This document shows, one piece after another, positions 1 to 42,471 of a DNA stretch of 42,471 nt. Within the stretch, counting starts at the first letter, position 1. Each line of letters opens with the position of its first letter. The translations under genes were made by a program, and so were the position numbers. The DNA lies in assembly GCA_018693315.1 (NCBI GenBank), contig JABHLR010000008.1, positions 1 to 42,471 on the forward strand, read 5' to 3'. The DNA comes from an archaeon. GTDB taxonomy: Archaea > Nanobdellota > Nanobdellia > Pacearchaeales > GW2011-AR1. Below the pieces are notes generated by a model. The model was not told where the DNA came from and did not search any database. It was given only the letters and a program-made list of their open reading frames with translations.

Positions 1-237
1 GAAAAGTAAATAGACATATACTCAACCTCGACAATCCTTAAAAACTCTAACCACCAACGACAATTAAACTAAACAAAGTTCATAAACAAAAAATTTAGTG
101 TCCCCTCCCGATGCCAAAAAGGTCAGGTCGACGGCGGGAGCGTTTATTTTCTTTGAAAATTAACGACCGGTGTCGAACTGGTTCGTCCTAAAGGACTACC
201 TTCGCTTTGCTTGGCATTTCCCGGTGGGGGTGGTTAG
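1..237. other. Structured non-coding region, strand unknown
   Basis: No open reading frame of useful length exists on either strand here. The right half is rich in potential stems on the plus strand: CTCCCG (105-110) with CGGGAG (135-140), ACCGGT (166-171) with ACTGGT (177-182, one G-T pair), GTCC (185-188) with GGAC (193-196), and ATGCCAA (111-117) with TTGGCAT (211-217) enclosing most of the others. The left half is rich in A and C on the plus strand, opposite to the G/T-rich coding strands elsewhere. It may be an unrecognised structured RNA or the 3' end of a neighbouring transcript. I could not match it to RNase P, SRP RNA or a tRNA. Confidence 0.35.
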
Positions 238-1308
238 TTAGAATTTCCAGTTAGAATTTTCTTGGACTACTTTTCCATCTAGAATTATTTTTGCTTTGCT
301 CATGTCTTTGACGATGTCCCAGTGGATTACGGAATCGTTTCCGCCGCCGTTGTCTTTGTATGCCATTCCTAGAGCTAGGTGAATTGTGCCGCCCATTTTT
401 TCGTCGAATAAAAGATTCTTTGTGAACTTAGTTACTTTTGGATTCATACCTATTCCGAATTCGCCGACGTAAGATGCGTTCTCGTCTGCTGATAACATTT
501 CTTTTAGGAAGTCTTCGTTTTTGCTTGCTGATGATTCGATTACTTTTCCGTCTTTGAATTTTAGGTAGATGTCGGTTACTTCTTTTGCTGACTCGATTGC
601 GGGATAGTCGAATTTTATCCAGCCGTTTAAGGATTCTCTAACTGGCGCCATAAATACTTCTCCCATTGGTACGTTTTCGCCATCGATGTCTGATTTTGCG
701 AGTTTGCCGTGAACATCGAATTTTAAGTCAACGCCTTCGCCGATTAGATGAACCGATTTTCCTTCTTGAAATGTCTTTAGGACTTTGTCCATTTTTTTGC
801 CGATTGCTTTCCAGTCCTGGAGGCAGGCGCCGAATACGAAGTTCTCGTAGTCTGTTAGGGACATTTCCGCCTCTTGAGCTAAAGCTTGGCAGGGGAAGGC
901 TACGGTGCTTCTGTGGATGTCTGGCTTGCCGTTGCAGACGTATGTTGTGATTGGTCTTGTTACTTTTTGTCTTGCTGCGATTTTTTTTGGGTCGCAGTTT
1001 GCTAGGCTTCGTGTGTTTGCTGTTGTGTTTATGCCTACATATTTTTGCGCTTTTTTGACGCTGAAGTTTAGAGTTTCTGGGAATTTTTCGATTTGGTGTT
1101 TTTGTGCGTGTTTGAAAAAGAATGGTGAGATTTCTGGTAGGCCGACTTTTAGATCTGGGTGTGCGCCTCTTAGGATGACTTCTTTGTAGAGTGCGATTAG
1201 GAATTCTTGGGCTTCTGTTCCGCCTGATATGATTACGGTTTCTCCTTTTTTTACGAATAGCGCGTGGTCTACTACTAATTTTGCTAGCTCTCTTGTTCTT
1301 GTGTCCAT
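238..1308 (-). CDS. M29-family aminopeptidase (AmpS/thermophilic aminopeptidase type)
   Basis: This 356-residue protein is a metallo-aminopeptidase of family M29, which removes N-terminal residues from peptides in the cytoplasm. The metal-site pattern is complete: Glu217 in GEVFMAPV, Glu283 in VGEFGIG, His310 in GGTIHLALG, and His329 and Asp331 in IHWD. Length fits the family. The ATG at 1308 is the only good start, since the frame meets TGA upstream with no other standard start codon. A GAGGTGATC Shine-Dalgarno-like string lies at 1337-1345 but is 28 nt away, too far for direct use. The gene is divergent from leuS. Confidence 0.93.
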   Translation of the reverse strand: MDTRTRELAKLVVDHALFVKKGETVIISGGTEAQEFLIALYKEVILRGAHPDLKVGLPEISPFFFKHAQKHQIEKFPETLNFSVKKAQKYVGINTTANTRSLANCDPKKIAARQKVTRPITTYVCNGKPDIHRSTVAFPCQALAQEAEMSLTDYENFVFGACLQDWKAIGKKMDKVLKTFQEGKSVHLIGEGVDLKFDVHGKLAKSDIDGENVPMGEVFMAPVRESLNGWIKFDYPAIESAKEVTDIYLKFKDGKVIESSASKNEDFLKEMLSADENASYVGEFGIGMNPKVTKFTKNLLFDEKMGGTIHLALGMAYKDNGGGNDSVIHWDIVKDMSKAKIILDGKVVQENSNWKF

Positions 1309-1365
1309 TATATTTGCCAGAAACAGTCCGGTGGCTGATCACCTCAAATCTTTGGTATAAGTAAG

Positions 1366-1373
1366 TTTAAAAA
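1366..1373 (+). promoter_or_regulatory. TATA element for leuS
   Basis: TTTAAAAA starts 29 nt before the ATG at 1395, which supports that start over the upstream TTG at 1377. Confidence 0.6.
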
Positions 1374-1394
1374 TATTTGTGGGGTGGTTTTGTT

Positions 1395-4274
1395 ATGGAA
1401 ATTGACTTCGCGAAGATTGAGAAAAAGTGGCAGGGCAAGTGGGAGAAGGAGAAGGTTTTTCAAGTGAAGGATTCTGGTGCTGAGAAATATTATGTTTTGG
1501 AAATGTTTCCGTATCCGTCTGGGTCTGGTTTGCATATGGGGCATGCTTGGAATTATACGATTGGGGATATTTTGTCGCGGTTTAAGATAATGCAGGGGTT
1601 TAATGTTTTGCATCCGATGGGTTATGATGCTTTGGGTTTGCCTGCGGAGAATGCGGCGATTGAGAAGGGTGAGCATCCTGAGGATTATACGAAGAAATCT
1701 GTTGCGAATTTTACGAAGCAGTTTAAATCTTTGGGGATTAGTTATGATTGGTCGAGGATGGTTAATAGTTCTGATCCCAGTTATTACAAGTGGGATCAGT
1801 GGATTTTTTTGAAGATGTTGGAGAAGGGTCTTGCTTATCAGAAGGAGTCGGAGGTGAATTGGTGCGATAAGTGCAATACTGTTTTGGCGAATGAGCAGGT
1901 GCATGATGGGAAATGTTGGAGGCATGATAAGACTGATGTCGAGACGCGGAAATTGAAGCAGTGGTTTTTTAAGACGACTGAGTATGCGGATGAGTTGTAT
2001 GAAGGTTTGGATAAGATGGATTGGCCAGAGAGGACGAAGGCAATGCAGAAGAATTGGATTGGGAAGTCGCATGGGACTGAGATTGATTTTGAGGTTGAGG
2101 GAAAGAAGTGGTCTATTTTTACGACTCGGCCTGATACGATTTTTGGTGTTACTTTTATGGTTGTGTCGGCGCAGCATGCTGGGTTGGATGAGTTGGTGAC
2201 TGATGAACAGAGGAAGGATGTTGATAAGTTTTTGAAGAAGTTGAAATCTGTTTCGGAGAAGGATTCTGATAAGTTGGACAAGGAAGGAGTTTTTAGTGGG
2301 AGTTATGCGATTAATCCTGCGAATGGCGAGAAGATTCCTGTTTGGATTGGTAATTTTGTCGTCGCTGATTATGGCGCTGGAATGGTGATGGCTGTGCCTG
2401 CTCATGACCAGAGGGATTTTGATTTTGCTAAGAAGTATGGGATTGAAGTTCGGCAGGTTATTGCGCCTTATTTTTGTGATAAGGAATGTCCGCCTCGTGA
2501 AGGTAAGCGGCATGCTCCGAGAACGGTTGTGCAGGCGATTGTCAAGCACCCTAAGGAAAATAAAATTATTCAGATTCAATGGAAAAAGTTTGATTGGAAT
2601 ACTTTTGTGATTGGTGGGGCTGAGGAAGGTGAGACTTTAGAGGAAGCTGTTAAGAGAGAGGTTTACGAGGAAACTGGGTACAAGAATATTAAATCGATTA
2701 AGAAGATTGGTTTTGAGATGAGGAGCGAGTGGTATGCTTTGCACAAGGATGAGAATCGATATGCTTATATGAATGCGTTTTTTGTTGAGCTTTCTGATTT
2801 GAAGAAGGATGAGATTGCGGACGAGGAGAAAGAAAAACATGTTGTGGCTTGGGTTGATTTTGATAAGGTGAGGGATATTTATGGTCCTGTCTCGGAACTT
2901 AATTATATTTGTGACGCTCTTTCATCTGGAGAAAGCGCGTATACTAATGAAGGGAAGTTGGTTAATTCTGATGAATTTAATGAGATGAATAATGTTGATG
3001 CGAAGGATAAGATTACCAAATGGTTGGCGAAGAAAAAGGCTGCTAAGAAAGTTGTGAATTTTAAGTTGAGAGATTGGGGAGTTTCGCGGCAGAGATATTG
3101 GGGGACGCCGATTCCTGTTATTCATTGTGAGAAGTGTGGGGCTGTTCCAGTGCCTGAAAAAGATTTGCCGGTAAAGCTGCCTAAGGATGTGAAGTTTGGG
3201 AAGGGGAATCCGCTTGAGACGAATGAGAAATGGTTGAACGTTAAGTGTCCGAAATGTGCTGGAAAGGGGAAGAGGGAAAGTGATACGATGGATACTTTTG
3301 TGAATTCGAGTTGGTATTTTTTGAGGTATTGTGATCCGAATAATTCTAAGAAAATTTTTGATGCGAAGAAGGTGAAGTATTGGTGTCCTGTTGATACTTA
3401 TATTGGTGGGGCTGAGCACGCTTGTATGCATTTGATTTATTCGAGATTTTATGTTAAGTTTTTGAGAGATTTGGGATTGGTTGATTTCGATGAGCCTGCT
3501 GTAAAATTATTTCATCAGGGGATGTTGCATGGTGAGGATGGCGAGAAGATGAGTAAGTCGAAAGGGAATGGGGTTTTGCCAGAGGAGGTTTCTGGGAAGT
3601 ATGGGATTGATACTGCGCGGTTCTTTTTGTCTGGGATTGCTTCGCCGGATAAGGATATTGACTGGAGTAATAAGGGGATTAATGGTTCTTTGAGATTTGT
3701 GAATAAGGTTGTTGATTTGTGTTCTGGTGTTAAGATTGGTAAGGACAGCGACGAGGTTTTATCGAAATTGAATGAGACTGTTAAGAATGTTAGTTCGCAG
3801 ATTGATACGTTTGACTATAGGACTGCTACGATTCGGTTAAAGGAATTGTTTGATTTGTTGGCGAAGCAGAAGGAAATTTCTAAGGTGACTTTGGAGAGTG
3901 CTTTGAAAATGTTGGCGCCGTTTTGTCCGCATGTTGCTGAGGAGCTTTGGGAGAAGGTGGGGAATAAGGATTTTATTTCTAAATCTAACTGGCCGAAGTT
4001 TGACGAGTCTAAGGTTGCTAAGAAAGGGCAGGGTGGCGATTTGAACGAGAAGATTATTGAAGATGTTAATAGGATTTTGGAGAAGGTTGCTGACGCTAAG
4101 AAGGTTTATGTTTATGTGATGCCGTTTGAGTTGGCGAAGGTTGATGTGAAGAAAGTTGGGAAAGTTGTTGGGAAAGTTGTTGAAGTTTTTGCTGTTAATG
4201 ATTCTGGGAAGCACGACCCTGAGGGGAAGGCTAAGAGAGCTAAGCCGGGGAAGGCTTCTGTTTATGTTGAGTAA
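1395..4274 (+). CDS. leuS: Leucyl-tRNA synthetase with a Nudix domain inserted in the editing domain
   Basis: A class I synthetase of 959 residues that charges tRNA-Leu. The bacterial-type core shows the HIGH-like motif in LHMGHAWN, editing-domain signatures TTRPDTIFG and AVPAHDQRD, paired-Cys zinc sites, TMDTFVNSSWYF, and EKMSKSKGN. Between VRQVIAP (to about residue 358) and AYTNEGKLVNS (from 515), where ordinary bacterial LeuRS has a short hairpin, about 155 residues are inserted. They contain a perfect Nudix box at residues 407-429 (DNA 2613-2681): G-x5-E-x7-REVYEETGY. The C-terminus ends in PGKASVYVE, resembling archaeal LeuRS tails. The frame is continuous, so the fusion is real in this assembly. 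Whether the Nudix domain edits, senses a nucleotide or is structural is unknown. Confidence 0.97.
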   Translation: MEIDFAKIEKKWQGKWEKEKVFQVKDSGAEKYYVLEMFPYPSGSGLHMGHAWNYTIGDILSRFKIMQGFNVLHPMGYDALGLPAENAAIEKGEHPEDYTKKSVANFTKQFKSLGISYDWSRMVNSSDPSYYKWDQWIFLKMLEKGLAYQKESEVNWCDKCNTVLANEQVHDGKCWRHDKTDVETRKLKQWFFKTTEYADELYEGLDKMDWPERTKAMQKNWIGKSHGTEIDFEVEGKKWSIFTTRPDTIFGVTFMVVSAQHAGLDELVTDEQRKDVDKFLKKLKSVSEKDSDKLDKEGVFSGSYAINPANGEKIPVWIGNFVVADYGAGMVMAVPAHDQRDFDFAKKYGIEVRQVIAPYFCDKECPPREGKRHAPRTVVQAIVKHPKENKIIQIQWKKFDWNTFVIGGAEEGETLEEAVKREVYEETGYKNIKSIKKIGFEMRSEWYALHKDENRYAYMNAFFVELSDLKKDEIADEEKEKHVVAWVDFDKVRDIYGPVSELNYICDALSSGESAYTNEGKLVNSDEFNEMNNVDAKDKITKWLAKKKAAKKVVNFKLRDWGVSRQRYWGTPIPVIHCEKCGAVPVPEKDLPVKLPKDVKFGKGNPLETNEKWLNVKCPKCAGKGKRESDTMDTFVNSSWYFLRYCDPNNSKKIFDAKKVKYWCPVDTYIGGAEHACMHLIYSRFYVKFLRDLGLVDFDEPAVKLFHQGMLHGEDGEKMSKSKGNGVLPEEVSGKYGIDTARFFLSGIASPDKDIDWSNKGINGSLRFVNKVVDLCSGVKIGKDSDEVLSKLNETVKNVSSQIDTFDYRTATIRLKELFDLLAKQKEISKVTLESALKMLAPFCPHVAEELWEKVGNKDFISKSNWPKFDESKVAKKGQGGDLNEKIIEDVNRILEKVADAKKVYVYVMPFELAKVDVKKVGKVVGKVVEVFAVNDSGKHDPEGKAKRAKPGKASVYVE

Positions 4275-4386
4275 TTTTGATTCTCTCTGTAGATTTCGTT
4301 GTGATAATTTCTTCATGTACAAATGTACACTTCAGAAATTCTAACCTATAAATCTCTAAGAGATAATCAAAATTTGATTCGCTAAG

Positions 4387-4394
4387 TATATAAA
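4387..4394 (+). promoter_or_regulatory. TATA element for the DUF1003 gene
   Basis: TATATAAA lies 29 nt before the ATG at 4416. Confidence 0.65.
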
Positions 4395-4415
4395 GTGGAT
4401 TTGTGTTTGTGTGTT

Positions 4416-4823
4416 ATGAAAAAAGTTGTGAACAAAAATGGTTTTGGCAAAAAGGTTCGTCGGACTATACATGGACCGAGGAATATTGGGCAGAGGGCGG
4501 CTGATGGGATTGCGAAGTGGGCTGGAAGTTGGGCTTTTATAATTTCGTTTTTGGTTTTTTTGGGAATTTGGATGGCTGTGAATGTTTATGCTTGGATTGG
4601 TGAGTGGGATCCTTATCCGTTTATTTTGTTGAATTTGGTTTTGAGTTGTGTTGCGGCACTGCAGGCTCCTGTGATTTTGATGAGTCAGAATAGGCAGTCG
4701 CAGAAGGATCGGACGAAGGTTGAGTATGATTATAGGGTGAATCGGAAGGCGGAGTTGGAGATCTCTAAGGTTTTGAAGAAGCTTGGGCGGATTGAGAGTA
4801 GTTTGTTGGGTAAAAAGAAATAG
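4416..4823 (+). CDS. DUF1003 membrane protein
   Basis: A 135-residue protein of the DUF1003 family. It has the family N-terminal block (GNIGQRAADGIAKWAGSW), two predicted membrane helices (around FIISFLVFLGIWMAVNVYAW and PFILLNLVLSCVAALQAPV), the PVILMSQNRQ segment, and a charged C-terminal tail likely to form a helix or coiled coil. The biochemical role of the family is unknown. The start was set at 4416 from the TATA spacing; an upstream GTG at 4395 lies within the promoter. It stands alone between leuS and the next gene, which has its own promoter. Confidence 0.9.
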   Translation: MKKVVNKNGFGKKVRRTIHGPRNIGQRAADGIAKWAGSWAFIISFLVFLGIWMAVNVYAWIGEWDPYPFILLNLVLSCVAALQAPVILMSQNRQSQKDRTKVEYDYRVNRKAELEISKVLKKLGRIESSLLGKKK

Positions 4824-4835
4824 AGTGTATAAATT

Positions 4836-4843
4836 CTTATAAG
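4836..4843 (+). promoter_or_regulatory. TATA element for the gene at 4865
   Basis: CTTATAAG is placed 29 nt before the ATG at 4865. Confidence 0.55.
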
Positions 4844-4864
4844 GGTTGGTTGTTGTGATTTTTT

Positions 4865-5923
4865 ATGGGGCATGAGTACCAAGGGAAGAAAGTAGTTTTT
4901 GGAACAGACTCTGAGAGATATTTGGCGAGTTTATTTCAAATGAGGCAGGAGCGCCAGGGGAGTAGATTTCCTGATTTGATGACTGACCATACAAAAAAGT
5001 CTTATGCTCCGAATTTGGCGATCGAATCAAAATCTGGAAAACATGGAGGTAAGCTTTTGGCCGAACAATTGGTTTATGCTGTTTCAACTAAGGCTCAGTA
5101 TCGGAGGATGTTTGGAGAAAATCCGAAGAATCTTAATGGTTGGCTTAATGGGGAGACTCCTTTTTTGGATGAGCCTTATTATTTGTATTATGATAATATT
5201 GTTAGGGCTGATGATCTGAATTCTCTAGATATTGATAGGGATTTTTCGGCTATAAAGATGAGGTGGGGTGACCAATATATTATTCCTGCTAATGTTCTTC
5301 ATGCTTATTTTGTTTCTAGGATGATGCAGAAAGATGATGTTGGGATAAGAGAGGCTAAAAAATATTTGAAAGATGAAACGAAAAAGAGAATAGTTGGTGA
5401 GGCTTCGTTGTCGCACCTCCGGAAAAACAAGAGAGAGTTTCAGAATTGGGAAATCTTTTATTCGGAGGTTTTATTTGATAAGACTGGGACTGATACTGCT
5501 AATACTGATCAGAGGAAGAAAGTTATTGCTGGGGTTTATCAACAGATTAAAGATTTGGATAATTATCCTCGGGCGAAATTTGCTGGGCCTTCTGGGACTA
5601 GTATTCATATGATTGGTTCGCCTGATAATCCTGAGTTGATTGATCAGGTTGGCGGTGTTGTTAAGAGGAGGAGTGGGATTCTGACTGAGATTGCTAGGGA
5701 AAGGAAGGCTGCTGTTTCGTTGCTGGGTAAGATAACCTTGAGATCTAGTGGTTCTTTGTTTTGTAATGGGGATATCCCTGCCGATAGGAAAACTGTACTT
5801 CGGAAGGATTTGTCACCTGAGCAAATTTCTTGGCTGGAGAGATTGGTCTTGTGGAAGAGTGAAGAAGATTTAGTGAATGAAAGAAAATTACCCGAAGTCC
5901 CTGCTGATGATGTTCCGTTTTAA
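4865..5923 (+). CDS. Uncharacterised protein with PD-(D/E)XK-like nuclease signature
   Basis: I do not recognise a named family for this 352-residue soluble protein. Its N-terminal third carries Pro36-Asp37, then Glu54-Ser55-Lys56 in a hydrophobic strand context (LAIESKSGK), then Gln68 in a helix (LLAEQLVYAV). This order of PD, ExK and Q is what restriction-like nucleases of the PD-(D/E)XK fold show, but the match is by eye only. The remainder is mixed alpha/beta without familiar motifs. No methylase or other restriction partner sits next to it. The gene has its own promoter and converges on alaS with a one-base gap. Confidence 0.8.
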   Translation: MGHEYQGKKVVFGTDSERYLASLFQMRQERQGSRFPDLMTDHTKKSYAPNLAIESKSGKHGGKLLAEQLVYAVSTKAQYRRMFGENPKNLNGWLNGETPFLDEPYYLYYDNIVRADDLNSLDIDRDFSAIKMRWGDQYIIPANVLHAYFVSRMMQKDDVGIREAKKYLKDETKKRIVGEASLSHLRKNKREFQNWEIFYSEVLFDKTGTDTANTDQRKKVIAGVYQQIKDLDNYPRAKFAGPSGTSIHMIGSPDNPELIDQVGGVVKRRSGILTEIARERKAAVSLLGKITLRSSGSLFCNGDIPADRKTVLRKDLSPEQISWLERLVLWKSEEDLVNERKLPEVPADDVPF

Positions 5924-5924
5924 A

Positions 5925-7673
5925 TTATTCTAATACGGCTTTGATTCGTCTAACACCGGAGCCGCTTGATTGTTCTTTTTTGATTTTGAATGTTCCGAGT
6001 TCGGATGTGTTTTTGATGTGGGGGCCTGCACAGATTTCTTTTGAGAAGTTGCCGATTGAATAAACTTTTACCTTATCACCATATTTTGAGTCGAAGATTC
6101 CTTGAGCTCCTTTCTGTTTTGCTTCGTCAATCGAGAGTTCTTCTAGCTCTACTGGGATATTTTCTTGGATTTTTTTATTGACTAAGTCTTCGATTGCTTT
6201 CTTTTCTTCGTCTGTTAATTTTCTGTCGAAGTTGAAATCGAATCGTAATCTTTCTGGTGTGATGTTTGAGCCTTTTTGGAAAATTTCTTTATCGTTTAGA
6301 ACTTCTCTTAGGGCTTGGTTTAGTAAGTGGCATGCTGTGTGGAGTTTTGTTGTTTGTTCGGAGTTGTCTGCTAGGCCTGATTTGAATTTTCCTGCTGAGG
6401 CTGTTTGTGATAATTTCTGGTGTTGCTCGAATTCTTTTTTGAATCCTTCTTCATCTACCTCGATTCCTTTTTCTTTTGCTAGCTCGATTGTCATTTCGAT
6501 TGGAAAGCCATAGGATTGGAAAAGTAAAAATGATGTTTTGCCATCAATGTTTTGGTCTGAATGTTTGTTGAAAATCCTTAGTCCTTTTTCTAAAGTCTTT
6601 TCAAATTTATCTTCTTCTTTGTTTAGCTCGTCGATTATTTTTTGCTTGTTGTTTTGAAGGATGTCATAGTCATCGTAGATTTCTAGAATCTCTTTTACTA
6701 GTGGGGTTGTTACATCTGCGTCTTGTGGGATGCCTAGGTCCTTTGCGAATCTTATTGCTCTTCGGATTAATCTTCTTAGGACGTATCCTTGCTCTGTGTT
6801 TGATGGGACTGCACCGTCGGCGATTATGAAAGTTGCGGCTTTGATGTGGTCTGCTATGATTCGCATTTCTCTTTCGTTGCCTTTGTAATATTTGTCTGAG
6901 AGCTTTTCTATTTGTTTTATTAGTGGTTGCCAGATGTCTGTTTGGTAATTGTCTTCGAAATTGTTTAGGATTGCTATTGTTCTTTCGACGCCCATTCCTG
7001 TGTCGATGTTTTTTTGTTTTGCTTCGTTATATTTCCCATCTTTGTCTTTGTTGTATTGCATAAATACGTCATTCCAAATTTCTACCCAATCGTCATTGCT
7101 GGTATCGAATTTTTCTGGGGTTAGTGTGTCGTTTGGTTTCCAGTAGAAAATTTCTGTGTCTGGTCCACATGGTCCTGTGTTTCCTGCTGGTCCCCACCAG
7201 TTATCTTTTTTTCCAAGGAATGCGATTCTTTCTTTTGGTATACCCAGCTCTTGCCAGATTTGTGAGGATTCTTCGTCTTTTGGTGCGTCGCTGTCTCCCT
7301 TGAAAACTGTGACTGCTAATCTTTCGGTTGGGATTTCTAGCACTTTTGTTAGAAATTCGAATGAGAATTGGATTGTTTCTTTTTTGAAGTAGTCGCCGAG
7401 GGACCAGTTGCCGAGCATTTCGAAAAGTGTGTGGTGGACTGTGTCTCCGACTTCATCTATGTCTCCTGTTCTGATGCATCGCTGGACGTCGACTAATCTT
7501 TTTCCTTGAGGGTGGGATTCTCCTGATAGGAATGGGACGAGTGGGTGCATGCCTGCTGTTGTGAATAGGACTGTTGGATCGTTCTCTGGAATTAGTGATG
7601 AGTTTTTTATTTCGGCGTGGTCTTTCGACTTAAAGAATTCGATGTACTTTTCGATTAGTTGTTTTCTGTTCAT
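5925..7673 (-). CDS. alaS: Alanyl-tRNA synthetase, short form without C-Ala domain
   Basis: A class II synthetase of 582 residues that charges tRNA-Ala. It starts with the bacterial-type catalytic domain (DPTVLFTTAGMHP, LVDVQRCIRTGDID, TGPCGPDTEIFY). The editing domain follows, with metal ligands HTACH and CAGPH. The protein stops just after the editing domain (GSGVRRIKAVLE) and so lacks the C-terminal C-Ala/DHHA1 region of the roughly 875-residue standard enzyme. This is not a truncation by mutation: the frame ends cleanly and the neighbouring gene follows at once. Short AlaRS of this kind is known from small-genome bacteria; transfer from such a source is an inference. Confidence 0.96.
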   Translation of the reverse strand: MNRKQLIEKYIEFFKSKDHAEIKNSSLIPENDPTVLFTTAGMHPLVPFLSGESHPQGKRLVDVQRCIRTGDIDEVGDTVHHTLFEMLGNWSLGDYFKKETIQFSFEFLTKVLEIPTERLAVTVFKGDSDAPKDEESSQIWQELGIPKERIAFLGKKDNWWGPAGNTGPCGPDTEIFYWKPNDTLTPEKFDTSNDDWVEIWNDVFMQYNKDKDGKYNEAKQKNIDTGMGVERTIAILNNFEDNYQTDIWQPLIKQIEKLSDKYYKGNEREMRIIADHIKAATFIIADGAVPSNTEQGYVLRRLIRRAIRFAKDLGIPQDADVTTPLVKEILEIYDDYDILQNNKQKIIDELNKEEDKFEKTLEKGLRIFNKHSDQNIDGKTSFLLFQSYGFPIEMTIELAKEKGIEVDEEGFKKEFEQHQKLSQTASAGKFKSGLADNSEQTTKLHTACHLLNQALREVLNDKEIFQKGSNITPERLRFDFNFDRKLTDEEKKAIEDLVNKKIQENIPVELEELSIDEAKQKGAQGIFDSKYGDKVKVYSIGNFSKEICAGPHIKNTSELGTFKIKKEQSSGSGVRRIKAVLE

Positions 7674-7694
7674 ATGTTAATTAGATAATGGGGA

Positions 7695-7702
7695 TTTTTA
7701 AG
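7695..7702 (-). promoter_or_regulatory. TATA element for alaS
   Basis: On the minus strand CTTAAAAA begins 29 nt before the alaS ATG. It overlaps the last codons of the upstream Lrp gene, so alaS can be transcribed independently. Confidence 0.45.
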
Positions 7703-8684
7703 GTTTGTTAAGCTTTAGCAAATTGTCGAATCCGGGGGTCCATTCGTCGGTTATCATTAGGACGGTGTCGACTGTTCGGATTACGTTTGGGAATTCTTTT
7801 TTTAGGTTTTCTAGAATCTCGTAATATTCTTGGTAGCTTTCGACGATTAGTTCTGGTTCTAGCTGCCACATGTTTCGGATGAAATATTGGATGTTTGGAA
7901 TTCTTGATAAGTGGTCTAGAAATTTTTGCTCGTCTTCTTTGCTATATCTATCTAGTTTGATTATTGCTTTGTAGAGCTCTAGCCCTAATTCGTTTAGGTC
8001 GACGCCGATTCGGTATTGAATTATTATTCCGTTTTGTTCTAGTCTTTTTAATCTGGTTTGGATTGTTTGGATTGTTGCTTTGGTTTTTGTTGAGAGATCG
8101 ACTAGTGAAATTCTCGCATTATTTACGACTTCTTTGATGATGCTCGAATCTAGTTCGTCTATTTTGTTATCTTCCATTTCTCCTGCGAACATTGTTGGCT
8201 CTTCTGTTTTATTTGTGAAATACATTTTTGGATATTGTTTGACGTCTACTAGGATCTGACCTTCTTCTTCTACAAGTATTTTGTTGAATTTTGAGATTAG
8301 TTCGTTTTTTAGTTCGAAGAATTCCATGTCGCTTTTGCAGAAGTAACCGAAGATTAGGTCCCATGAACCGGAGCATTCTCCCATCCAGTAAACTTTTCCG
8401 GATGTTCTGAGGTATTTGAATAGCCTTTCTTTTTCTGCTGGAATATTTCTTAGGTTGAGATATATTTTGTAGAGCTTGTATCCCATTTTGTGGGGGTTGA
8501 TTGATGCTTGGAAACCTGTGATGATTCCTCTTTTGACCAGTTGGTTTATTCTGTAATCTACTGCCTGCCTTGATTTGCCGACTTTTTTCGCGAGCTGAGT
8601 TGATGGAATTCTGCAATTTTTGTCGAGTTCTGTTAAAATCTTTCTATCTATCTTGTCTAATTTTATTTTATTTATTTCTACCAT
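7698..8684 (-). CDS. Tandem-duplicated Lrp/AsnC-family transcription regulator (Lrp-1)
   Basis: A protein of about 328 residues made of two Lrp/AsnC units in a row, each a winged helix-turn-helix followed by a RAM-like ligand/oligomerisation domain. Unit 1 begins LDKIDRKILTELDKNC and unit 2 begins IDELDSSIIKEVVNNARISL. Canonical Lrp has one unit of about 150 residues, so one chain here may mimic a dimer. The start at 8684 (MVEINK) fits the TATA box at 8707-8714 better than the ATG at 8693. The gene is divergent from a radical SAM gene and is paralogous to the regulator at 13492-14460, which has the same arrangement. It probably represses itself and the radical SAM gene (inference). Confidence 0.93.
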   Translation of the reverse strand: MVEINKIKLDKIDRKILTELDKNCRIPSTQLAKKVGKSRQAVDYRINQLVKRGIITGFQASINPHKMGYKLYKIYLNLRNIPAEKERLFKYLRTSGKVYWMGECSGSWDLIFGYFCKSDMEFFELKNELISKFNKILVEEEGQILVDVKQYPKMYFTNKTEEPTMFAGEMEDNKIDELDSSIIKEVVNNARISLVDLSTKTKATIQTIQTRLKRLEQNGIIIQYRIGVDLNELGLELYKAIIKLDRYSKEDEQKFLDHLSRIPNIQYFIRNMWQLEPELIVESYQEYYEILENLKKEFPNVIRTVDTVLMITDEWTPGFDNLLKLNKP

Positions 8685-8685
8685 A

Positions 8686-8733
8686 CTTGGCATATATTGT
8701 TTTTTCTTTATAAATATTGTGGTTTATGCCAAG
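8686..8733. promoter_or_regulatory. Candidate Lrp operator: inverted repeat flanking the Lrp-1 TATA box
   Basis: CTTGGCAT (8686-8693) and ATGCCAAG (8726-8733) are perfect inverted copies. Their dyad centre falls within 1 bp of the centre of TTTATAAA (8707-8714), the TATA box of the Lrp-1 gene. The arms are 40 bp apart centre to centre, about four helical turns. A smaller palindrome, CCAAGAATTTGG (8729-8740), overlaps the distal arm. Confidence 0.5.
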
Positions 8734-8782
8734 AATTTGGTGGAAACTTTGATATAGGTATATGACTATATGTTATTACAAT

Positions 8783-8808
8783 AGAGGGACAACAAAGACC
8801 TCTAAGGA
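8783..8808 (+). promoter_or_regulatory. Leader of radical SAM gene 1 with Shine-Dalgarno site
   Basis: AAGGA (8804-8808) sits 9 nt before the ATG at 8818. AGAGG (8783-8787) can pair with CCTCT (8799-8803). No TATA box lies at the 29-nt position, so this gene, unlike most neighbours, seems to have a real 5' leader. Confidence 0.4.
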
Positions 8809-8817
8809 AAATAAAAA

Positions 8818-10188
8818 ATGACACAAGAAAAATATGAGACAAAGTTCCCAGTAACTTTCGAGGGCGAGGTTAGCAATGGATGGACTAATGGAGTAAAGAA
8901 TTGGCACATTCGAAATGCTACGCCTGGATTGTTCACGCTGGATTTGGAGCATATTGCAAATGACTTGGTTGAATTGCATAATGATCCGGGCAATGAGGAA
9001 AGTGTGGAATCGATGTATTATGGTAAGGTTTGTGCGCATAAGTGTAAATCTTGTTTTAATGAAGAGAGAGGAGTTTACAGTAAGGAGATTTACGATTTGG
9101 ACAAGAAAGCTGTCCTGGATGATGAGGGTAATGCTAAGTTGAATAGGTTGATGACTCTTGAGGATACTGTTAATGTGGTTGATCAGGCTATTGAGATAGC
9201 TGCGGAAGAGGGACATGATTTTAAGAGTGTTAAGTTTCTTGGGCCTGGTGAGCTGTTGATGAATCCTCAGTTGTTCGATATTATTGACGCGTATAAAGCT
9301 AGAGGGGTGCAGTTGAATATTTTCACGAAAGGGGCATTACTTGGAAGTGATGAGTTGGCTCAGAAATACCAGGGGATGAATGCTAAGGAATTGACGGACA
9401 GATTGGCGAGTTGTGATAATGTTGGGTTGCTTATGTCTTTCCAGTCGTTTGATGGAGAGAGGCAGAATGATCTTGTTACGAGCAAGGATGAGAATGGTGA
9501 AACTGTGGGTCTTCAGGGCTATTCTCAAATTAGAGAACAGACTCTTGAGAATATGTTTGGCTCGGAATTATATAAGAATGGGATGACGAATAGGGTTTGT
9601 ATGATTAATGCGCCGATTGTTCCTGAAAATGTTGATGAATCTTTTTATATCTATAAGTTCTTTATTGAAAGAGGTACTCCTATAGTCATGACTCCGTCTA
9701 TGGTTAGTGGTAAGGGTTGTGGGCAGTACGAGAGGCAAAAGGAGATTATGACTATGGAAGACTGGCATGAAAAGCTTGTGGGCTTGTATGCGAAGATTTA
9801 TGCGTTCAATGTTGAGAAGGGGATTCAAACGGATGAGCAGATAAAAGAGGAAGGGGTTGCATCTTATGTTGGGGCTGAGCCTTGTAATCAGGCATCTACG
9901 GGATTGTACATTAGAGGAAATGGGATTGTGCAGAGTTGTCCTGGAAGATTTGATAGCGAAACGGTTTATGCTAATGTTCAAGAAACTTCGCTAAAAGATA
10001 TTTGGATGAATTCTTCGAATAAGCAAAGAGGGATTGATGATCCTCAGAACTTGATTAACAATAAATGTCCTGCGAAGGATGAAAATGGTAGCACGGTTAA
10101 GTTTGAAGGTTGTGGATTTCCTCAAGACTTTTATGATAGAGTTATGAAAAAATATTCTGATTTAATGGGTGGAAGTGAAAATGAGTGA
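8818..10188 (+). CDS. Radical SAM enzyme with SPASM-like C-terminus
   Basis: A 456-residue radical SAM protein. Cys72, Cys76 and Cys79 form the CxxxCxxC motif (CAHKCKSC) for the SAM-binding 4Fe-4S cluster, and GPGE (142-145) fits the SAM-contact motif. The C-terminal part has Cys301, Cys356, Cys374, Cys417 and Cys432, a spacing that suggests one or two auxiliary clusters as in SPASM/twitch enzymes. Such enzymes modify peptides, proteins or carbohydrates; the substrate here is unknown. It is divergent from the tandem Lrp gene at 7698. A 10-codon frame (10181-10213) overlaps its stop. Confidence 0.92.
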   Translation: MTQEKYETKFPVTFEGEVSNGWTNGVKNWHIRNATPGLFTLDLEHIANDLVELHNDPGNEESVESMYYGKVCAHKCKSCFNEERGVYSKEIYDLDKKAVLDDEGNAKLNRLMTLEDTVNVVDQAIEIAAEEGHDFKSVKFLGPGELLMNPQLFDIIDAYKARGVQLNIFTKGALLGSDELAQKYQGMNAKELTDRLASCDNVGLLMSFQSFDGERQNDLVTSKDENGETVGLQGYSQIREQTLENMFGSELYKNGMTNRVCMINAPIVPENVDESFYIYKFFIERGTPIVMTPSMVSGKGCGQYERQKEIMTMEDWHEKLVGLYAKIYAFNVEKGIQTDEQIKEEGVASYVGAEPCNQASTGLYIRGNGIVQSCPGRFDSETVYANVQETSLKDIWMNSSNKQRGIDDPQNLINNKCPAKDENGSTVKFEGCGFPQDFYDRVMKKYSDLMGGSENE

Positions 10189-10219
10189 TGCAAAATTTTA
10201 CGCCGAGAGTTAATTCCGT

Positions 10220-10567
10220 CTAAGAGTTAAGCTCTCTTAACTTTTCCTGAATGGCTAGGAGTTCGTCTTCGATGTCGTCTCGTTTTGTGAATGTTTCTTT
10301 GGTTTCTTTCTCTTCTTTTTTCTTGACTACTTTTGGAACTTTTGGGGTTGGCATATTACCTTGGACTGAATCTATTTCCGAGAGTGTTGACGCGAAAAGT
10401 TTGTATAGTTTTTTCTTGAGGTCTTGTTTTTGTCGTGCTAGAATTTTTAGATGGTGTAATCTTTTTAGTGTTGTTAGTAAATCTGCCTGGCTCATTAGTA
10501 GATTAGATTTATTTTCTTTGTAAGAATCTGGTGAAAACGAGACATAGAGCTCTTCCTTTGAGGCCAT
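10220..10567 (-). CDS. Small coiled-coil protein, function unknown
   Basis: A 115-residue, charged and mostly helical protein. Residues 25-65 (LLTTLKRLHHLKILARQKQDLKKKLYKLF) and the last 25 (DDIEDELLAIQEKLRELN) have heptad-like patterns, joined by a Lys/Pro/Glu linker. No enzyme motif is visible. It follows the proline-rich gene at 10569 with a one-base gap and is surely co-transcribed with it, so the two products probably interact through their coiled coils (inference). Confidence 0.82.
   Translation of the reverse strand: MASKEELYVSFSPDSYKENKSNLLMSQADLLTTLKRLHHLKILARQKQDLKKKLYKLFASTLSEIDSVQGNMPTPKVPKVVKKKEEKETKETFTKRDDIEDELLAIQEKLRELNS
10225..10246 (+). terminator. Hairpin with T tract after radical SAM gene 1
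   Basis: AGTTAAG (10225-10231) and CTTAACT (10236-10242) form a 7-bp stem with loop CTCT, followed by T residues. It lies inside the last codons of the convergent gene, so it may serve the plus-strand transcript only. Confidence 0.4.
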
Positions 10568-10568
10568 G

Positions 10569-11153
10569 TTAAATCTGATTGAAGATATCTGAGTCTACTT
10601 CTGAAAGTCTTGATTTGATTTTTTCGATGTCTTCAGTCCAGCCTTTTAATTCTGTCTCTTCTTGTGACTTTACGTCTTTAATTTTTTTGAGAACTGATTC
10701 TATTTCTTTTACTTTTGTTTTTATTTTATCAAAGTTCTTTTGGGCTGATTGAAATTTGTCGATTCGTACGAAGATTGGTTCGGCTTCTCGAGTTTTTGGT
10801 TTTGGTGTTGTCGATGTTGATGGTGTGATTTCTAGCGTCTTTTTTGGAAGGTGTGGGATCACTTCGTTTGGAGAAGGTTTTGGAGGAACCATAATTGATT
10901 CCCCTTTTTCCTCTTCCTTCACATTGAGTCCTTCTGGGATTTCAACGTGTACCTCGTTTTCCTCAGGATTTGGTAAATCTGCAACTGCTGATTTTACCAT
11001 TTCTTGATTAAGATTTTCGTTCTTAGAATTTGCTGGGAATGATGGTAATTCTGGGAGATCTTTTTTTTCTGATTCTTCTAATTTTGGAAGAGTTGGCAAC
11101 GTTGGTGCCGGCGGAATTGTTGGCACGTCTTCTTTTTTACTAAATAATCCCAT
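10569..11153 (-). CDS. Proline-rich protein with C-terminal coiled coil, function unknown
   Basis: A 194-residue protein beginning MGLFSKKEDVP. A long low-complexity region rich in Pro, Glu, Lys and Thr (to about residue 120) is followed by EPIFVRIDKFQSAQ and a coiled coil (about 130-190). No signal peptide or membrane helix is present. I believe similar gene pairs occur in other DPANN genomes, but I cannot verify that here. It is the first gene of a two-gene operon with 10220-10567. Confidence 0.82.
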   Translation of the reverse strand: MGLFSKKEDVPTIPPAPTLPTLPKLEESEKKDLPELPSFPANSKNENLNQEMVKSAVADLPNPEENEVHVEIPEGLNVKEEEKGESIMVPPKPSPNEVIPHLPKKTLEITPSTSTTPKPKTREAEPIFVRIDKFQSAQKNFDKIKTKVKEIESVLKKIKDVKSQEETELKGWTEDIEKIKSRLSEVDSDIFNQI

Positions 11154-11174
11154 GGTATAGTTTAATCAATTTCT

Positions 11175-11182
11175 TTTTTATA
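11175..11182 (-). promoter_or_regulatory. TATA element for the coiled-coil operon
   Basis: Minus-strand TATAAAAA lies 29 nt before the ATG at 11153. Confidence 0.55.
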
Positions 11183-11236
11183 GGTTTATAGTAATTTTAA
11201 AGTTACGACAATGTCGAGGGATGATGCACGGAAAGG

Positions 11237-11244
11237 TATATAAA
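11237..11244 (+). promoter_or_regulatory. TATA element (with purine-rich BRE) for the TFE operon
   Basis: TATATAAA is preceded by GGAAAGG, a good BRE-like stretch, and lies 29 nt before the ATG at 11266. This rules out the ORF start at 11221, which is upstream of the promoter. Confidence 0.7.
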
Positions 11245-11265
11245 CGAAATTATTTTTTATTGTAC

Positions 11266-12150
11266 ATGCAAGTAAAACTTCTACATGATCTCGTCGAGGA
11301 AATGGCTGGTGAGAATACTGGGCGAATTGTTGATATCCTGTTTGGGAAAAAAGATGTTAATGAATTTTCGATTGCGAAAAAAATGGAGTTGACGATTAAT
11401 CAGGTTCGGAATATTTTGTATAAACTTTCTGCTGATGGTTTGGTTTCGTTTATTAGAAAGAAGGACAAGCGGAAGGGTTGGTATATTTATTATTGGACTT
11501 TGAAGACAGAGAAATGTTTGGTGAAGTTGGAGGGATCTTTGGTTAAGAAGATTGAGGGTTTCCGTGGTATTTTGGGGAGCCGGGAAACGCGACGATTTTA
11601 CACATGTCCATCTTGTGGTATTGAAGTTGGCGAGGAGAAGGCGTTGGAGCATGGGTTTAGTTGTGAGGAGTGTGCGGAGATTTATGAGTTGTCTGATAAT
11701 AGTCCTGCGATTCGAGAGACGAAATTTAGGATTAGTAGGACTCAAAAGAATTTGGAACTGATTCAGGGTGAGCTTGTGACTATTAGAGAAAAGGAAGCGA
11801 AGAGAAGGGCTAGGATAAATAAGAAGTTGGACAAGGAAGAGGCTGAGAGGAAGGCGTTGATGAAGATTGCTCGGGCGGCTGCTCGGAAGAAGGTTGCTGA
11901 GGCGAAGGCTAAGCTTGAGGGGAAGACGCTTGCAGTAAAGAAGAAAGTTAAGAAGACTGTTAAGAAAGTTAAGGGGAAAGTTGCGGCTAAGAAGAAGGTT
12001 GTTAAGAAGACTGTTAAGAAAGTTAAGGGGAAAGTTGTTAAGAAAGTTGCGGCTAAGAAGAAGATTGTTAAGAAAGTTGCTAAGAAGATTGTTAAGAAAA
12101 AGATTAGTTTGGCTGGTAGGTTAAAGAAGAAAATTTCTGGGAAGCGATGA
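11266..12150 (+). CDS. tfe: Transcription factor E alpha (TFE) with histone-H1-like lysine-rich tail
   Basis: A 294-residue homologue of archaeal TFE-alpha (TFIIE-alpha), which helps RNA polymerase open promoters. Residues 1-110 form the winged-helix domain (VNEFSIAKKMELTINQVRNILYKL). A zinc ribbon follows with Cys114, Cys117, Cys133 and Cys136. Typical archaeal TFE ends near residue 170-190; here a coiled segment (about 155-205) runs into roughly 90 residues made almost only of Lys, Val, Ala and Thr, in repeats such as VKKTVKKVKGKV, much like histone H1 or bacterial HU tails. The tail is encoded by direct DNA repeats. The stop overlaps the rhomboid start by 4 nt. Confidence 0.9.
   Translation: MQVKLLHDLVEEMAGENTGRIVDILFGKKDVNEFSIAKKMELTINQVRNILYKLSADGLVSFIRKKDKRKGWYIYYWTLKTEKCLVKLEGSLVKKIEGFRGILGSRETRRFYTCPSCGIEVGEEKALEHGFSCEECAEIYELSDNSPAIRETKFRISRTQKNLELIQGELVTIREKEAKRRARINKKLDKEEAERKALMKIARAAARKKVAEAKAKLEGKTLAVKKKVKKTVKKVKGKVAAKKKVVKKTVKKVKGKVVKKVAAKKKIVKKVAKKIVKKKISLAGRLKKKISGKR
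11947..12063 (+). repeat. Direct repeats encoding the TFE lysine tail
   Basis: A 37-nt sequence is identical at 11947-11983 and 12001-12037 (54-bp offset), and a 21-nt sequence is shared by 11977-11997 and 12043-12063. The repeats are in frame and suggest growth of the tail by slippage or unequal recombination. Confidence 0.9.
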
Positions 12151-12827
12151 TGGGCCGAGATGGATTTTTGTCTACTTATACCGGGTGGATAATTGCTGTT
12201 AATGTTGTATTTTTTATTGTGTTGACTTTTATGGGATTTGATCCTTTCGATTGTGCGGGAAGTGTTTGTAAGTATGTTGCTTTTCAGCCTGCCGCAATTT
12301 TAGCTGGTAGTTCTGTTTGGACTTTTTTGACGAGTATGTTTATGCACGCTGGACTTTTCCATTTGTTTGCGAACATGGTGTCGCTTATGTTTATTGGAAA
12401 TTTTATTGAGAAGCTGATTGGGAAGAAGCGGTTTATTTGGTTGTATTTTGTTGGTGGACTTTTTGCTGGTGTTTTATTTTTCGCTCTTGCTAATTTGTTT
12501 GGGAATAGTGCAACTGGTGCTATGTTTTTCGGGAATCCTATGATGTATGCCGTCGGTGCGAGTGGTGCGATTATGGCGCTTGGTGGTTTGCTTGCGGTCT
12601 TGACTCCGAGGTTGCCTGTTTTGGTTTTCTTTGTTTTACCGATGCCGATGTGGGCTGCGATGGGAGTTTTGATGTTTGGTCTTTGGGGGCTTTCGGTTGC
12701 GGCTGGGCTTCCGATTGGTAATGTTGCTCATCTTGGTGGATTGATTGTTGGGGTTGGATATGGGTTTTATTTGAAGAAGAAATTTCCGAGGAAAACTAAA
12801 ATGATTAGTACTTATTTTGCACGATGA
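12147..12827 (+). CDS. Rhomboid-family intramembrane serine protease
   Basis: A 226-residue polytopic protein with the rhomboid core: HAGLFHLFANM in helix 2 (His67, His72, Asn76), catalytic Ser139 in GASGA, and catalytic His195 in VAHLGG. About six membrane helices are visible. It cleaves membrane proteins within the bilayer; the substrate is unknown. It is the middle gene of a tightly overlapping operon (4-nt overlaps on both sides) with TFE and a SpoIIM-like protein. Confidence 0.94.
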   Translation: MMGRDGFLSTYTGWIIAVNVVFFIVLTFMGFDPFDCAGSVCKYVAFQPAAILAGSSVWTFLTSMFMHAGLFHLFANMVSLMFIGNFIEKLIGKKRFIWLYFVGGLFAGVLFFALANLFGNSATGAMFFGNPMMYAVGASGAIMALGGLLAVLTPRLPVLVFFVLPMPMWAAMGVLMFGLWGLSVAAGLPIGNVAHLGGLIVGVGYGFYLKKKFPRKTKMISTYFAR

Positions 12828-13405
12828 AGCGAGAGAATTTTTTTGTTAGGAATTATAAGTCGTGTTGGAAATTTTTTAATGAGAGCCGCTGGCATATGGT
12901 TTTTGCTTTGGGTTTTTTTATGCTTACATTTTTGATTGGATTTGTTTTCCCGATTTTTTTTAGAGAGGAAATTATTAACTTTATTAGTGAGTTGATTTTG
13001 TCGCTTGAGGGGCTGAGTGTTGCCGAATTAATTGTTTTTATCTTTTGGAATAATTTTAAGGCGAGTTTCTTCGCGATTATTTTGGGAATTACTGCTGGGC
13101 TCTTCCCGTTATTTATGTTGGTGACTAACGGTTATTTACTTGGGTTTGTCTCTAGGGCGGCTGTTGAAGTAGAGGGATTGTCTTCTCTGTGGAGGTTGTT
13201 GCCTCATGGAATTTTTGAGTTGCCTGCTGTTCTTTTTTCTCTTGGAATTGGATTTAAGATTGGGGGCGGAATGTTCAAGAAAGGCTTCAGGAATAATTTG
13301 AAATATAATTTTAAGGAAGGTTTGAGATTTTTTGTTTTTGTGATTTTTCCTTTGTTGTTGGTTGCTGGTATTATTGAGGGCCTCTTAGTAGGATTAATAA
13401 AATAG
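12824..13405 (+). CDS. SpoIIM-like (stage II sporulation protein M family) membrane protein
   Basis: A 193-residue membrane protein with about five helices and the family motif LPHGIFELPAVLFSLGIGFKIG. In bacteria SpoIIM is part of an engulfment complex, but the family is widespread in archaea, which do not sporulate, so the role here is unknown. Its ATG overlaps the rhomboid stop (ATGA), so the two are translationally coupled; a link between protease and SpoIIM-like protein is an inference. Confidence 0.88.
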   Translation: MKRENFFVRNYKSCWKFFNESRWHMVFALGFFMLTFLIGFVFPIFFREEIINFISELILSLEGLSVAELIVFIFWNNFKASFFAIILGITAGLFPLFMLVTNGYLLGFVSRAAVEVEGLSSLWRLLPHGIFELPAVLFSLGIGFKIGGGMFKKGFRNNLKYNFKEGLRFFVFVIFPLLLVAGIIEGLLVGLIK

Positions 13406-13412
13406 CGGCCTA

Positions 13413-13457
13413 ATGTGATTGGAAATCACATCTCAAATTGGTTAAGCTTCACTTAAC
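13413..13457. terminator. Two hairpins between convergent genes
   Basis: ATGTGATT (13413-13420) and AATCACAT (13424-13431) form an 8-bp stem with loop GGA. GTTAAG (13441-13446) and CTTAAC (13452-13457) form a second stem. They lie between the SpoIIM-like gene and Lrp-2 and may end both transcripts. The second stem has the same arms as the hairpin at 10225-10242. Confidence 0.4.
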
Positions 13458-13491
13458 GCAATTGGCAAGGAATTTTGGTTGGGTTGATGAG

Positions 13492-14460
13492 TTAGAAGTA
13501 AACGAATTTGTGTTCTTTTGAGATTGTTATGATGTCGATGTTTTTTATTATGTCTGAGAATTTGTCTTTGATGTCTGTTAAGATTTTATTGAACTCTTCT
13601 TCTGATGTGACTTCGAATTCTGGTTCTAAATCCCAGTTACTGATTACCTTTACGTGATGGATTACGTTTTTATGTTGTTTAAGATATTGGGTTAATTCTT
13701 GAATTTTGGTTTTTTCTGGATTGTCGAGATAGACGAAGCCTTTGTAGAATTGGATTCCGAGTTTTTCGTAGTTGATCGCGATTCGGAAGCCTTGGATTAG
13801 TTTTAATTTTATCATTTGTTTAATTCGGTAGGCTATGATTCTTGCCGTTGTGTTTAGTTCTGTTGCGATGTCGACTGCGGACTTTCTTGCGTTTTCGCTT
13901 AGTTGTTTTAGGATTTTTATGTCGATGTCTTCTAGGTCAATTTTTTCCGAGGAATCGAGAAGGGTTTTTTCTTCCGAGTTTTGTTCGTCTAAGATAAAGC
14001 TTCTGCTGCAAACTGATGCTCGCGAACTTATTGATATTGCTTTTTTTGAAACGAATCCGGAAAATGCGCTCAAAACTTCGTTTTTTAATGAATCTATATT
14101 TGCTACCGAATCTGTTTCTAGGGCTGCAACTAGATCCCACGCTCCATTGCAAGAAACTAGCCATTTGACATTTTTGTTTTCTTTTAATTTGGATATTTTT
14201 TTCTCTAGCTCCCCTGAAGTAATATGCTGGAATGATAATAAGACCCTAAATTGTATTACTCCTAGCTTCGAAAGATTTAGAGCTACTTGATATTGGGTGA
14301 TTATTTTTTCTTGCTCTAGTCTTTTGATCCGGTAGCTTACGACTTCGGTTGAGAGGCCGACTTTTTTTGCGATTGTTGAATTTGGTTGTCTGCAATCTTT
14401 GTCTAGTTCTGAAAGTATCTTTCTGTCCTTTAGATCTAATCCAAATGTTTTTTCCTTCAT
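13492..14460 (-). CDS. Tandem-duplicated Lrp/AsnC-family transcription regulator (Lrp-2)
   Basis: A 322-residue paralogue of the regulator at 7698-8684, again two winged-helix plus RAM-like units. Unit 1 starts LDLKDRKILSELDKDC and has IAKKVGLSTEVVSYRIKRL as its DNA-binding helix pair. Unit 2 starts IDLEDIDIKILKQLSENARK. The two paralogues share the unit-1 layout and the closing segment (D...EFNKILTDIKDKF against YEILENLKKEF). It is divergent from the B12-type radical SAM gene, with 118 bp between, and has its own TATA box. It probably regulates that gene (inference). Confidence 0.93.
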   Translation of the reverse strand: MKEKTFGLDLKDRKILSELDKDCRQPNSTIAKKVGLSTEVVSYRIKRLEQEKIITQYQVALNLSKLGVIQFRVLLSFQHITSGELEKKISKLKENKNVKWLVSCNGAWDLVAALETDSVANIDSLKNEVLSAFSGFVSKKAISISSRASVCSRSFILDEQNSEEKTLLDSSEKIDLEDIDIKILKQLSENARKSAVDIATELNTTARIIAYRIKQMIKLKLIQGFRIAINYEKLGIQFYKGFVYLDNPEKTKIQELTQYLKQHKNVIHHVKVISNWDLEPEFEVTSEEEFNKILTDIKDKFSDIIKNIDIITISKEHKFVYF

Positions 14461-14481
14461 ATTTAGTATTATTACACTTAT

Positions 14482-14489
14482 TATTTAAA
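14482..14489 (-). promoter_or_regulatory. TATA element for Lrp-2
   Basis: Minus-strand TTTAAATA begins 29 nt before the ATG at 14460. Confidence 0.55.
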
Positions 14490-14553
14490 TCTTGTCATTT
14501 TATTGCATTTTCTCATAAGATGTTTTAACTAGTGTTTTGCCTTGATAATAGTA

Positions 14554-14569
14554 ACTCCTTGAAAGGGGT
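14554..14569 (+). promoter_or_regulatory. Leader hairpin containing the Shine-Dalgarno site of radical SAM gene 2
   Basis: ACTCCT (14554-14559), loop TGAA, AGGGGT (14564-14569) form a 6-bp stem with one T-G pair. The 3' arm is the Shine-Dalgarno sequence for the ATG at 14579, so folding would hide the ribosome site. A weak TATA-like TTTTAACT at 14523 would start the transcript almost at the hairpin. Confidence 0.45.
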
Positions 14570-14578
14570 AATAAGAAA

Positions 14579-16192
14579 ATGGATAGACAAAAAGAAAAAA
14601 ATGTTGAGAGAGAAAAGAAAAAGGTTATGTTTGTTAAGCCGCATTTGGAGACTGATGCAGTTTGGGATCCCATAAGAACGTGTCCTTATATCGGGGCGTG
14701 GTATATGACTTCTGGGCTTAAGGAACGTGGGCATGATGTGAAATACTTAGATGAAGTTACTCGGAATAACGGTCTAGAGAATAGGACTTTGTTTAGGAGG
14801 GATATGATTAATGGAGAAACAACCGAAACTCCTGTTGAAACTTCTTATGAGGATTTTCAGGCGCAAAAGATGGCGGACTATAGGTCTATGACCCCTGAGT
14901 CTTTTGTGGATAAATATTCTGCGTTTGGTGAAGATGGGGAAATTTCCAGAACAATGGTTCGGACTGGAAATGATCTTGAGGATACATTAAATGATATTGG
15001 CGATATGAATCCTGATGTTGTTGGGATTCCGTTGATTGCTACTGCCAATTATATTCCAGCGACAAAATTGGGCAGGGCTATTAAAGACAGGTTTCCTGAT
15101 GTAAAGGTTGTATTCGGTGGACAACATATCTCTGCGGATCCTGAGGGTTTTTTGAGAGATAATGATTATGTTGATCAGGTTGTTTCCGGGGATGCTATTT
15201 CGGCCATGACTGACATAGCTGAGGGTAGGAATAATGATAAAATTGTTTATGGTGGATTTAGAAATTTTGACGAATTCCCGTTGCTTGACCCTTCGATTAT
15301 TGAGGGGAACGATTATCCTGACGAGCCGATTCATACTTATCCTACTGATGGAAGGAAGAGTGTAGATTATATGTTTTCTAAAGGGTGTTTTAGGCGGTGT
15401 GATTTTTGTGTTGCTGGAAGTCAGGAAGGGAATCACGTAACTCCGATTGATTATGATATGGTTGATGAACAGTTGCGTATATTTAAGAAAAATGGTATTG
15501 AAGAACTTGTGATCCAGGATGATGCTTACCTTTGGGATAAGAATCATGTTCGGGAACATTTGCCTAAGTTGCTGGGGCTTATGAAGAAGCATGGGATGTA
15601 TTGGCAAAATAATGGTGGGATGGAATTTGAAATGATGGATGATTTTGTTACCGAAGAGATCTTGAAATATAATTCGTCTGGAGAGGGTCGTGCTACTTCT
15701 TTGTATGTTCCGTTTAACCCGCGTACTTGGAATAAGGGACAGAGTGTTTCCGGAACCATGTCTGAAAGATATCATGCGAATTTGGATAATTTGAAAAAAT
15801 TGAAGGATGCTGGGGTGTTTGTTTTCACTAGTGGAATTATTGGTACTCCTGAGCAGACTAGAGAAACTATTGATGAAGATATTGAGATGAATAAGAAATT
15901 GATTGAAGAGGGATATCTTAGCTCTGCACTTTCTCTTTCAGCTACGATGCTTCCTGCGACTAAATGGTATGATTCTAATGGCCATAATATTGTAGATAAA
16001 GAAGATTATGCTGGATTCTCGTTGTTTACTACGCATCATAGTACTCCGCACATGTCTCCTAGAGATATTGAAACTTCAATGATTCGTTGGAGTCAGGAAC
16101 TTGACAAAGTTCAGACTACTTACAAATGGGGAACTGGGTTTCCTAGTGCTGAGAATGGTAGTAATCAAGATTTGAAAAGGGGTGATGAATAA
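14579..16192 (+). CDS. B12-binding-domain radical SAM protein
   Basis: A 537-residue protein with an N-terminal cobalamin-binding-like Rossmann domain (about 15-215; YIGAWYMTSGLKERGHDV, DVVGIPLIATANY, VFGGQH) and a radical SAM barrel with CxxxCxxC at Cys270, Cys274 and Cys277 (CFRRCDFC). This class includes methyltransferases acting on unactivated carbon and other unusual C-C chemistry; the substrate is not predictable. It has a leader with hairpin and Shine-Dalgarno site, is divergent from Lrp-2, and is followed at once by a small gene whose Shine-Dalgarno site is within its last codons. Confidence 0.93.
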   Translation: MDRQKEKNVEREKKKVMFVKPHLETDAVWDPIRTCPYIGAWYMTSGLKERGHDVKYLDEVTRNNGLENRTLFRRDMINGETTETPVETSYEDFQAQKMADYRSMTPESFVDKYSAFGEDGEISRTMVRTGNDLEDTLNDIGDMNPDVVGIPLIATANYIPATKLGRAIKDRFPDVKVVFGGQHISADPEGFLRDNDYVDQVVSGDAISAMTDIAEGRNNDKIVYGGFRNFDEFPLLDPSIIEGNDYPDEPIHTYPTDGRKSVDYMFSKGCFRRCDFCVAGSQEGNHVTPIDYDMVDEQLRIFKKNGIEELVIQDDAYLWDKNHVREHLPKLLGLMKKHGMYWQNNGGMEFEMMDDFVTEEILKYNSSGEGRATSLYVPFNPRTWNKGQSVSGTMSERYHANLDNLKKLKDAGVFVFTSGIIGTPEQTRETIDEDIEMNKKLIEEGYLSSALSLSATMLPATKWYDSNGHNIVDKEDYAGFSLFTTHHSTPHMSPRDIETSMIRWSQELDKVQTTYKWGTGFPSAENGSNQDLKRGDE

Positions 16193-16193
16193 T

Positions 16194-16586
16194 ATGGGAG
16201 ATAAATTAGAACATATGGAACATGATTTTGATAAAAAGAGTGTTTTTCTTGGAGCTGACCGGGCGGTGGCTTGGCTTAAGAACAGAAGCAATAAGGCATC
16301 CCTTTGTACAACTTTTGGATCAAAGGGGGAATCTAGTCAATTGATGCCTACGACATTCGCAGAAACTACTACTTGTTATGATGTTGCTGAGAAAATAGCA
16401 GAGAAATTAGATGATGGAAAGAAGGTTGCTTCGAGTGTTGGACTCGACAAATATGGTGATATCTATCTGCGTGTAATGGTCGGCCCGGGATATGTGCCAA
16501 ACGATAGGAATTTGATGAATGGATACGGAGCTACGGAAGCTTATGAGGTGCGTACTCACTCTAGCCGTTCTATGACTAATTGGTAA
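16194..16586 (+). CDS. Small protein coupled to the B12 radical SAM gene, function unknown
   Basis: A 130-residue protein with no recognised domain. The start at 16194 is supported by AGGGGTGAT just upstream, a near-perfect match to the archaeal anti-Shine-Dalgarno; upstream GTG (16182) and ATG (16185) are part of that signal. The fold looks alpha/beta (VFLGADRAVAWLKN, YDVAEKIAEKLDDGKKVASSVGL, DIYLRVMVGPGYVPND). Two Cys (in SLCTTF and TTCYDV) and a Ser/Thr/Arg-rich tail are notable. Being one base pair past the radical SAM stop, it is probably translated with it as partner, substrate carrier or regulator (inference). Confidence 0.87.
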   Translation: MGDKLEHMEHDFDKKSVFLGADRAVAWLKNRSNKASLCTTFGSKGESSQLMPTTFAETTTCYDVAEKIAEKLDDGKKVASSVGLDKYGDIYLRVMVGPGYVPNDRNLMNGYGATEAYEVRTHSSRSMTNW

Positions 16587-16598
16587 GGATAGAGAAAG

Positions 16599-17795
16599 TT
16601 AGAAATCAAATATAGATTTCTGCTTTCCGTAGTTTTCTAGTATCCAGGATTTTTCCTTTATTTCATCCATTGAGATTTCGATTCTTGTTTGCATGTCTTT
16701 GAAGGCTTCGTCGATTGTGTCGAAATGTTTTGGGTTTGAGTTGAAGGTTCGTCTTGCTGTTTCTCTGACTACTCCGACTCCGAGTGGGGCGTAGTATTCT
16801 TTTCGGATTTCTCGGAAGATGAAGATTGTTGCTTGGCGTTTTATTTTTGTCAGGTATTCTGTTGTTGGTAATCTCATTGCATAGTAGCCTCCGGTGATAT
16901 TTGATGCGTATTTTTTTCGGCCGAAGAATCCTTCGTAATCTTGAGCTACTTGGGTTGTGTCGCCTACGTAAAAGTTTCCTGCTTTCCATGCTTCAATTGC
17001 TTCGAATGATAATCGCCCTGGGAGCAGTAGAGCTTCGATGTAGTTGCCGAGGAAGTTTCCTGAGAATAATGTTATTTGATTTATCTCTGGGAAGTATCTG
17101 ATTTTTTCTAGGTGCTGTTTTGAGATTGTGTCGTCGGTTGCTGTGATTGACCACCTTGTTGGAACCATTCGTCTTTTTATTTTTGTGCCGAGTAATCCTA
17201 TTGATAATAATTTTTGAAGATGATCGACTTTAATGTTTGTTTTGTAGAGTTCTTTTAGAGCTGTTGTGGCTTTGACGTCGTAGTCTGATGTTAGGTAATC
17301 GACTTTTTTTGAGACTTTTGGGTTTTCTTCTAGAATTGCTTTTTTTAGTGGAGCGGGATTTGTCATTGGCCTGAATACTGAATCTTGTGTGATTTGCATT
17401 GTTGGTTTTTTCTTTAGGAAGATTTCTGTTGAGACTGGCTTTGAAGATAGGGCTAGTTCTTGGGTTACTTGTTTTAGCCTGTTGTCTGATTTGATGTTTG
17501 TTTTTGATTTGCCGTAAATTAGTTGGCCTCTTAATCTTAGGACGTTTGCGACTGAGAAGTTATTTGCTGACCATTCTTCGGCTGTTGCGAAGTTTGAGAT
17601 GTTGTCGTTTTCTGATGGGGTTAGGATTCCGGAGTTGATGTATGGGTAGCCGATTCTGCCTACGAATAATTCTGGTGCGGATTTTCCCGAGAAGTGGAGT
17701 TTTGGTTTTGGTGCGTTGTCTATGAATCTGTCGAGGATGTGGCAGTGTTTTCCGCAGAGATTTTTTCCTTTGCATTTGATACATAAAGAATCCAT
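16599..17795 (-). CDS. nreA: Nre-family DNA repair protein with C-terminal PCNA-binding motif
   Basis: A 398-residue member of the archaeal Nre family, implicated in DNA repair through PCNA. The N-terminus has a Cys/His cluster (CIKCKGKNLCGKHCHIL) typical of these proteins, followed by conserved blocks such as SAPELFVGRIGYPYINSGIL and VPTRWSITATDDTISK. The last residues, QKSIFDF, fit a PCNA-interacting peptide. It is transcribed alone from its own promoter and is convergent with the small protein of the radical SAM module. Confidence 0.92.
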   Translation of the reverse strand: MDSLCIKCKGKNLCGKHCHILDRFIDNAPKPKLHFSGKSAPELFVGRIGYPYINSGILTPSENDNISNFATAEEWSANNFSVANVLRLRGQLIYGKSKTNIKSDNRLKQVTQELALSSKPVSTEIFLKKKPTMQITQDSVFRPMTNPAPLKKAILEENPKVSKKVDYLTSDYDVKATTALKELYKTNIKVDHLQKLLSIGLLGTKIKRRMVPTRWSITATDDTISKQHLEKIRYFPEINQITLFSGNFLGNYIEALLLPGRLSFEAIEAWKAGNFYVGDTTQVAQDYEGFFGRKKYASNITGGYYAMRLPTTEYLTKIKRQATIFIFREIRKEYYAPLGVGVVRETARRTFNSNPKHFDTIDEAFKDMQTRIEISMDEIKEKSWILENYGKQKSIFDF

Positions 17796-17816
17796 GCAAA
17801 GCTAGGGAAAATTGGA

Positions 17817-17824
17817 TTTAAAAT
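17817..17824 (-). promoter_or_regulatory. TATA element for nreA
   Basis: Minus-strand ATTTTAAA begins 29 nt before the ATG at 17795. Confidence 0.5.
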
Positions 17825-17834
17825 TATTTATATA

Positions 17835-18020
17835 CTAATCTTTGAGACTGTTTAGTCCGATCAGGAGAGAGATTGCGCCGACCAGGAGTAGTATCCACAT
17901 AACGCCGCCTTGAAGGAAGGTTAGTGCCGCTGCTCCGAATCCTGCGAAGTCTACGATCCAGGCGTAGATTGGGACCAATAAGAAAATCAGTCCGATTAGT
18001 ATTCCGATGAATTTATTCAT
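17835..18020 (-). CDS. Small two-helix membrane protein
   Basis: A 61-residue protein with two membrane helices (FIGILIGLIFLLVPIYAWI and VMWILLLVGAISLLIGL) and almost no soluble part. It is too short for a family call. A canonical promoter at the expected spacing argues that it is expressed. It is divergent from another small membrane protein gene at 18100. Confidence 0.75.
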   Translation of the reverse strand: MNKFIGILIGLIFLLVPIYAWIVDFAGFGAAALTFLQGGVMWILLLVGAISLLIGLNSLKD

Positions 18021-18041
18021 GCTTATTTGTGTGGATATTTG

Positions 18042-18049
18042 TTTATATA
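18042..18049 (-). promoter_or_regulatory. TATA element for the 61-residue membrane protein
   Basis: Minus-strand TATATAAA lies 29 nt before the ATG at 18020. Confidence 0.6.
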
Positions 18050-18070
18050 TATTTAGATGGTGGAGATAGT

Positions 18071-18078
18071 TTTATAAA
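18071..18078 (+). promoter_or_regulatory. TATA element for the gene at 18100
   Basis: TTTATAAA lies 29 nt before the ATG at 18100, favouring it over an upstream ATT/ATG-like start at 18082. Confidence 0.65.
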
Positions 18079-18099
18079 TAATTGATTGCTGTAGATATC

Positions 18100-18369
18100 A
18101 TGAAGAGGTTGATTGGGTATGCTGTTGCGATTGCTGGAATTGTTGTGATGGCTATGGGGTTTAATGTTTTTAGTTTGAAGATTGCGTTTTTGGAAGGTGT
18201 TGCGTCGAATTATATCGCTGGGGCTGGAATTGTTTTGATTATTGCTGGAGTTGCGATTGCTTTGATGAGTGGTGGCAGTAGCAGTAGTGTTAGCCAGTCA
18301 AAAGAAGAGGTTCCGATTTATGAAGGCACTGGAAAACATAGAAAGATAGTTGGGTATCGAAAAGATTAA
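18100..18369 (+). CDS. Small membrane protein with basic cytoplasmic tail
   Basis: An 89-residue protein: MKRL, helix 1 (IGYAVAIAGIVVMAMGFNVF), a short loop, helix 2 (IAGAGIVLIIAGVAIALM), a Ser-rich linker (GGSSSSVSQS) and a charged tail ending EGTGKHRKIVGYRKD. No family recognised. It ends head-to-head with the 256-residue membrane protein at 18370 with no gap. Confidence 0.75.
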   Translation: MKRLIGYAVAIAGIVVMAMGFNVFSLKIAFLEGVASNYIAGAGIVLIIAGVAIALMSGGSSSSVSQSKEEVPIYEGTGKHRKIVGYRKD

Positions 18370-19140
18370 TTATTCTTTTAGTTTTGCCGCTCTTGCTTTT
18401 AGGTCTGCTGACACTCTGTCATATTCTGATTGTTCAATGTTTCCATTTGCTAAGTCTTCGTCTAGAATATGAAGGTCTCTCATTATTTGCCTTCCCATTT
18501 TGCTTTTATGACTTGCTCTGACCTTTCTAAAGTCCGACAATCCGAAATATTTGTGTATGCTCTTGTCGAATATCAGTGATATTACTATGAATGCAATTGC
18601 TATCCAATAAATCATGTTCGCGTCTCCGAGATCTTGATATCTGAATGACCAAATTGCAAAGAATGACAATGCGAATATTACCCAGCCCGCTCTTCTTCCG
18701 AATGGGCCAACGTTGGACTGATGGATAAAGAAGAAGAATATTAGCAATGGTAGGAATACTGTGATACCGACTGCGAGCGCTCCGTATTGAAGCAATATTG
18801 CTTGGACGAACTCATTTGGTAGGAATCTTACTGCGAGAACTGAAACTGATATTGAAACTATCCATTGGATCGTTTTGTTTTTGTTTCCGCCTAATACTTT
18901 GTTCTGTTTTATTACTGTAAATACGACAAGGAGGATTATTGTGAATAGGATTAGCTTTGCGAAGAGGAATTCGTCGAATGTGTTTATGTCTAGGATTATG
19001 TCTGTTACGAATTGTATGACGATAACGGCTACTTCCCTTAGTCCGTCTAGGAGTTGCCTGACACCGTCTGTTGGTCCGGCGCTAACGAATGCTGCAGACA
19101 GAATTGTTAAGAATGCGAATACACCTAGATTTTTTTTCAT
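18370..19140 (-). CDS. Signal-peptide polytopic membrane protein, paralogue A
   Basis: A 256-residue protein with a clear signal peptide (KKNLGVFAFLTILSAAFVSAGP), then six or so membrane helices, then a charged helical tail (DLANGNIEQSEYDRVSADLKARAAKL) of the short-C-terminal-domain kind. The block VRFLPNEFVQAILLQYGA aligns with MLGIPVEIYNALELQYGA in the gene at 19229, and the helices that follow also align, so the two are paralogues. Function is unknown; surface or envelope location is inferred. Confidence 0.82.
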   Translation of the reverse strand: MKKNLGVFAFLTILSAAFVSAGPTDGVRQLLDGLREVAVIVIQFVTDIILDINTFDEFLFAKLILFTIILLVVFTVIKQNKVLGGNKNKTIQWIVSISVSVLAVRFLPNEFVQAILLQYGALAVGITVFLPLLIFFFFIHQSNVGPFGRRAGWVIFALSFFAIWSFRYQDLGDANMIYWIAIAFIVISLIFDKSIHKYFGLSDFRKVRASHKSKMGRQIMRDLHILDEDLANGNIEQSEYDRVSADLKARAAKLKE

Positions 19141-19160
19141 GATAGAATATAGTTTTGAAC

Positions 19161-19168
19161 TTTAAAAG
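19161..19168 (-). promoter_or_regulatory. TATA element for paralogue A
   Basis: Minus-strand CTTTTAAA lies 28 nt before the ATG at 19140. Confidence 0.45.
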
Positions 19169-19199
19169 ACTTGTTATATTGCGACGGAGTTTAGAAATC

Positions 19200-19207
19200 T
19201 TTATAAA
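19200..19207 (+). promoter_or_regulatory. TATA element for paralogue B
   Basis: TTTATAAA lies 29 nt before the ATG at 19229; the upstream start at 19211 would be too close. Confidence 0.65.
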
Positions 19208-19228
19208 GAATTGTTCTGTTGGTTTGAT

Positions 19229-19972
19229 ATGGATGGGAAGAAGTTTTTGGTGATTGGGCTGTTGGGCTTATTTATGATTTCTATGTTTGCTGGGCTTGTT
19301 GTGGCTGAAGATGCTACGACTCAACCCGCTACTACTGATTCTGATATTGCAGACCAACTTGGTGAAATTGGTGGCGAGATAGGCGCATGGACTAAGGCCA
19401 ACATGAAGTTTACTAGTGTTACTGAGGATATTAATGAATACAAGGGGTGGTTATATGCCATCTTATTGGGTATGATTATTTATACCGTTACGTCTTCTTT
19501 TTTTGCGAGTAGTGGTCGTTTAGTCAAATGGGGTGTTACAATTGCGGTCACTGCGATCGCTATGCTTGGTATTCCTGTCGAAATATATAATGCTCTTGAG
19601 CTTCAGTATGGCGCCATGGGATCTGCCATATTGTCGGTGATTCCGTTCCTTATAATATTCCTTTTCACTATGAAGGTCGGGTCTCTTTTAATTGCTAGGG
19701 CTACATGGCTTTTCTTTATAGCTTATTCACTTACTATGTCTTGGGCTAGGTTCTGGGGAGCTGATGCTGGACAGGGATGGCCATATGCGGTTACGTTTGT
19801 GGTCGGAGTTATTATGTTCTTCTTTATTGGTTGGTTTAGAATATGGATGTGGAAAGGAGAACTAGATTCCCATAAAGAAAAGGCAGAACGCGATATAGCA
19901 ATAGCAAAAGCACAAAAAGATATGGCGCAAGAATCTAGGGCATCTGAATCCGGAATCCCAAGTGGAAGTTAG
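19229..19972 (+). CDS. Signal-peptide polytopic membrane protein, paralogue B
   Basis: A 247-residue protein with a signal peptide ending at LVVAEDA, a Thr/Asp-rich extracellular stretch, about five membrane helices and a charged cytoplasmic tail (SHKEKAERDIAIAKAQKDMAQ). It is a divergent paralogue of 18370-19140 through the ALELQYGA block and following helices. No enzymatic motif is visible. Confidence 0.82.
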   Translation: MDGKKFLVIGLLGLFMISMFAGLVVAEDATTQPATTDSDIADQLGEIGGEIGAWTKANMKFTSVTEDINEYKGWLYAILLGMIIYTVTSSFFASSGRLVKWGVTIAVTAIAMLGIPVEIYNALELQYGAMGSAILSVIPFLIIFLFTMKVGSLLIARATWLFFIAYSLTMSWARFWGADAGQGWPYAVTFVVGVIMFFFIGWFRIWMWKGELDSHKEKAERDIAIAKAQKDMAQESRASESGIPSGS

Positions 19973-19988
19973 GCATGTTTGGCAAACT

Positions 19989-19996
19989 CTTATAAA
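19989..19996 (+). promoter_or_regulatory. TATA element for the gene at 20018
   Basis: CTTATAAA lies 29 nt before the ATG at 20018. Confidence 0.65.
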
Positions 19997-20017
19997 GATT
20001 ATTTCCTATTTTGATTT

Positions 20018-20704
20018 ATGATAAAAAGTGCTGGTGTATTGTTTTTAGTATTTGTTTTGGTTATGAGTTTTGGTTTGGTTGTTGCTGAAGATGCTAGTGC
20101 TCCTGAGGATCCAAGCGCTACTGGTGTTCCCAATGTGGCCGGTGTTCCTGGCGTAGAAGAACTTGAGAAAACAAAAGAAATTATTGATAAGGTTAGCCCT
20201 GTAAATGAAGAGGGCGATCTTGAGTTTGAAAAATTTACCCCATATAAAAGTTGGGCCGAAGAAAGACTGGTTTCTGTTAATAAATATGTTGGATGGTTTA
20301 GTAAGCTTTTACTTGGTGTCGAACTATCTCTTTCGTGGATTTTTGTTTTCTCTATTGTTTTGTTTATTTTGCTTTTTGTTATTGTTTATAATTCTATAAA
20401 TGGGTTTTTTAACTCCAGTGCTCTTTTTTCTGCCGTGTTTGCTTTTATCGTATCGATTTTGGGGATGCAGGGGATGGGGAAAGATTTTGTTGTATGGGTT
20501 GACTCCGTTGCTACAACCTGGTGGCTGAGTGCTATTGTTATCTTGTTTGGGATTATAGTTGGATTTATATATGCTATCTTCGCAAAAACGATTGGGAAAA
20601 AATTTATAGAAAGCAGAAAAGCTGCCCAGAGCGAAGATGACAAGAAAGAGAAAGAGTTGTTTCGTGCTCAGGCGGAATTGATTAGGGAAAATTTGGGAAT
20701 ATAG
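20018..20704 (+). CDS. Signal-peptide membrane protein, possible third paralogue
   Basis: A 228-residue protein with a signal peptide (LFLVFVLVMSFGLVVAEDA) almost the same at its cleavage region as the neighbour at 19229 (LVVAEDA). A Pro/Gly/Val-rich secreted segment follows, then about four membrane helices and a charged helical tail (SEDDKKEKELFRAQAELIRENLG). The layout equals that of paralogues A and B, although I see little direct alignment of the helices. Function unknown. Confidence 0.8.
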   Translation: MIKSAGVLFLVFVLVMSFGLVVAEDASAPEDPSATGVPNVAGVPGVEELEKTKEIIDKVSPVNEEGDLEFEKFTPYKSWAEERLVSVNKYVGWFSKLLLGVELSLSWIFVFSIVLFILLFVIVYNSINGFFNSSALFSAVFAFIVSILGMQGMGKDFVVWVDSVATTWWLSAIVILFGIIVGFIYAIFAKTIGKKFIESRKAAQSEDDKKEKELFRAQAELIRENLGI

Positions 20705-20711
20705 TTAGTGA

Positions 20712-20924
20712 TTAATTTTTGTTTTTTAGAACTATAATTAGAACTACTGAAATTACTAGAAATATTATGAGCGATACTGTCGCGTAGGATATTGTTTCGC
20801 CGACGCCGATTACTGCGCCTGTTGCTAGGTTTTCTCGAATGAGTCCTGTCGAACCAACTATAATTAGCACGAGTGATGCTAGTGCGATTGAAATTGAGAT
20901 TGCGAGGAGGAATGCGGTTATCAT
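20712..20924 (-). CDS. Small two-helix membrane protein
   Basis: A 70-residue protein with helices at about 3-28 (AFLLAISISIALASLVLIIVG) and 45-66 (TVSLIIFLVISVVLIIVL), ending in KNKN. No family recognised. It is divergent from the exchanger gene, with two back-to-back TATA elements in the 33-bp gap. Confidence 0.7.
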   Translation of the reverse strand: MITAFLLAISISIALASLVLIIVGSTGLIRENLATGAVIGVGETISYATVSLIIFLVISVVLIIVLKNKN

Positions 20925-20928
20925 TAGT

Positions 20929-20936
20929 TTTTTATA
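20929..20936 (+). promoter_or_regulatory. TATA element for the cation exchanger
   Basis: TTTTTATA lies 29 nt before the ATG at 20958. Confidence 0.5.
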
Positions 20937-20946
20937 CTGGTTATTC

Positions 20947-20954
20947 TATTTAAA
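20947..20954 (-). promoter_or_regulatory. TATA element for the 70-residue membrane protein
   Basis: Minus-strand TTTAAATA lies 30 nt before the ATG at 20924. Confidence 0.45.
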
Positions 20955-20957
20955 TTT

Positions 20958-21929
20958 ATGGTGATGGATATGATTTTGACTTATGTGCTTTTCGCGGTTG
21001 GGATTTATTTATTGATAAAGAGTGCGGATTTTATTGTTGATAGTTCGAGTTCGATTGCTAAGAAGTTTGGAGTTTCGAGTTTGATAATTGGTTTGACAGT
21101 TGTGGCTTTTGGGACTTCGTTGCCTGAGTTGGTTGTGAATGTTTTTGCGGCGATTAATGGTTCTGGCGGGCTTTCTTTTGGGAATATTATTGGGAGCAAT
21201 ATTGCGAACGTGCTTTTGATTTTGGGAATTACGGCTGTTATTGGTGGGATTGTTGTCAAGAAGAAGACTGTTTGGAAGGAGGTTCCATTTGCTTTGCTGG
21301 CGGCGTTTGCTTTGTTCGCGATATCTGTTAAAACTTTTTTTGGAGAAGGTAGTAGATCTTTGGGTGTTATTGAGGGTTCTATTTTGTTGGTTTTATTTGC
21401 GGCCTTTATGGTTTATGTTTTTGTATCCAGTAGGAAGGAAAGAAAAAGTGGGGCTTTTGTCGAGGATATTGAATCTCATGGTTGGAAAGTTTATGCCAAG
21501 TTGATTCTTGGTTTGGTTGGAATTTATTTCGGTGGGCTTTGGGTTGTTGATGGTGCTGTTGCGATTGCTGGGCAGTTGGGTCTTAGTGAGTTTTTGATTT
21601 CTGCTACGATAATTGCTCTTGGGACTTCGTTGCCTGAGCTTGTTGTTTGTGTTGTTGCGGCTTTGAAGAAAAATGTGGATATGGCTGTTGGGAATGTTGT
21701 TGGGAGTAATATTTTTAATATACTTTGGGTGTTTGGGATTATTCCTTTTATCCGGCCGATAACTATTCCAAAGGGGATTGGCTTTGATTTGGCTGTGATG
21801 TTCTTCGCTACTCTGGCATTGTTTGTTACGATGTTTATTGGCAAGAGGCATGAAATGACGAAGAGAGATGGCTGGGTGTTTATCTTGCTTTATGTTTTGT
21901 ATATTGCTTATATTGTTGTTAGGGGTTAG
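20958..21929 (+). CDS. Calcium/sodium (CaCA, YrbG-type) antiporter
   Basis: A 323-residue antiporter with ten or so helices in two inverted halves. Both alpha-repeats are intact: VVAFGTSLPELVVN with GSNIANVLLILG in the first half and IALGTSLPELVVC with GSNIFNILWVFG in the second. These Glu and Ser residues bind the exchanged cation. It likely exports Ca2+ (or a related cation) against Na+ or H+. Its stop overlaps the convergent fen gene by 4 bp. Confidence 0.95.
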   Translation: MVMDMILTYVLFAVGIYLLIKSADFIVDSSSSIAKKFGVSSLIIGLTVVAFGTSLPELVVNVFAAINGSGGLSFGNIIGSNIANVLLILGITAVIGGIVVKKKTVWKEVPFALLAAFALFAISVKTFFGEGSRSLGVIEGSILLVLFAAFMVYVFVSSRKERKSGAFVEDIESHGWKVYAKLILGLVGIYFGGLWVVDGAVAIAGQLGLSEFLISATIIALGTSLPELVVCVVAALKKNVDMAVGNVVGSNIFNILWVFGIIPFIRPITIPKGIGFDLAVMFFATLALFVTMFIGKRHEMTKRDGWVFILLYVLYIAYIVVRG

Positions 21930-22951
21930 AAGAAATCGCCTAGTCCTTTTTGTTTTTTAGCTTCGTCTAACGCTTTTAATTTTGCTAGGCCTGAGTCGAT
22001 TCTGGATTCTGAAAATGCATGGGAGGTTAGGATTTGTTTTACTCTTGCTTCGTCTGGTTTTTTGAATTGGATGTCTTCTTTGTATGATGTTTCGTATTCG
22101 TGGAATTGCTTGAAAACTTCTTGCCAGTCAAAAATGAAATCGAATTTTGCTTGGACGTGTTTGAAAATTTCTACCGGGTATTTGTATTTTTGTACGATTT
22201 CTAGTGCTCGCTTTTGGCCGAGTCCTCGGACGCCGCCTGGATTGTAATCTGTTCCGACTAAAATTGCTAAACATATTAATTGATCTTTATCGATTTCTAA
22301 TTCTCTTACTACTGCTTGGAATTCTATTAGTTCTGGTTTGATGTCGACGTATAATCCTGATGGCATTTTTTTTCTTCGTGGCGAAGTTAGGTTTCTGACT
22401 AGGAATGGTGTTCCGTAAAGTAAAGCGTCGTAATCTTGGGATGCTGCTGCGTAAACTTTTCCTGCTCTGGCTAAAGTTGCGGCTTCTGATTCACCTTCTG
22501 CTGGAGCTTGGATTACTGGTATACCTAATGCTTCTAGTAATTCTTTAGATTGTTGGATTATTTTATCTGTTATTTTTACGAATCGGCCTGAATATTTTTT
22601 CATTCCTGCAACATCTTCTTTTGATTTGGCTTCTTCGTATTTTTGCTCGGCGATTTGCTTAGCTTTTTTTCTTTTTGCTATTTCTGCTTGCTTTAATTCT
22701 GGTGGTATACCATCAAAAACGTAGACTGGCTTTAATCCTTCTTGTAATAGGTTGATATTCCGGTAGAAAAGTCCTGATAGGTGGGATGTGATGTCGCCAT
22801 TTTTGTCCATTAGCGGTGTTCCGTCTGGTTGTCGTATTGTTGTGAGGAATTGGTAGAGTGTGTTGTAGGCGTCTATCGCTACGATTTTGCCTTTTAGATC
22901 TTTGATGTCGATTTCTTTTCGTGGTATGATGTCTGATATCTGGACTCCCAT
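21926..22951 (-). CDS. fen: Flap endonuclease 1
   Basis: A 341-residue structure-specific nuclease that removes 5' flaps in Okazaki-fragment maturation and base excision repair. It starts MGVQISDIIPRKEI with the conserved N-terminal glycine, and has the acidic active site spread over VAIDAYN, VFDGIPP, APAEGESEAA, AASQDYDAL and VGTDYNPGG. The C-terminus KQKGLGDFF is a textbook PCNA-interacting peptide (QxxLxxFF). Length matches archaeal FEN1. PolB lies close by, on the opposite strand. Confidence 0.98.
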   Translation of the reverse strand: MGVQISDIIPRKEIDIKDLKGKIVAIDAYNTLYQFLTTIRQPDGTPLMDKNGDITSHLSGLFYRNINLLQEGLKPVYVFDGIPPELKQAEIAKRKKAKQIAEQKYEEAKSKEDVAGMKKYSGRFVKITDKIIQQSKELLEALGIPVIQAPAEGESEAATLARAGKVYAAASQDYDALLYGTPFLVRNLTSPRRKKMPSGLYVDIKPELIEFQAVVRELEIDKDQLICLAILVGTDYNPGGVRGLGQKRALEIVQKYKYPVEIFKHVQAKFDFIFDWQEVFKQFHEYETSYKEDIQFKKPDEARVKQILTSHAFSESRIDSGLAKLKALDEAKKQKGLGDFF

Positions 22952-22972
22952 TGTATAATTAGATGTTAGAAA

Positions 22973-22980
22973 TTAATAAG
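22973..22980 (-). promoter_or_regulatory. TATA element for fen
   Basis: Minus-strand CTTATTAA lies 29 nt before the ATG at 22951. Confidence 0.45.
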
Positions 22981-22990
22981 GTTGTTGGTG

Positions 22991-23191
22991 TTAGACTAAT
23001 ACGTTTACTTTTGCGTAGGCTGCCTCTCTAGCCTCTTCTGATATTACTATGCTGTCTGCGGTGTTTATTGGGGAATGATAGGCTTCCTGCCTAGGATCTC
23101 TCCTCATTTCTGCCCATACTCCTTCTGCTTGCGTAACTGGCGCTACGGGAGGTTTTGGGTGGAATCTTGTTTCTCCGATTGTATTTGTCAT
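22991..23191 (-). CDS. Small soluble protein, function unknown
   Basis: A 66-residue protein, Pro-rich in its first half (RFHPKPPVAPVTQAEG), with a closing segment ADSIVISEEAREAAYAK. The SIVISEEAR string resembles a motif of bacterial FlgM and related small proteins, but the rest does not fit, so I do not assign a family. A strong promoter at exactly the local spacing supports expression. It sits between fen and polB. Confidence 0.68.
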   Translation of the reverse strand: MTNTIGETRFHPKPPVAPVTQAEGVWAEMRRDPRQEAYHSPINTADSIVISEEAREAAYAKVNVLV

Positions 23192-23212
23192 ATATTTGGA
23201 GGTGATTTTTGA

Positions 23213-23220
23213 TTTATAAG
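23213..23220 (-). promoter_or_regulatory. TATA element for the 66-residue protein
   Basis: Minus-strand CTTATAAA lies 29 nt before the ATG at 23191. Confidence 0.6.
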
Positions 23221-23233
23221 TGTTATGAGAAGA

Positions 23234-23241
23234 TTTATTAT
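23234..23241 (+). promoter_or_regulatory. Weak TATA element for polB
   Basis: TTTATTAT lies 29 nt before the ATG at 23263; this places the start three codons inside the longest frame. Confidence 0.4.
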
Positions 23242-23262
23242 GATTGATTTCTTTTGATTTTT

Positions 23263-25692
23263 ATGGAATTTGAATTCGTGCCTGTTGATTATGATTATTT
23301 TGATCATGGTGGTCGAAACTATGTACGGTTGATTGGGCGGAATGGGAAGGGGGAGAAGGTTTGTGTTGTTGATTCTTATGAGCCGAATTTTTACTTGATA
23401 TTGAAAGATGGTGCCGACGCTGATAAGATTGTTAAGAAGATTTCTAAGATTTCGGTTGAGAAGGGGTCGCGTGTTACGAAGATTGAGAAAACTGAGATTT
23501 TGGATAAGAAATATTTGGGAAAGGATGTTAAGGCTATTCGGGTTTATGTAACGAATCATAAGGACGCGCATGATGTGGCGTCTGAGATTGGGGATATGGA
23601 TGAGATTGAGAAGCGGCGTGAGTATGATGTTCCGATTATTACGAAGTATATTAAGGAGAATGGGGTTGAGCCGTTGAAGTGGTATACCGTTGATGCGGAG
23701 GCTGAGGAAGAGTGGATGATGGATGATATTGATTGTTTTCGTGCTAAAAAAATTTCTTTGGTTTCTGAGCAGAAAAAATTTGTTCCGAAGATTTTGGCTT
23801 ATGATATTGAGACTAGTGAGCGGGAGATTGGTAAGGGCGAGATTTTGATGGTGTCGCTTGTTGGTGAGGGTATACGTAAAGTTCTGACTTGGAAAAAGTG
23901 TAAGGGTGCTGGGGATTATGTTGAGTTTTTTGATGATGAGGCTGATATGCTTGAGAAGTTTGTGGAGTATGTTAATGATTATGGGCCTGATGTTTTGACT
24001 GGTTATTTTTCTGATGGTTTTGATTTGCCTTATTTGAAAGCGAGGGCTGATGTGAATAAAGTTAATTTGAGTTTGGGCGTGACTGGTCGAGCTCCTAGTT
24101 TTACGAGAGGTCGAATTCCTTCCGGGAAGATTGCTGGGATTGTTCATGTTGATTTGTATCGTTTTATCGACGCTGTTTTTTCGCAGTACTTGCAAAGTGA
24201 AACTTTGAGTTTGAATGAGGTCGCAAAGGAATTGGTTGGCGAAGAGAAGGAGGATTTTGATTTTGTAAAGTTGGGGAACATGAAAGAATCGGATTGGTGT
24301 GATTTTTTTTCTTATAACTTGCAGGATTCGGCTGTGACTTTGAAGTTGGCTGAGAAAATTTGGCCTGATGTTTATGAGTTTTGTCAGATTGTTAAGGAAC
24401 CGGCTTTTGATATTACGAGGGATCGGATGGCGACGCATGTTGAGAATCATATTTTGCATAATCTTGATCGGTTTGACGAGATTGCGGAGAAGCGGCCGAT
24501 GCATAATGAGATTGGGGAGCGACGGGCGAAGGGGAAGTTTGAGGGTGCGTTTGTTTTTGAGCCGAAGCCGGGGTTGTATAATGATTTAGTTATGTTTGAT
24601 TTTACTTCGATGCATGCGAGTATTATTGTTTCGTTTAATCTTTCGAAGGCGACTTTTAGCGAAGATGGCGGTAAGGGTTTTCATGAGTCGCCTGAGTTTG
24701 ATTTGGATAGTAGGAAGCGGAAAGTTTATTTTGCGGATAAGCCTGGGTTTTTCTCGACGCTGTTGTCTGAGGTTGTTGATAAGCGGAAGAAGTATAAGAA
24801 GGAATATAATGCTGATAAGAATGCGATGACGAAGGCTCGGTCGAATGCTTACAAGCTTTTGGCGAATGCGACTTTTGGTTATCAGGGATTTTTTGGTGCG
24901 AGGTATTATTCGCGTGAGGCTGCGGCTGCGACTTTGGCTTTTGTTCGGAAATATACTCATGATACCATGGATAAGGTTACGAATGCCGGGTATACCATTA
25001 TTTATGGGGATACTGATTCGATCGCGTTTTTGCAGAATGGGAAAAGCAAGGATGAGATTATGAAATTTTTGGGTGAGATTAATAGTGATTTGCCTGGGAT
25101 TATGGAGTTGGACTTGGAAGATTTTTATTCTCGTGGATTGTTTGTTGCGAAGAGAGGGGCTACTACTGGGGCGAAGAAGAAGTATGCTTTGGTTGATCAA
25201 GAGGGGAAGATTAAGATTCGTGGGTTTGAAACTGTGCGGCGGGATTGGTGTCGGTTGACTCGGAATTTGCAGAGTGATATTTTGGGGAAGATTATGAAGG
25301 ATGGGGATGAGAAGGAGTCGTTGAAGATGTTGAAAGATGTTGTTAAGAAATTGAAGGGTCGTGATGTTGATATGGAGGACTTGATGATTCGGACTCAGTT
25401 GCGTCGGCCGATTAGTGAATATGTTGCTCAGGGTCCTCATGTTATTGCTGCGAAGAAAATGGAGCAGAGTGGAATTTCTGTGTCGACTGGGATGTTGATT
25501 GAGTATTTTGTTGGGGAGGGTAGTGGTAAGCGAGTAGGTGACAGGGTTTATTTGGCGGGGGAGAGTGTGAAGTATGATATTGATTATTATATGAAGAATC
25601 AGATTCTGCCGGCGGTTGAGAATATTTTTGATGTATTTGGTGTTGATGCTTCGGCGGTTGCTGATGGGGAAAGCCAGAAGAAGTTGTTTTAG
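23263..25692 (+). CDS. polB: Family B DNA polymerase with 3'-5' exonuclease
   Basis: An 809-residue replicative-type polymerase. Exonuclease motifs: Asp181 and Glu183 (AYDIETSE), Asp254 (FSDGFDLPYL) and Asp355 (YNLQDSAVT). Polymerase motifs: A with Asp446 (DFTSMHASII), B (KLLANATFGYQGF) and C with Asp583 and Asp585 (YGDTDS). Two motif residues are unusual: the steric-gate Tyr of motif A (SLYPS in most homologues) is His451, and the Asn of exonuclease motif II is replaced by Phe. The C-terminus SQKKLF resembles a shortened PCNA-interacting peptide. Three hairpins follow the stop. Confidence 0.97.
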   Translation: MEFEFVPVDYDYFDHGGRNYVRLIGRNGKGEKVCVVDSYEPNFYLILKDGADADKIVKKISKISVEKGSRVTKIEKTEILDKKYLGKDVKAIRVYVTNHKDAHDVASEIGDMDEIEKRREYDVPIITKYIKENGVEPLKWYTVDAEAEEEWMMDDIDCFRAKKISLVSEQKKFVPKILAYDIETSEREIGKGEILMVSLVGEGIRKVLTWKKCKGAGDYVEFFDDEADMLEKFVEYVNDYGPDVLTGYFSDGFDLPYLKARADVNKVNLSLGVTGRAPSFTRGRIPSGKIAGIVHVDLYRFIDAVFSQYLQSETLSLNEVAKELVGEEKEDFDFVKLGNMKESDWCDFFSYNLQDSAVTLKLAEKIWPDVYEFCQIVKEPAFDITRDRMATHVENHILHNLDRFDEIAEKRPMHNEIGERRAKGKFEGAFVFEPKPGLYNDLVMFDFTSMHASIIVSFNLSKATFSEDGGKGFHESPEFDLDSRKRKVYFADKPGFFSTLLSEVVDKRKKYKKEYNADKNAMTKARSNAYKLLANATFGYQGFFGARYYSREAAAATLAFVRKYTHDTMDKVTNAGYTIIYGDTDSIAFLQNGKSKDEIMKFLGEINSDLPGIMELDLEDFYSRGLFVAKRGATTGAKKKYALVDQEGKIKIRGFETVRRDWCRLTRNLQSDILGKIMKDGDEKESLKMLKDVVKKLKGRDVDMEDLMIRTQLRRPISEYVAQGPHVIAAKKMEQSGISVSTGMLIEYFVGEGSGKRVGDRVYLAGESVKYDIDYYMKNQILPAVENIFDVFGVDASAVADGESQKKLF

Positions 25693-25698
25693 GTCAAC

Positions 25699-25780
25699 AT
25701 TTTCGCTGGTGCGAAAATCGTTGGGGGAAGTCTGCAGACTTCCGGGGGATAGCTCCCAAGAGTAAATCTTGTACGCTATC
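25699..25780. terminator. Cluster of three hairpins after polB
   Basis: Hairpin 1: ATTTTCGC and GCGAAAAT around TGGT (25699-25718). Hairpin 2: the 18-bp perfect palindrome GGAAGTCTGCAGACTTCC (25726-25743). Hairpin 3: GATAGC (25748-25753) with GCTATC (25775-25780), enclosing CAAGA (25757-25761) and TCTTG (25767-25771) around GTAAA. G runs join them and a T-rich stretch follows. It could end the polB transcript or be a small RNA. Confidence 0.5.
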
Positions 25781-25839
25781 TTATTTATTATTTTGGTTGC
25801 GAGGTTGTTGTAACTTAGTAGTAGTTAATTATAGAAAGG

Positions 25840-25847
25840 TTTATATA
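25840..25847 (+). promoter_or_regulatory. TATA element for the gene at 25869
   Basis: TTTATATA lies 29 nt before the ATG at 25869, downstream of the longer frame's start at 25797. Confidence 0.65.
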
Positions 25848-25868
25848 GTCTTATTTGTATTTGTTGGT

Positions 25869-26303
25869 ATGACAACAGCAATTGCTAGGGCGTATACTGG
25901 AAGAGGACTTGATGTTGAAGGTATTTCTATTTTTGATACTGCTGATATTGATGAGGCACCTAATATTGCTAGTATTAGAGTTTATGGTCATGGCAAGGAT
26001 CCTGAGAATGGTGATAATATTGTGTTGCATAGTCGGGATAAGAAGTATGCGTTTTTGGTAAGTTTGGGGCATGGTGTGGCAACTATTCACGACCCTAGTA
26101 TTCATGAAGGTAAGCATAATTCGTGGAATGGTTTGGGTGGTGCTATGTATAGTTTTGACAGATGTGGTTCTGGAGGTCCGGTAAAGCGTGTCGGAAATTG
26201 GTTTGATATGACTTTGCATGCCGATGCAGACAATATTCCTTATTGTACTCCCGAGAGACTCAGAAGGGACTTGAAAAATACTAATAGATCTCATTTGTTG
26301 TAG
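25869..26303 (+). CDS. Protein of unknown function
   Basis: A 144-residue soluble protein rich in Asp, Gly and His. It looks mostly beta-stranded (ASIRVYGHG, DNIVLHSRDKKYAFLVSLGHGVATIHD) with a conserved-looking core SWNGLGGAMYSFDRCGSGGP. His and Asp residues could bind a metal, but no known motif is visible. It has its own promoter and no informative neighbour. Confidence 0.75.
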   Translation: MTTAIARAYTGRGLDVEGISIFDTADIDEAPNIASIRVYGHGKDPENGDNIVLHSRDKKYAFLVSLGHGVATIHDPSIHEGKHNSWNGLGGAMYSFDRCGSGGPVKRVGNWFDMTLHADADNIPYCTPERLRRDLKNTNRSHLL

Positions 26304-26313
26304 TTTGGTCAAA

Positions 26314-26321
26314 TATAAAAG
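26314..26321 (+). promoter_or_regulatory. TATA element for the gene at 26343
   Basis: TATAAAAG lies 29 nt before the ATG at 26343. Confidence 0.55.
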
Positions 26322-26342
26322 GGTTGTTTGTTTCTTTTTTTT

Positions 26343-26972
26343 ATGAAGTTTACTAGGAGTGATACGATTGCCCATGAGTTGAAGCATCATTTGCCGTTTA
26401 CTTTGGTTGTTAGTTTGTTGGCTGGGGTTTTTGTTGCGATTGCTTTTTTATTTGACTTGGCTTCGACAGGGATTCTTGTGAATAGTTTTGAGGTGATTCA
26501 TCCTTTGCATATTTTGGTTTCGGCGGCGGCGACTTCAGCTATTTATTATAAATATAAGAGGTCTGTTTTGGGGAGTGTTGGCGTCGGTGTTGTTGGGGCG
26601 ATTTTGATTGGGAGTATTAGTGATGTTTTGTTGCCGTGGGTTGCTGGGAATATTTTTGCTTTGGAGACGGTTTTTCATTTGCCTATTTTTGAGAGTCCGT
26701 TTTTGATTTTAGGTGTTGGAGTTGTTGGAGCTTTGGTTGGGATTTTCTTTGGGTTCTTTAAGTTGACTCATTCATTGCATGTTTTCTTCTCTGTTTTTGC
26801 TAGCTTGCTTTATTTGTTGGCTTTTAGTGTTGCGATGAGTGTGTGGGCTGTGTTGGTGATTTCGCTTGTTGTGTTTTTGGTTGTTTATGTTCCGTGTTGT
26901 ATTAGCGATATTGTTTTTCCGATTTTGTTTATTAGGAAGCCGTGTAAGGATTGTGGGCATTGGCATGACTGA
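26343..26972 (+). CDS. Polytopic membrane protein with His-containing segments
   Basis: A 209-residue protein with about six membrane helices. His residues cluster at the helix edges: HELKHHLPF near the N-terminus, HPLH, FHLP and HSLH further on, and the last residues are CKDCGHWHD. That pattern suggests a metal-binding or metal-transporting role, but I cannot place it in a family. GSISDVLLPW and YVPCCISDIVFP repeat an SD motif in two halves, hinting at an internal repeat. The stop overlaps the first hairpin of the array that follows. Confidence 0.8.
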   Translation: MKFTRSDTIAHELKHHLPFTLVVSLLAGVFVAIAFLFDLASTGILVNSFEVIHPLHILVSAAATSAIYYKYKRSVLGSVGVGVVGAILIGSISDVLLPWVAGNIFALETVFHLPIFESPFLILGVGVVGALVGIFFGFFKLTHSLHVFFSVFASLLYLLAFSVAMSVWAVLVISLVVFLVVYVPCCISDIVFPILFIRKPCKDCGHWHD

Positions 26973-27064
26973 AATCTTCGATTTCAGCGGTGGTAGATGT
27001 TTTGCATCGGTGGTGGGCTTTGCCGGTGGTGGGAAACTTCGTTTCCGGTGGTAGCGCTCTACGC
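26969..27064. repeat. Array of five hairpins joined by GGTGGT linkers
   Basis: Hairpin 1 CTGAAATC-TTC-GATTTCAG (26969-26987), 2 GATG-TTTTG-CATC (26996-27008), 3 GGC-TTT-GCC (27016-27024), 4 GGAAAC-TTC-GTTTCC (27032-27046), 5 GCG-CTCTA-CGC (27054-27064). Between them GGTGGT occurs at 26989, 27009, 27025 and 27047, each followed by A or G. Stems differ in sequence while linkers are constant, the opposite of a normal repeat family. It lies between convergent genes. Confidence 0.75.
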
Positions 27065-27095
27065 GGGAATTGGCGGCTTAAAAAACCTTAATGCG

Positions 27096-28214
27096 TTAAA
27101 ACTTGTGTTGGATGTAATCTACTAATGCTTCGCCTTCGAGCCTTATGCTTGCTGCTCCGTTTCTGACGAAGAACTGCTGTTCATTGTTAAATTTTAGGAA
27201 GACTCTTTTTTTGCTTTCTTTACATTTTATTCTTAAGATTTTTTTGTCGGTGATTGGGATGATTTCGAATTTGATGAATGGGAGGTATTCGTTTCCGATG
27301 TGGCTTTTTATTAGGTTTGTTAGGTGGAGCCCTAGCTTGTCGTCGCTTTGGAATCCGTCTGCTTCGAGTCCGAGGATGTGTCCTCCGTCGTTTACTCCGA
27401 CCAGTAAGTTTCCGCCGCTTGTATTTAGGAATGCCGTTATTGTTTTTAGAACGCTGTGTTCCATTCGTCTGTCGAATTCTTTTGTGTGGAGATTTGTTCT
27501 AAAGCTTGATTTGAATTCTATTGTTTCTGATTCTCCTTTGTTGATTATTTCTATTGCTTTTTTGCTTTGTGATATTTTTCTTTTTGGGCCGAAGAGTCCG
27601 ATGTTTCTTTTTGATAGTCTTGTTATGAATGTGCTGATTAGGATTTCTTTGTCTTTTTTTATGTAAATGTAGCCGACTGTCGACACGATTAGTGCGCCAA
27701 TTGCGTTGACGACTTGGTCCATCATTGTGTCTGCGAGGCTTGGTTGAAGTCCTGATTGAATTATTGCGTCTATTACGAATTCTGTTATTTCCCAGACTGC
27801 GCCGGCTGCAACCGCGAAGCAAAATGTTAGGATTGCTATGAAGAGTGGGTTTGTGTCGATTCGGTTTTCTTTGTAGAGGACGTAGAGGATGCTGAGAGCG
27901 GTGAGGCTTAGGATTAGGGATGCGATGAGAGTGAGTGTTGTGTCCCACCACCAGACTTGAGAGAATGTTCTGACTTCGCCGAGAAATAGGATTCCGTAGA
28001 TGAACATTAAAACTAGGACTTCGAATTTTGCTGGTATACTTATTTTGAAATATTTGTGGAGAATCGCCGGGAGGAATGTTATTATGATTGCGACGATTGA
28101 GAAAAATTCGACGATGACGCTTTCTGTCATGAGTGCGCTTATGAAAATTAGGACTAGGACTAGTCTTATTGAGTTGATTATTATTGAATGGACGCCGTGG
28201 GTTTTTTTGCTCAT
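27096..28214 (-). CDS. Membrane YjdF/DUF2238-like domain fused to Schlafen AlbA_2-like domain
   Basis: A 372-residue two-part protein. Residues 1-190 are a membrane domain of about six helices with YjdF/DUF2238-like signatures (FSQVWWWDTTLTLIAS, AAGAVWEITEFVIDA, LADTMMDQVVNAIGALI). Residues 226-360 are a Schlafen-type AlbA_2 domain: ESETIEFKSSF with Glu228, Glu233 and Lys235, then KTITAFLNTSGGNLLVGVNDGGHILGLE. Such domains occur in tRNA/RNA nucleases and in transcription regulators. Tethering one to the membrane is unusual. The start fits the local promoter rule. No toxin or defence partner is adjacent. Confidence 0.88.
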   Translation of the reverse strand: MSKKTHGVHSIIINSIRLVLVLIFISALMTESVIVEFFSIVAIIITFLPAILHKYFKISIPAKFEVLVLMFIYGILFLGEVRTFSQVWWWDTTLTLIASLILSLTALSILYVLYKENRIDTNPLFIAILTFCFAVAAGAVWEITEFVIDAIIQSGLQPSLADTMMDQVVNAIGALIVSTVGYIYIKKDKEILISTFITRLSKRNIGLFGPKRKISQSKKAIEIINKGESETIEFKSSFRTNLHTKEFDRRMEHSVLKTITAFLNTSGGNLLVGVNDGGHILGLEADGFQSDDKLGLHLTNLIKSHIGNEYLPFIKFEIIPITDKKILRIKCKESKKRVFLKFNNEQQFFVRNGAASIRLEGEALVDYIQHKF

Positions 28215-28235
28215 GTTAATTTCTGTTGAATGGTG

Positions 28236-28243
28236 TTAATAAA
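28236..28243 (-). promoter_or_regulatory. TATA element for the YjdF-Schlafen gene
   Basis: Minus-strand TTTATTAA lies 29 nt before the ATG at 28214. Confidence 0.5.
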
Positions 28244-28259
28244 TTCTGTTATGATGTAG

Positions 28260-28267
28260 TTTATATA
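28260..28267 (+). promoter_or_regulatory. TATA element for the NSUN methyltransferase operon
   Basis: TTTATATA lies 29 nt before the ATG at 28289; the longer frame from 28226 begins upstream of it. Confidence 0.65.
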
Positions 28268-28288
28268 TGGGAAATTCGTTATTTTTTT

Positions 28289-29296
28289 ATGGACAAGAAG
28301 AAAGATTATTCGAAGTATTTGAAAGAGAAGTTTCCGGCGAAGGAAGGATTTGTCGAGAGAATGGAAACTTTGCTTGGGAAAAAAGAAGCTAAGGAATTTT
28401 TTGATATTTCGTATACGAAGACGCCGAGTTCGATTAGGTGTAATACTTTGAAGATTAGTGTTGAAGATTTGCTGAAGAGGTTGAAGGCTTATGGGTGGAA
28501 GGTTCGGCAGCCGTTTAAGGAATTTCCTGAGGTTATGATTATTGATTCGAAGTTGATGCCTGGTGAGATTGGGAACGCGAAGGAACATTTGCTTGGGTAT
28601 TATTATGTGCAGGAGATTAGTTCGATGTTGCCGATGTTGGTTTTGAAACCTGAGGCTGGGGATTTTGTTTTGGACTTGTGTGCTTCGCCAGGCTCGAAGA
28701 CTACGCAGGCTGCGGCGATGATGGAGAATGATGGGACGATTATTGCGAATGAGATTTCGATGGGTCGAATTGGTATACTGAATTCTAATCTTGAGAGGTG
28801 CGGTGTTATGAATGCGATTGTGACACGGAAGGAAGGTGTTGCTTTGTGTGAGAGGTTTTTGAAGAAGTCGCAGTTTAAGTTCGATAAGATTTTGGTTGAT
28901 GCGCCGTGTTCTGGTGAGGGTACATTAAGGAAATCGCCGAAGACTTTTCAGATGTGGAATATTCATATGATAAAGAAGATTGCTTCTACTCAGAGGCGGT
29001 TGGCTGAGGCTGCTGTGAAGTTGTTGAAGGTTGGTGGGACGATGATTTATTCGACTTGTACTTTGGCGCCGGAGGAGGATGAGATGATTGTGGATCATTT
29101 GATTAGGAATTTTGATGTTGAGATTGAGCAAGTCAAGTTGCCGTTGAAGTTTAGGTGTGGGGTTTGCGAATGGGAAGGGAAGGAACTTTCTGGAGAGGTT
29201 AAGAAGTGTTTGAGGTTGTATCCGCAGGACAATAATACTGATGGGTTTTTTGTTTCGAAGATTATTAAGAAAAGTGAGAAGGGGTGTGGGTTATGA
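28289..29296 (+). CDS. NOL1/NOP2/Sun (NSUN) family RNA m5C methyltransferase
   Basis: A 335-residue SAM-dependent cytosine-5 RNA methyltransferase. SAM-binding motif I is DLCASPGSKTTQ. The two catalytic Cys lie in DAPCSGEGTLR (motif IV) and YSTCTLAPEEDE (motif VI). The substrate is tRNA or rRNA; I cannot tell which. The stop overlaps the ATG of the next gene (ATGA at 29293), a PUA-like protein that probably helps bind RNA. Confidence 0.95.
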   Translation: MDKKKDYSKYLKEKFPAKEGFVERMETLLGKKEAKEFFDISYTKTPSSIRCNTLKISVEDLLKRLKAYGWKVRQPFKEFPEVMIIDSKLMPGEIGNAKEHLLGYYYVQEISSMLPMLVLKPEAGDFVLDLCASPGSKTTQAAAMMENDGTIIANEISMGRIGILNSNLERCGVMNAIVTRKEGVALCERFLKKSQFKFDKILVDAPCSGEGTLRKSPKTFQMWNIHMIKKIASTQRRLAEAAVKLLKVGGTMIYSTCTLAPEEDEMIVDHLIRNFDVEIEQVKLPLKFRCGVCEWEGKELSGEVKKCLRLYPQDNNTDGFFVSKIIKKSEKGCGL

Positions 29297-29775
29297 AGAT
29301 ACAGATTTTGAATAATGCGAAGAAGAAAAAGATCGTGGCGGAGCTTGCGAATTTGGGAATGGAGAAGATTCCGGAGTTGTTGGTGCGGACTGGGAAGGAA
29401 AGGATTCGGGCTTATTCTGGGGATTTGTCGACGGAGCAGATTATGGAGATTTGGAGGATGTTGCCGATTGAAAGTATTGGGGTTTATGCTGGGAAGGAGA
29501 GGATTAGTCGGAATGGTGTTCGAGAGGTTAGGCTGAGTGTTGATGGGATGCATGTTTGGAAGGAGCAACTTACTGAGAGGGTTTTTGTTTTGAGCGAGGA
29601 GCAGGAGAAGGAATGGTTTTTGGGGAAGAATATTGAGCTGGATGATGATCAGGGATTTGGTGCTGGATTTGTTAATGTGAAAGCTGGCGAGGATTTTGTT
29701 GGGATGGGGAGGATTGGGGTTGATGGGGATATGTTGTATAATTTTTTGCCTAAGGAAAGAAGGCGTAGGAATTAG
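29293..29775 (+). CDS. PUA-like RNA-binding partner of the NSUN methyltransferase
   Basis: A 160-residue basic protein. The N-terminal half (KIPELLVRTGKERIRAYSGDL, IEIWRMLPIESIGVYAG) and C-terminal half (VNVKAGEDFVGMGRIGVDGDMLYNFLPKERRRRN) resemble PUA/Nip7-type RNA-binding folds, especially the closing hairpin GMGRIGVDGD. Translational coupling to the methyltransferase supports a joint role in RNA modification. The exact family is not certain from sequence alone. Confidence 0.82.
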   Translation: MKIQILNNAKKKKIVAELANLGMEKIPELLVRTGKERIRAYSGDLSTEQIMEIWRMLPIESIGVYAGKERISRNGVREVRLSVDGMHVWKEQLTERVFVLSEEQEKEWFLGKNIELDDDQGFGAGFVNVKAGEDFVGMGRIGVDGDMLYNFLPKERRRRN

Positions 29776-29794
29776 GTATACCGTTTTAGAAAGG

Positions 29795-29802
29795 CATAAA
29801 TA
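29795..29802 (+). promoter_or_regulatory. TATA element for the gene at 29824
   Basis: CATAAATA lies 29 nt before the ATG at 29824. Confidence 0.5.
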
Positions 29803-29823
29803 TGGTGATTTTTTGGTTGTATT

Positions 29824-30495
29824 ATGAGATTTTGGAGAAAGAGTTCGAGCAATGTTGAAGAGCCTGGGCTTAGAGAAAGATTGGATGAGGCAGAGGGGGC
29901 TTTGGAGGCTGAGCAGAGACATAATGCTAGGATGTTGGTGGGGTTGAGAAATGAGATGCAGGGGAAGATTGATGGTGTTGTTGCGACCCATGAGGCGTTG
30001 AATTCTGCTCTGCTTAAGCGAGTTGCCCCAAAGATGAAGCAAAGTGTTTTGGCTAATTATGTTCCGAATAGTGTTGCTCTTAGATATTGTCTTCCTATAA
30101 TGGCTCGAACTGATAAGGATTTTGGTAGGGCTCCTGTTGCGGCTGTGTCTGGTGATGAGGTGGTTTATCGTGCGAATAGTTTTGACAAAAGATGTTCTTT
30201 GGTTGGTGATGAGCTTGTTAATTTGATTAGGTCTGCGGTAATGAGTGAGGATTTTGATTCTAGGAAGGAGTACAAGATTTTGCGTGGTGGATGTGAGTTG
30301 TTTGTTAGTTCTTTGCCTTCTGCCTATGCTTCAGCAGAGGTGACCGATTCGTATTTGATTAGAATGGTTCCTTTGGCGGCTGGGAGGAAGAGGTATGGTG
30401 AGCTCGGGAAGGCGGCTGTTGCTCATATTAAGAAAGCTGTGAGAAAGGTTATTACTCCAAATGTGGAAACCGGAGGTGCTTATGCAACAGAGTGA
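29824..30495 (+). CDS. Protein of unknown function with N-terminal coiled coil
   Basis: A 223-residue protein. After a basic start (MRFWRKSSS), residues 15-60 are likely coiled coil (LRERLDEAEGALEAEQRHNARM). The rest is an unrecognised mixed domain (PIMARTDKDFGRAPVAAVSGDEVVYRANS, SYLIRMVPLAAGRKRYGELGKAA). It overlaps the methionine aminopeptidase gene by 14 bp and forms an operon with it, which says little about its job. Confidence 0.78.
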   Translation: MRFWRKSSSNVEEPGLRERLDEAEGALEAEQRHNARMLVGLRNEMQGKIDGVVATHEALNSALLKRVAPKMKQSVLANYVPNSVALRYCLPIMARTDKDFGRAPVAAVSGDEVVYRANSFDKRCSLVGDELVNLIRSAVMSEDFDSRKEYKILRGGCELFVSSLPSAYASAEVTDSYLIRMVPLAAGRKRYGELGKAAVAHIKKAVRKVITPNVETGGAYATE

Positions 30496-31393
30496 ATTTG
30501 ATTCGTATGTGAAGGCTGGGGAAATTTCTAAGGAAATTAAGAAATTTGCGCGGGGTTTGATTAAGCCTGGGATTAAGTTGATTGATGTGGCCGAGGCTGT
30601 GGATGCTAAGATTTTTGAGCTTGGTGGGGTGCCGGCGTTTCCTGTGAATTTGAGTTTGAATGAGGTTGCTGCGCATTATACGCCTGCGCCTGGTGATGAT
30701 AAGGTTGCTGAGGGAATCTTAAAAGTTGATTTGGGTGTTGCTGTTGATGGGTTTATTGCTGATACTGCTTTTAGTGTTGATCTTACAGAAGATGGGGAGT
30801 ATAAGGAAATGATTGAGCTGAATGAGAAGATTTTGTCTGATGTTACGGAGATTGTGAAGCCTGGGGTTTTGGCTAAGGATGTTGGAGATAAGGTTCAGGA
30901 TACGCTTGAAGAATGGAATAGTGAGAAGGATTCTTCGTTTGCTGTGATTAAGAGTTTGTCGGGGCATGCGTTGGGGAAGGATAGTATTCATGCGGGGTTG
31001 ACGATTTCGAATTATAGGAATGAGAATGGGGCTGAGCTTGATGGGGCTTTCGCGATTGAACCGTTTGTGACGACTGGTGTTGGGGATATTTACGAGGGGC
31101 CGACTGGTGGGATTTATGTTTTGCAGAGTGATGAGAATGTTAGAGATAGGGATGCTCGTGAGGTTTTGAAATTTATTAAGGAAACTTTTGTTACTCGTCC
31201 GTTTTGTTTGAGGTTTTTGGTTGGTGAGTTCGATATGAGTTTGAATAAATTGAAGTTGATTTTGAAGGGGATGGTTAAGCGTGGGATTTTGCATGAGTAT
31301 CCGATGTTGATTGAGAAGAGTAAAGGTCCTGTTAGTCAGGCCGAGAATACTTTTGTGATTAGGGATGATAGTGTTGTTTGTACGACTGGGTAA
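30482..31393 (+). CDS. map: Methionine aminopeptidase, type 2
   Basis: A 303-residue enzyme that removes the initiator Met from new proteins. All metal ligands are present: Asp83, Asp94, His162 (SGHALG), Glu193 (AIEPF) and Glu288 (QAENTF); His65 (HYTP) is the conserved catalytic His. The roughly 60-residue insertion after SGH marks it as type 2, as in archaea and eukaryotes. The start at 30482 is fixed by GGAGGTG at 30472-30478; the longer frame from 30461 would start before it. It relies on this Shine-Dalgarno site because it is inside an operon. Confidence 0.96.
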   Translation: MQQSEFDSYVKAGEISKEIKKFARGLIKPGIKLIDVAEAVDAKIFELGGVPAFPVNLSLNEVAAHYTPAPGDDKVAEGILKVDLGVAVDGFIADTAFSVDLTEDGEYKEMIELNEKILSDVTEIVKPGVLAKDVGDKVQDTLEEWNSEKDSSFAVIKSLSGHALGKDSIHAGLTISNYRNENGAELDGAFAIEPFVTTGVGDIYEGPTGGIYVLQSDENVRDRDAREVLKFIKETFVTRPFCLRFLVGEFDMSLNKLKLILKGMVKRGILHEYPMLIEKSKGPVSQAENTFVIRDDSVVCTTG

Positions 31394-31395
31394 TT

Positions 31396-32040
31396 TTAAA
31401 AAGGTCTTAATGGGAGTTTTGCTAATTCTTCATCAGTCATACTATCATTGATTGGGACTCCGTCAAAGTCTTCTCTCTCCAAGCCCCATACTTTCTGCCC
31501 ATCCAATAGCCATCCTCCGATTGTTGTGATCCTAATGTCGCAAAGATGGTTTTCTCCTCCAATAATCTCATATAGAATTTTTCCTTCGCTTTCTCCATCC
31601 CCTCTAAGCATAAATGATTTTTCACATCCTGCAACAATCTTTCTTCCCATGCAGATCAATACTTCATCATCTGCAAAAGAAATTCTCCCCATATCTCCGC
31701 TTACTTCTAATGTGCTAATTCCACAATAGAACACTTCTTCGAGAGAATCTTTTACTATGTTTTCTTTTACTTCAATAATTTCTTGGGATGCGTATCCTAC
31801 TATATTTAATTCTGATTCTATTGTTTCTAAAACTTCATTGCTGCTGCTTTCTTTTCTATCTCCTGAAAAAATTACAAAAATTGCTCCTATAATTATAATG
31901 AGAGTAATTATAGAGATTATTACGATTAGCCATTTATGGGAAGTTTTTGTGGGTTCTTGTATAATTGGCTGTGGAGATTGAGTTGGTTGTCTTGGAGATG
32001 AGTTATTCTGATTGGGTGTTTGTTGCGCTTCTTCTTCCAT
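31396..32040 (-). CDS. Single-pass membrane-anchored protein, function unknown
   Basis: A 214-residue protein: a Pro/Gln/Ser-rich N-terminal tail, one membrane helix (about 37-59, WLIVIISIITLIIIIGAIFVIF) and an outside domain of about 150 residues with four Cys (FYCGIS, ICMGRK, AGCEKS, HLCDIR) that could form disulfides. Its codon use (ACA, CCA, AGA) is A-rich and unlike the T/G-rich neighbours, so it may be recently acquired or fast-evolving. No family recognised. Confidence 0.8.
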   Translation of the reverse strand: MEEEAQQTPNQNNSSPRQPTQSPQPIIQEPTKTSHKWLIVIISIITLIIIIGAIFVIFSGDRKESSSNEVLETIESELNIVGYASQEIIEVKENIVKDSLEEVFYCGISTLEVSGDMGRISFADDEVLICMGRKIVAGCEKSFMLRGDGESEGKILYEIIGGENHLCDIRITTIGGWLLDGQKVWGLEREDFDGVPINDSMTDEELAKLPLRPF

Positions 32041-32061
32041 AGTTGTGTTAGTGACTTAACC

Positions 32062-32069
32062 TTTATAAT
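32062..32069 (-). promoter_or_regulatory. TATA element for the membrane-anchored protein
   Basis: Minus-strand ATTATAAA lies 29 nt before the ATG at 32040. Confidence 0.55.
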
Positions 32070-32084
32070 GTTTTTTACTCACTC

Positions 32085-34421
32085 TTACCCAGCATAACTA
32101 GCTGATGTATCTGCCAGAGCGGCCTTTGCCGATTTGAGGTATTTTGATTCGACCTGTTTGTATCTTTGCTGATCGTGTTTTGAAACTGAAGGTTGAACTT
32201 TGTCCATTGCTTGTTCGAAGTGCTTCTTTGTTATTTTCTTTGTATCTATGTTTTCTCGGAGGGCAAGCATTGCGGCTTCTCGGGCTAGGGATTCGATGTC
32301 TGCTCCGGTGTAGCCTTCTAGTTCTTCAGATAATTTCTTTAGGTCTACTGATTTATCAAGGACTTTGTTTTCTCTCATTTTCTTTGTGTGGATATTTAAG
32401 ATTTGTAATCTTCCTTCTTTTTCTGGGACTGGGACGTATACTATTCGGTCGAATCGGCCTGGTCGCATTAGGGCTGGGTCGAGGATGTCTGGCCGGTTTG
32501 TTGCTCCGATTACGATTACGTTTGTTAGATCTTCTATACCGTCCATTTCTGCTAGTAGTTGGTTTAGTACGTTTTCTGTAACTTTTGATCCGCCGCCCAT
32601 TCCTCCAGCTCCTCGCTTTCCTGCTAGAGAATCTATTTCGTCGAAGAATACTACGCAGGGGGAAACTTGTCTTGCTCTCTCGAATATTTTTCTTACACCC
32701 TCTTCGGATTTACCTACCCACATGGAAAGTAGGGAAGGTCCTTTAATTTGGATGAAGTTTGCTTCGGATTCGTTTGCCACTGCTTTTGCCAATAGTGTTT
32801 TACCTGTGCCTGGGGGTCCGTATAATAGAACTCCTTTTGGTGGAGTGATTCCCATTCGTGTGAATGAGTCAGGGAATTTTAGTGGCCATTCGACTGCTTC
32901 TTTTAGGTCTCTCTTTACGGCTTCAACGCCGCCGATATCGTCCCACTTTGTGTTTGGGGTTTCGACCAGAACTTCTCTCATTGCTGAAGGTCGTACAACT
33001 TTCAGGGCTTCTTCGAAATCGTTTTGCGAAACTCTTAATTGGTTTAGAACTTCTTGTGGGATTTCTTGATCTTCTTCGAGATTTAATTTGTGAAGGTTTT
33101 TTCTTAGGACAATCATTGCGGCTTCTTTGCCTAGAGAGTTTATGTCTGCTCCGACGAATCCGTGCGTCTTTCTTGCTAGCTCTTCTAGTTTCACAGATTT
33201 TGTTAGGGGCATATTCCGCGTGTGGATTTTTAGGATTTGTAATCTTCCTGTTTTGTCTGGGACTGAAATTTCTACTTCTCTGTCGAATCTTCCTGGTCGC
33301 CTTAATGCTGGGTCGATTGAATTTGGTCGGTTTGTTGCTCCGATTACTACGACTTTTCCTCGTGCTTGCAATCCGTCCATCATTGTTAGTAATTGTGACA
33401 CCACTCTTCGTTCTACTTCGCCGCCTGCATCTTCTCGCTTTGGTGCTAAGGAATCTATTTCGTCGATGAAAATAATTGAAGGTGCGTTTTTTTCTGCTTC
33501 ATCAAAGATTTCTCGGATTTTCTTTTCTGATTCTCCATAGAACTTGGACATGATTTCTGGACCGTTCAATAATATGAAGTGTGCTTCGGATTCGTTTGCT
33601 ACCGCTTTTGCTAACAGAGTTTTACCTGTGCCTGGTGGTCCGTGGAGAAGAACTCCTTTTGGTGGTTCGATTCCTAGTCGTGAGAAAATTTCTGGTCGCT
33701 TTAGTGGGAGCTCTACCATCTCTCTTACTTTTTTTACTTCTTCAGTTAAGCCGCCGATGTCTTCGTATGTTATTGATGGGATTGATTCTTCTGAGATGTC
33801 GACTGCTTTTGGGGACAGTGTGATTTGTGTGTTTTCTGTTATGATTACTGGTTGGTTTGGTGCTGTTGAAACTATTGCAAATCTGATTTGTGTTAGGCCG
33901 CCTGGCATTCCTCCGCCGAATCCCATTTGGTTGAAAATTTCGTTCATGTCGCCGCCGAATAAATCTCCGAAGCCGTCGCCCATTACATCCTTTCTTCGCT
34001 GAGTTCCGCCCATTACTACGATGTCACCTTTTGTTACTGGCTTTCCTAGAAGTCCTCGTTTGAAATTATCTGGGTCACCTTGGACCACGATTCCTTTTTG
34101 TGCTGGCGCGATTGTGATTTTTTTTGCTTCTTTTATTTTTCCTTTTTTTATTTCGACATGCTCGCCGATTCCTGTCTTAGAGTTTTTTCTTATGATACCG
34201 TCCATTCGGATTATTTCTTCGCCTCGGTCTGCTGGGTATGCGTGGTCCACAACTGAATATGTTTCTCGGTCGCCTTTGATAGAAATTATGTCTCCTCTTT
34301 CTAGCTCTAGTTTTCGCATTAGTTCTGGGTCGATTCTAACTATTCCTTTGTATGCGTCGTCTTGTAGTGCTTCGACTACTCTTAGCTTTGTTATTTTTTT
34401 GTCTGTTTTTTCTTTTACCAT
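32085..34421 (-). CDS. cdc48: CDC48/VCP-like AAA+ ATPase
   Basis: A 778-residue protein-unfolding ATPase that probably feeds a proteasome-like or other protease. The N domain (double-psi barrel, about 8-90) is followed by a Gly/Met-rich linker ([20 protein letters not shown]) that is longer than in standard archaeal VAT. Two AAA modules follow, each with Walker A GPPGTGKT and Walker B (FIDEIDSLA and FFDEIDSLA) plus arginine fingers in RPGRFDR. The start at 34421 (MVKEKTDKK) overlaps the end of the upstream AbrB-like gene by 7 nt; the two form an operon. Confidence 0.96.
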
Positions 34422-34753
34422 TTGAAATTTAGTGAGAGACGTCCGAAGTCTTCCATACACATGTTGACCATGTCGTTCATTTGTTTTTCCTGTTCGTTCA
34501 TGAAGTCGATGATTTCACGAGGAATTGAAACTGCGTATGAGTTTCCGACGTATCTTAATTTAACTTTGAAGTTTTTTTTCTTGAGGTTTTGAAAGTCAGA
34601 GTATTCTTTTAAATCTTCTGGATGTACAATTTGGTTTCTGCATGTTTCGCATTTGACTGTTCTTAGGTGGAATCCATTCTTTTCTACCGTCGCTGGTTGC
34701 ATTTTTTTGTTACAGTGCTTGCAAAGGATTGTGTTGTCAAATATGTCTGTCAT
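34415..34753 (-). CDS. Zinc-ribbon plus AbrB/MazE-like small protein
   Basis: A 112-residue protein with an N-terminal zinc ribbon (Cys pairs in CKHC and CETC) and a segment KLRYVGNSYAVSIPREIIDFMN that looks like an AbrB/SpoVT swapped-hairpin DNA-binding motif. It is the first gene of the cdc48 operon and overlaps it, so it may regulate the operon or act with CDC48. The remaining C-terminus is helical and has no motif. Confidence 0.82.
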   Translation of the reverse strand: MTDIFDNTILCKHCNKKMQPATVEKNGFHLRTVKCETCRNQIVHPEDLKEYSDFQNLKKKNFKVKLRYVGNSYAVSIPREIIDFMNEQEKQMNDMVNMCMEDFGRLSLNFKW

Positions 34754-34774
34754 GTGTATACTTGGTGTGTATAC

Positions 34775-34782
34775 TATATAAA
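34775..34782 (-). promoter_or_regulatory. TATA element for the AbrB-like/cdc48 operon
   Basis: Minus-strand TTTATATA lies 29 nt before the ATG at 34753. Confidence 0.6.
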
Positions 34783-34789
34783 GATTATG

Positions 34790-34797
34790 TTTTTAAA
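34790..34797 (+). promoter_or_regulatory. TATA element for signal peptidase
   Basis: TTTTTAAA lies 29 nt before the ATG at 34819, back to back with the cdc48 operon promoter. Confidence 0.5.
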
Positions 34798-34818
34798 GTT
34801 GAATTGGTTGTATGAAAT

Positions 34819-35388
34819 ATGAAAAAGGGGTTGAAAAGATTTTGGAATTTTTTGCAGGAGGACAGTTGGGCTTCGCTTGCTGTTGTTTTGATTTTGGCTT
34901 TTATTATAATTAAGTTTGTTTTCTTTCCGGGATTGGCGTTGGTAACTGGGACGAGTTTGCCGCTAGTGATTGTTGAGTCGTGTTCGATGTATCATTATGA
35001 GGATGGGTTTGAGCAAACTTTTGAGAGTTCTGTTTATGGTGATTTTGGGATTTCGTTAGAAGATACTAAGAATTGGGTTTTTCAAAATGGATTTGCTAAA
35101 GGTGATGTGATTTTTGTTGTTGGTGTTGATGAGCCTGAGGTTGGGGATGTGATTATTTTTAATGCTGGCGCGCAGTACCCGCTGATTCATCGTGTCGTCG
35201 AAGATGGTGATAAATTTTCTACGAAGGGTGATAATTATAAGACTAATTCCAGGCAGTTGAATTCTGAGAAGAATATTTCTAAGGATCATATTATAGGGAA
35301 AGCTTTGTTTAAGGTGCCGTTTGTTGGGTGGGCGAAGTTGATTTTCTATGAGGGTAGCAGGCCTTCTGGCAATCGCGGGCTTTGTTAG
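34819..35388 (+). CDS. Archaeal/eukaryal-type signal peptidase I
   Basis: A 189-residue S26 protease that removes signal peptides at the outer face of the membrane. After one N-terminal helix (about 18-40) comes the catalytic Ser56 in SCSMYH, then the catalytic His in YPLIHRVV (His replaces the bacterial Lys, as in Sec11), and the conserved acidic motif TKGDNY. A stretch of about 40 residues between Ser and the core is longer than usual. It would process the signal-peptide proteins encoded in this same window. Confidence 0.92.
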   Translation: MKKGLKRFWNFLQEDSWASLAVVLILAFIIIKFVFFPGLALVTGTSLPLVIVESCSMYHYEDGFEQTFESSVYGDFGISLEDTKNWVFQNGFAKGDVIFVVGVDEPEVGDVIIFNAGAQYPLIHRVVEDGDKFSTKGDNYKTNSRQLNSEKNISKDHIIGKALFKVPFVGWAKLIFYEGSRPSGNRGLC

Positions 35389-35399
35389 TTTTAGATAAT

Positions 35400-35407
35400 T
35401 TTATATA
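35400..35407 (+). promoter_or_regulatory. TATA element for tfs
   Basis: TTTATATA lies 29 nt before the ATG at 35429. Confidence 0.65.
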
Positions 35408-35428
35408 TTTGAGTATATTCTATTTTCG

Positions 35429-35737
35429 ATGGAATTTTGTCCAAAATGTGGTGCGTTATTGATGATGAAGAAGACTCGGGCTGGTTGTCCTAGATGTAAT
35501 TATACTGCAAAGGGGAAGGTCAACATGGAAATGAAGGAAGAGGTTGATGCGGCTGTGCCTGTTGTGGTTGTTAACGAGAAGGAAGGAAATGTGAATCCGA
35601 TTACTGATTGGGATTGTCATAAGTGTAAGTCGAAGAGGGCGTATTTCTGGATTCGGCAGATGAGGGCTGGTGATGAGGCTGAGTCGAAATTTTATCAGTG
35701 TGTGAAGTGCAAGCATACAGTTAGGGTTGATAATTAA
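35429..35737 (+). CDS. tfs: Transcription factor S (TFS, RNA polymerase cleavage factor)
   Basis: A 102-residue protein with two zinc ribbons: CPKCG and CPRC near the N-terminus and CHKC with CVKC near the C-terminus. The second ribbon carries the acidic hairpin RQMRAGDEAESKFYQC, whose Asp-Glu pair enters the polymerase active site to cut backtracked RNA. Length and layout match archaeal TFS. It converges on the gene at 35738 with no gap. Confidence 0.94.
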   Translation: MEFCPKCGALLMMKKTRAGCPRCNYTAKGKVNMEMKEEVDAAVPVVVVNEKEGNVNPITDWDCHKCKSKRAYFWIRQMRAGDEAESKFYQCVKCKHTVRVDN

Positions 35738-36136
35738 TTAGCCTGTTACTTCAAAAACTGTATATTTTCCACCCAAGAAGTTTGCGTATTCTTTTGCGTA
35801 TTTTAGCCTTGTAAAATAAAGTGGCTTCCCTCTTCTTATTGGCCTCATTTTGCTCCTTGCTTCGTCTGGTTTTAAAATTTCTAGAGGGGATCGGTCTTCA
35901 TCTTCATCTTCGCCCTTGTTCTCTCTGGGTTTTGATGGTGTGGATACTGGGGCGACTGTGTAAATATTTGGGACCCATTTCTGTGGACGATGTGGGCTTT
36001 CGGTCAGAAACCATCTTCTTACCAATGATTCTATCATCCTTCCCCTTTCCATCCTGGGGACATTCCCCGTAGTAAGTCTCCATCGTATTTCCTTTGTATT
36101 TAAACCGAATGCGAATTCCCATTCTTTTGGACTCAT
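35738..36136 (-). CDS. Protein of unknown function
   Basis: A 132-residue basic protein. The first part is helical (PKEWEFAFGLNTKEIRWRL), the middle is a disordered acidic stretch (GEDEDEDR), and the end (YFTRLKYAKEYANFLGGKYTVFEVTG) is a short alpha/beta unit. The start at 36136 fits a TATA box at 36158-36165; the longer frame would begin inside tRNA-Lys. Its codon use is richer in C and A than neighbours, as in the gene at 31396. Confidence 0.7.
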   Translation of the reverse strand: MSPKEWEFAFGLNTKEIRWRLTTGNVPRMERGRMIESLVRRWFLTESPHRPQKWVPNIYTVAPVSTPSKPRENKGEDEDEDRSPLEILKPDEARSKMRPIRRGKPLYFTRLKYAKEYANFLGGKYTVFEVTG

Positions 36137-36157
36137 CTCTTTTGATCTTGCCACGTT

Positions 36158-36165
36158 TAAATATA
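36158..36165 (-). promoter_or_regulatory. TATA element for the gene at 35738-36136
   Basis: Minus-strand TATATTTA lies 29 nt before the ATG at 36136. Confidence 0.45.
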
Positions 36166-36205
36166 GGATCTGAACTTTAAAAAGAATTATGTGGTTGAGT
36201 GAATA

Positions 36206-36280
36206 TGGCCTGGAGGGGATTTGAACCCCCGACACCTAGATTAAGAGTCTAGTGCTCTAACCAGACTGAGCTACCAAGCC
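36206..36280 (-). tRNA. tRNA-Lys (anticodon CTT)
   Basis: All arms fold on the minus strand: acceptor GGCTTGG with CCAGGCC (one G-T pair), D arm with AGCTCAG, anticodon stem CTAGA/TCTAG with loop CTCTTAA (anticodon CTT, decoding AAG), and T arm GGGGG-TTCAAAT-CCCCT. Discriminator base is A at 36206. CCA is not encoded and there is no intron. A TATA-like element lies about 30 bp upstream. Confidence 0.97.
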
Positions 36281-36302
36281 ATAATGTTTATCAGAAAATT
36301 TG

Positions 36303-36310
36303 ATTTAAAA
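36303..36310 (-). promoter_or_regulatory. TATA element for tRNA-Lys
   Basis: Minus-strand TTTTAAAT lies 30 nt before the tRNA 5' end. Confidence 0.45.
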
Positions 36311-36318
36311 AACTATTG

Positions 36319-36585
36319 TTAAGCGACTAACTTTCGAATTGCTGCGATATGTTCTGCGACGTCAGTTCCTTTTTTTGTAAGTTTGATTATTTTGATTCGA
36401 CCTTTTTTCTCGAAGCTAACTAGTCCGATTTCTTCGAGGGTTTGTAGGATTTTTACGGCGTGGGAATATGTACAATCGACTTCTTTTGCTAGTTGGGATC
36501 CGTATTTTGCTCGTGATACTTTTTTTAGCGCTATCAGCATCATGGCTGGCTTTCTTCTGAAAAATAAATCGAAACTGTCTCCCAT
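36319..36585 (-). CDS. Winged-helix (MarR-like) transcription regulator
   Basis: An 88-residue protein with one winged helix-turn-helix: helices KPAMMLIALKKV, YGSQLAKEVDCTYSHAVKILQTLEEIG, and the wing LVSFEKKGRIKIIKLTKKG. No ligand domain is present. Two palindromes lie just upstream of its start, over the promoter, so it probably represses itself. No other target is evident nearby. Confidence 0.88.
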   Translation of the reverse strand: MGDSFDLFFRRKPAMMLIALKKVSRAKYGSQLAKEVDCTYSHAVKILQTLEEIGLVSFEKKGRIKIIKLTKKGTDVAEHIAAIRKLVA

Positions 36586-36597
36586 TGTATTGTTTGA

Positions 36598-36628
36598 TTA
36601 GAACTATATGTTCTAATGTATATATTAG
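36598..36628. promoter_or_regulatory. Two overlapping palindromic operators upstream of the winged-helix gene
   Basis: TTAGAAC-TATAT-GTTCTAA (36598-36616) is a perfect inverted repeat with 7-bp arms, and CTAAT-GTATAT-ATTAG (36613-36628) is a second with 5-bp arms. Together they cover the probable start site and the TATATA element of the divergent-facing minus-strand promoter. Confidence 0.6.
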
Positions 36629-36744
36629 AGTTATATTTCGCTTTTAAGTTTTTCTCTGAAATTTCGTCCATGGGTAGTAGATACAGAATTGTGGATTAGT
36701 GACAGAGAATTTGGGAGTGGTGACTGGTGGATTGATTAGGTAAA

Positions 36745-36752
36745 TTTAAATA
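36745..36752 (+). promoter_or_regulatory. TATA element for serS
   Basis: TTTAAATA lies 29 nt before the ATG at 36774. Confidence 0.55.
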
Positions 36753-36773
36753 ACAATTTGTGCTCTTTAGATT

Positions 36774-38054
36774 ATGATAGACATTCGATTGATTCGGGAG
36801 AGTCCGGACTTGGTGAAAGAGAATATTAAAAAGAAATTTCAGGATGTTAAGATAGAATTGGTTGACAAGGTCGTCGAGCTTGATGCTAAGTGGCGGAAGG
36901 AGAAAAAGAAGGTTGATGACTTGAGGCATGAACGAAATAAGATTTCTGAGGAGATTAATAAGATGATGAAGGCTGGGAAGAAAGCGGAGGTTAAGAAATC
37001 GATTGTGAAGGCGAAGGAGATTCCGGGGAAGATTGCGAAGATTGAGGTTAAGGCTGGGAAGATGTTTGGCGAGATTCGTGAGATTATGATGACGATTCCA
37101 AATATGATTCATGTGTCGGTGCCTTTGGGTAAGAGCGATAAGGAAAATGTTGAGGTTAAGAAATTTGGGAAGATTCCGAAGTTTGGTTTTGAGGTAAAGG
37201 GGCATGCTGAGCTTGGAGAGAGTTTGGGTGTTTTGGATTTTGATACTTCGGCTGATGTTTCGGGGAAGGGATTTTATTTTATGAAGGGTGATTTGGCTTT
37301 GTTAAATATGGCTCTGATTAATTATGCGCGGGATTTTATGGTTGGGAAGGATTTTCTTTATGTTGAGCCGCCGTTAATGATTCGTCGCGAGGTTCTTGAT
37401 GCTGTTTATTCGACTGCTGAGATTGAGGCTATGGGCTATAAGATTGAGGGCGAGGATTTGTATATGATTGCGACTTCGGAGCATCCGTTGATTGCGCAGT
37501 TTATTGGGAAGACTTTGAATGGGAATAAGTTGCCGGTGAAGCAGACTGGGTATTCGATGTGTTTTAGGAAAGAGATTGGGAGCCATGGGGTTGACGAGAA
37601 GGGGATTTATCGGACGCACCAGTTTAATAAGCAGGAGATGATTGTGGTTTGTAATCCTGAGGATTCGTATAAGTGGTACGATGAGATGTTGAAGTATTCT
37701 GTTGAGTTGTTTAAGTCGTTGGAGATTCCGTTTAGGATTTTGGAATGTTGCTCTGGAGATTTGGCGGATTTGAAAGCTAAGAGTTGTGATTTGGAGTGTT
37801 GGAGTCCTAGGAGGAATGAGTATTTTGAGGTTACTAGTTTGACGAATATGGAAGAGGCGCAGGCTCGTAGGCTGAATATTAAGATTGAGAAAGGTGGGAA
37901 GAGGTACTTTGCGCATACTTTGAATAATACTGTGATTGCTACTTCTAGGGCGTTGGTTGCGATCATGGAGAATAATCAGTTGAAGGATGGGTCGATTAAG
38001 GTGCCTAAGGTTTTGGTTCCGTATATGGGTGGGAAGAAATTTATTGGGAAGTGA
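36774..38054 (+). CDS. serS: Seryl-tRNA synthetase
   Basis: A 426-residue class II synthetase. The N-terminal coiled-coil arm that grips the long variable arm of tRNA-Ser spans about 30-100. The catalytic core has MIATSEHPL (Thr-x-Glu that binds serine), motif 2 CFRKEIGSHG...RTHQFNKQE, and motif 3 NTVIATSRALVAIMENNQ. It is the common type shared by bacteria and most archaea, not the rare methanogen type. It forms an operon with nth. Confidence 0.97.
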   Translation: MIDIRLIRESPDLVKENIKKKFQDVKIELVDKVVELDAKWRKEKKKVDDLRHERNKISEEINKMMKAGKKAEVKKSIVKAKEIPGKIAKIEVKAGKMFGEIREIMMTIPNMIHVSVPLGKSDKENVEVKKFGKIPKFGFEVKGHAELGESLGVLDFDTSADVSGKGFYFMKGDLALLNMALINYARDFMVGKDFLYVEPPLMIRREVLDAVYSTAEIEAMGYKIEGEDLYMIATSEHPLIAQFIGKTLNGNKLPVKQTGYSMCFRKEIGSHGVDEKGIYRTHQFNKQEMIVVCNPEDSYKWYDEMLKYSVELFKSLEIPFRILECCSGDLADLKAKSCDLECWSPRRNEYFEVTSLTNMEEAQARRLNIKIEKGGKRYFAHTLNNTVIATSRALVAIMENNQLKDGSIKVPKVLVPYMGGKKFIGK

Positions 38055-38059
38055 TAATT

Positions 38060-38659
38060 ATGAATTCTAAATTAGCTGTGAAGCAATTGAAGGCGTTAGG
38101 GAAGTTTACCAAAGATAAGGAGATTCGGTTAGCGGCGGAGTGGGATGATCCGTGGCAGGTTTTGATTGCTACGATTTTGTCGGCGCAGAGTCGGGATGTT
38201 AAGACTATTGAGATTTGTGATGTTTTGTTTGGGAAGTATTCTTCTGTTGAGAAATTGGGCAGGGCACGGCTTAGTTCGATTGAGAGTATTATTCGGTCAA
38301 TTAATTATTATAAGACTAAGGCGCGGCATATTAAGGAGAGTGCTAGGATTGTTGCTAAGGATGGGATTGGAAATAGTGTTGAGGAGTTGATGAGGTTGCC
38401 TGGGGTTGGTCGGAAGGTTGCGAATGTTTATCTTGTGCAGGTTCATAATGCTGCGGCGATTGGGGTTGATACTCATGTTGCTCGGATTTCGCAGAAGTTG
38501 GGATGGAGTCAGAATAAAGATCCGCATAAGATTGAGAAGGATTTGATGGAGTTGTTTCCGAAGAGATATTGGAATTCGATTAATTATATTGTTGTTAGGT
38601 TCGGGCAGACTTTTGGGAGGAGTGGTAGGATTGAAGATGAGATATTGAAAGATTTATAA
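38060..38659 (+). CDS. nth: Endonuclease III-like DNA glycosylase without the Fe-S cluster
   Basis: A 199-residue base-excision repair enzyme of the HhH-GPD family. The helix-hairpin-helix LPGVGRKVANVY holds catalytic Lys119, and Asp137 in VDTHVARI is the second catalytic residue, so it should be a bifunctional glycosylase/lyase. The C-terminal Cys-x6-Cys-x2-Cys-x5-Cys loop is absent: the chain ends RFGQTFGRSGRIEDEILKDL and the protein has only one Cys, elsewhere. The start at 38060 follows GTGAT near the serS stop. Confidence 0.94.
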   Translation: MNSKLAVKQLKALGKFTKDKEIRLAAEWDDPWQVLIATILSAQSRDVKTIEICDVLFGKYSSVEKLGRARLSSIESIIRSINYYKTKARHIKESARIVAKDGIGNSVEELMRLPGVGRKVANVYLVQVHNAAAIGVDTHVARISQKLGWSQNKDPHKIEKDLMELFPKRYWNSINYIVVRFGQTFGRSGRIEDEILKDL

Positions 38660-38660
38660 A
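38653..38660 (+). promoter_or_regulatory. TATA element for the secG-nac operon
   Basis: TTTATAAA lies 29 nt before the ATG at 38682, inside the last codons of nth. Confidence 0.65.
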
Positions 38661-38681
38661 GTGAGTGTCTTTCTTTTTATT

Positions 38682-38834
38682 ATGGCTGATGATGGACTTG
38701 GTGCGGGCTTTGGCGGATTGATGCGGTATAACGAAGAGTATAATTCTAAATTTAAATTTGGGCCTGGGGTTGTTGTTGGAATGATAATTGGCGTTATTGT
38801 TTTGGTTGTAGGGCTTAGAATTTTTTATACTTAA
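38682..38834 (+). CDS. secG: Preprotein translocase subunit Sec61-beta (archaeal SecG)
   Basis: A 50-residue tail-anchored subunit of the Sec translocon. The cytoplasmic part GLGAGFGGLMRYNEEYNSK matches the archaeal family block (the conserved GL-RY-E), and a single C-terminal helix follows (VVVGMIIGVIVLVVGL). It is easily missed because of its size. It is the first gene before nac, with one base between them. Confidence 0.93.
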   Translation: MADDGLGAGFGGLMRYNEEYNSKFKFGPGVVVGMIIGVIVLVVGLRIFYT

Positions 38835-38835
38835 A

Positions 38836-39162
38836 ATGTTTCCTGGAATGAATGCTAAGAAGATGCAGGGGATGATGAAGAAGATGGGGATTTCGCAGAC
38901 TCAGTTGAATGTTAATAGGGTTGTTTTTGAGATGGATGATGGGAATATGGTTATTGATGATCCGAGCGTTTTGAAGGTTATGATGCAGGGGCAGGAGACT
39001 TATCAGATTACTGGCGAGGCTGTTGAGGAAGCTGGTGAGAGTTTTAGTGATGAGGATGTTGCTATGGTTGTTGAGAAGAGCGGTAAGAGTGAGGATGAAG
39101 TTCGTGCTGCTTTGGAAGAATCAGATGGTGATATTGCTGAGGCGATTATGGGGTTGCAATGA
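38836..39162 (+). CDS. nac: Nascent polypeptide-associated complex protein (archaeal aNAC)
   Basis: A 108-residue ribosome-associated chaperone subunit. Residues 1-65 form the NAC domain (ISQTQLNVNRVVFEMDDGNMVIDDPSV) and the last 40 form a UBA domain (FSDEDVAMVVEKSGKSEDEVRAALEESDGDIAEAIMGL). The Met-rich start (MFPGMNAKKMQGMMKKMG) is normal for archaeal NAC. Being next to Sec61-beta fits a shared role at the ribosome exit. Confidence 0.96.
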   Translation: MFPGMNAKKMQGMMKKMGISQTQLNVNRVVFEMDDGNMVIDDPSVLKVMMQGQETYQITGEAVEEAGESFSDEDVAMVVEKSGKSEDEVRAALEESDGDIAEAIMGLQ

Positions 39163-39323
39163 AGGACGGACTAGATTCGTATAGAACTAATTTTGAAGAT
39201 GATGGATTAAGTCGTGGTGGTGATATGTATAGATCTGGAGTTGCCTGTGTTCTTTTTGCTGAAGGTGCTAGTACAGAAGCGGTTCATGATATTGCTTCTA
39301 CTGTTTCTGATCCTACGGATTAA
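39159..39323 (+). CDS. Small acidic protein downstream of nac
   Basis: A 54-residue protein whose ATG overlaps the nac stop (ATGA), so it is translated with it. It is acidic, with a helical second half (GVACVLFAEGASTEAVHDIASTV). No family recognised; the length and overlap make it likely but not certain to be real. Confidence 0.6.
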   Translation: MKDGLDSYRTNFEDDGLSRGGDMYRSGVACVLFAEGASTEAVHDIASTVSDPTD

Positions 39324-39341
39324 GCCTTAATCACAATAATT

Positions 39342-39349
39342 AATATAAA
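39342..39349 (+). promoter_or_regulatory. TATA element for the gene at 39371
   Basis: AATATAAA lies 29 nt before the ATG at 39371. Confidence 0.55.
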
Positions 39350-39370
39350 GAGTTCTTGGGTTTTTGTTTG

Positions 39371-39793
39371 ATGTGGAAGAGTGATTTTATTGAGGCGAAG
39401 TATCATCTGGCTGTTGCTGAGAGGATGATGGCGGGGTATGCGGAGTATCCTGAGAAGAGATTTTTGATTGGGGTGATAAATGAGGCGGCGAGGGCGGTTT
39501 CTAGGTTGATTCGTAGTTTTATGATTTATGATGAGGTCAAGGGTGGTTTGAATGATTTTCTTAAACGAGTTGCGCCGAAATATTTGGATGCTGTGACCTG
39601 TGAGCATTTGGTTAAGGTTTTGGAGATTGAACGTGCGCAGAAGGAGTCGCCGATTGAATTTGCGAGGGGGGATAAGATTATTTTGTTGATTCGGGGGAAA
39701 TATAGGTTTTTGACAGCGTCTAGGATTGGTGAGTTTGTTAGGTCTGCTAAGTGTGCTGTTTCTGCATTTCCTGTGGATTTTCGACAGGTATAA
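39371..39793 (+). CDS. Small helical protein, HEPN-like
   Basis: A 140-residue all-helical protein. FIEAKYHLAVAERMMAGYAEYPEKRF and INEAARAVSRLIRSFMIYDEV recall the helix pair of HEPN domains, but the catalytic Rx4-6H motif of HEPN ribonucleases is absent. The assignment is tentative. A similar protein lies just downstream at 39839. Confidence 0.75.
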   Translation: MWKSDFIEAKYHLAVAERMMAGYAEYPEKRFLIGVINEAARAVSRLIRSFMIYDEVKGGLNDFLKRVAPKYLDAVTCEHLVKVLEIERAQKESPIEFARGDKIILLIRGKYRFLTASRIGEFVRSAKCAVSAFPVDFRQV

Positions 39794-39838
39794 AAAGCTA
39801 ATTTACTTGGTTTTTTTTGCGCAGGGGATATGTAATAT

Positions 39839-40282
39839 ATGATTGAAGAAATTATCAAGGAAAAGACGAGTGCCGACCATCTTTTATACGTAAGTTTGAA
39901 GTATACAAAAACATGTGACGTGATTTTGAATTTGTTGGCACGCTGGAAGAGTTTGGTTGAGCTTAGCTTTGATGCGATTTTGGAGAAGCGAGTTGAGGAT
40001 GGTAAAATTCCTGCTATGCCGATGAGCCCGAAGCAGAGAATTGAATTTATTAAAAAATATTTTAAGAAAAATGGTGATGTGCAGGATGTTGTGCCATTGT
40101 ATATTTTTTTCAAGAGGATTCCTGATTTGAGTAAGACTCGGAGTGGTGAATTTAGGAAAAATGTGAATCTTAAAATTGTTGACATTAAGAAAACTACTGA
40201 TATTAATATGGAAAAATTGGGAGAGTATTATGAGATTGTTGAGAAGTTTATCGTCGAAGTTAAAAAGATTCTTGCAAATTGA
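39839..40282 (+). CDS. Small helical protein, HEPN-like
   Basis: A 147-residue protein that is mostly helical (HLLYVSLKYTKTCDVILNLLARWKSLVELSFDAIL at the N-terminus; a long closing helix MEKLGEYYEIVEKFIVEVKKI). It has the size and general helical pattern of its upstream neighbour but little clear identity. Its ATG follows an AGGGGAT string and a more distant TATA box (39787-39795), so it probably has a short leader. No catalytic motif is visible. Confidence 0.78.
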   Translation: MIEEIIKEKTSADHLLYVSLKYTKTCDVILNLLARWKSLVELSFDAILEKRVEDGKIPAMPMSPKQRIEFIKKYFKKNGDVQDVVPLYIFFKRIPDLSKTRSGEFRKNVNLKIVDIKKTTDINMEKLGEYYEIVEKFIVEVKKILAN

Positions 40283-40293
40283 GTTTAACAAAA

Positions 40294-40301
40294 CTTATAA
40301 A
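40294..40301 (+). promoter_or_regulatory. TATA element for minD
   Basis: CTTATAAA lies 42 nt before the ATG at 40336, giving a predicted leader of about 13 nt. Confidence 0.5.
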
Positions 40302-40335
40302 CTAATATTTTCTGGTAATATCACGTTAATTTAAA

Positions 40336-41088
40336 ATGGCTAGAATAATTGTTATAAACTCAGGGAAAGGTGGTGTCGGTAAAACTACGACAGCGATAAA
40401 TTTAGGTGCGTCTTTGAATAAGTTGGATAAGGAAGTTATTATCGTCGACGCTAATTTGAATACTCCGAATGTTGGTTTGCAGTTGGGTGCGCCGATTGTT
40501 CCTGTTACTTTGAATCATGTTTTGAAGGGGAAGGCTAATGTTGAGGATGCTATCTATGAGCATGCGTCGGGAACAAAGATTGTACCGTCGAGCTTATCCG
40601 TTAAAGAGTTGACTAAATTTAATACGAAAAAGATTCCTGGGATTGCTAAGGAATTGAGTGGTCTTTGCGATTATGTTATTATTGATTCTGCGGCTGGATT
40701 TGGCGAGGAAGTTATGGCTGTTCTTGAGGCTGCTGATGAAATTATTATTGTGACTAATCCTGAGATGCCTGCGGTGACTGATGCTTTGAAGGCTGTTAAG
40801 GTTGCTCGGCAGATGGGGAAGGAGATTAATGGGGTTGTTGTTACGAGGCATAGATCTGCGAATTATGAGATGCCGTTGAGTGCGATTAAGTCGATGTTGG
40901 AGGCGCAGATTATTGGTGTTGTTCCTGAGGATAAGGCTGTTAAGGAGGCTTTGAATTTGAGGGACGCGGTTGCGCATACTCATCCGAGGAGTAAGGTTTC
41001 TAAGAAATATTATGAGATTGCTTGTAAGGTTGATGGTCGAAAAGTTGAGGAGAGAAAAGGATTTTTGACGAGACTTTTTAGAGGTTGA
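40336..41088 (+). CDS. minD: MinD/ParA-family ATPase
   Basis: A 250-residue P-loop ATPase with the deviant Walker A motif KGGVGKTTT (signature Lys11 and Lys16), switch region VDANLNTPNVGLQLG and Walker B-like DYVIIDSAAG. The C-terminal GFLTRLFRG can form the amphipathic membrane-targeting helix of MinD proteins. Archaeal MinD homologues take part in positioning of membrane structures; MinC and MinE partners are not seen here. It converges on metG. Confidence 0.93.
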   Translation: MARIIVINSGKGGVGKTTTAINLGASLNKLDKEVIIVDANLNTPNVGLQLGAPIVPVTLNHVLKGKANVEDAIYEHASGTKIVPSSLSVKELTKFNTKKIPGIAKELSGLCDYVIIDSAAGFGEEVMAVLEAADEIIIVTNPEMPAVTDALKAVKVARQMGKEINGVVVTRHRSANYEMPLSAIKSMLEAQIIGVVPEDKAVKEALNLRDAVAHTHPRSKVSKKYYEIACKVDGRKVEERKGFLTRLFRG

Positions 41089-41090
41089 TT

Positions 41091-42471
41091 TTATCCAACA
41101 ATGCTTCCTGGTGCGATATCTTGATCTGGAGAAATTAACGATACTGTTTTGTGATCTTTTGTTGAAGCTGCTAGTAGCATTCCGCATGATTCGATGCCTC
41201 GGAGTTTTCGTGGTGCTAGGTTTGCTATGATGATTATTTTTTTGCCCTTGAGATCTTTGGCATTATAGAATTCTTTGATACCCGCGCAGATTGTTCTTGG
41301 TTCTTTTGTTCCGTCGTTTAGAGTCAACTTATACAATTTATCTGCTCCTTCGATTTCTTCGGCTTTTTTTATTTCTGCTACTCTTAGATCTAGCTTTGTG
41401 AAATCTTCGTATTGGATTGTTGTTATTCCTTCCATGATTTCTTTAGGCTCATCTTGTTTATTAAGATTTGGTTTTGATATTTCTATCTTCTCGAAGAGAA
41501 CTGGGGCTTTTTTTATTTTATCTGTTTTGAAAATCTTTGAAATTTTTTCTGCTGATTCTGGGATGAATGGCGAAAGTAGTCTTGCGATTTCTCTGATTGA
41601 CTGAACAACATTGTACAAAACTCCTTGATTAATTTCTAATCTATCTGTGCGGTCATTATTTTCCCAAGGCTTCTTATTTTGAACCCACTCATTAAGAGAA
41701 TCTATTGAAGCGAATATTTTATTCAGGGCTTGATCTACCTTAAATTTATCCATTAGTTTTCCAACTTCTTTCTCGAGAATTATTGTTGAATGTGTCTTTT
41801 CAAACTCTTGATCTTCAAACTTTTTGATTCCGTATTTTTCTGCCAATGCTGATGTTCGTGAGACTAGGTTGCCGAGTTTGTTTGCTAGTTCGTCGTTATG
41901 TCTTTGAACTAAGGCTGTCTCTGAGAAGTCGCCGTCTGATCCGGATGCAAATGAGAACTGCCTTAGGCAGAAATATCTGACTGCGTCGACGCCGTATTTT
42001 TCTACTAGTGTTATTGGTGAGATTGAGTTGCCTAGGGATTTGGATATTTTTTGGCCGTTGAAGGTTAGGAAGCCATGGTTTAGTGTTGTTTTTGGTAATT
42101 CTATTTTTGCTGATTTTAACATTGCTGGCCAGTATACGTTGTGGAACCATGTGTTGTCTTTTCCTAAAATGTGAACTGTTGGTTGCCCCCAGAAATCTTC
42201 CCTGCCTTTTTCTCTTGTCGCTGTGTAGTAATTTATTAGGGCGTCGAACCAAACGTATGTTACGTGTTTTTTGTCTAGTGGGAATGGTATACCCCAATCG
42301 AAAGATGTTCTTGAAATTGATAGATCCTTTAATCCTTCTTCTACTCTTTTCTTTACTTCGTTTCTTCTTATTTTTGGTTTTGTAAAATCTGTTTTGTAAA
42401 GATCTAGTAGGAATTTTTTGTACTTTGATAATTTGAAGAAATATGTTTCCTCTGATATTTTTTCGATTTCT
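41091..42471 (-). CDS. metG: Methionyl-tRNA synthetase, N-terminal part outside the window
   Basis: A class I synthetase, partial: the frame stays open to the window edge, so at least 459 residues are coded here and the HIGH motif and start are missing. The catalytic C-half has NTWFHNVYWPAML and KISKS (FNGQKISKSLGN). The anticodon-binding helical domain follows, and the last 110 residues are an EMAP/Trbp111-type OB-fold tRNA-binding domain (FTKLDLRVAEIKKAEEIEGADKL, GIESCGMLLAAS). The internal Met at 42122 is not the start. Confidence 0.95.
   Translation of the reverse strand, partial: EIEKISEETYFFKLSKYKKFLLDLYKTDFTKPKIRRNEVKKRVEEGLKDLSISRTSFDWGIPFPLDKKHVTYVWFDALINYYTATREKGREDFWGQPTVHILGKDNTWFHNVYWPAMLKSAKIELPKTTLNHGFLTFNGQKISKSLGNSISPITLVEKYGVDAVRYFCLRQFSFASGSDGDFSETALVQRHNDELANKLGNLVSRTSALAEKYGIKKFEDQEFEKTHSTIILEKEVGKLMDKFKVDQALNKIFASIDSLNEWVQNKKPWENNDRTDRLEINQGVLYNVVQSIREIARLLSPFIPESAEKISKIFKTDKIKKAPVLFEKIEISKPNLNKQDEPKEIMEGITTIQYEDFTKLDLRVAEIKKAEEIEGADKLYKLTLNDGTKEPRTICAGIKEFYNAKDLKGKKIIIIANLAPRKLRGIESCGMLLAASTKDHKTVSLISPDQDIAPGSIVG

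Follow-up and report, generated by a model that had tools for sequence, protein, structure and literature searches.

Two tandem-duplicated Lrp/AsnC regulators, each divergent from a gene for a radical SAM enzyme, are located within 9 kb of each other in the window, i.e. the whole stretch of 42,471 nt that was analysed, which belongs to a 674 kb archaeal genome of 87% completeness. The question raised by this locus is whether the two modules serve one modification pathway, as linked steps or as two inputs governed by related sensors, which an earlier note on this DNA had proposed, or have separate functions but share the design of their switch. Both divergent pairs were confirmed, with open reading frames exactly where that note had placed them (Table 1). 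Gene calls were made mechanically and the genomes are incomplete, which applies to all counts of loci and families given here.

Table 1. Features of the two tandem-Lrp modules (positions in the window).
Feature	Position	Strand	Remarks
Tandem Lrp regulator 1	7698..8693	-	331 aa; two HTH and two RAM-like units
Shared divergent promoter region 1	8694..8817		124 bp gap
Operator-like site TTATTACAATAGAGGGA	8773..8789	+	degenerate; centre ~87 bp from Lrp start codon
Inverted repeat AGAGG...CCTCT	8783..8803	+	hairpin of the earlier note; followed by SD-like AAGGA; not seen in relatives
Cargo 1, SPASM-type radical SAM enzyme	8818..10188	+	456 aa
Tandem Lrp regulator 2	13492..14460	-	322 aa
Shared divergent promoter region 2	14461..14578		118 bp gap
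Operator-like site TTGCCTTGATAATAGTAA	14537..14554	+	imperfect; canonical place
Inverted repeat ACTCC-TTGAAA-GGGGT	14554..14569	+	hairpin of the earlier note
Cargo 2, B12-binding radical SAM enzyme	14579..16192	+	537 aa
ORF directly behind cargo 2	16194..16586	+	130 aa; accounts for the end coordinate 16586 of the earlier note

The two enzymes are of different classes, as had been claimed, and both keep a CX3CX2C motif. For cargo 1, Pfam matches to SPASM (6.5e-6) and Radical_SAM (3.7e-4) were obtained, the SPASM domain PF13186 scoring 26.8 bits at a cut-off of 21.5, and the motif is formed by C72, C76 and C79, which are invariant among relatives. Like the SPASM/twitch radical SAM maturases, to which weak matches were found (W_rSAM_matur, NirJ1), the enzyme combines CX3CX2C with a C-terminal SPASM-like domain, but none of the curated models of this class reaches its cut-off (26 bits vs at least 380). 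No precursor-peptide gene was recognised beside it. Cargo 2 matches B12-binding (7e-15) and Radical_SAM (7.5e-9), and the cysteines of its motif, C270, C274 and C277, are likewise invariant. It shares the B12-binding domain and the radical SAM core with B12-binding radical SAM methyltransferases (HpnJ, Sden_1168 and KedN5 relatives), but belongs to a rare family below the cut-offs of the curated subfamilies (best HpnJ, 53.8 vs 577.6 bits).

In the searched set, the SPASM family of cargo 1 was found in 10 archaeal genomes and the B12-binding family in 3, the source genome included in both cases. Apart from the latter, orthologues of cargo 2 (59-61% identity) occur in the order sample in G010 and G051 only, and both face the same divergent tandem Lrp. 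The pairing with a tandem Lrp is conserved in the B12-binding family (3/3) and in 8 of the 10 SPASM genomes: a tandem Lrp lies alongside in G049, G125, G055, G256, G281, G282 and G200, with one short gene in between in G055 and G200, and is absent from the stretch read in G237 and G158. Named relatives of cargo 2 belong to a Ca. Pacearchaeota MAG, a Nanoarchaeota MAG and one MAG labelled Buchananbacteria. The orthologue at L073:176-1750 (51% identity) comes from a contig that carries the label Ca. Buchananbacteria (CPR bacteria), reflecting either cross-domain transfer or misbinning. In G051, an aRF1-like release factor gene with an apparent intein (L013:1-1464) adjoins the B12-binding enzyme. 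The 130-aa ORF behind cargo 2 is probably coupled to it. It had no match in the 131 other genomes of the order and is also missing beside the two closest orthologues of cargo 2, and was rejected as a conserved partner.

Each regulator gave two HTH_AsnC/HTH_24 matches (PF13404 at 1e-21 and 1e-22, above the cut-off), while the RAM domain stayed below the cut-off of Pfam PF01037 and was recognised by fold: the AlphaFold2 model of regulator 2 (pLDDT 95.8) contains two Lrp units per chain, and its halves resemble Lrp structures with TMt values of up to 0.88. HTH and RAM fold are common to these proteins and to archaeal Lrp/AsnC (FFRP) regulators such as P. furiosus LrpA, S. solfataricus LysM and P. 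horikoshii FL11. The latter, however, are single units of ~150 aa that form dimers or higher oligomers, whereas two units are fused in each chain of the window regulators, which are therefore classed as an Lrp/AsnC variant.

Two fused Lrp-like units in a chain of ~320 aa are also present in the siroheme decarboxylase NirDL (PDB 4ch7), and in a Foldseek search with the whole chain of the regulator 2 model this tandem fusion was the top match (4ch7/4czc, E 1e-13, TM 0.62). Together with the weak NirJ1 match of the SPASM cargo, this would fit an enzyme of the NirDL type working with a radical SAM partner, as in NirDL/NirJ or AhbAB/AhbCD. NirDL, however, shares 12% identity with the regulator, and the single halves of the model fit Lrp regulators (TMt 0.88) better than AhbA/B (0.54-0.56). 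In sequence profile comparisons, archaeal Lrp structures were best with 92 bits vs 29 bits for NirDL, and the Ahb-type siroheme decarboxylase models remained far below their cut-offs (20-30 bits vs 125-140). Moreover, strongly retained HTH domains, the lack of radical SAM enzymes in three quarters of the modules and a palindrome at the cargo start speak against such an enzyme. Based on the profile scores and the fold of the halves, this reading was rejected as extremely improbable.

A search with the regulator profile found tandem Lrps in 66 of 132 genomes of the order and in 149 of 279 genomes of the phylum, and about 100 loci of the order were fetched for counts of layout and cargo. A divergent upstream neighbour was found for 100 of 103 tandem Lrps compared to 120 of 380 other genes of these loci, and a gap of 70-150 bp for 79/103 compared to 48/380. 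Divergence is therefore the rule throughout the family, beyond chance. It had been noted for the two pairs of the window and applies to ~130 tandem Lrps, most of which face cargo other than a radical SAM enzyme. Within their genome, the window's two modules are two of five copies of a widespread and apparently undescribed cassette, so that they most likely resemble each other through a common design of the switch rather than as successive steps in one pathway. Divergent local Lrp regulators are already known in archaea (PMC2995911). No paper was found on tandem-Lrp cassettes in DPANN archaea, nor on these archaea together with Lrp or radical SAM, in a literature search whose coverage was incomplete and which is hence no proof.

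The cargo of the family is diverse. According to Pfam, the first cargo genes (n=102) comprise 19 radical SAM enzymes, 5 methyltransferases, 3 polyprenyl synthetase-like, 2 HD and 2 periplasmic-binding proteins as well as many singletons, with single cases of ThiF, Asn synthase, homoserine dehydrogenase, queuosine salvage, SAM synthetase C-domain and others. When class-level loci were added and entire operons considered, a radical SAM gene was present in 31 of 128 modules, compared to six PF04055 matches in the whole source genome; radical SAM enzymes are therefore enriched, yet the majority of the cargo is of other kinds. Cargo is also exchanged between close regulators. Among 174 regulator pairs with at least 45% identity, 133 have no homologous cargo, and regulators of 91% identity face a B12-binding radical SAM enzyme in L181/L182 and an unrelated 202-aa protein in L183. 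L182 and L183 are similar in DNA sequence from the Lrp gene up to and including the two TATA boxes, and the similarity declines around the start of the cargo. Against entirely free exchange, radical SAM cargo is not randomly distributed on the regulator tree (131 rows, a quick tree with SH-aLRT support only): the label changes 21 times vs a shuffled mean of 29.4, and none of 500 shufflings was as low. Radical SAM cargo is thus clustered yet often changed, and some clades hold one cargo type.

The patchy presence inside one genus and the small variable cargo proteins would also suit an accessory system of toxin, defence or viral origin in which the tandem Lrp guards harmful or antiviral cargo, and PADLOC matched cargo proteins to viperin-like and E1-like models. 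Viperin matches, however, are about as frequent in this set as matches to many other models of radical SAM enzymes, no toxin family is among the top cargo Pfam families, and viral contigs searched with the regulator alignment contained no relative, which argues against a viral origin. A defence role found no specific support from PADLOC and was rejected; we consider this origin highly unlikely.

With respect to a common pathway of the two window enzymes, the regulators are indeed paralogous (30% identity to each other), and the description as related sensors is justified insofar as both fall within one large tandem-Lrp family. They belong, however, to different supported clades. The clade of regulator 1, which is 74% identical to its relative in G049, consists of five regulators that all face SPASM radical SAM enzymes; that of regulator 2 consists of nine, five rows of which have other cargo, and its nearest relative (63% identity) faces a 75-aa protein that is not a radical SAM enzyme. 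The location of both modules within 9 kb would favour a common pathway, but five modules in 674 kb give, by the author's rough estimate, a chance of ~0.15 that some pair lies this close, which is near chance, and the two modules are separated by genes of other kinds (TFE-alpha, rhomboid, two unknowns and a member of the SpoIIM family). In favour of a link, a tandem Lrp of G100 is divergent from a cargo operon that contains a B12-binding together with a second radical SAM enzyme (L103:1427-3923), which shows that the two classes can be combined in a single operon. Within the source genome, the cargo of all five modules includes SAM-dependent enzymes: besides cargos 1 and 2, a SPASM radical SAM enzyme with a 69-aa membrane-like peptide in the third, a methyltransferase in the fifth, and in the C7 module a methyltransferase paired with a B12-binding ORF that is truncated at the end of the contig, a pairing that also speaks for a link. 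Among the searched genomes, however, the B12-binding (3 genomes) and SPASM (10) families occur together only in the source genome. By the test that the earlier note had set, the idea of a common pathway therefore fails and loses its support, although both families are rare and this test is weak. Taken together, it is quite unlikely that the two enzymes act in one pathway.

A TATA box is present at about -29 in many genes of the window, which therefore look leaderless, as does the gene of regulator 1 with a TATA box at about 8707-8714. Both enzyme genes lack such a box, and they had been described as exceptions with a leader, a Shine-Dalgarno (SD) site and a potential hairpin. The leaders stand, and the first has an SD-like AGGA; the SD site of the second is weak. 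Within the family they are no exceptions: about half of the family's cargo genes are leadered, and an SD-like site was found in 19 of 41 of these vs 1 of 43 leaderless cargo genes, so that this form is common in the family. As a conserved leader element, SD site plus hairpin was rejected, being absent from orthologues; the element in common is a palindrome at the start site. The intergenic regions of the family have a TATA box for the leaderless Lrp gene and a cargo TATA box at a near-fixed distance, and the palindromic motif TTACTAttaaaTAGTAA was obtained by EM with a log-likelihood gain of 173, compared to 21-34 in ten dinucleotide-shuffled sets. The family palindrome reads TTACTA-N5-TAGTAA, and spaced dyads TACT-N7-AGTA were counted in 8 regions vs 0.18 expected. 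Relative to the Lrp start codon, the best sites mostly lie at a distance of 82-95 bp, and relative to the cargo TATA box 22-38 bp downstream; they therefore cover the expected transcription start. The position weight matrix (PWM) gave 45 matches in ~2,000 canonical positions vs 119 in 756 kb elsewhere, an enrichment that is partly circular since the matrix was trained on the same intergenic regions; the comparison of EM with shuffled sets is not circular.

Near-consensus sites were found in orthologous modules, namely TTACCATTTAACAGTAA in L071 (B12-binding) and TTACCATTATATAGTAA in L080 (SPASM). The window's own two operator-like sites are degenerate with weak scores, each no better than chance when taken alone; positions 14538-14554 have 3 mismatches to the family palindrome, and such matches arise by chance. 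A relaxed operator pattern was uninformative in the source genome, with 277 matches per strand vs 419 for the reversed control. The strongest PWM match in the window, TAACTTAGTAGTAGTTA at 25811-25827, precedes the TATA box of a gene that begins at 25869 and has no neighbouring tandem Lrp; it is either a trans target or a chance match.

From the anatomy of the modules, the family size, the divergence rule, the diversity and exchange of cargo and the operator motif at the start site, all observed by computation, we infer DNA binding, repression, a ligand and a pseudo-dimer on the DNA. The tandem Lrp is likely a local repressor of divergent, exchangeable cargo in cassettes of Pacearchaeota-type DPANN archaea, the window's two cargos having separate functions. 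In such a cassette, a leaderless tandem-Lrp gene is divergent from a highly variable cargo, either a single gene or a small operon, across a stereotyped intergenic region of mostly ~90-125 bp, and one chain would form an intramolecular pseudo-dimer, probably contacting both half-sites of the palindrome. RNA polymerase or the initiation complex would be blocked at the cargo transcription start, and a small amino acid-like ligand in the RAM domains may relieve or strengthen this repression. Cargo has been replaced many times, with regulator and core promoter staying in place, and the two window enzymes would most likely act separately. Perhaps the ligand is related to methionine or SAM, a post-hoc hint taken from the SAM-dependent enzymes in all five cargos of the source genome.

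For archaeal Lrp/AsnC local regulators, amino-acid ligands are known, and a roadblock or promoter occlusion has been proposed (PMC2995911). As in the cassettes, LrpA, LysM and FL11 adjoin their targets, with divergent layouts known and palindromic sites near the target (PMC2995911). Unlike these, the tandem Lrps form a large family whose close members face non-homologous cargo, with an operator-like TTACTA-N5-TAGTAA over the cargo start. Little work has been devoted to gene regulation in DPANN archaea, and the family rule predicts the controlling regulator and its binding place for many unknown genes. Moreover, it marks the cargo, including many radical SAM enzymes and small unknown proteins, as condition-dependent accessory functions, and regulatory evolution by exchange of the target gene under a retained regulator is unusual.

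A class-wide network appears rather unlikely, in which hundreds of DPANN tandem-Lrp cassettes with a common operator and possible cross-talk would switch on an exchangeable set of modification genes, radical SAM- and SAM-dependent, with small peptide genes next to some of them (e.g. L088, L075), by one ligand (e.g. methionine or SAM) for exchange with, or action on, host cells. In the third module of the source genome, at L075:4667-6186 (G000:C1, ~81.7-83.2 kb of the contig, outside the window), a tandem Lrp is followed by an ORF of 69 aa, basic at its start and hydrophobic in the middle, and then by a SPASM radical SAM gene, possibly a precursor and maturase pair. At L088:4591-6000, an 81-aa cargo with an internal repeat (NPVELVNNMYGCHP / NPVEVVNNIYGCHP) precedes a strong SPASM radical SAM gene, which makes this a candidate archaeal peptide natural product locus.

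Follow-up and report, generated by a model that had tools for sequence, protein, structure and literature searches.

A conserved inverted repeat bracketing the TATA box as a probable two-arm operator of tandem Lrp genes in archaea

Analysis of a 42,471-nucleotide stretch of archaeal DNA (the window) leads us to propose that an inverted repeat in front of Lrp-1, a tandem Lrp/AsnC regulator gene, is probably a two-arm autoregulatory operator of that adjoining gene, each arm being bound by one regulator chain and the two chains bracketing the TATA box. The repeat is conserved among orthologues of Lrp-1, its arms keep a fixed spacing and a fixed register to the TATA box, and the half-site changes together with the recognition helix of the protein. 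Regulators of small uncultured (DPANN-type) archaea are mostly known from annotation only. A rigid family-wide layout would allow the target half-site of a tandem Lrp to be predicted from the promoter of its gene, and half-site and recognition helix, taken as pairs, would provide a natural code for testing. The promoter region is laid out as follows.

7698..8684, minus strand: Lrp-1, tandem Lrp/AsnC regulator (HTH-RAM-HTH-RAM), start corrected to 8684
8686..8696, minus strand: putative operator arm downstream of the TATA box (proximal), reading TATATGCCAAG on the strand of Lrp-1, with its GC core at 8690-8691
8707..8714, minus strand: TATA box TTTATAAA of Lrp-1, its axis 1 bp off the dyad axis
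8723..8733, minus strand: putative operator arm upstream of the TATA box (distal), reading CTTGGCATAAA on the strand of Lrp-1, with its GC core at 8728-8729, about 45 nt before the ATG
8747..8755, plus strand: CTTTGATAT, putative TATA element for the divergently transcribed radical SAM gene
8818..10188, plus strand: divergent radical SAM/SPASM gene, probable co-regulated neighbour

The start of Lrp-1 was assigned to the ATG at 8684, which opens a reading conserved among orthologues (MVEI...), and not to 8693; the left arm therefore lies just upstream of the gene rather than inside it. The distal arm is the best-conserved element of the upstream alignment, with the consensus TTGAGCATAAA and nearly invariant core positions (11 promoters). 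The proximal arm is its inverted copy, with a core exactly 38 bp from the distal core, and sits between the TATA box and the ATG, directly before the latter, like a site of the LrpA type, which borders the TATA box downstream. We set aside an RNA hairpin by inference: with the distal arm upstream of the TATA box, the transcript should not contain it.

The first-pass annotation had described CTTGGCAT (8686-8693) and ATGCCAAG (8726-8733) as perfect inverted copies, which they are, the match even reaching 9 nt (CTTGGCATA at 8686-8694 and TATGCCAAG at 8725-8733) around a spacer of 30 nt. It had also placed the dyad axis on the axis of the TATA box; the two are near each other but do not coincide, at 8709.5 and 8710.5 respectively. 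We rejected the repeat by itself as significant: it is unremarkable alone because the window contains five perfect 9-nt inverted repeats of spacer 10-40, the number that chance would give (4.8 expected). Inside its own 83-nt promoter the repeat is unusual (p = 0.010, 200 shuffles), and the arrangement CTTGGCAT-N20-40-ATGCCAAG has a single occurrence across the 674,103-base genome sequence searched. A per-promoter shuffled inverted-repeat score proved too blunt, falling below 0.05 in only eight of 34 loci, because AT-rich promoters yield long chance repeats. It is conservation that gives the repeat its significance.

For the orthologues of Lrp-1 (group 1) we drew on 11 named sequences with 52-74% identity, whose contigs are labelled Pacearchaeota, Nanoarchaeota, Micrarchaeota, Burarchaeum and, in one case, Nomurabacteria, and on further sequences from seven of 200 genomes of the order, 23 of 371 of the phylum and six of 193 around G350, sets that overlap. 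Counting GC dinucleotides only, from the distal core to any downstream GC and without regard to the relatedness of the genomes, we found an inverted GC core exactly 38 bp downstream of the distal GC core in 13 of 18 promoters, all other offsets occurring at most twice each; L048 (corrected) and L078 (found later) are also at 38 bp, giving 15 of 20. The proximal core stands at 39 bp in L036, and none is present at 38 bp in L032, L044, L051 and L039. In L034 and L037 the 38-bp pair is displaced upstream by about 50 bp, to about 95 bp from the Lrp start, where it does not bracket the Lrp TATA box but precedes it, which suggests a different regulatory outcome at these two loci. When the match nearest to the axis is chosen, the TATA-like hexamer is offset from the dyad axis by -1.0 in 13 of the 20 orthologues, by 0.0 in two and by -3.0 in one, with no match in four. 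The earlier proposal of an operator that brackets the TATA box thus gains support from the conservation of the 38-bp layout.

A motif built from the distal arms of the other loci finds the inverted proximal arm of the locus left out (Fisher p 4e-12 over 12 group-1 loci, with an individual p < 0.05 in eight of these 12 promoters), and the forward-strand control of the same scan is not significant. The window's own proximal arm reaches only p = 0.30, because it carries the rarer GG/CC variant, and the four micrarchaeal promoters taken alone give no significant proximal arm. Standard pairs between the two arms fill 128 of 200 cells (64%), against 18-33% after one arm is slid by 1-3 bp. Arms also match better within than across group-1 promoters (p 0.0002), an excess that disappears at odd spacings; tests of this within/across kind show a fixed axis and not 38 bp as such. 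In a spacing profile computed without a fixed axis every even spacing is raised, because a fixed axis lets the windows slide; the profile alone cannot single out 38, and we therefore relied on the core-offset count.

Similar pairs appear in front of other tandem Lrp genes. The genome of the window encodes at least five tandem Lrps (Lrp-1 and at least four more), and a relative of Lrp-2 is found at E 1e-30 in 64 of 180 genomes of the order. Across 31 more distant tandem-Lrp promoters the even register scores 6.10 within against 3.75 across promoters (p 0.0002), the odd register shows no excess (3.13 against 3.59), and pairs at exactly 38 bp score 4.87 against 2.46; for 20 non-Lrp promoters of the window at 38 bp the values are 1.9 and 1.32 (p 0.15). 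Some small genomes show a strong expansion of the family, as in G075 (about 1.4 Mb), which has 12 tandem-Lrp matches. L067, of a third subfamily (L065-L067), carries TTCGTGACAAA / TTTGTCACGAA, an 11-nt perfect inverted repeat around the TATA box and upstream of the Lrp start; its 19-nt spacer is off the 38-bp rule, and it has no counterpart in L065 or L066.

In ten other genomes with Lrp-1, scanned with the spacing fixed and at most two mismatches, the dyad pattern matched the Lrp-1 promoter in all ten, as the unique best site in seven and a tied best in three; the pattern had been designed without the promoters of G324 and G550. The same scan gave 47 forward against eight control sites, and the window's own genome, at up to three mismatches, gave 10 sites against six for the reversed pattern, a control that contains a CpG and is probably too strict; we therefore claim no regulon beyond the Lrp-1 promoter. 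The second-best dyad match in the window, with two mismatches, lies at 19978-20025 and consists of TTTGGCAAA, a TATA-like CTTATAAAG and then TTTATGATAAA, which overlaps the ATG of the ORF at 20018; this gene is possibly co-regulated through the dyad, or the match may be due to chance. A reading as chance, with an inverted repeat arising in AT-rich sequence around the conserved core-promoter elements (BRE, TATA, initiator), would account for the frequency of perfect 9-nt repeats in the window and for the few loci at which per-promoter shuffles are significant. It would not account for the fixed 38-bp spacing, the odd-spacing and slid controls, the non-Lrp promoter control or the scan matches in every genome, and we strongly disfavour it, leaving it almost no probability.

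The divergent gene of the window scores above the Pfam cut-off for SPASM and below that for Radical_SAM, with a weak match to NirJ1 (25.7 bits, cut-off 650), and a BLAST homologue of it is divergent in 12 of 20 group-1 loci, the window included (11 of 19 others). The CxxxCxxC motif, which marks radical SAM enzymes, occurs in the divergent ORF of 14 of 20 group-1 loci and of five of 13 loci in a sister subfamily (group 2); of these two sets, 12 and 10 loci respectively have a divergent TATA element at -26 from the distal core. The first-pass annotation had made the repeat depend on its being conserved wherever the gene pair is, and this expectation held: a divergent gene similar to the radical SAM gene of the window stands at 12 loci, the window among them, nine of which keep the 38-bp core, the others being L036 (39 bp) and L039 and L051 (no core). 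Of the six group-1 loci without a divergent gene that carries the CxxxCxxC motif, five (L030, L037, L045, L046 and L078) also have the operator and one, L044, does not. As the repeat is kept where the divergent gene differs or is absent, the operator follows the Lrp gene. A second tandem Lrp divergent from a radical SAM gene, here of the B12-binding type, is found at 13492-16192, so that the pairing occurs twice in the window. Elsewhere in the window, the leucyl-tRNA synthetase ORF (1377-4274) contains a mid-ORF stretch, GGAEEGETLEEAVKREVYEETGY, that we take to resemble a Nudix box.

Group 2 provides a comparison in which both the half-site and the protein have changed. The half-site here is TTnACC; 10 of 13 loci have the CC and GG cores 38 bp apart, the next commonest offset being 49, in five loci, at an ATGG around the start codon. 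The leave-one-out motif recovers the group-2 proximal arm (Fisher 8e-10, 13 loci); the within/across test is not significant for group 2 alone (p 0.23), as expected of a set whose members have a single half-site in common. Between group 1 and group 2 the core goes from GC to CC, alongside a change of Gln43 to Glu and of Glu/Asp46 to Lys: all 20 group-1 proteins have Q at residue 43 of the first recognition helix, where all 13 of group 2 have E, and residue 46 is E, D or A in group 1 against K in all 13 proteins of group 2. The joint change of helix and half-site is an association and not proof of contact, because 20 other positions likewise separate the two groups completely. The second recognition helix is less conserved than the first (mean top-residue frequency 0.58 against 0.82 in 18 group-1 proteins), and in Mantel tests over 32 promoters the partial r is 0.178 for HTH1 (p 0.015) and 0.112 for HTH2 (p 0.04). 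We make no claim that HTH1 alone reads the arm, the lead of HTH1 over HTH2 in these tests being modest.

With at least four further tandem Lrps in the same genome, the arms could in principle be read by a different regulator, for example one of these, Lrp-1 being merely its target. We regard this as unlikely, given that the half-site tracks the subfamily and helix of the Lrp protein itself, that the 31 other tandem-Lrp promoters tend to have matched pairs of their own, and that genomes of several families have the dyad at their Lrp-1 promoter. Conserved paired sites and the association of helix with half-site are indirect signs that Lrp-1 may bind DNA in a sequence-specific way.

The protein has the AsnC-type helix-turn-helix of Lrp/AsnC regulators, with Pfam matches to HTH_24 (84.3 bits) and HTH_AsnC-type (76.6 bits), both above cut-off and each in two stretches. 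No RAM family appears among its Pfam matches at E 0.01, and the RAM-type alpha/beta domain after the HTH is recognized by fold only, an AlphaFold model made from 12 orthologues (pLDDT 89.1, pTM 0.84) containing two full HTH-RAM modules, each with such a domain. The full modules align with solved Lrps at Z of about 10, and over the whole chain the fused dimer NirDL gives the best match (Z 20.0, 281 residues, rmsd 4.5, TM 0.62-0.66, sequence identity about 11-12%). The model thus suggests that one Lrp-1 chain may be the equivalent of an Lrp dimer.

Given this likeness of the modelled chain to a fused Lrp dimer, it is more likely that each arm takes its own chain than that a single chain reaches across to both. 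The first-pass annotation had raised the latter as a possibility; in such a clamp HTH1 would sit on one arm and HTH2 on the other. Each chain does have two HTHs, and variation in HTH2 is weakly correlated with the operator; the arms, however, carry the same core, yet the two recognition helices differ in sequence and that of HTH2 is much less conserved, and the 38 bp between the arms is far above the 13-17 bp read by an Lrp dimer (PMC2995911). The chain, moreover, models as a compact NirDL-like fused dimer, and we consider the one-chain arrangement distinctly improbable, setting the earlier claim aside.

The structural match invites another reading, in which Lrp-1 is a siroheme-decarboxylase-like enzyme (NirDL/Ahb) that partners the radical SAM protein and the repeat is incidental. 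NirDL is indeed the best whole-chain match, and the neighbour is a SPASM-type radical SAM gene with its weak NirJ1 match, but Lrp-1 scores only 19.8 bits with the AhbA model (cut-off 140) and 20.4 bits with AhbB (cut-off 125), its first recognition helix is highly conserved, and the arms hold an exact spacing and vary with subfamily. We judge an enzymatic role of this kind very unlikely and retain the two-arm operator as our working model.

In that model, each arm (consensus TTnRGCATAAA) would be read by one chain, whose two Lrp modules would fold like a fused Lrp dimer and whose first HTH would supply most of the base specificity. Two dyad-related chains would thus flank the TATA box at a distance of 38 bp from each other. 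The proximal arm would fill the stretch from the TATA box to the start codon and keep RNA polymerase out, as for P. furiosus LrpA, for which a review reports negative autoregulation from a site bordering the TATA box downstream, with RNA polymerase excluded and TBP/TFB remaining bound (PMC2995911). The distal arm lies just upstream of the putative BREs of both the Lrp-1 and the divergent promoters, the usual archaeal Lrp activator position, which according to the same review is just upstream of the BRE and tightly constrained (PMC2995911). As the arms occupy known repressor and activator positions, we propose autorepression through the proximal arm and activation through the distal one, so that the bound protein could activate the radical SAM gene and repress Lrp-1, presumably in response to a ligand.

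The spacing itself corresponds to about 3.6 helical turns, which is not a whole number and would put the arms out of phase on straight B-DNA, and it raises the question of why 38 bp should be used over a TATA box as against the two or three full turns described in a review of archaeal Lrps (PMC2995911). One speculation, to which we would give a low probability, is that the 38-bp spacing is tuned to a TBP-bent, partly unwound TATA box. The regulator would then clamp the TBP/TFB complex rather than compete with it, two tandem-Lrp chains fitting both arms best on promoters that already carry TBP/TFB, and the arrangement would be a general autoregulatory device of the expanded DPANN tandem-Lrp family, with a helix-to-half-site code readable from sequence.

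Our literature search found no paper on DPANN tandem Lrps or on a 38-bp TATA-bracketing pair, though its coverage of subscription journals was thin, making this weak evidence of absence. Among described systems, BarR of Sulfolobales resembles Lrp-1 in being an Lrp regulator divergent from an enzyme gene (an aminotransferase) with sites between the promoters (PMC10201364). Ah-BarR represses its own gene and activates the divergent gene in a reporter system, and a weak site is predicted on the downstream side of its own TATA box (PMC10201364). An operator between the promoters of the regulator and a divergent enzyme gene is likewise found here. Unlike Lrp-1, BarR is described there as a single-module octamer with three confirmed 15-bp semipalindromic sites and spacers of 17 and 27-29 bp, or two and three turns (PMC10201364); an array of such sites at two or three helical turns was not found in our promoters, which have one dyad pair at a dominant spacing of 38 bp, with the TATA box between the arms.

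The proximal arm shares with the site of P. furiosus LrpA its position bordering the TATA box downstream, but LrpA is single-module, and no paired upstream arm at a fixed spacing is described for it in the part of the review that treats it (PMC2995911). Similarly, the activator sites of Ptr2, LysM and Ss-LrpB lie just upstream of the BRE, as does the distal arm, but are given there as spaced by two or three turns rather than by about 3.6 (PMC2995911). NirDL (4ch7, 4czc), like Lrp-1, has two Lrp-like modules fused in one chain, but is a siroheme decarboxylase enzyme, from which Lrp-1 is set apart by AhbA/AhbB scores far below the cut-offs and by the low identity. Set beside these systems, the conserved TATA-bracketing 38-bp pair appears, from its sequence pattern, to be a new form of known archaeal Lrp autoregulation.
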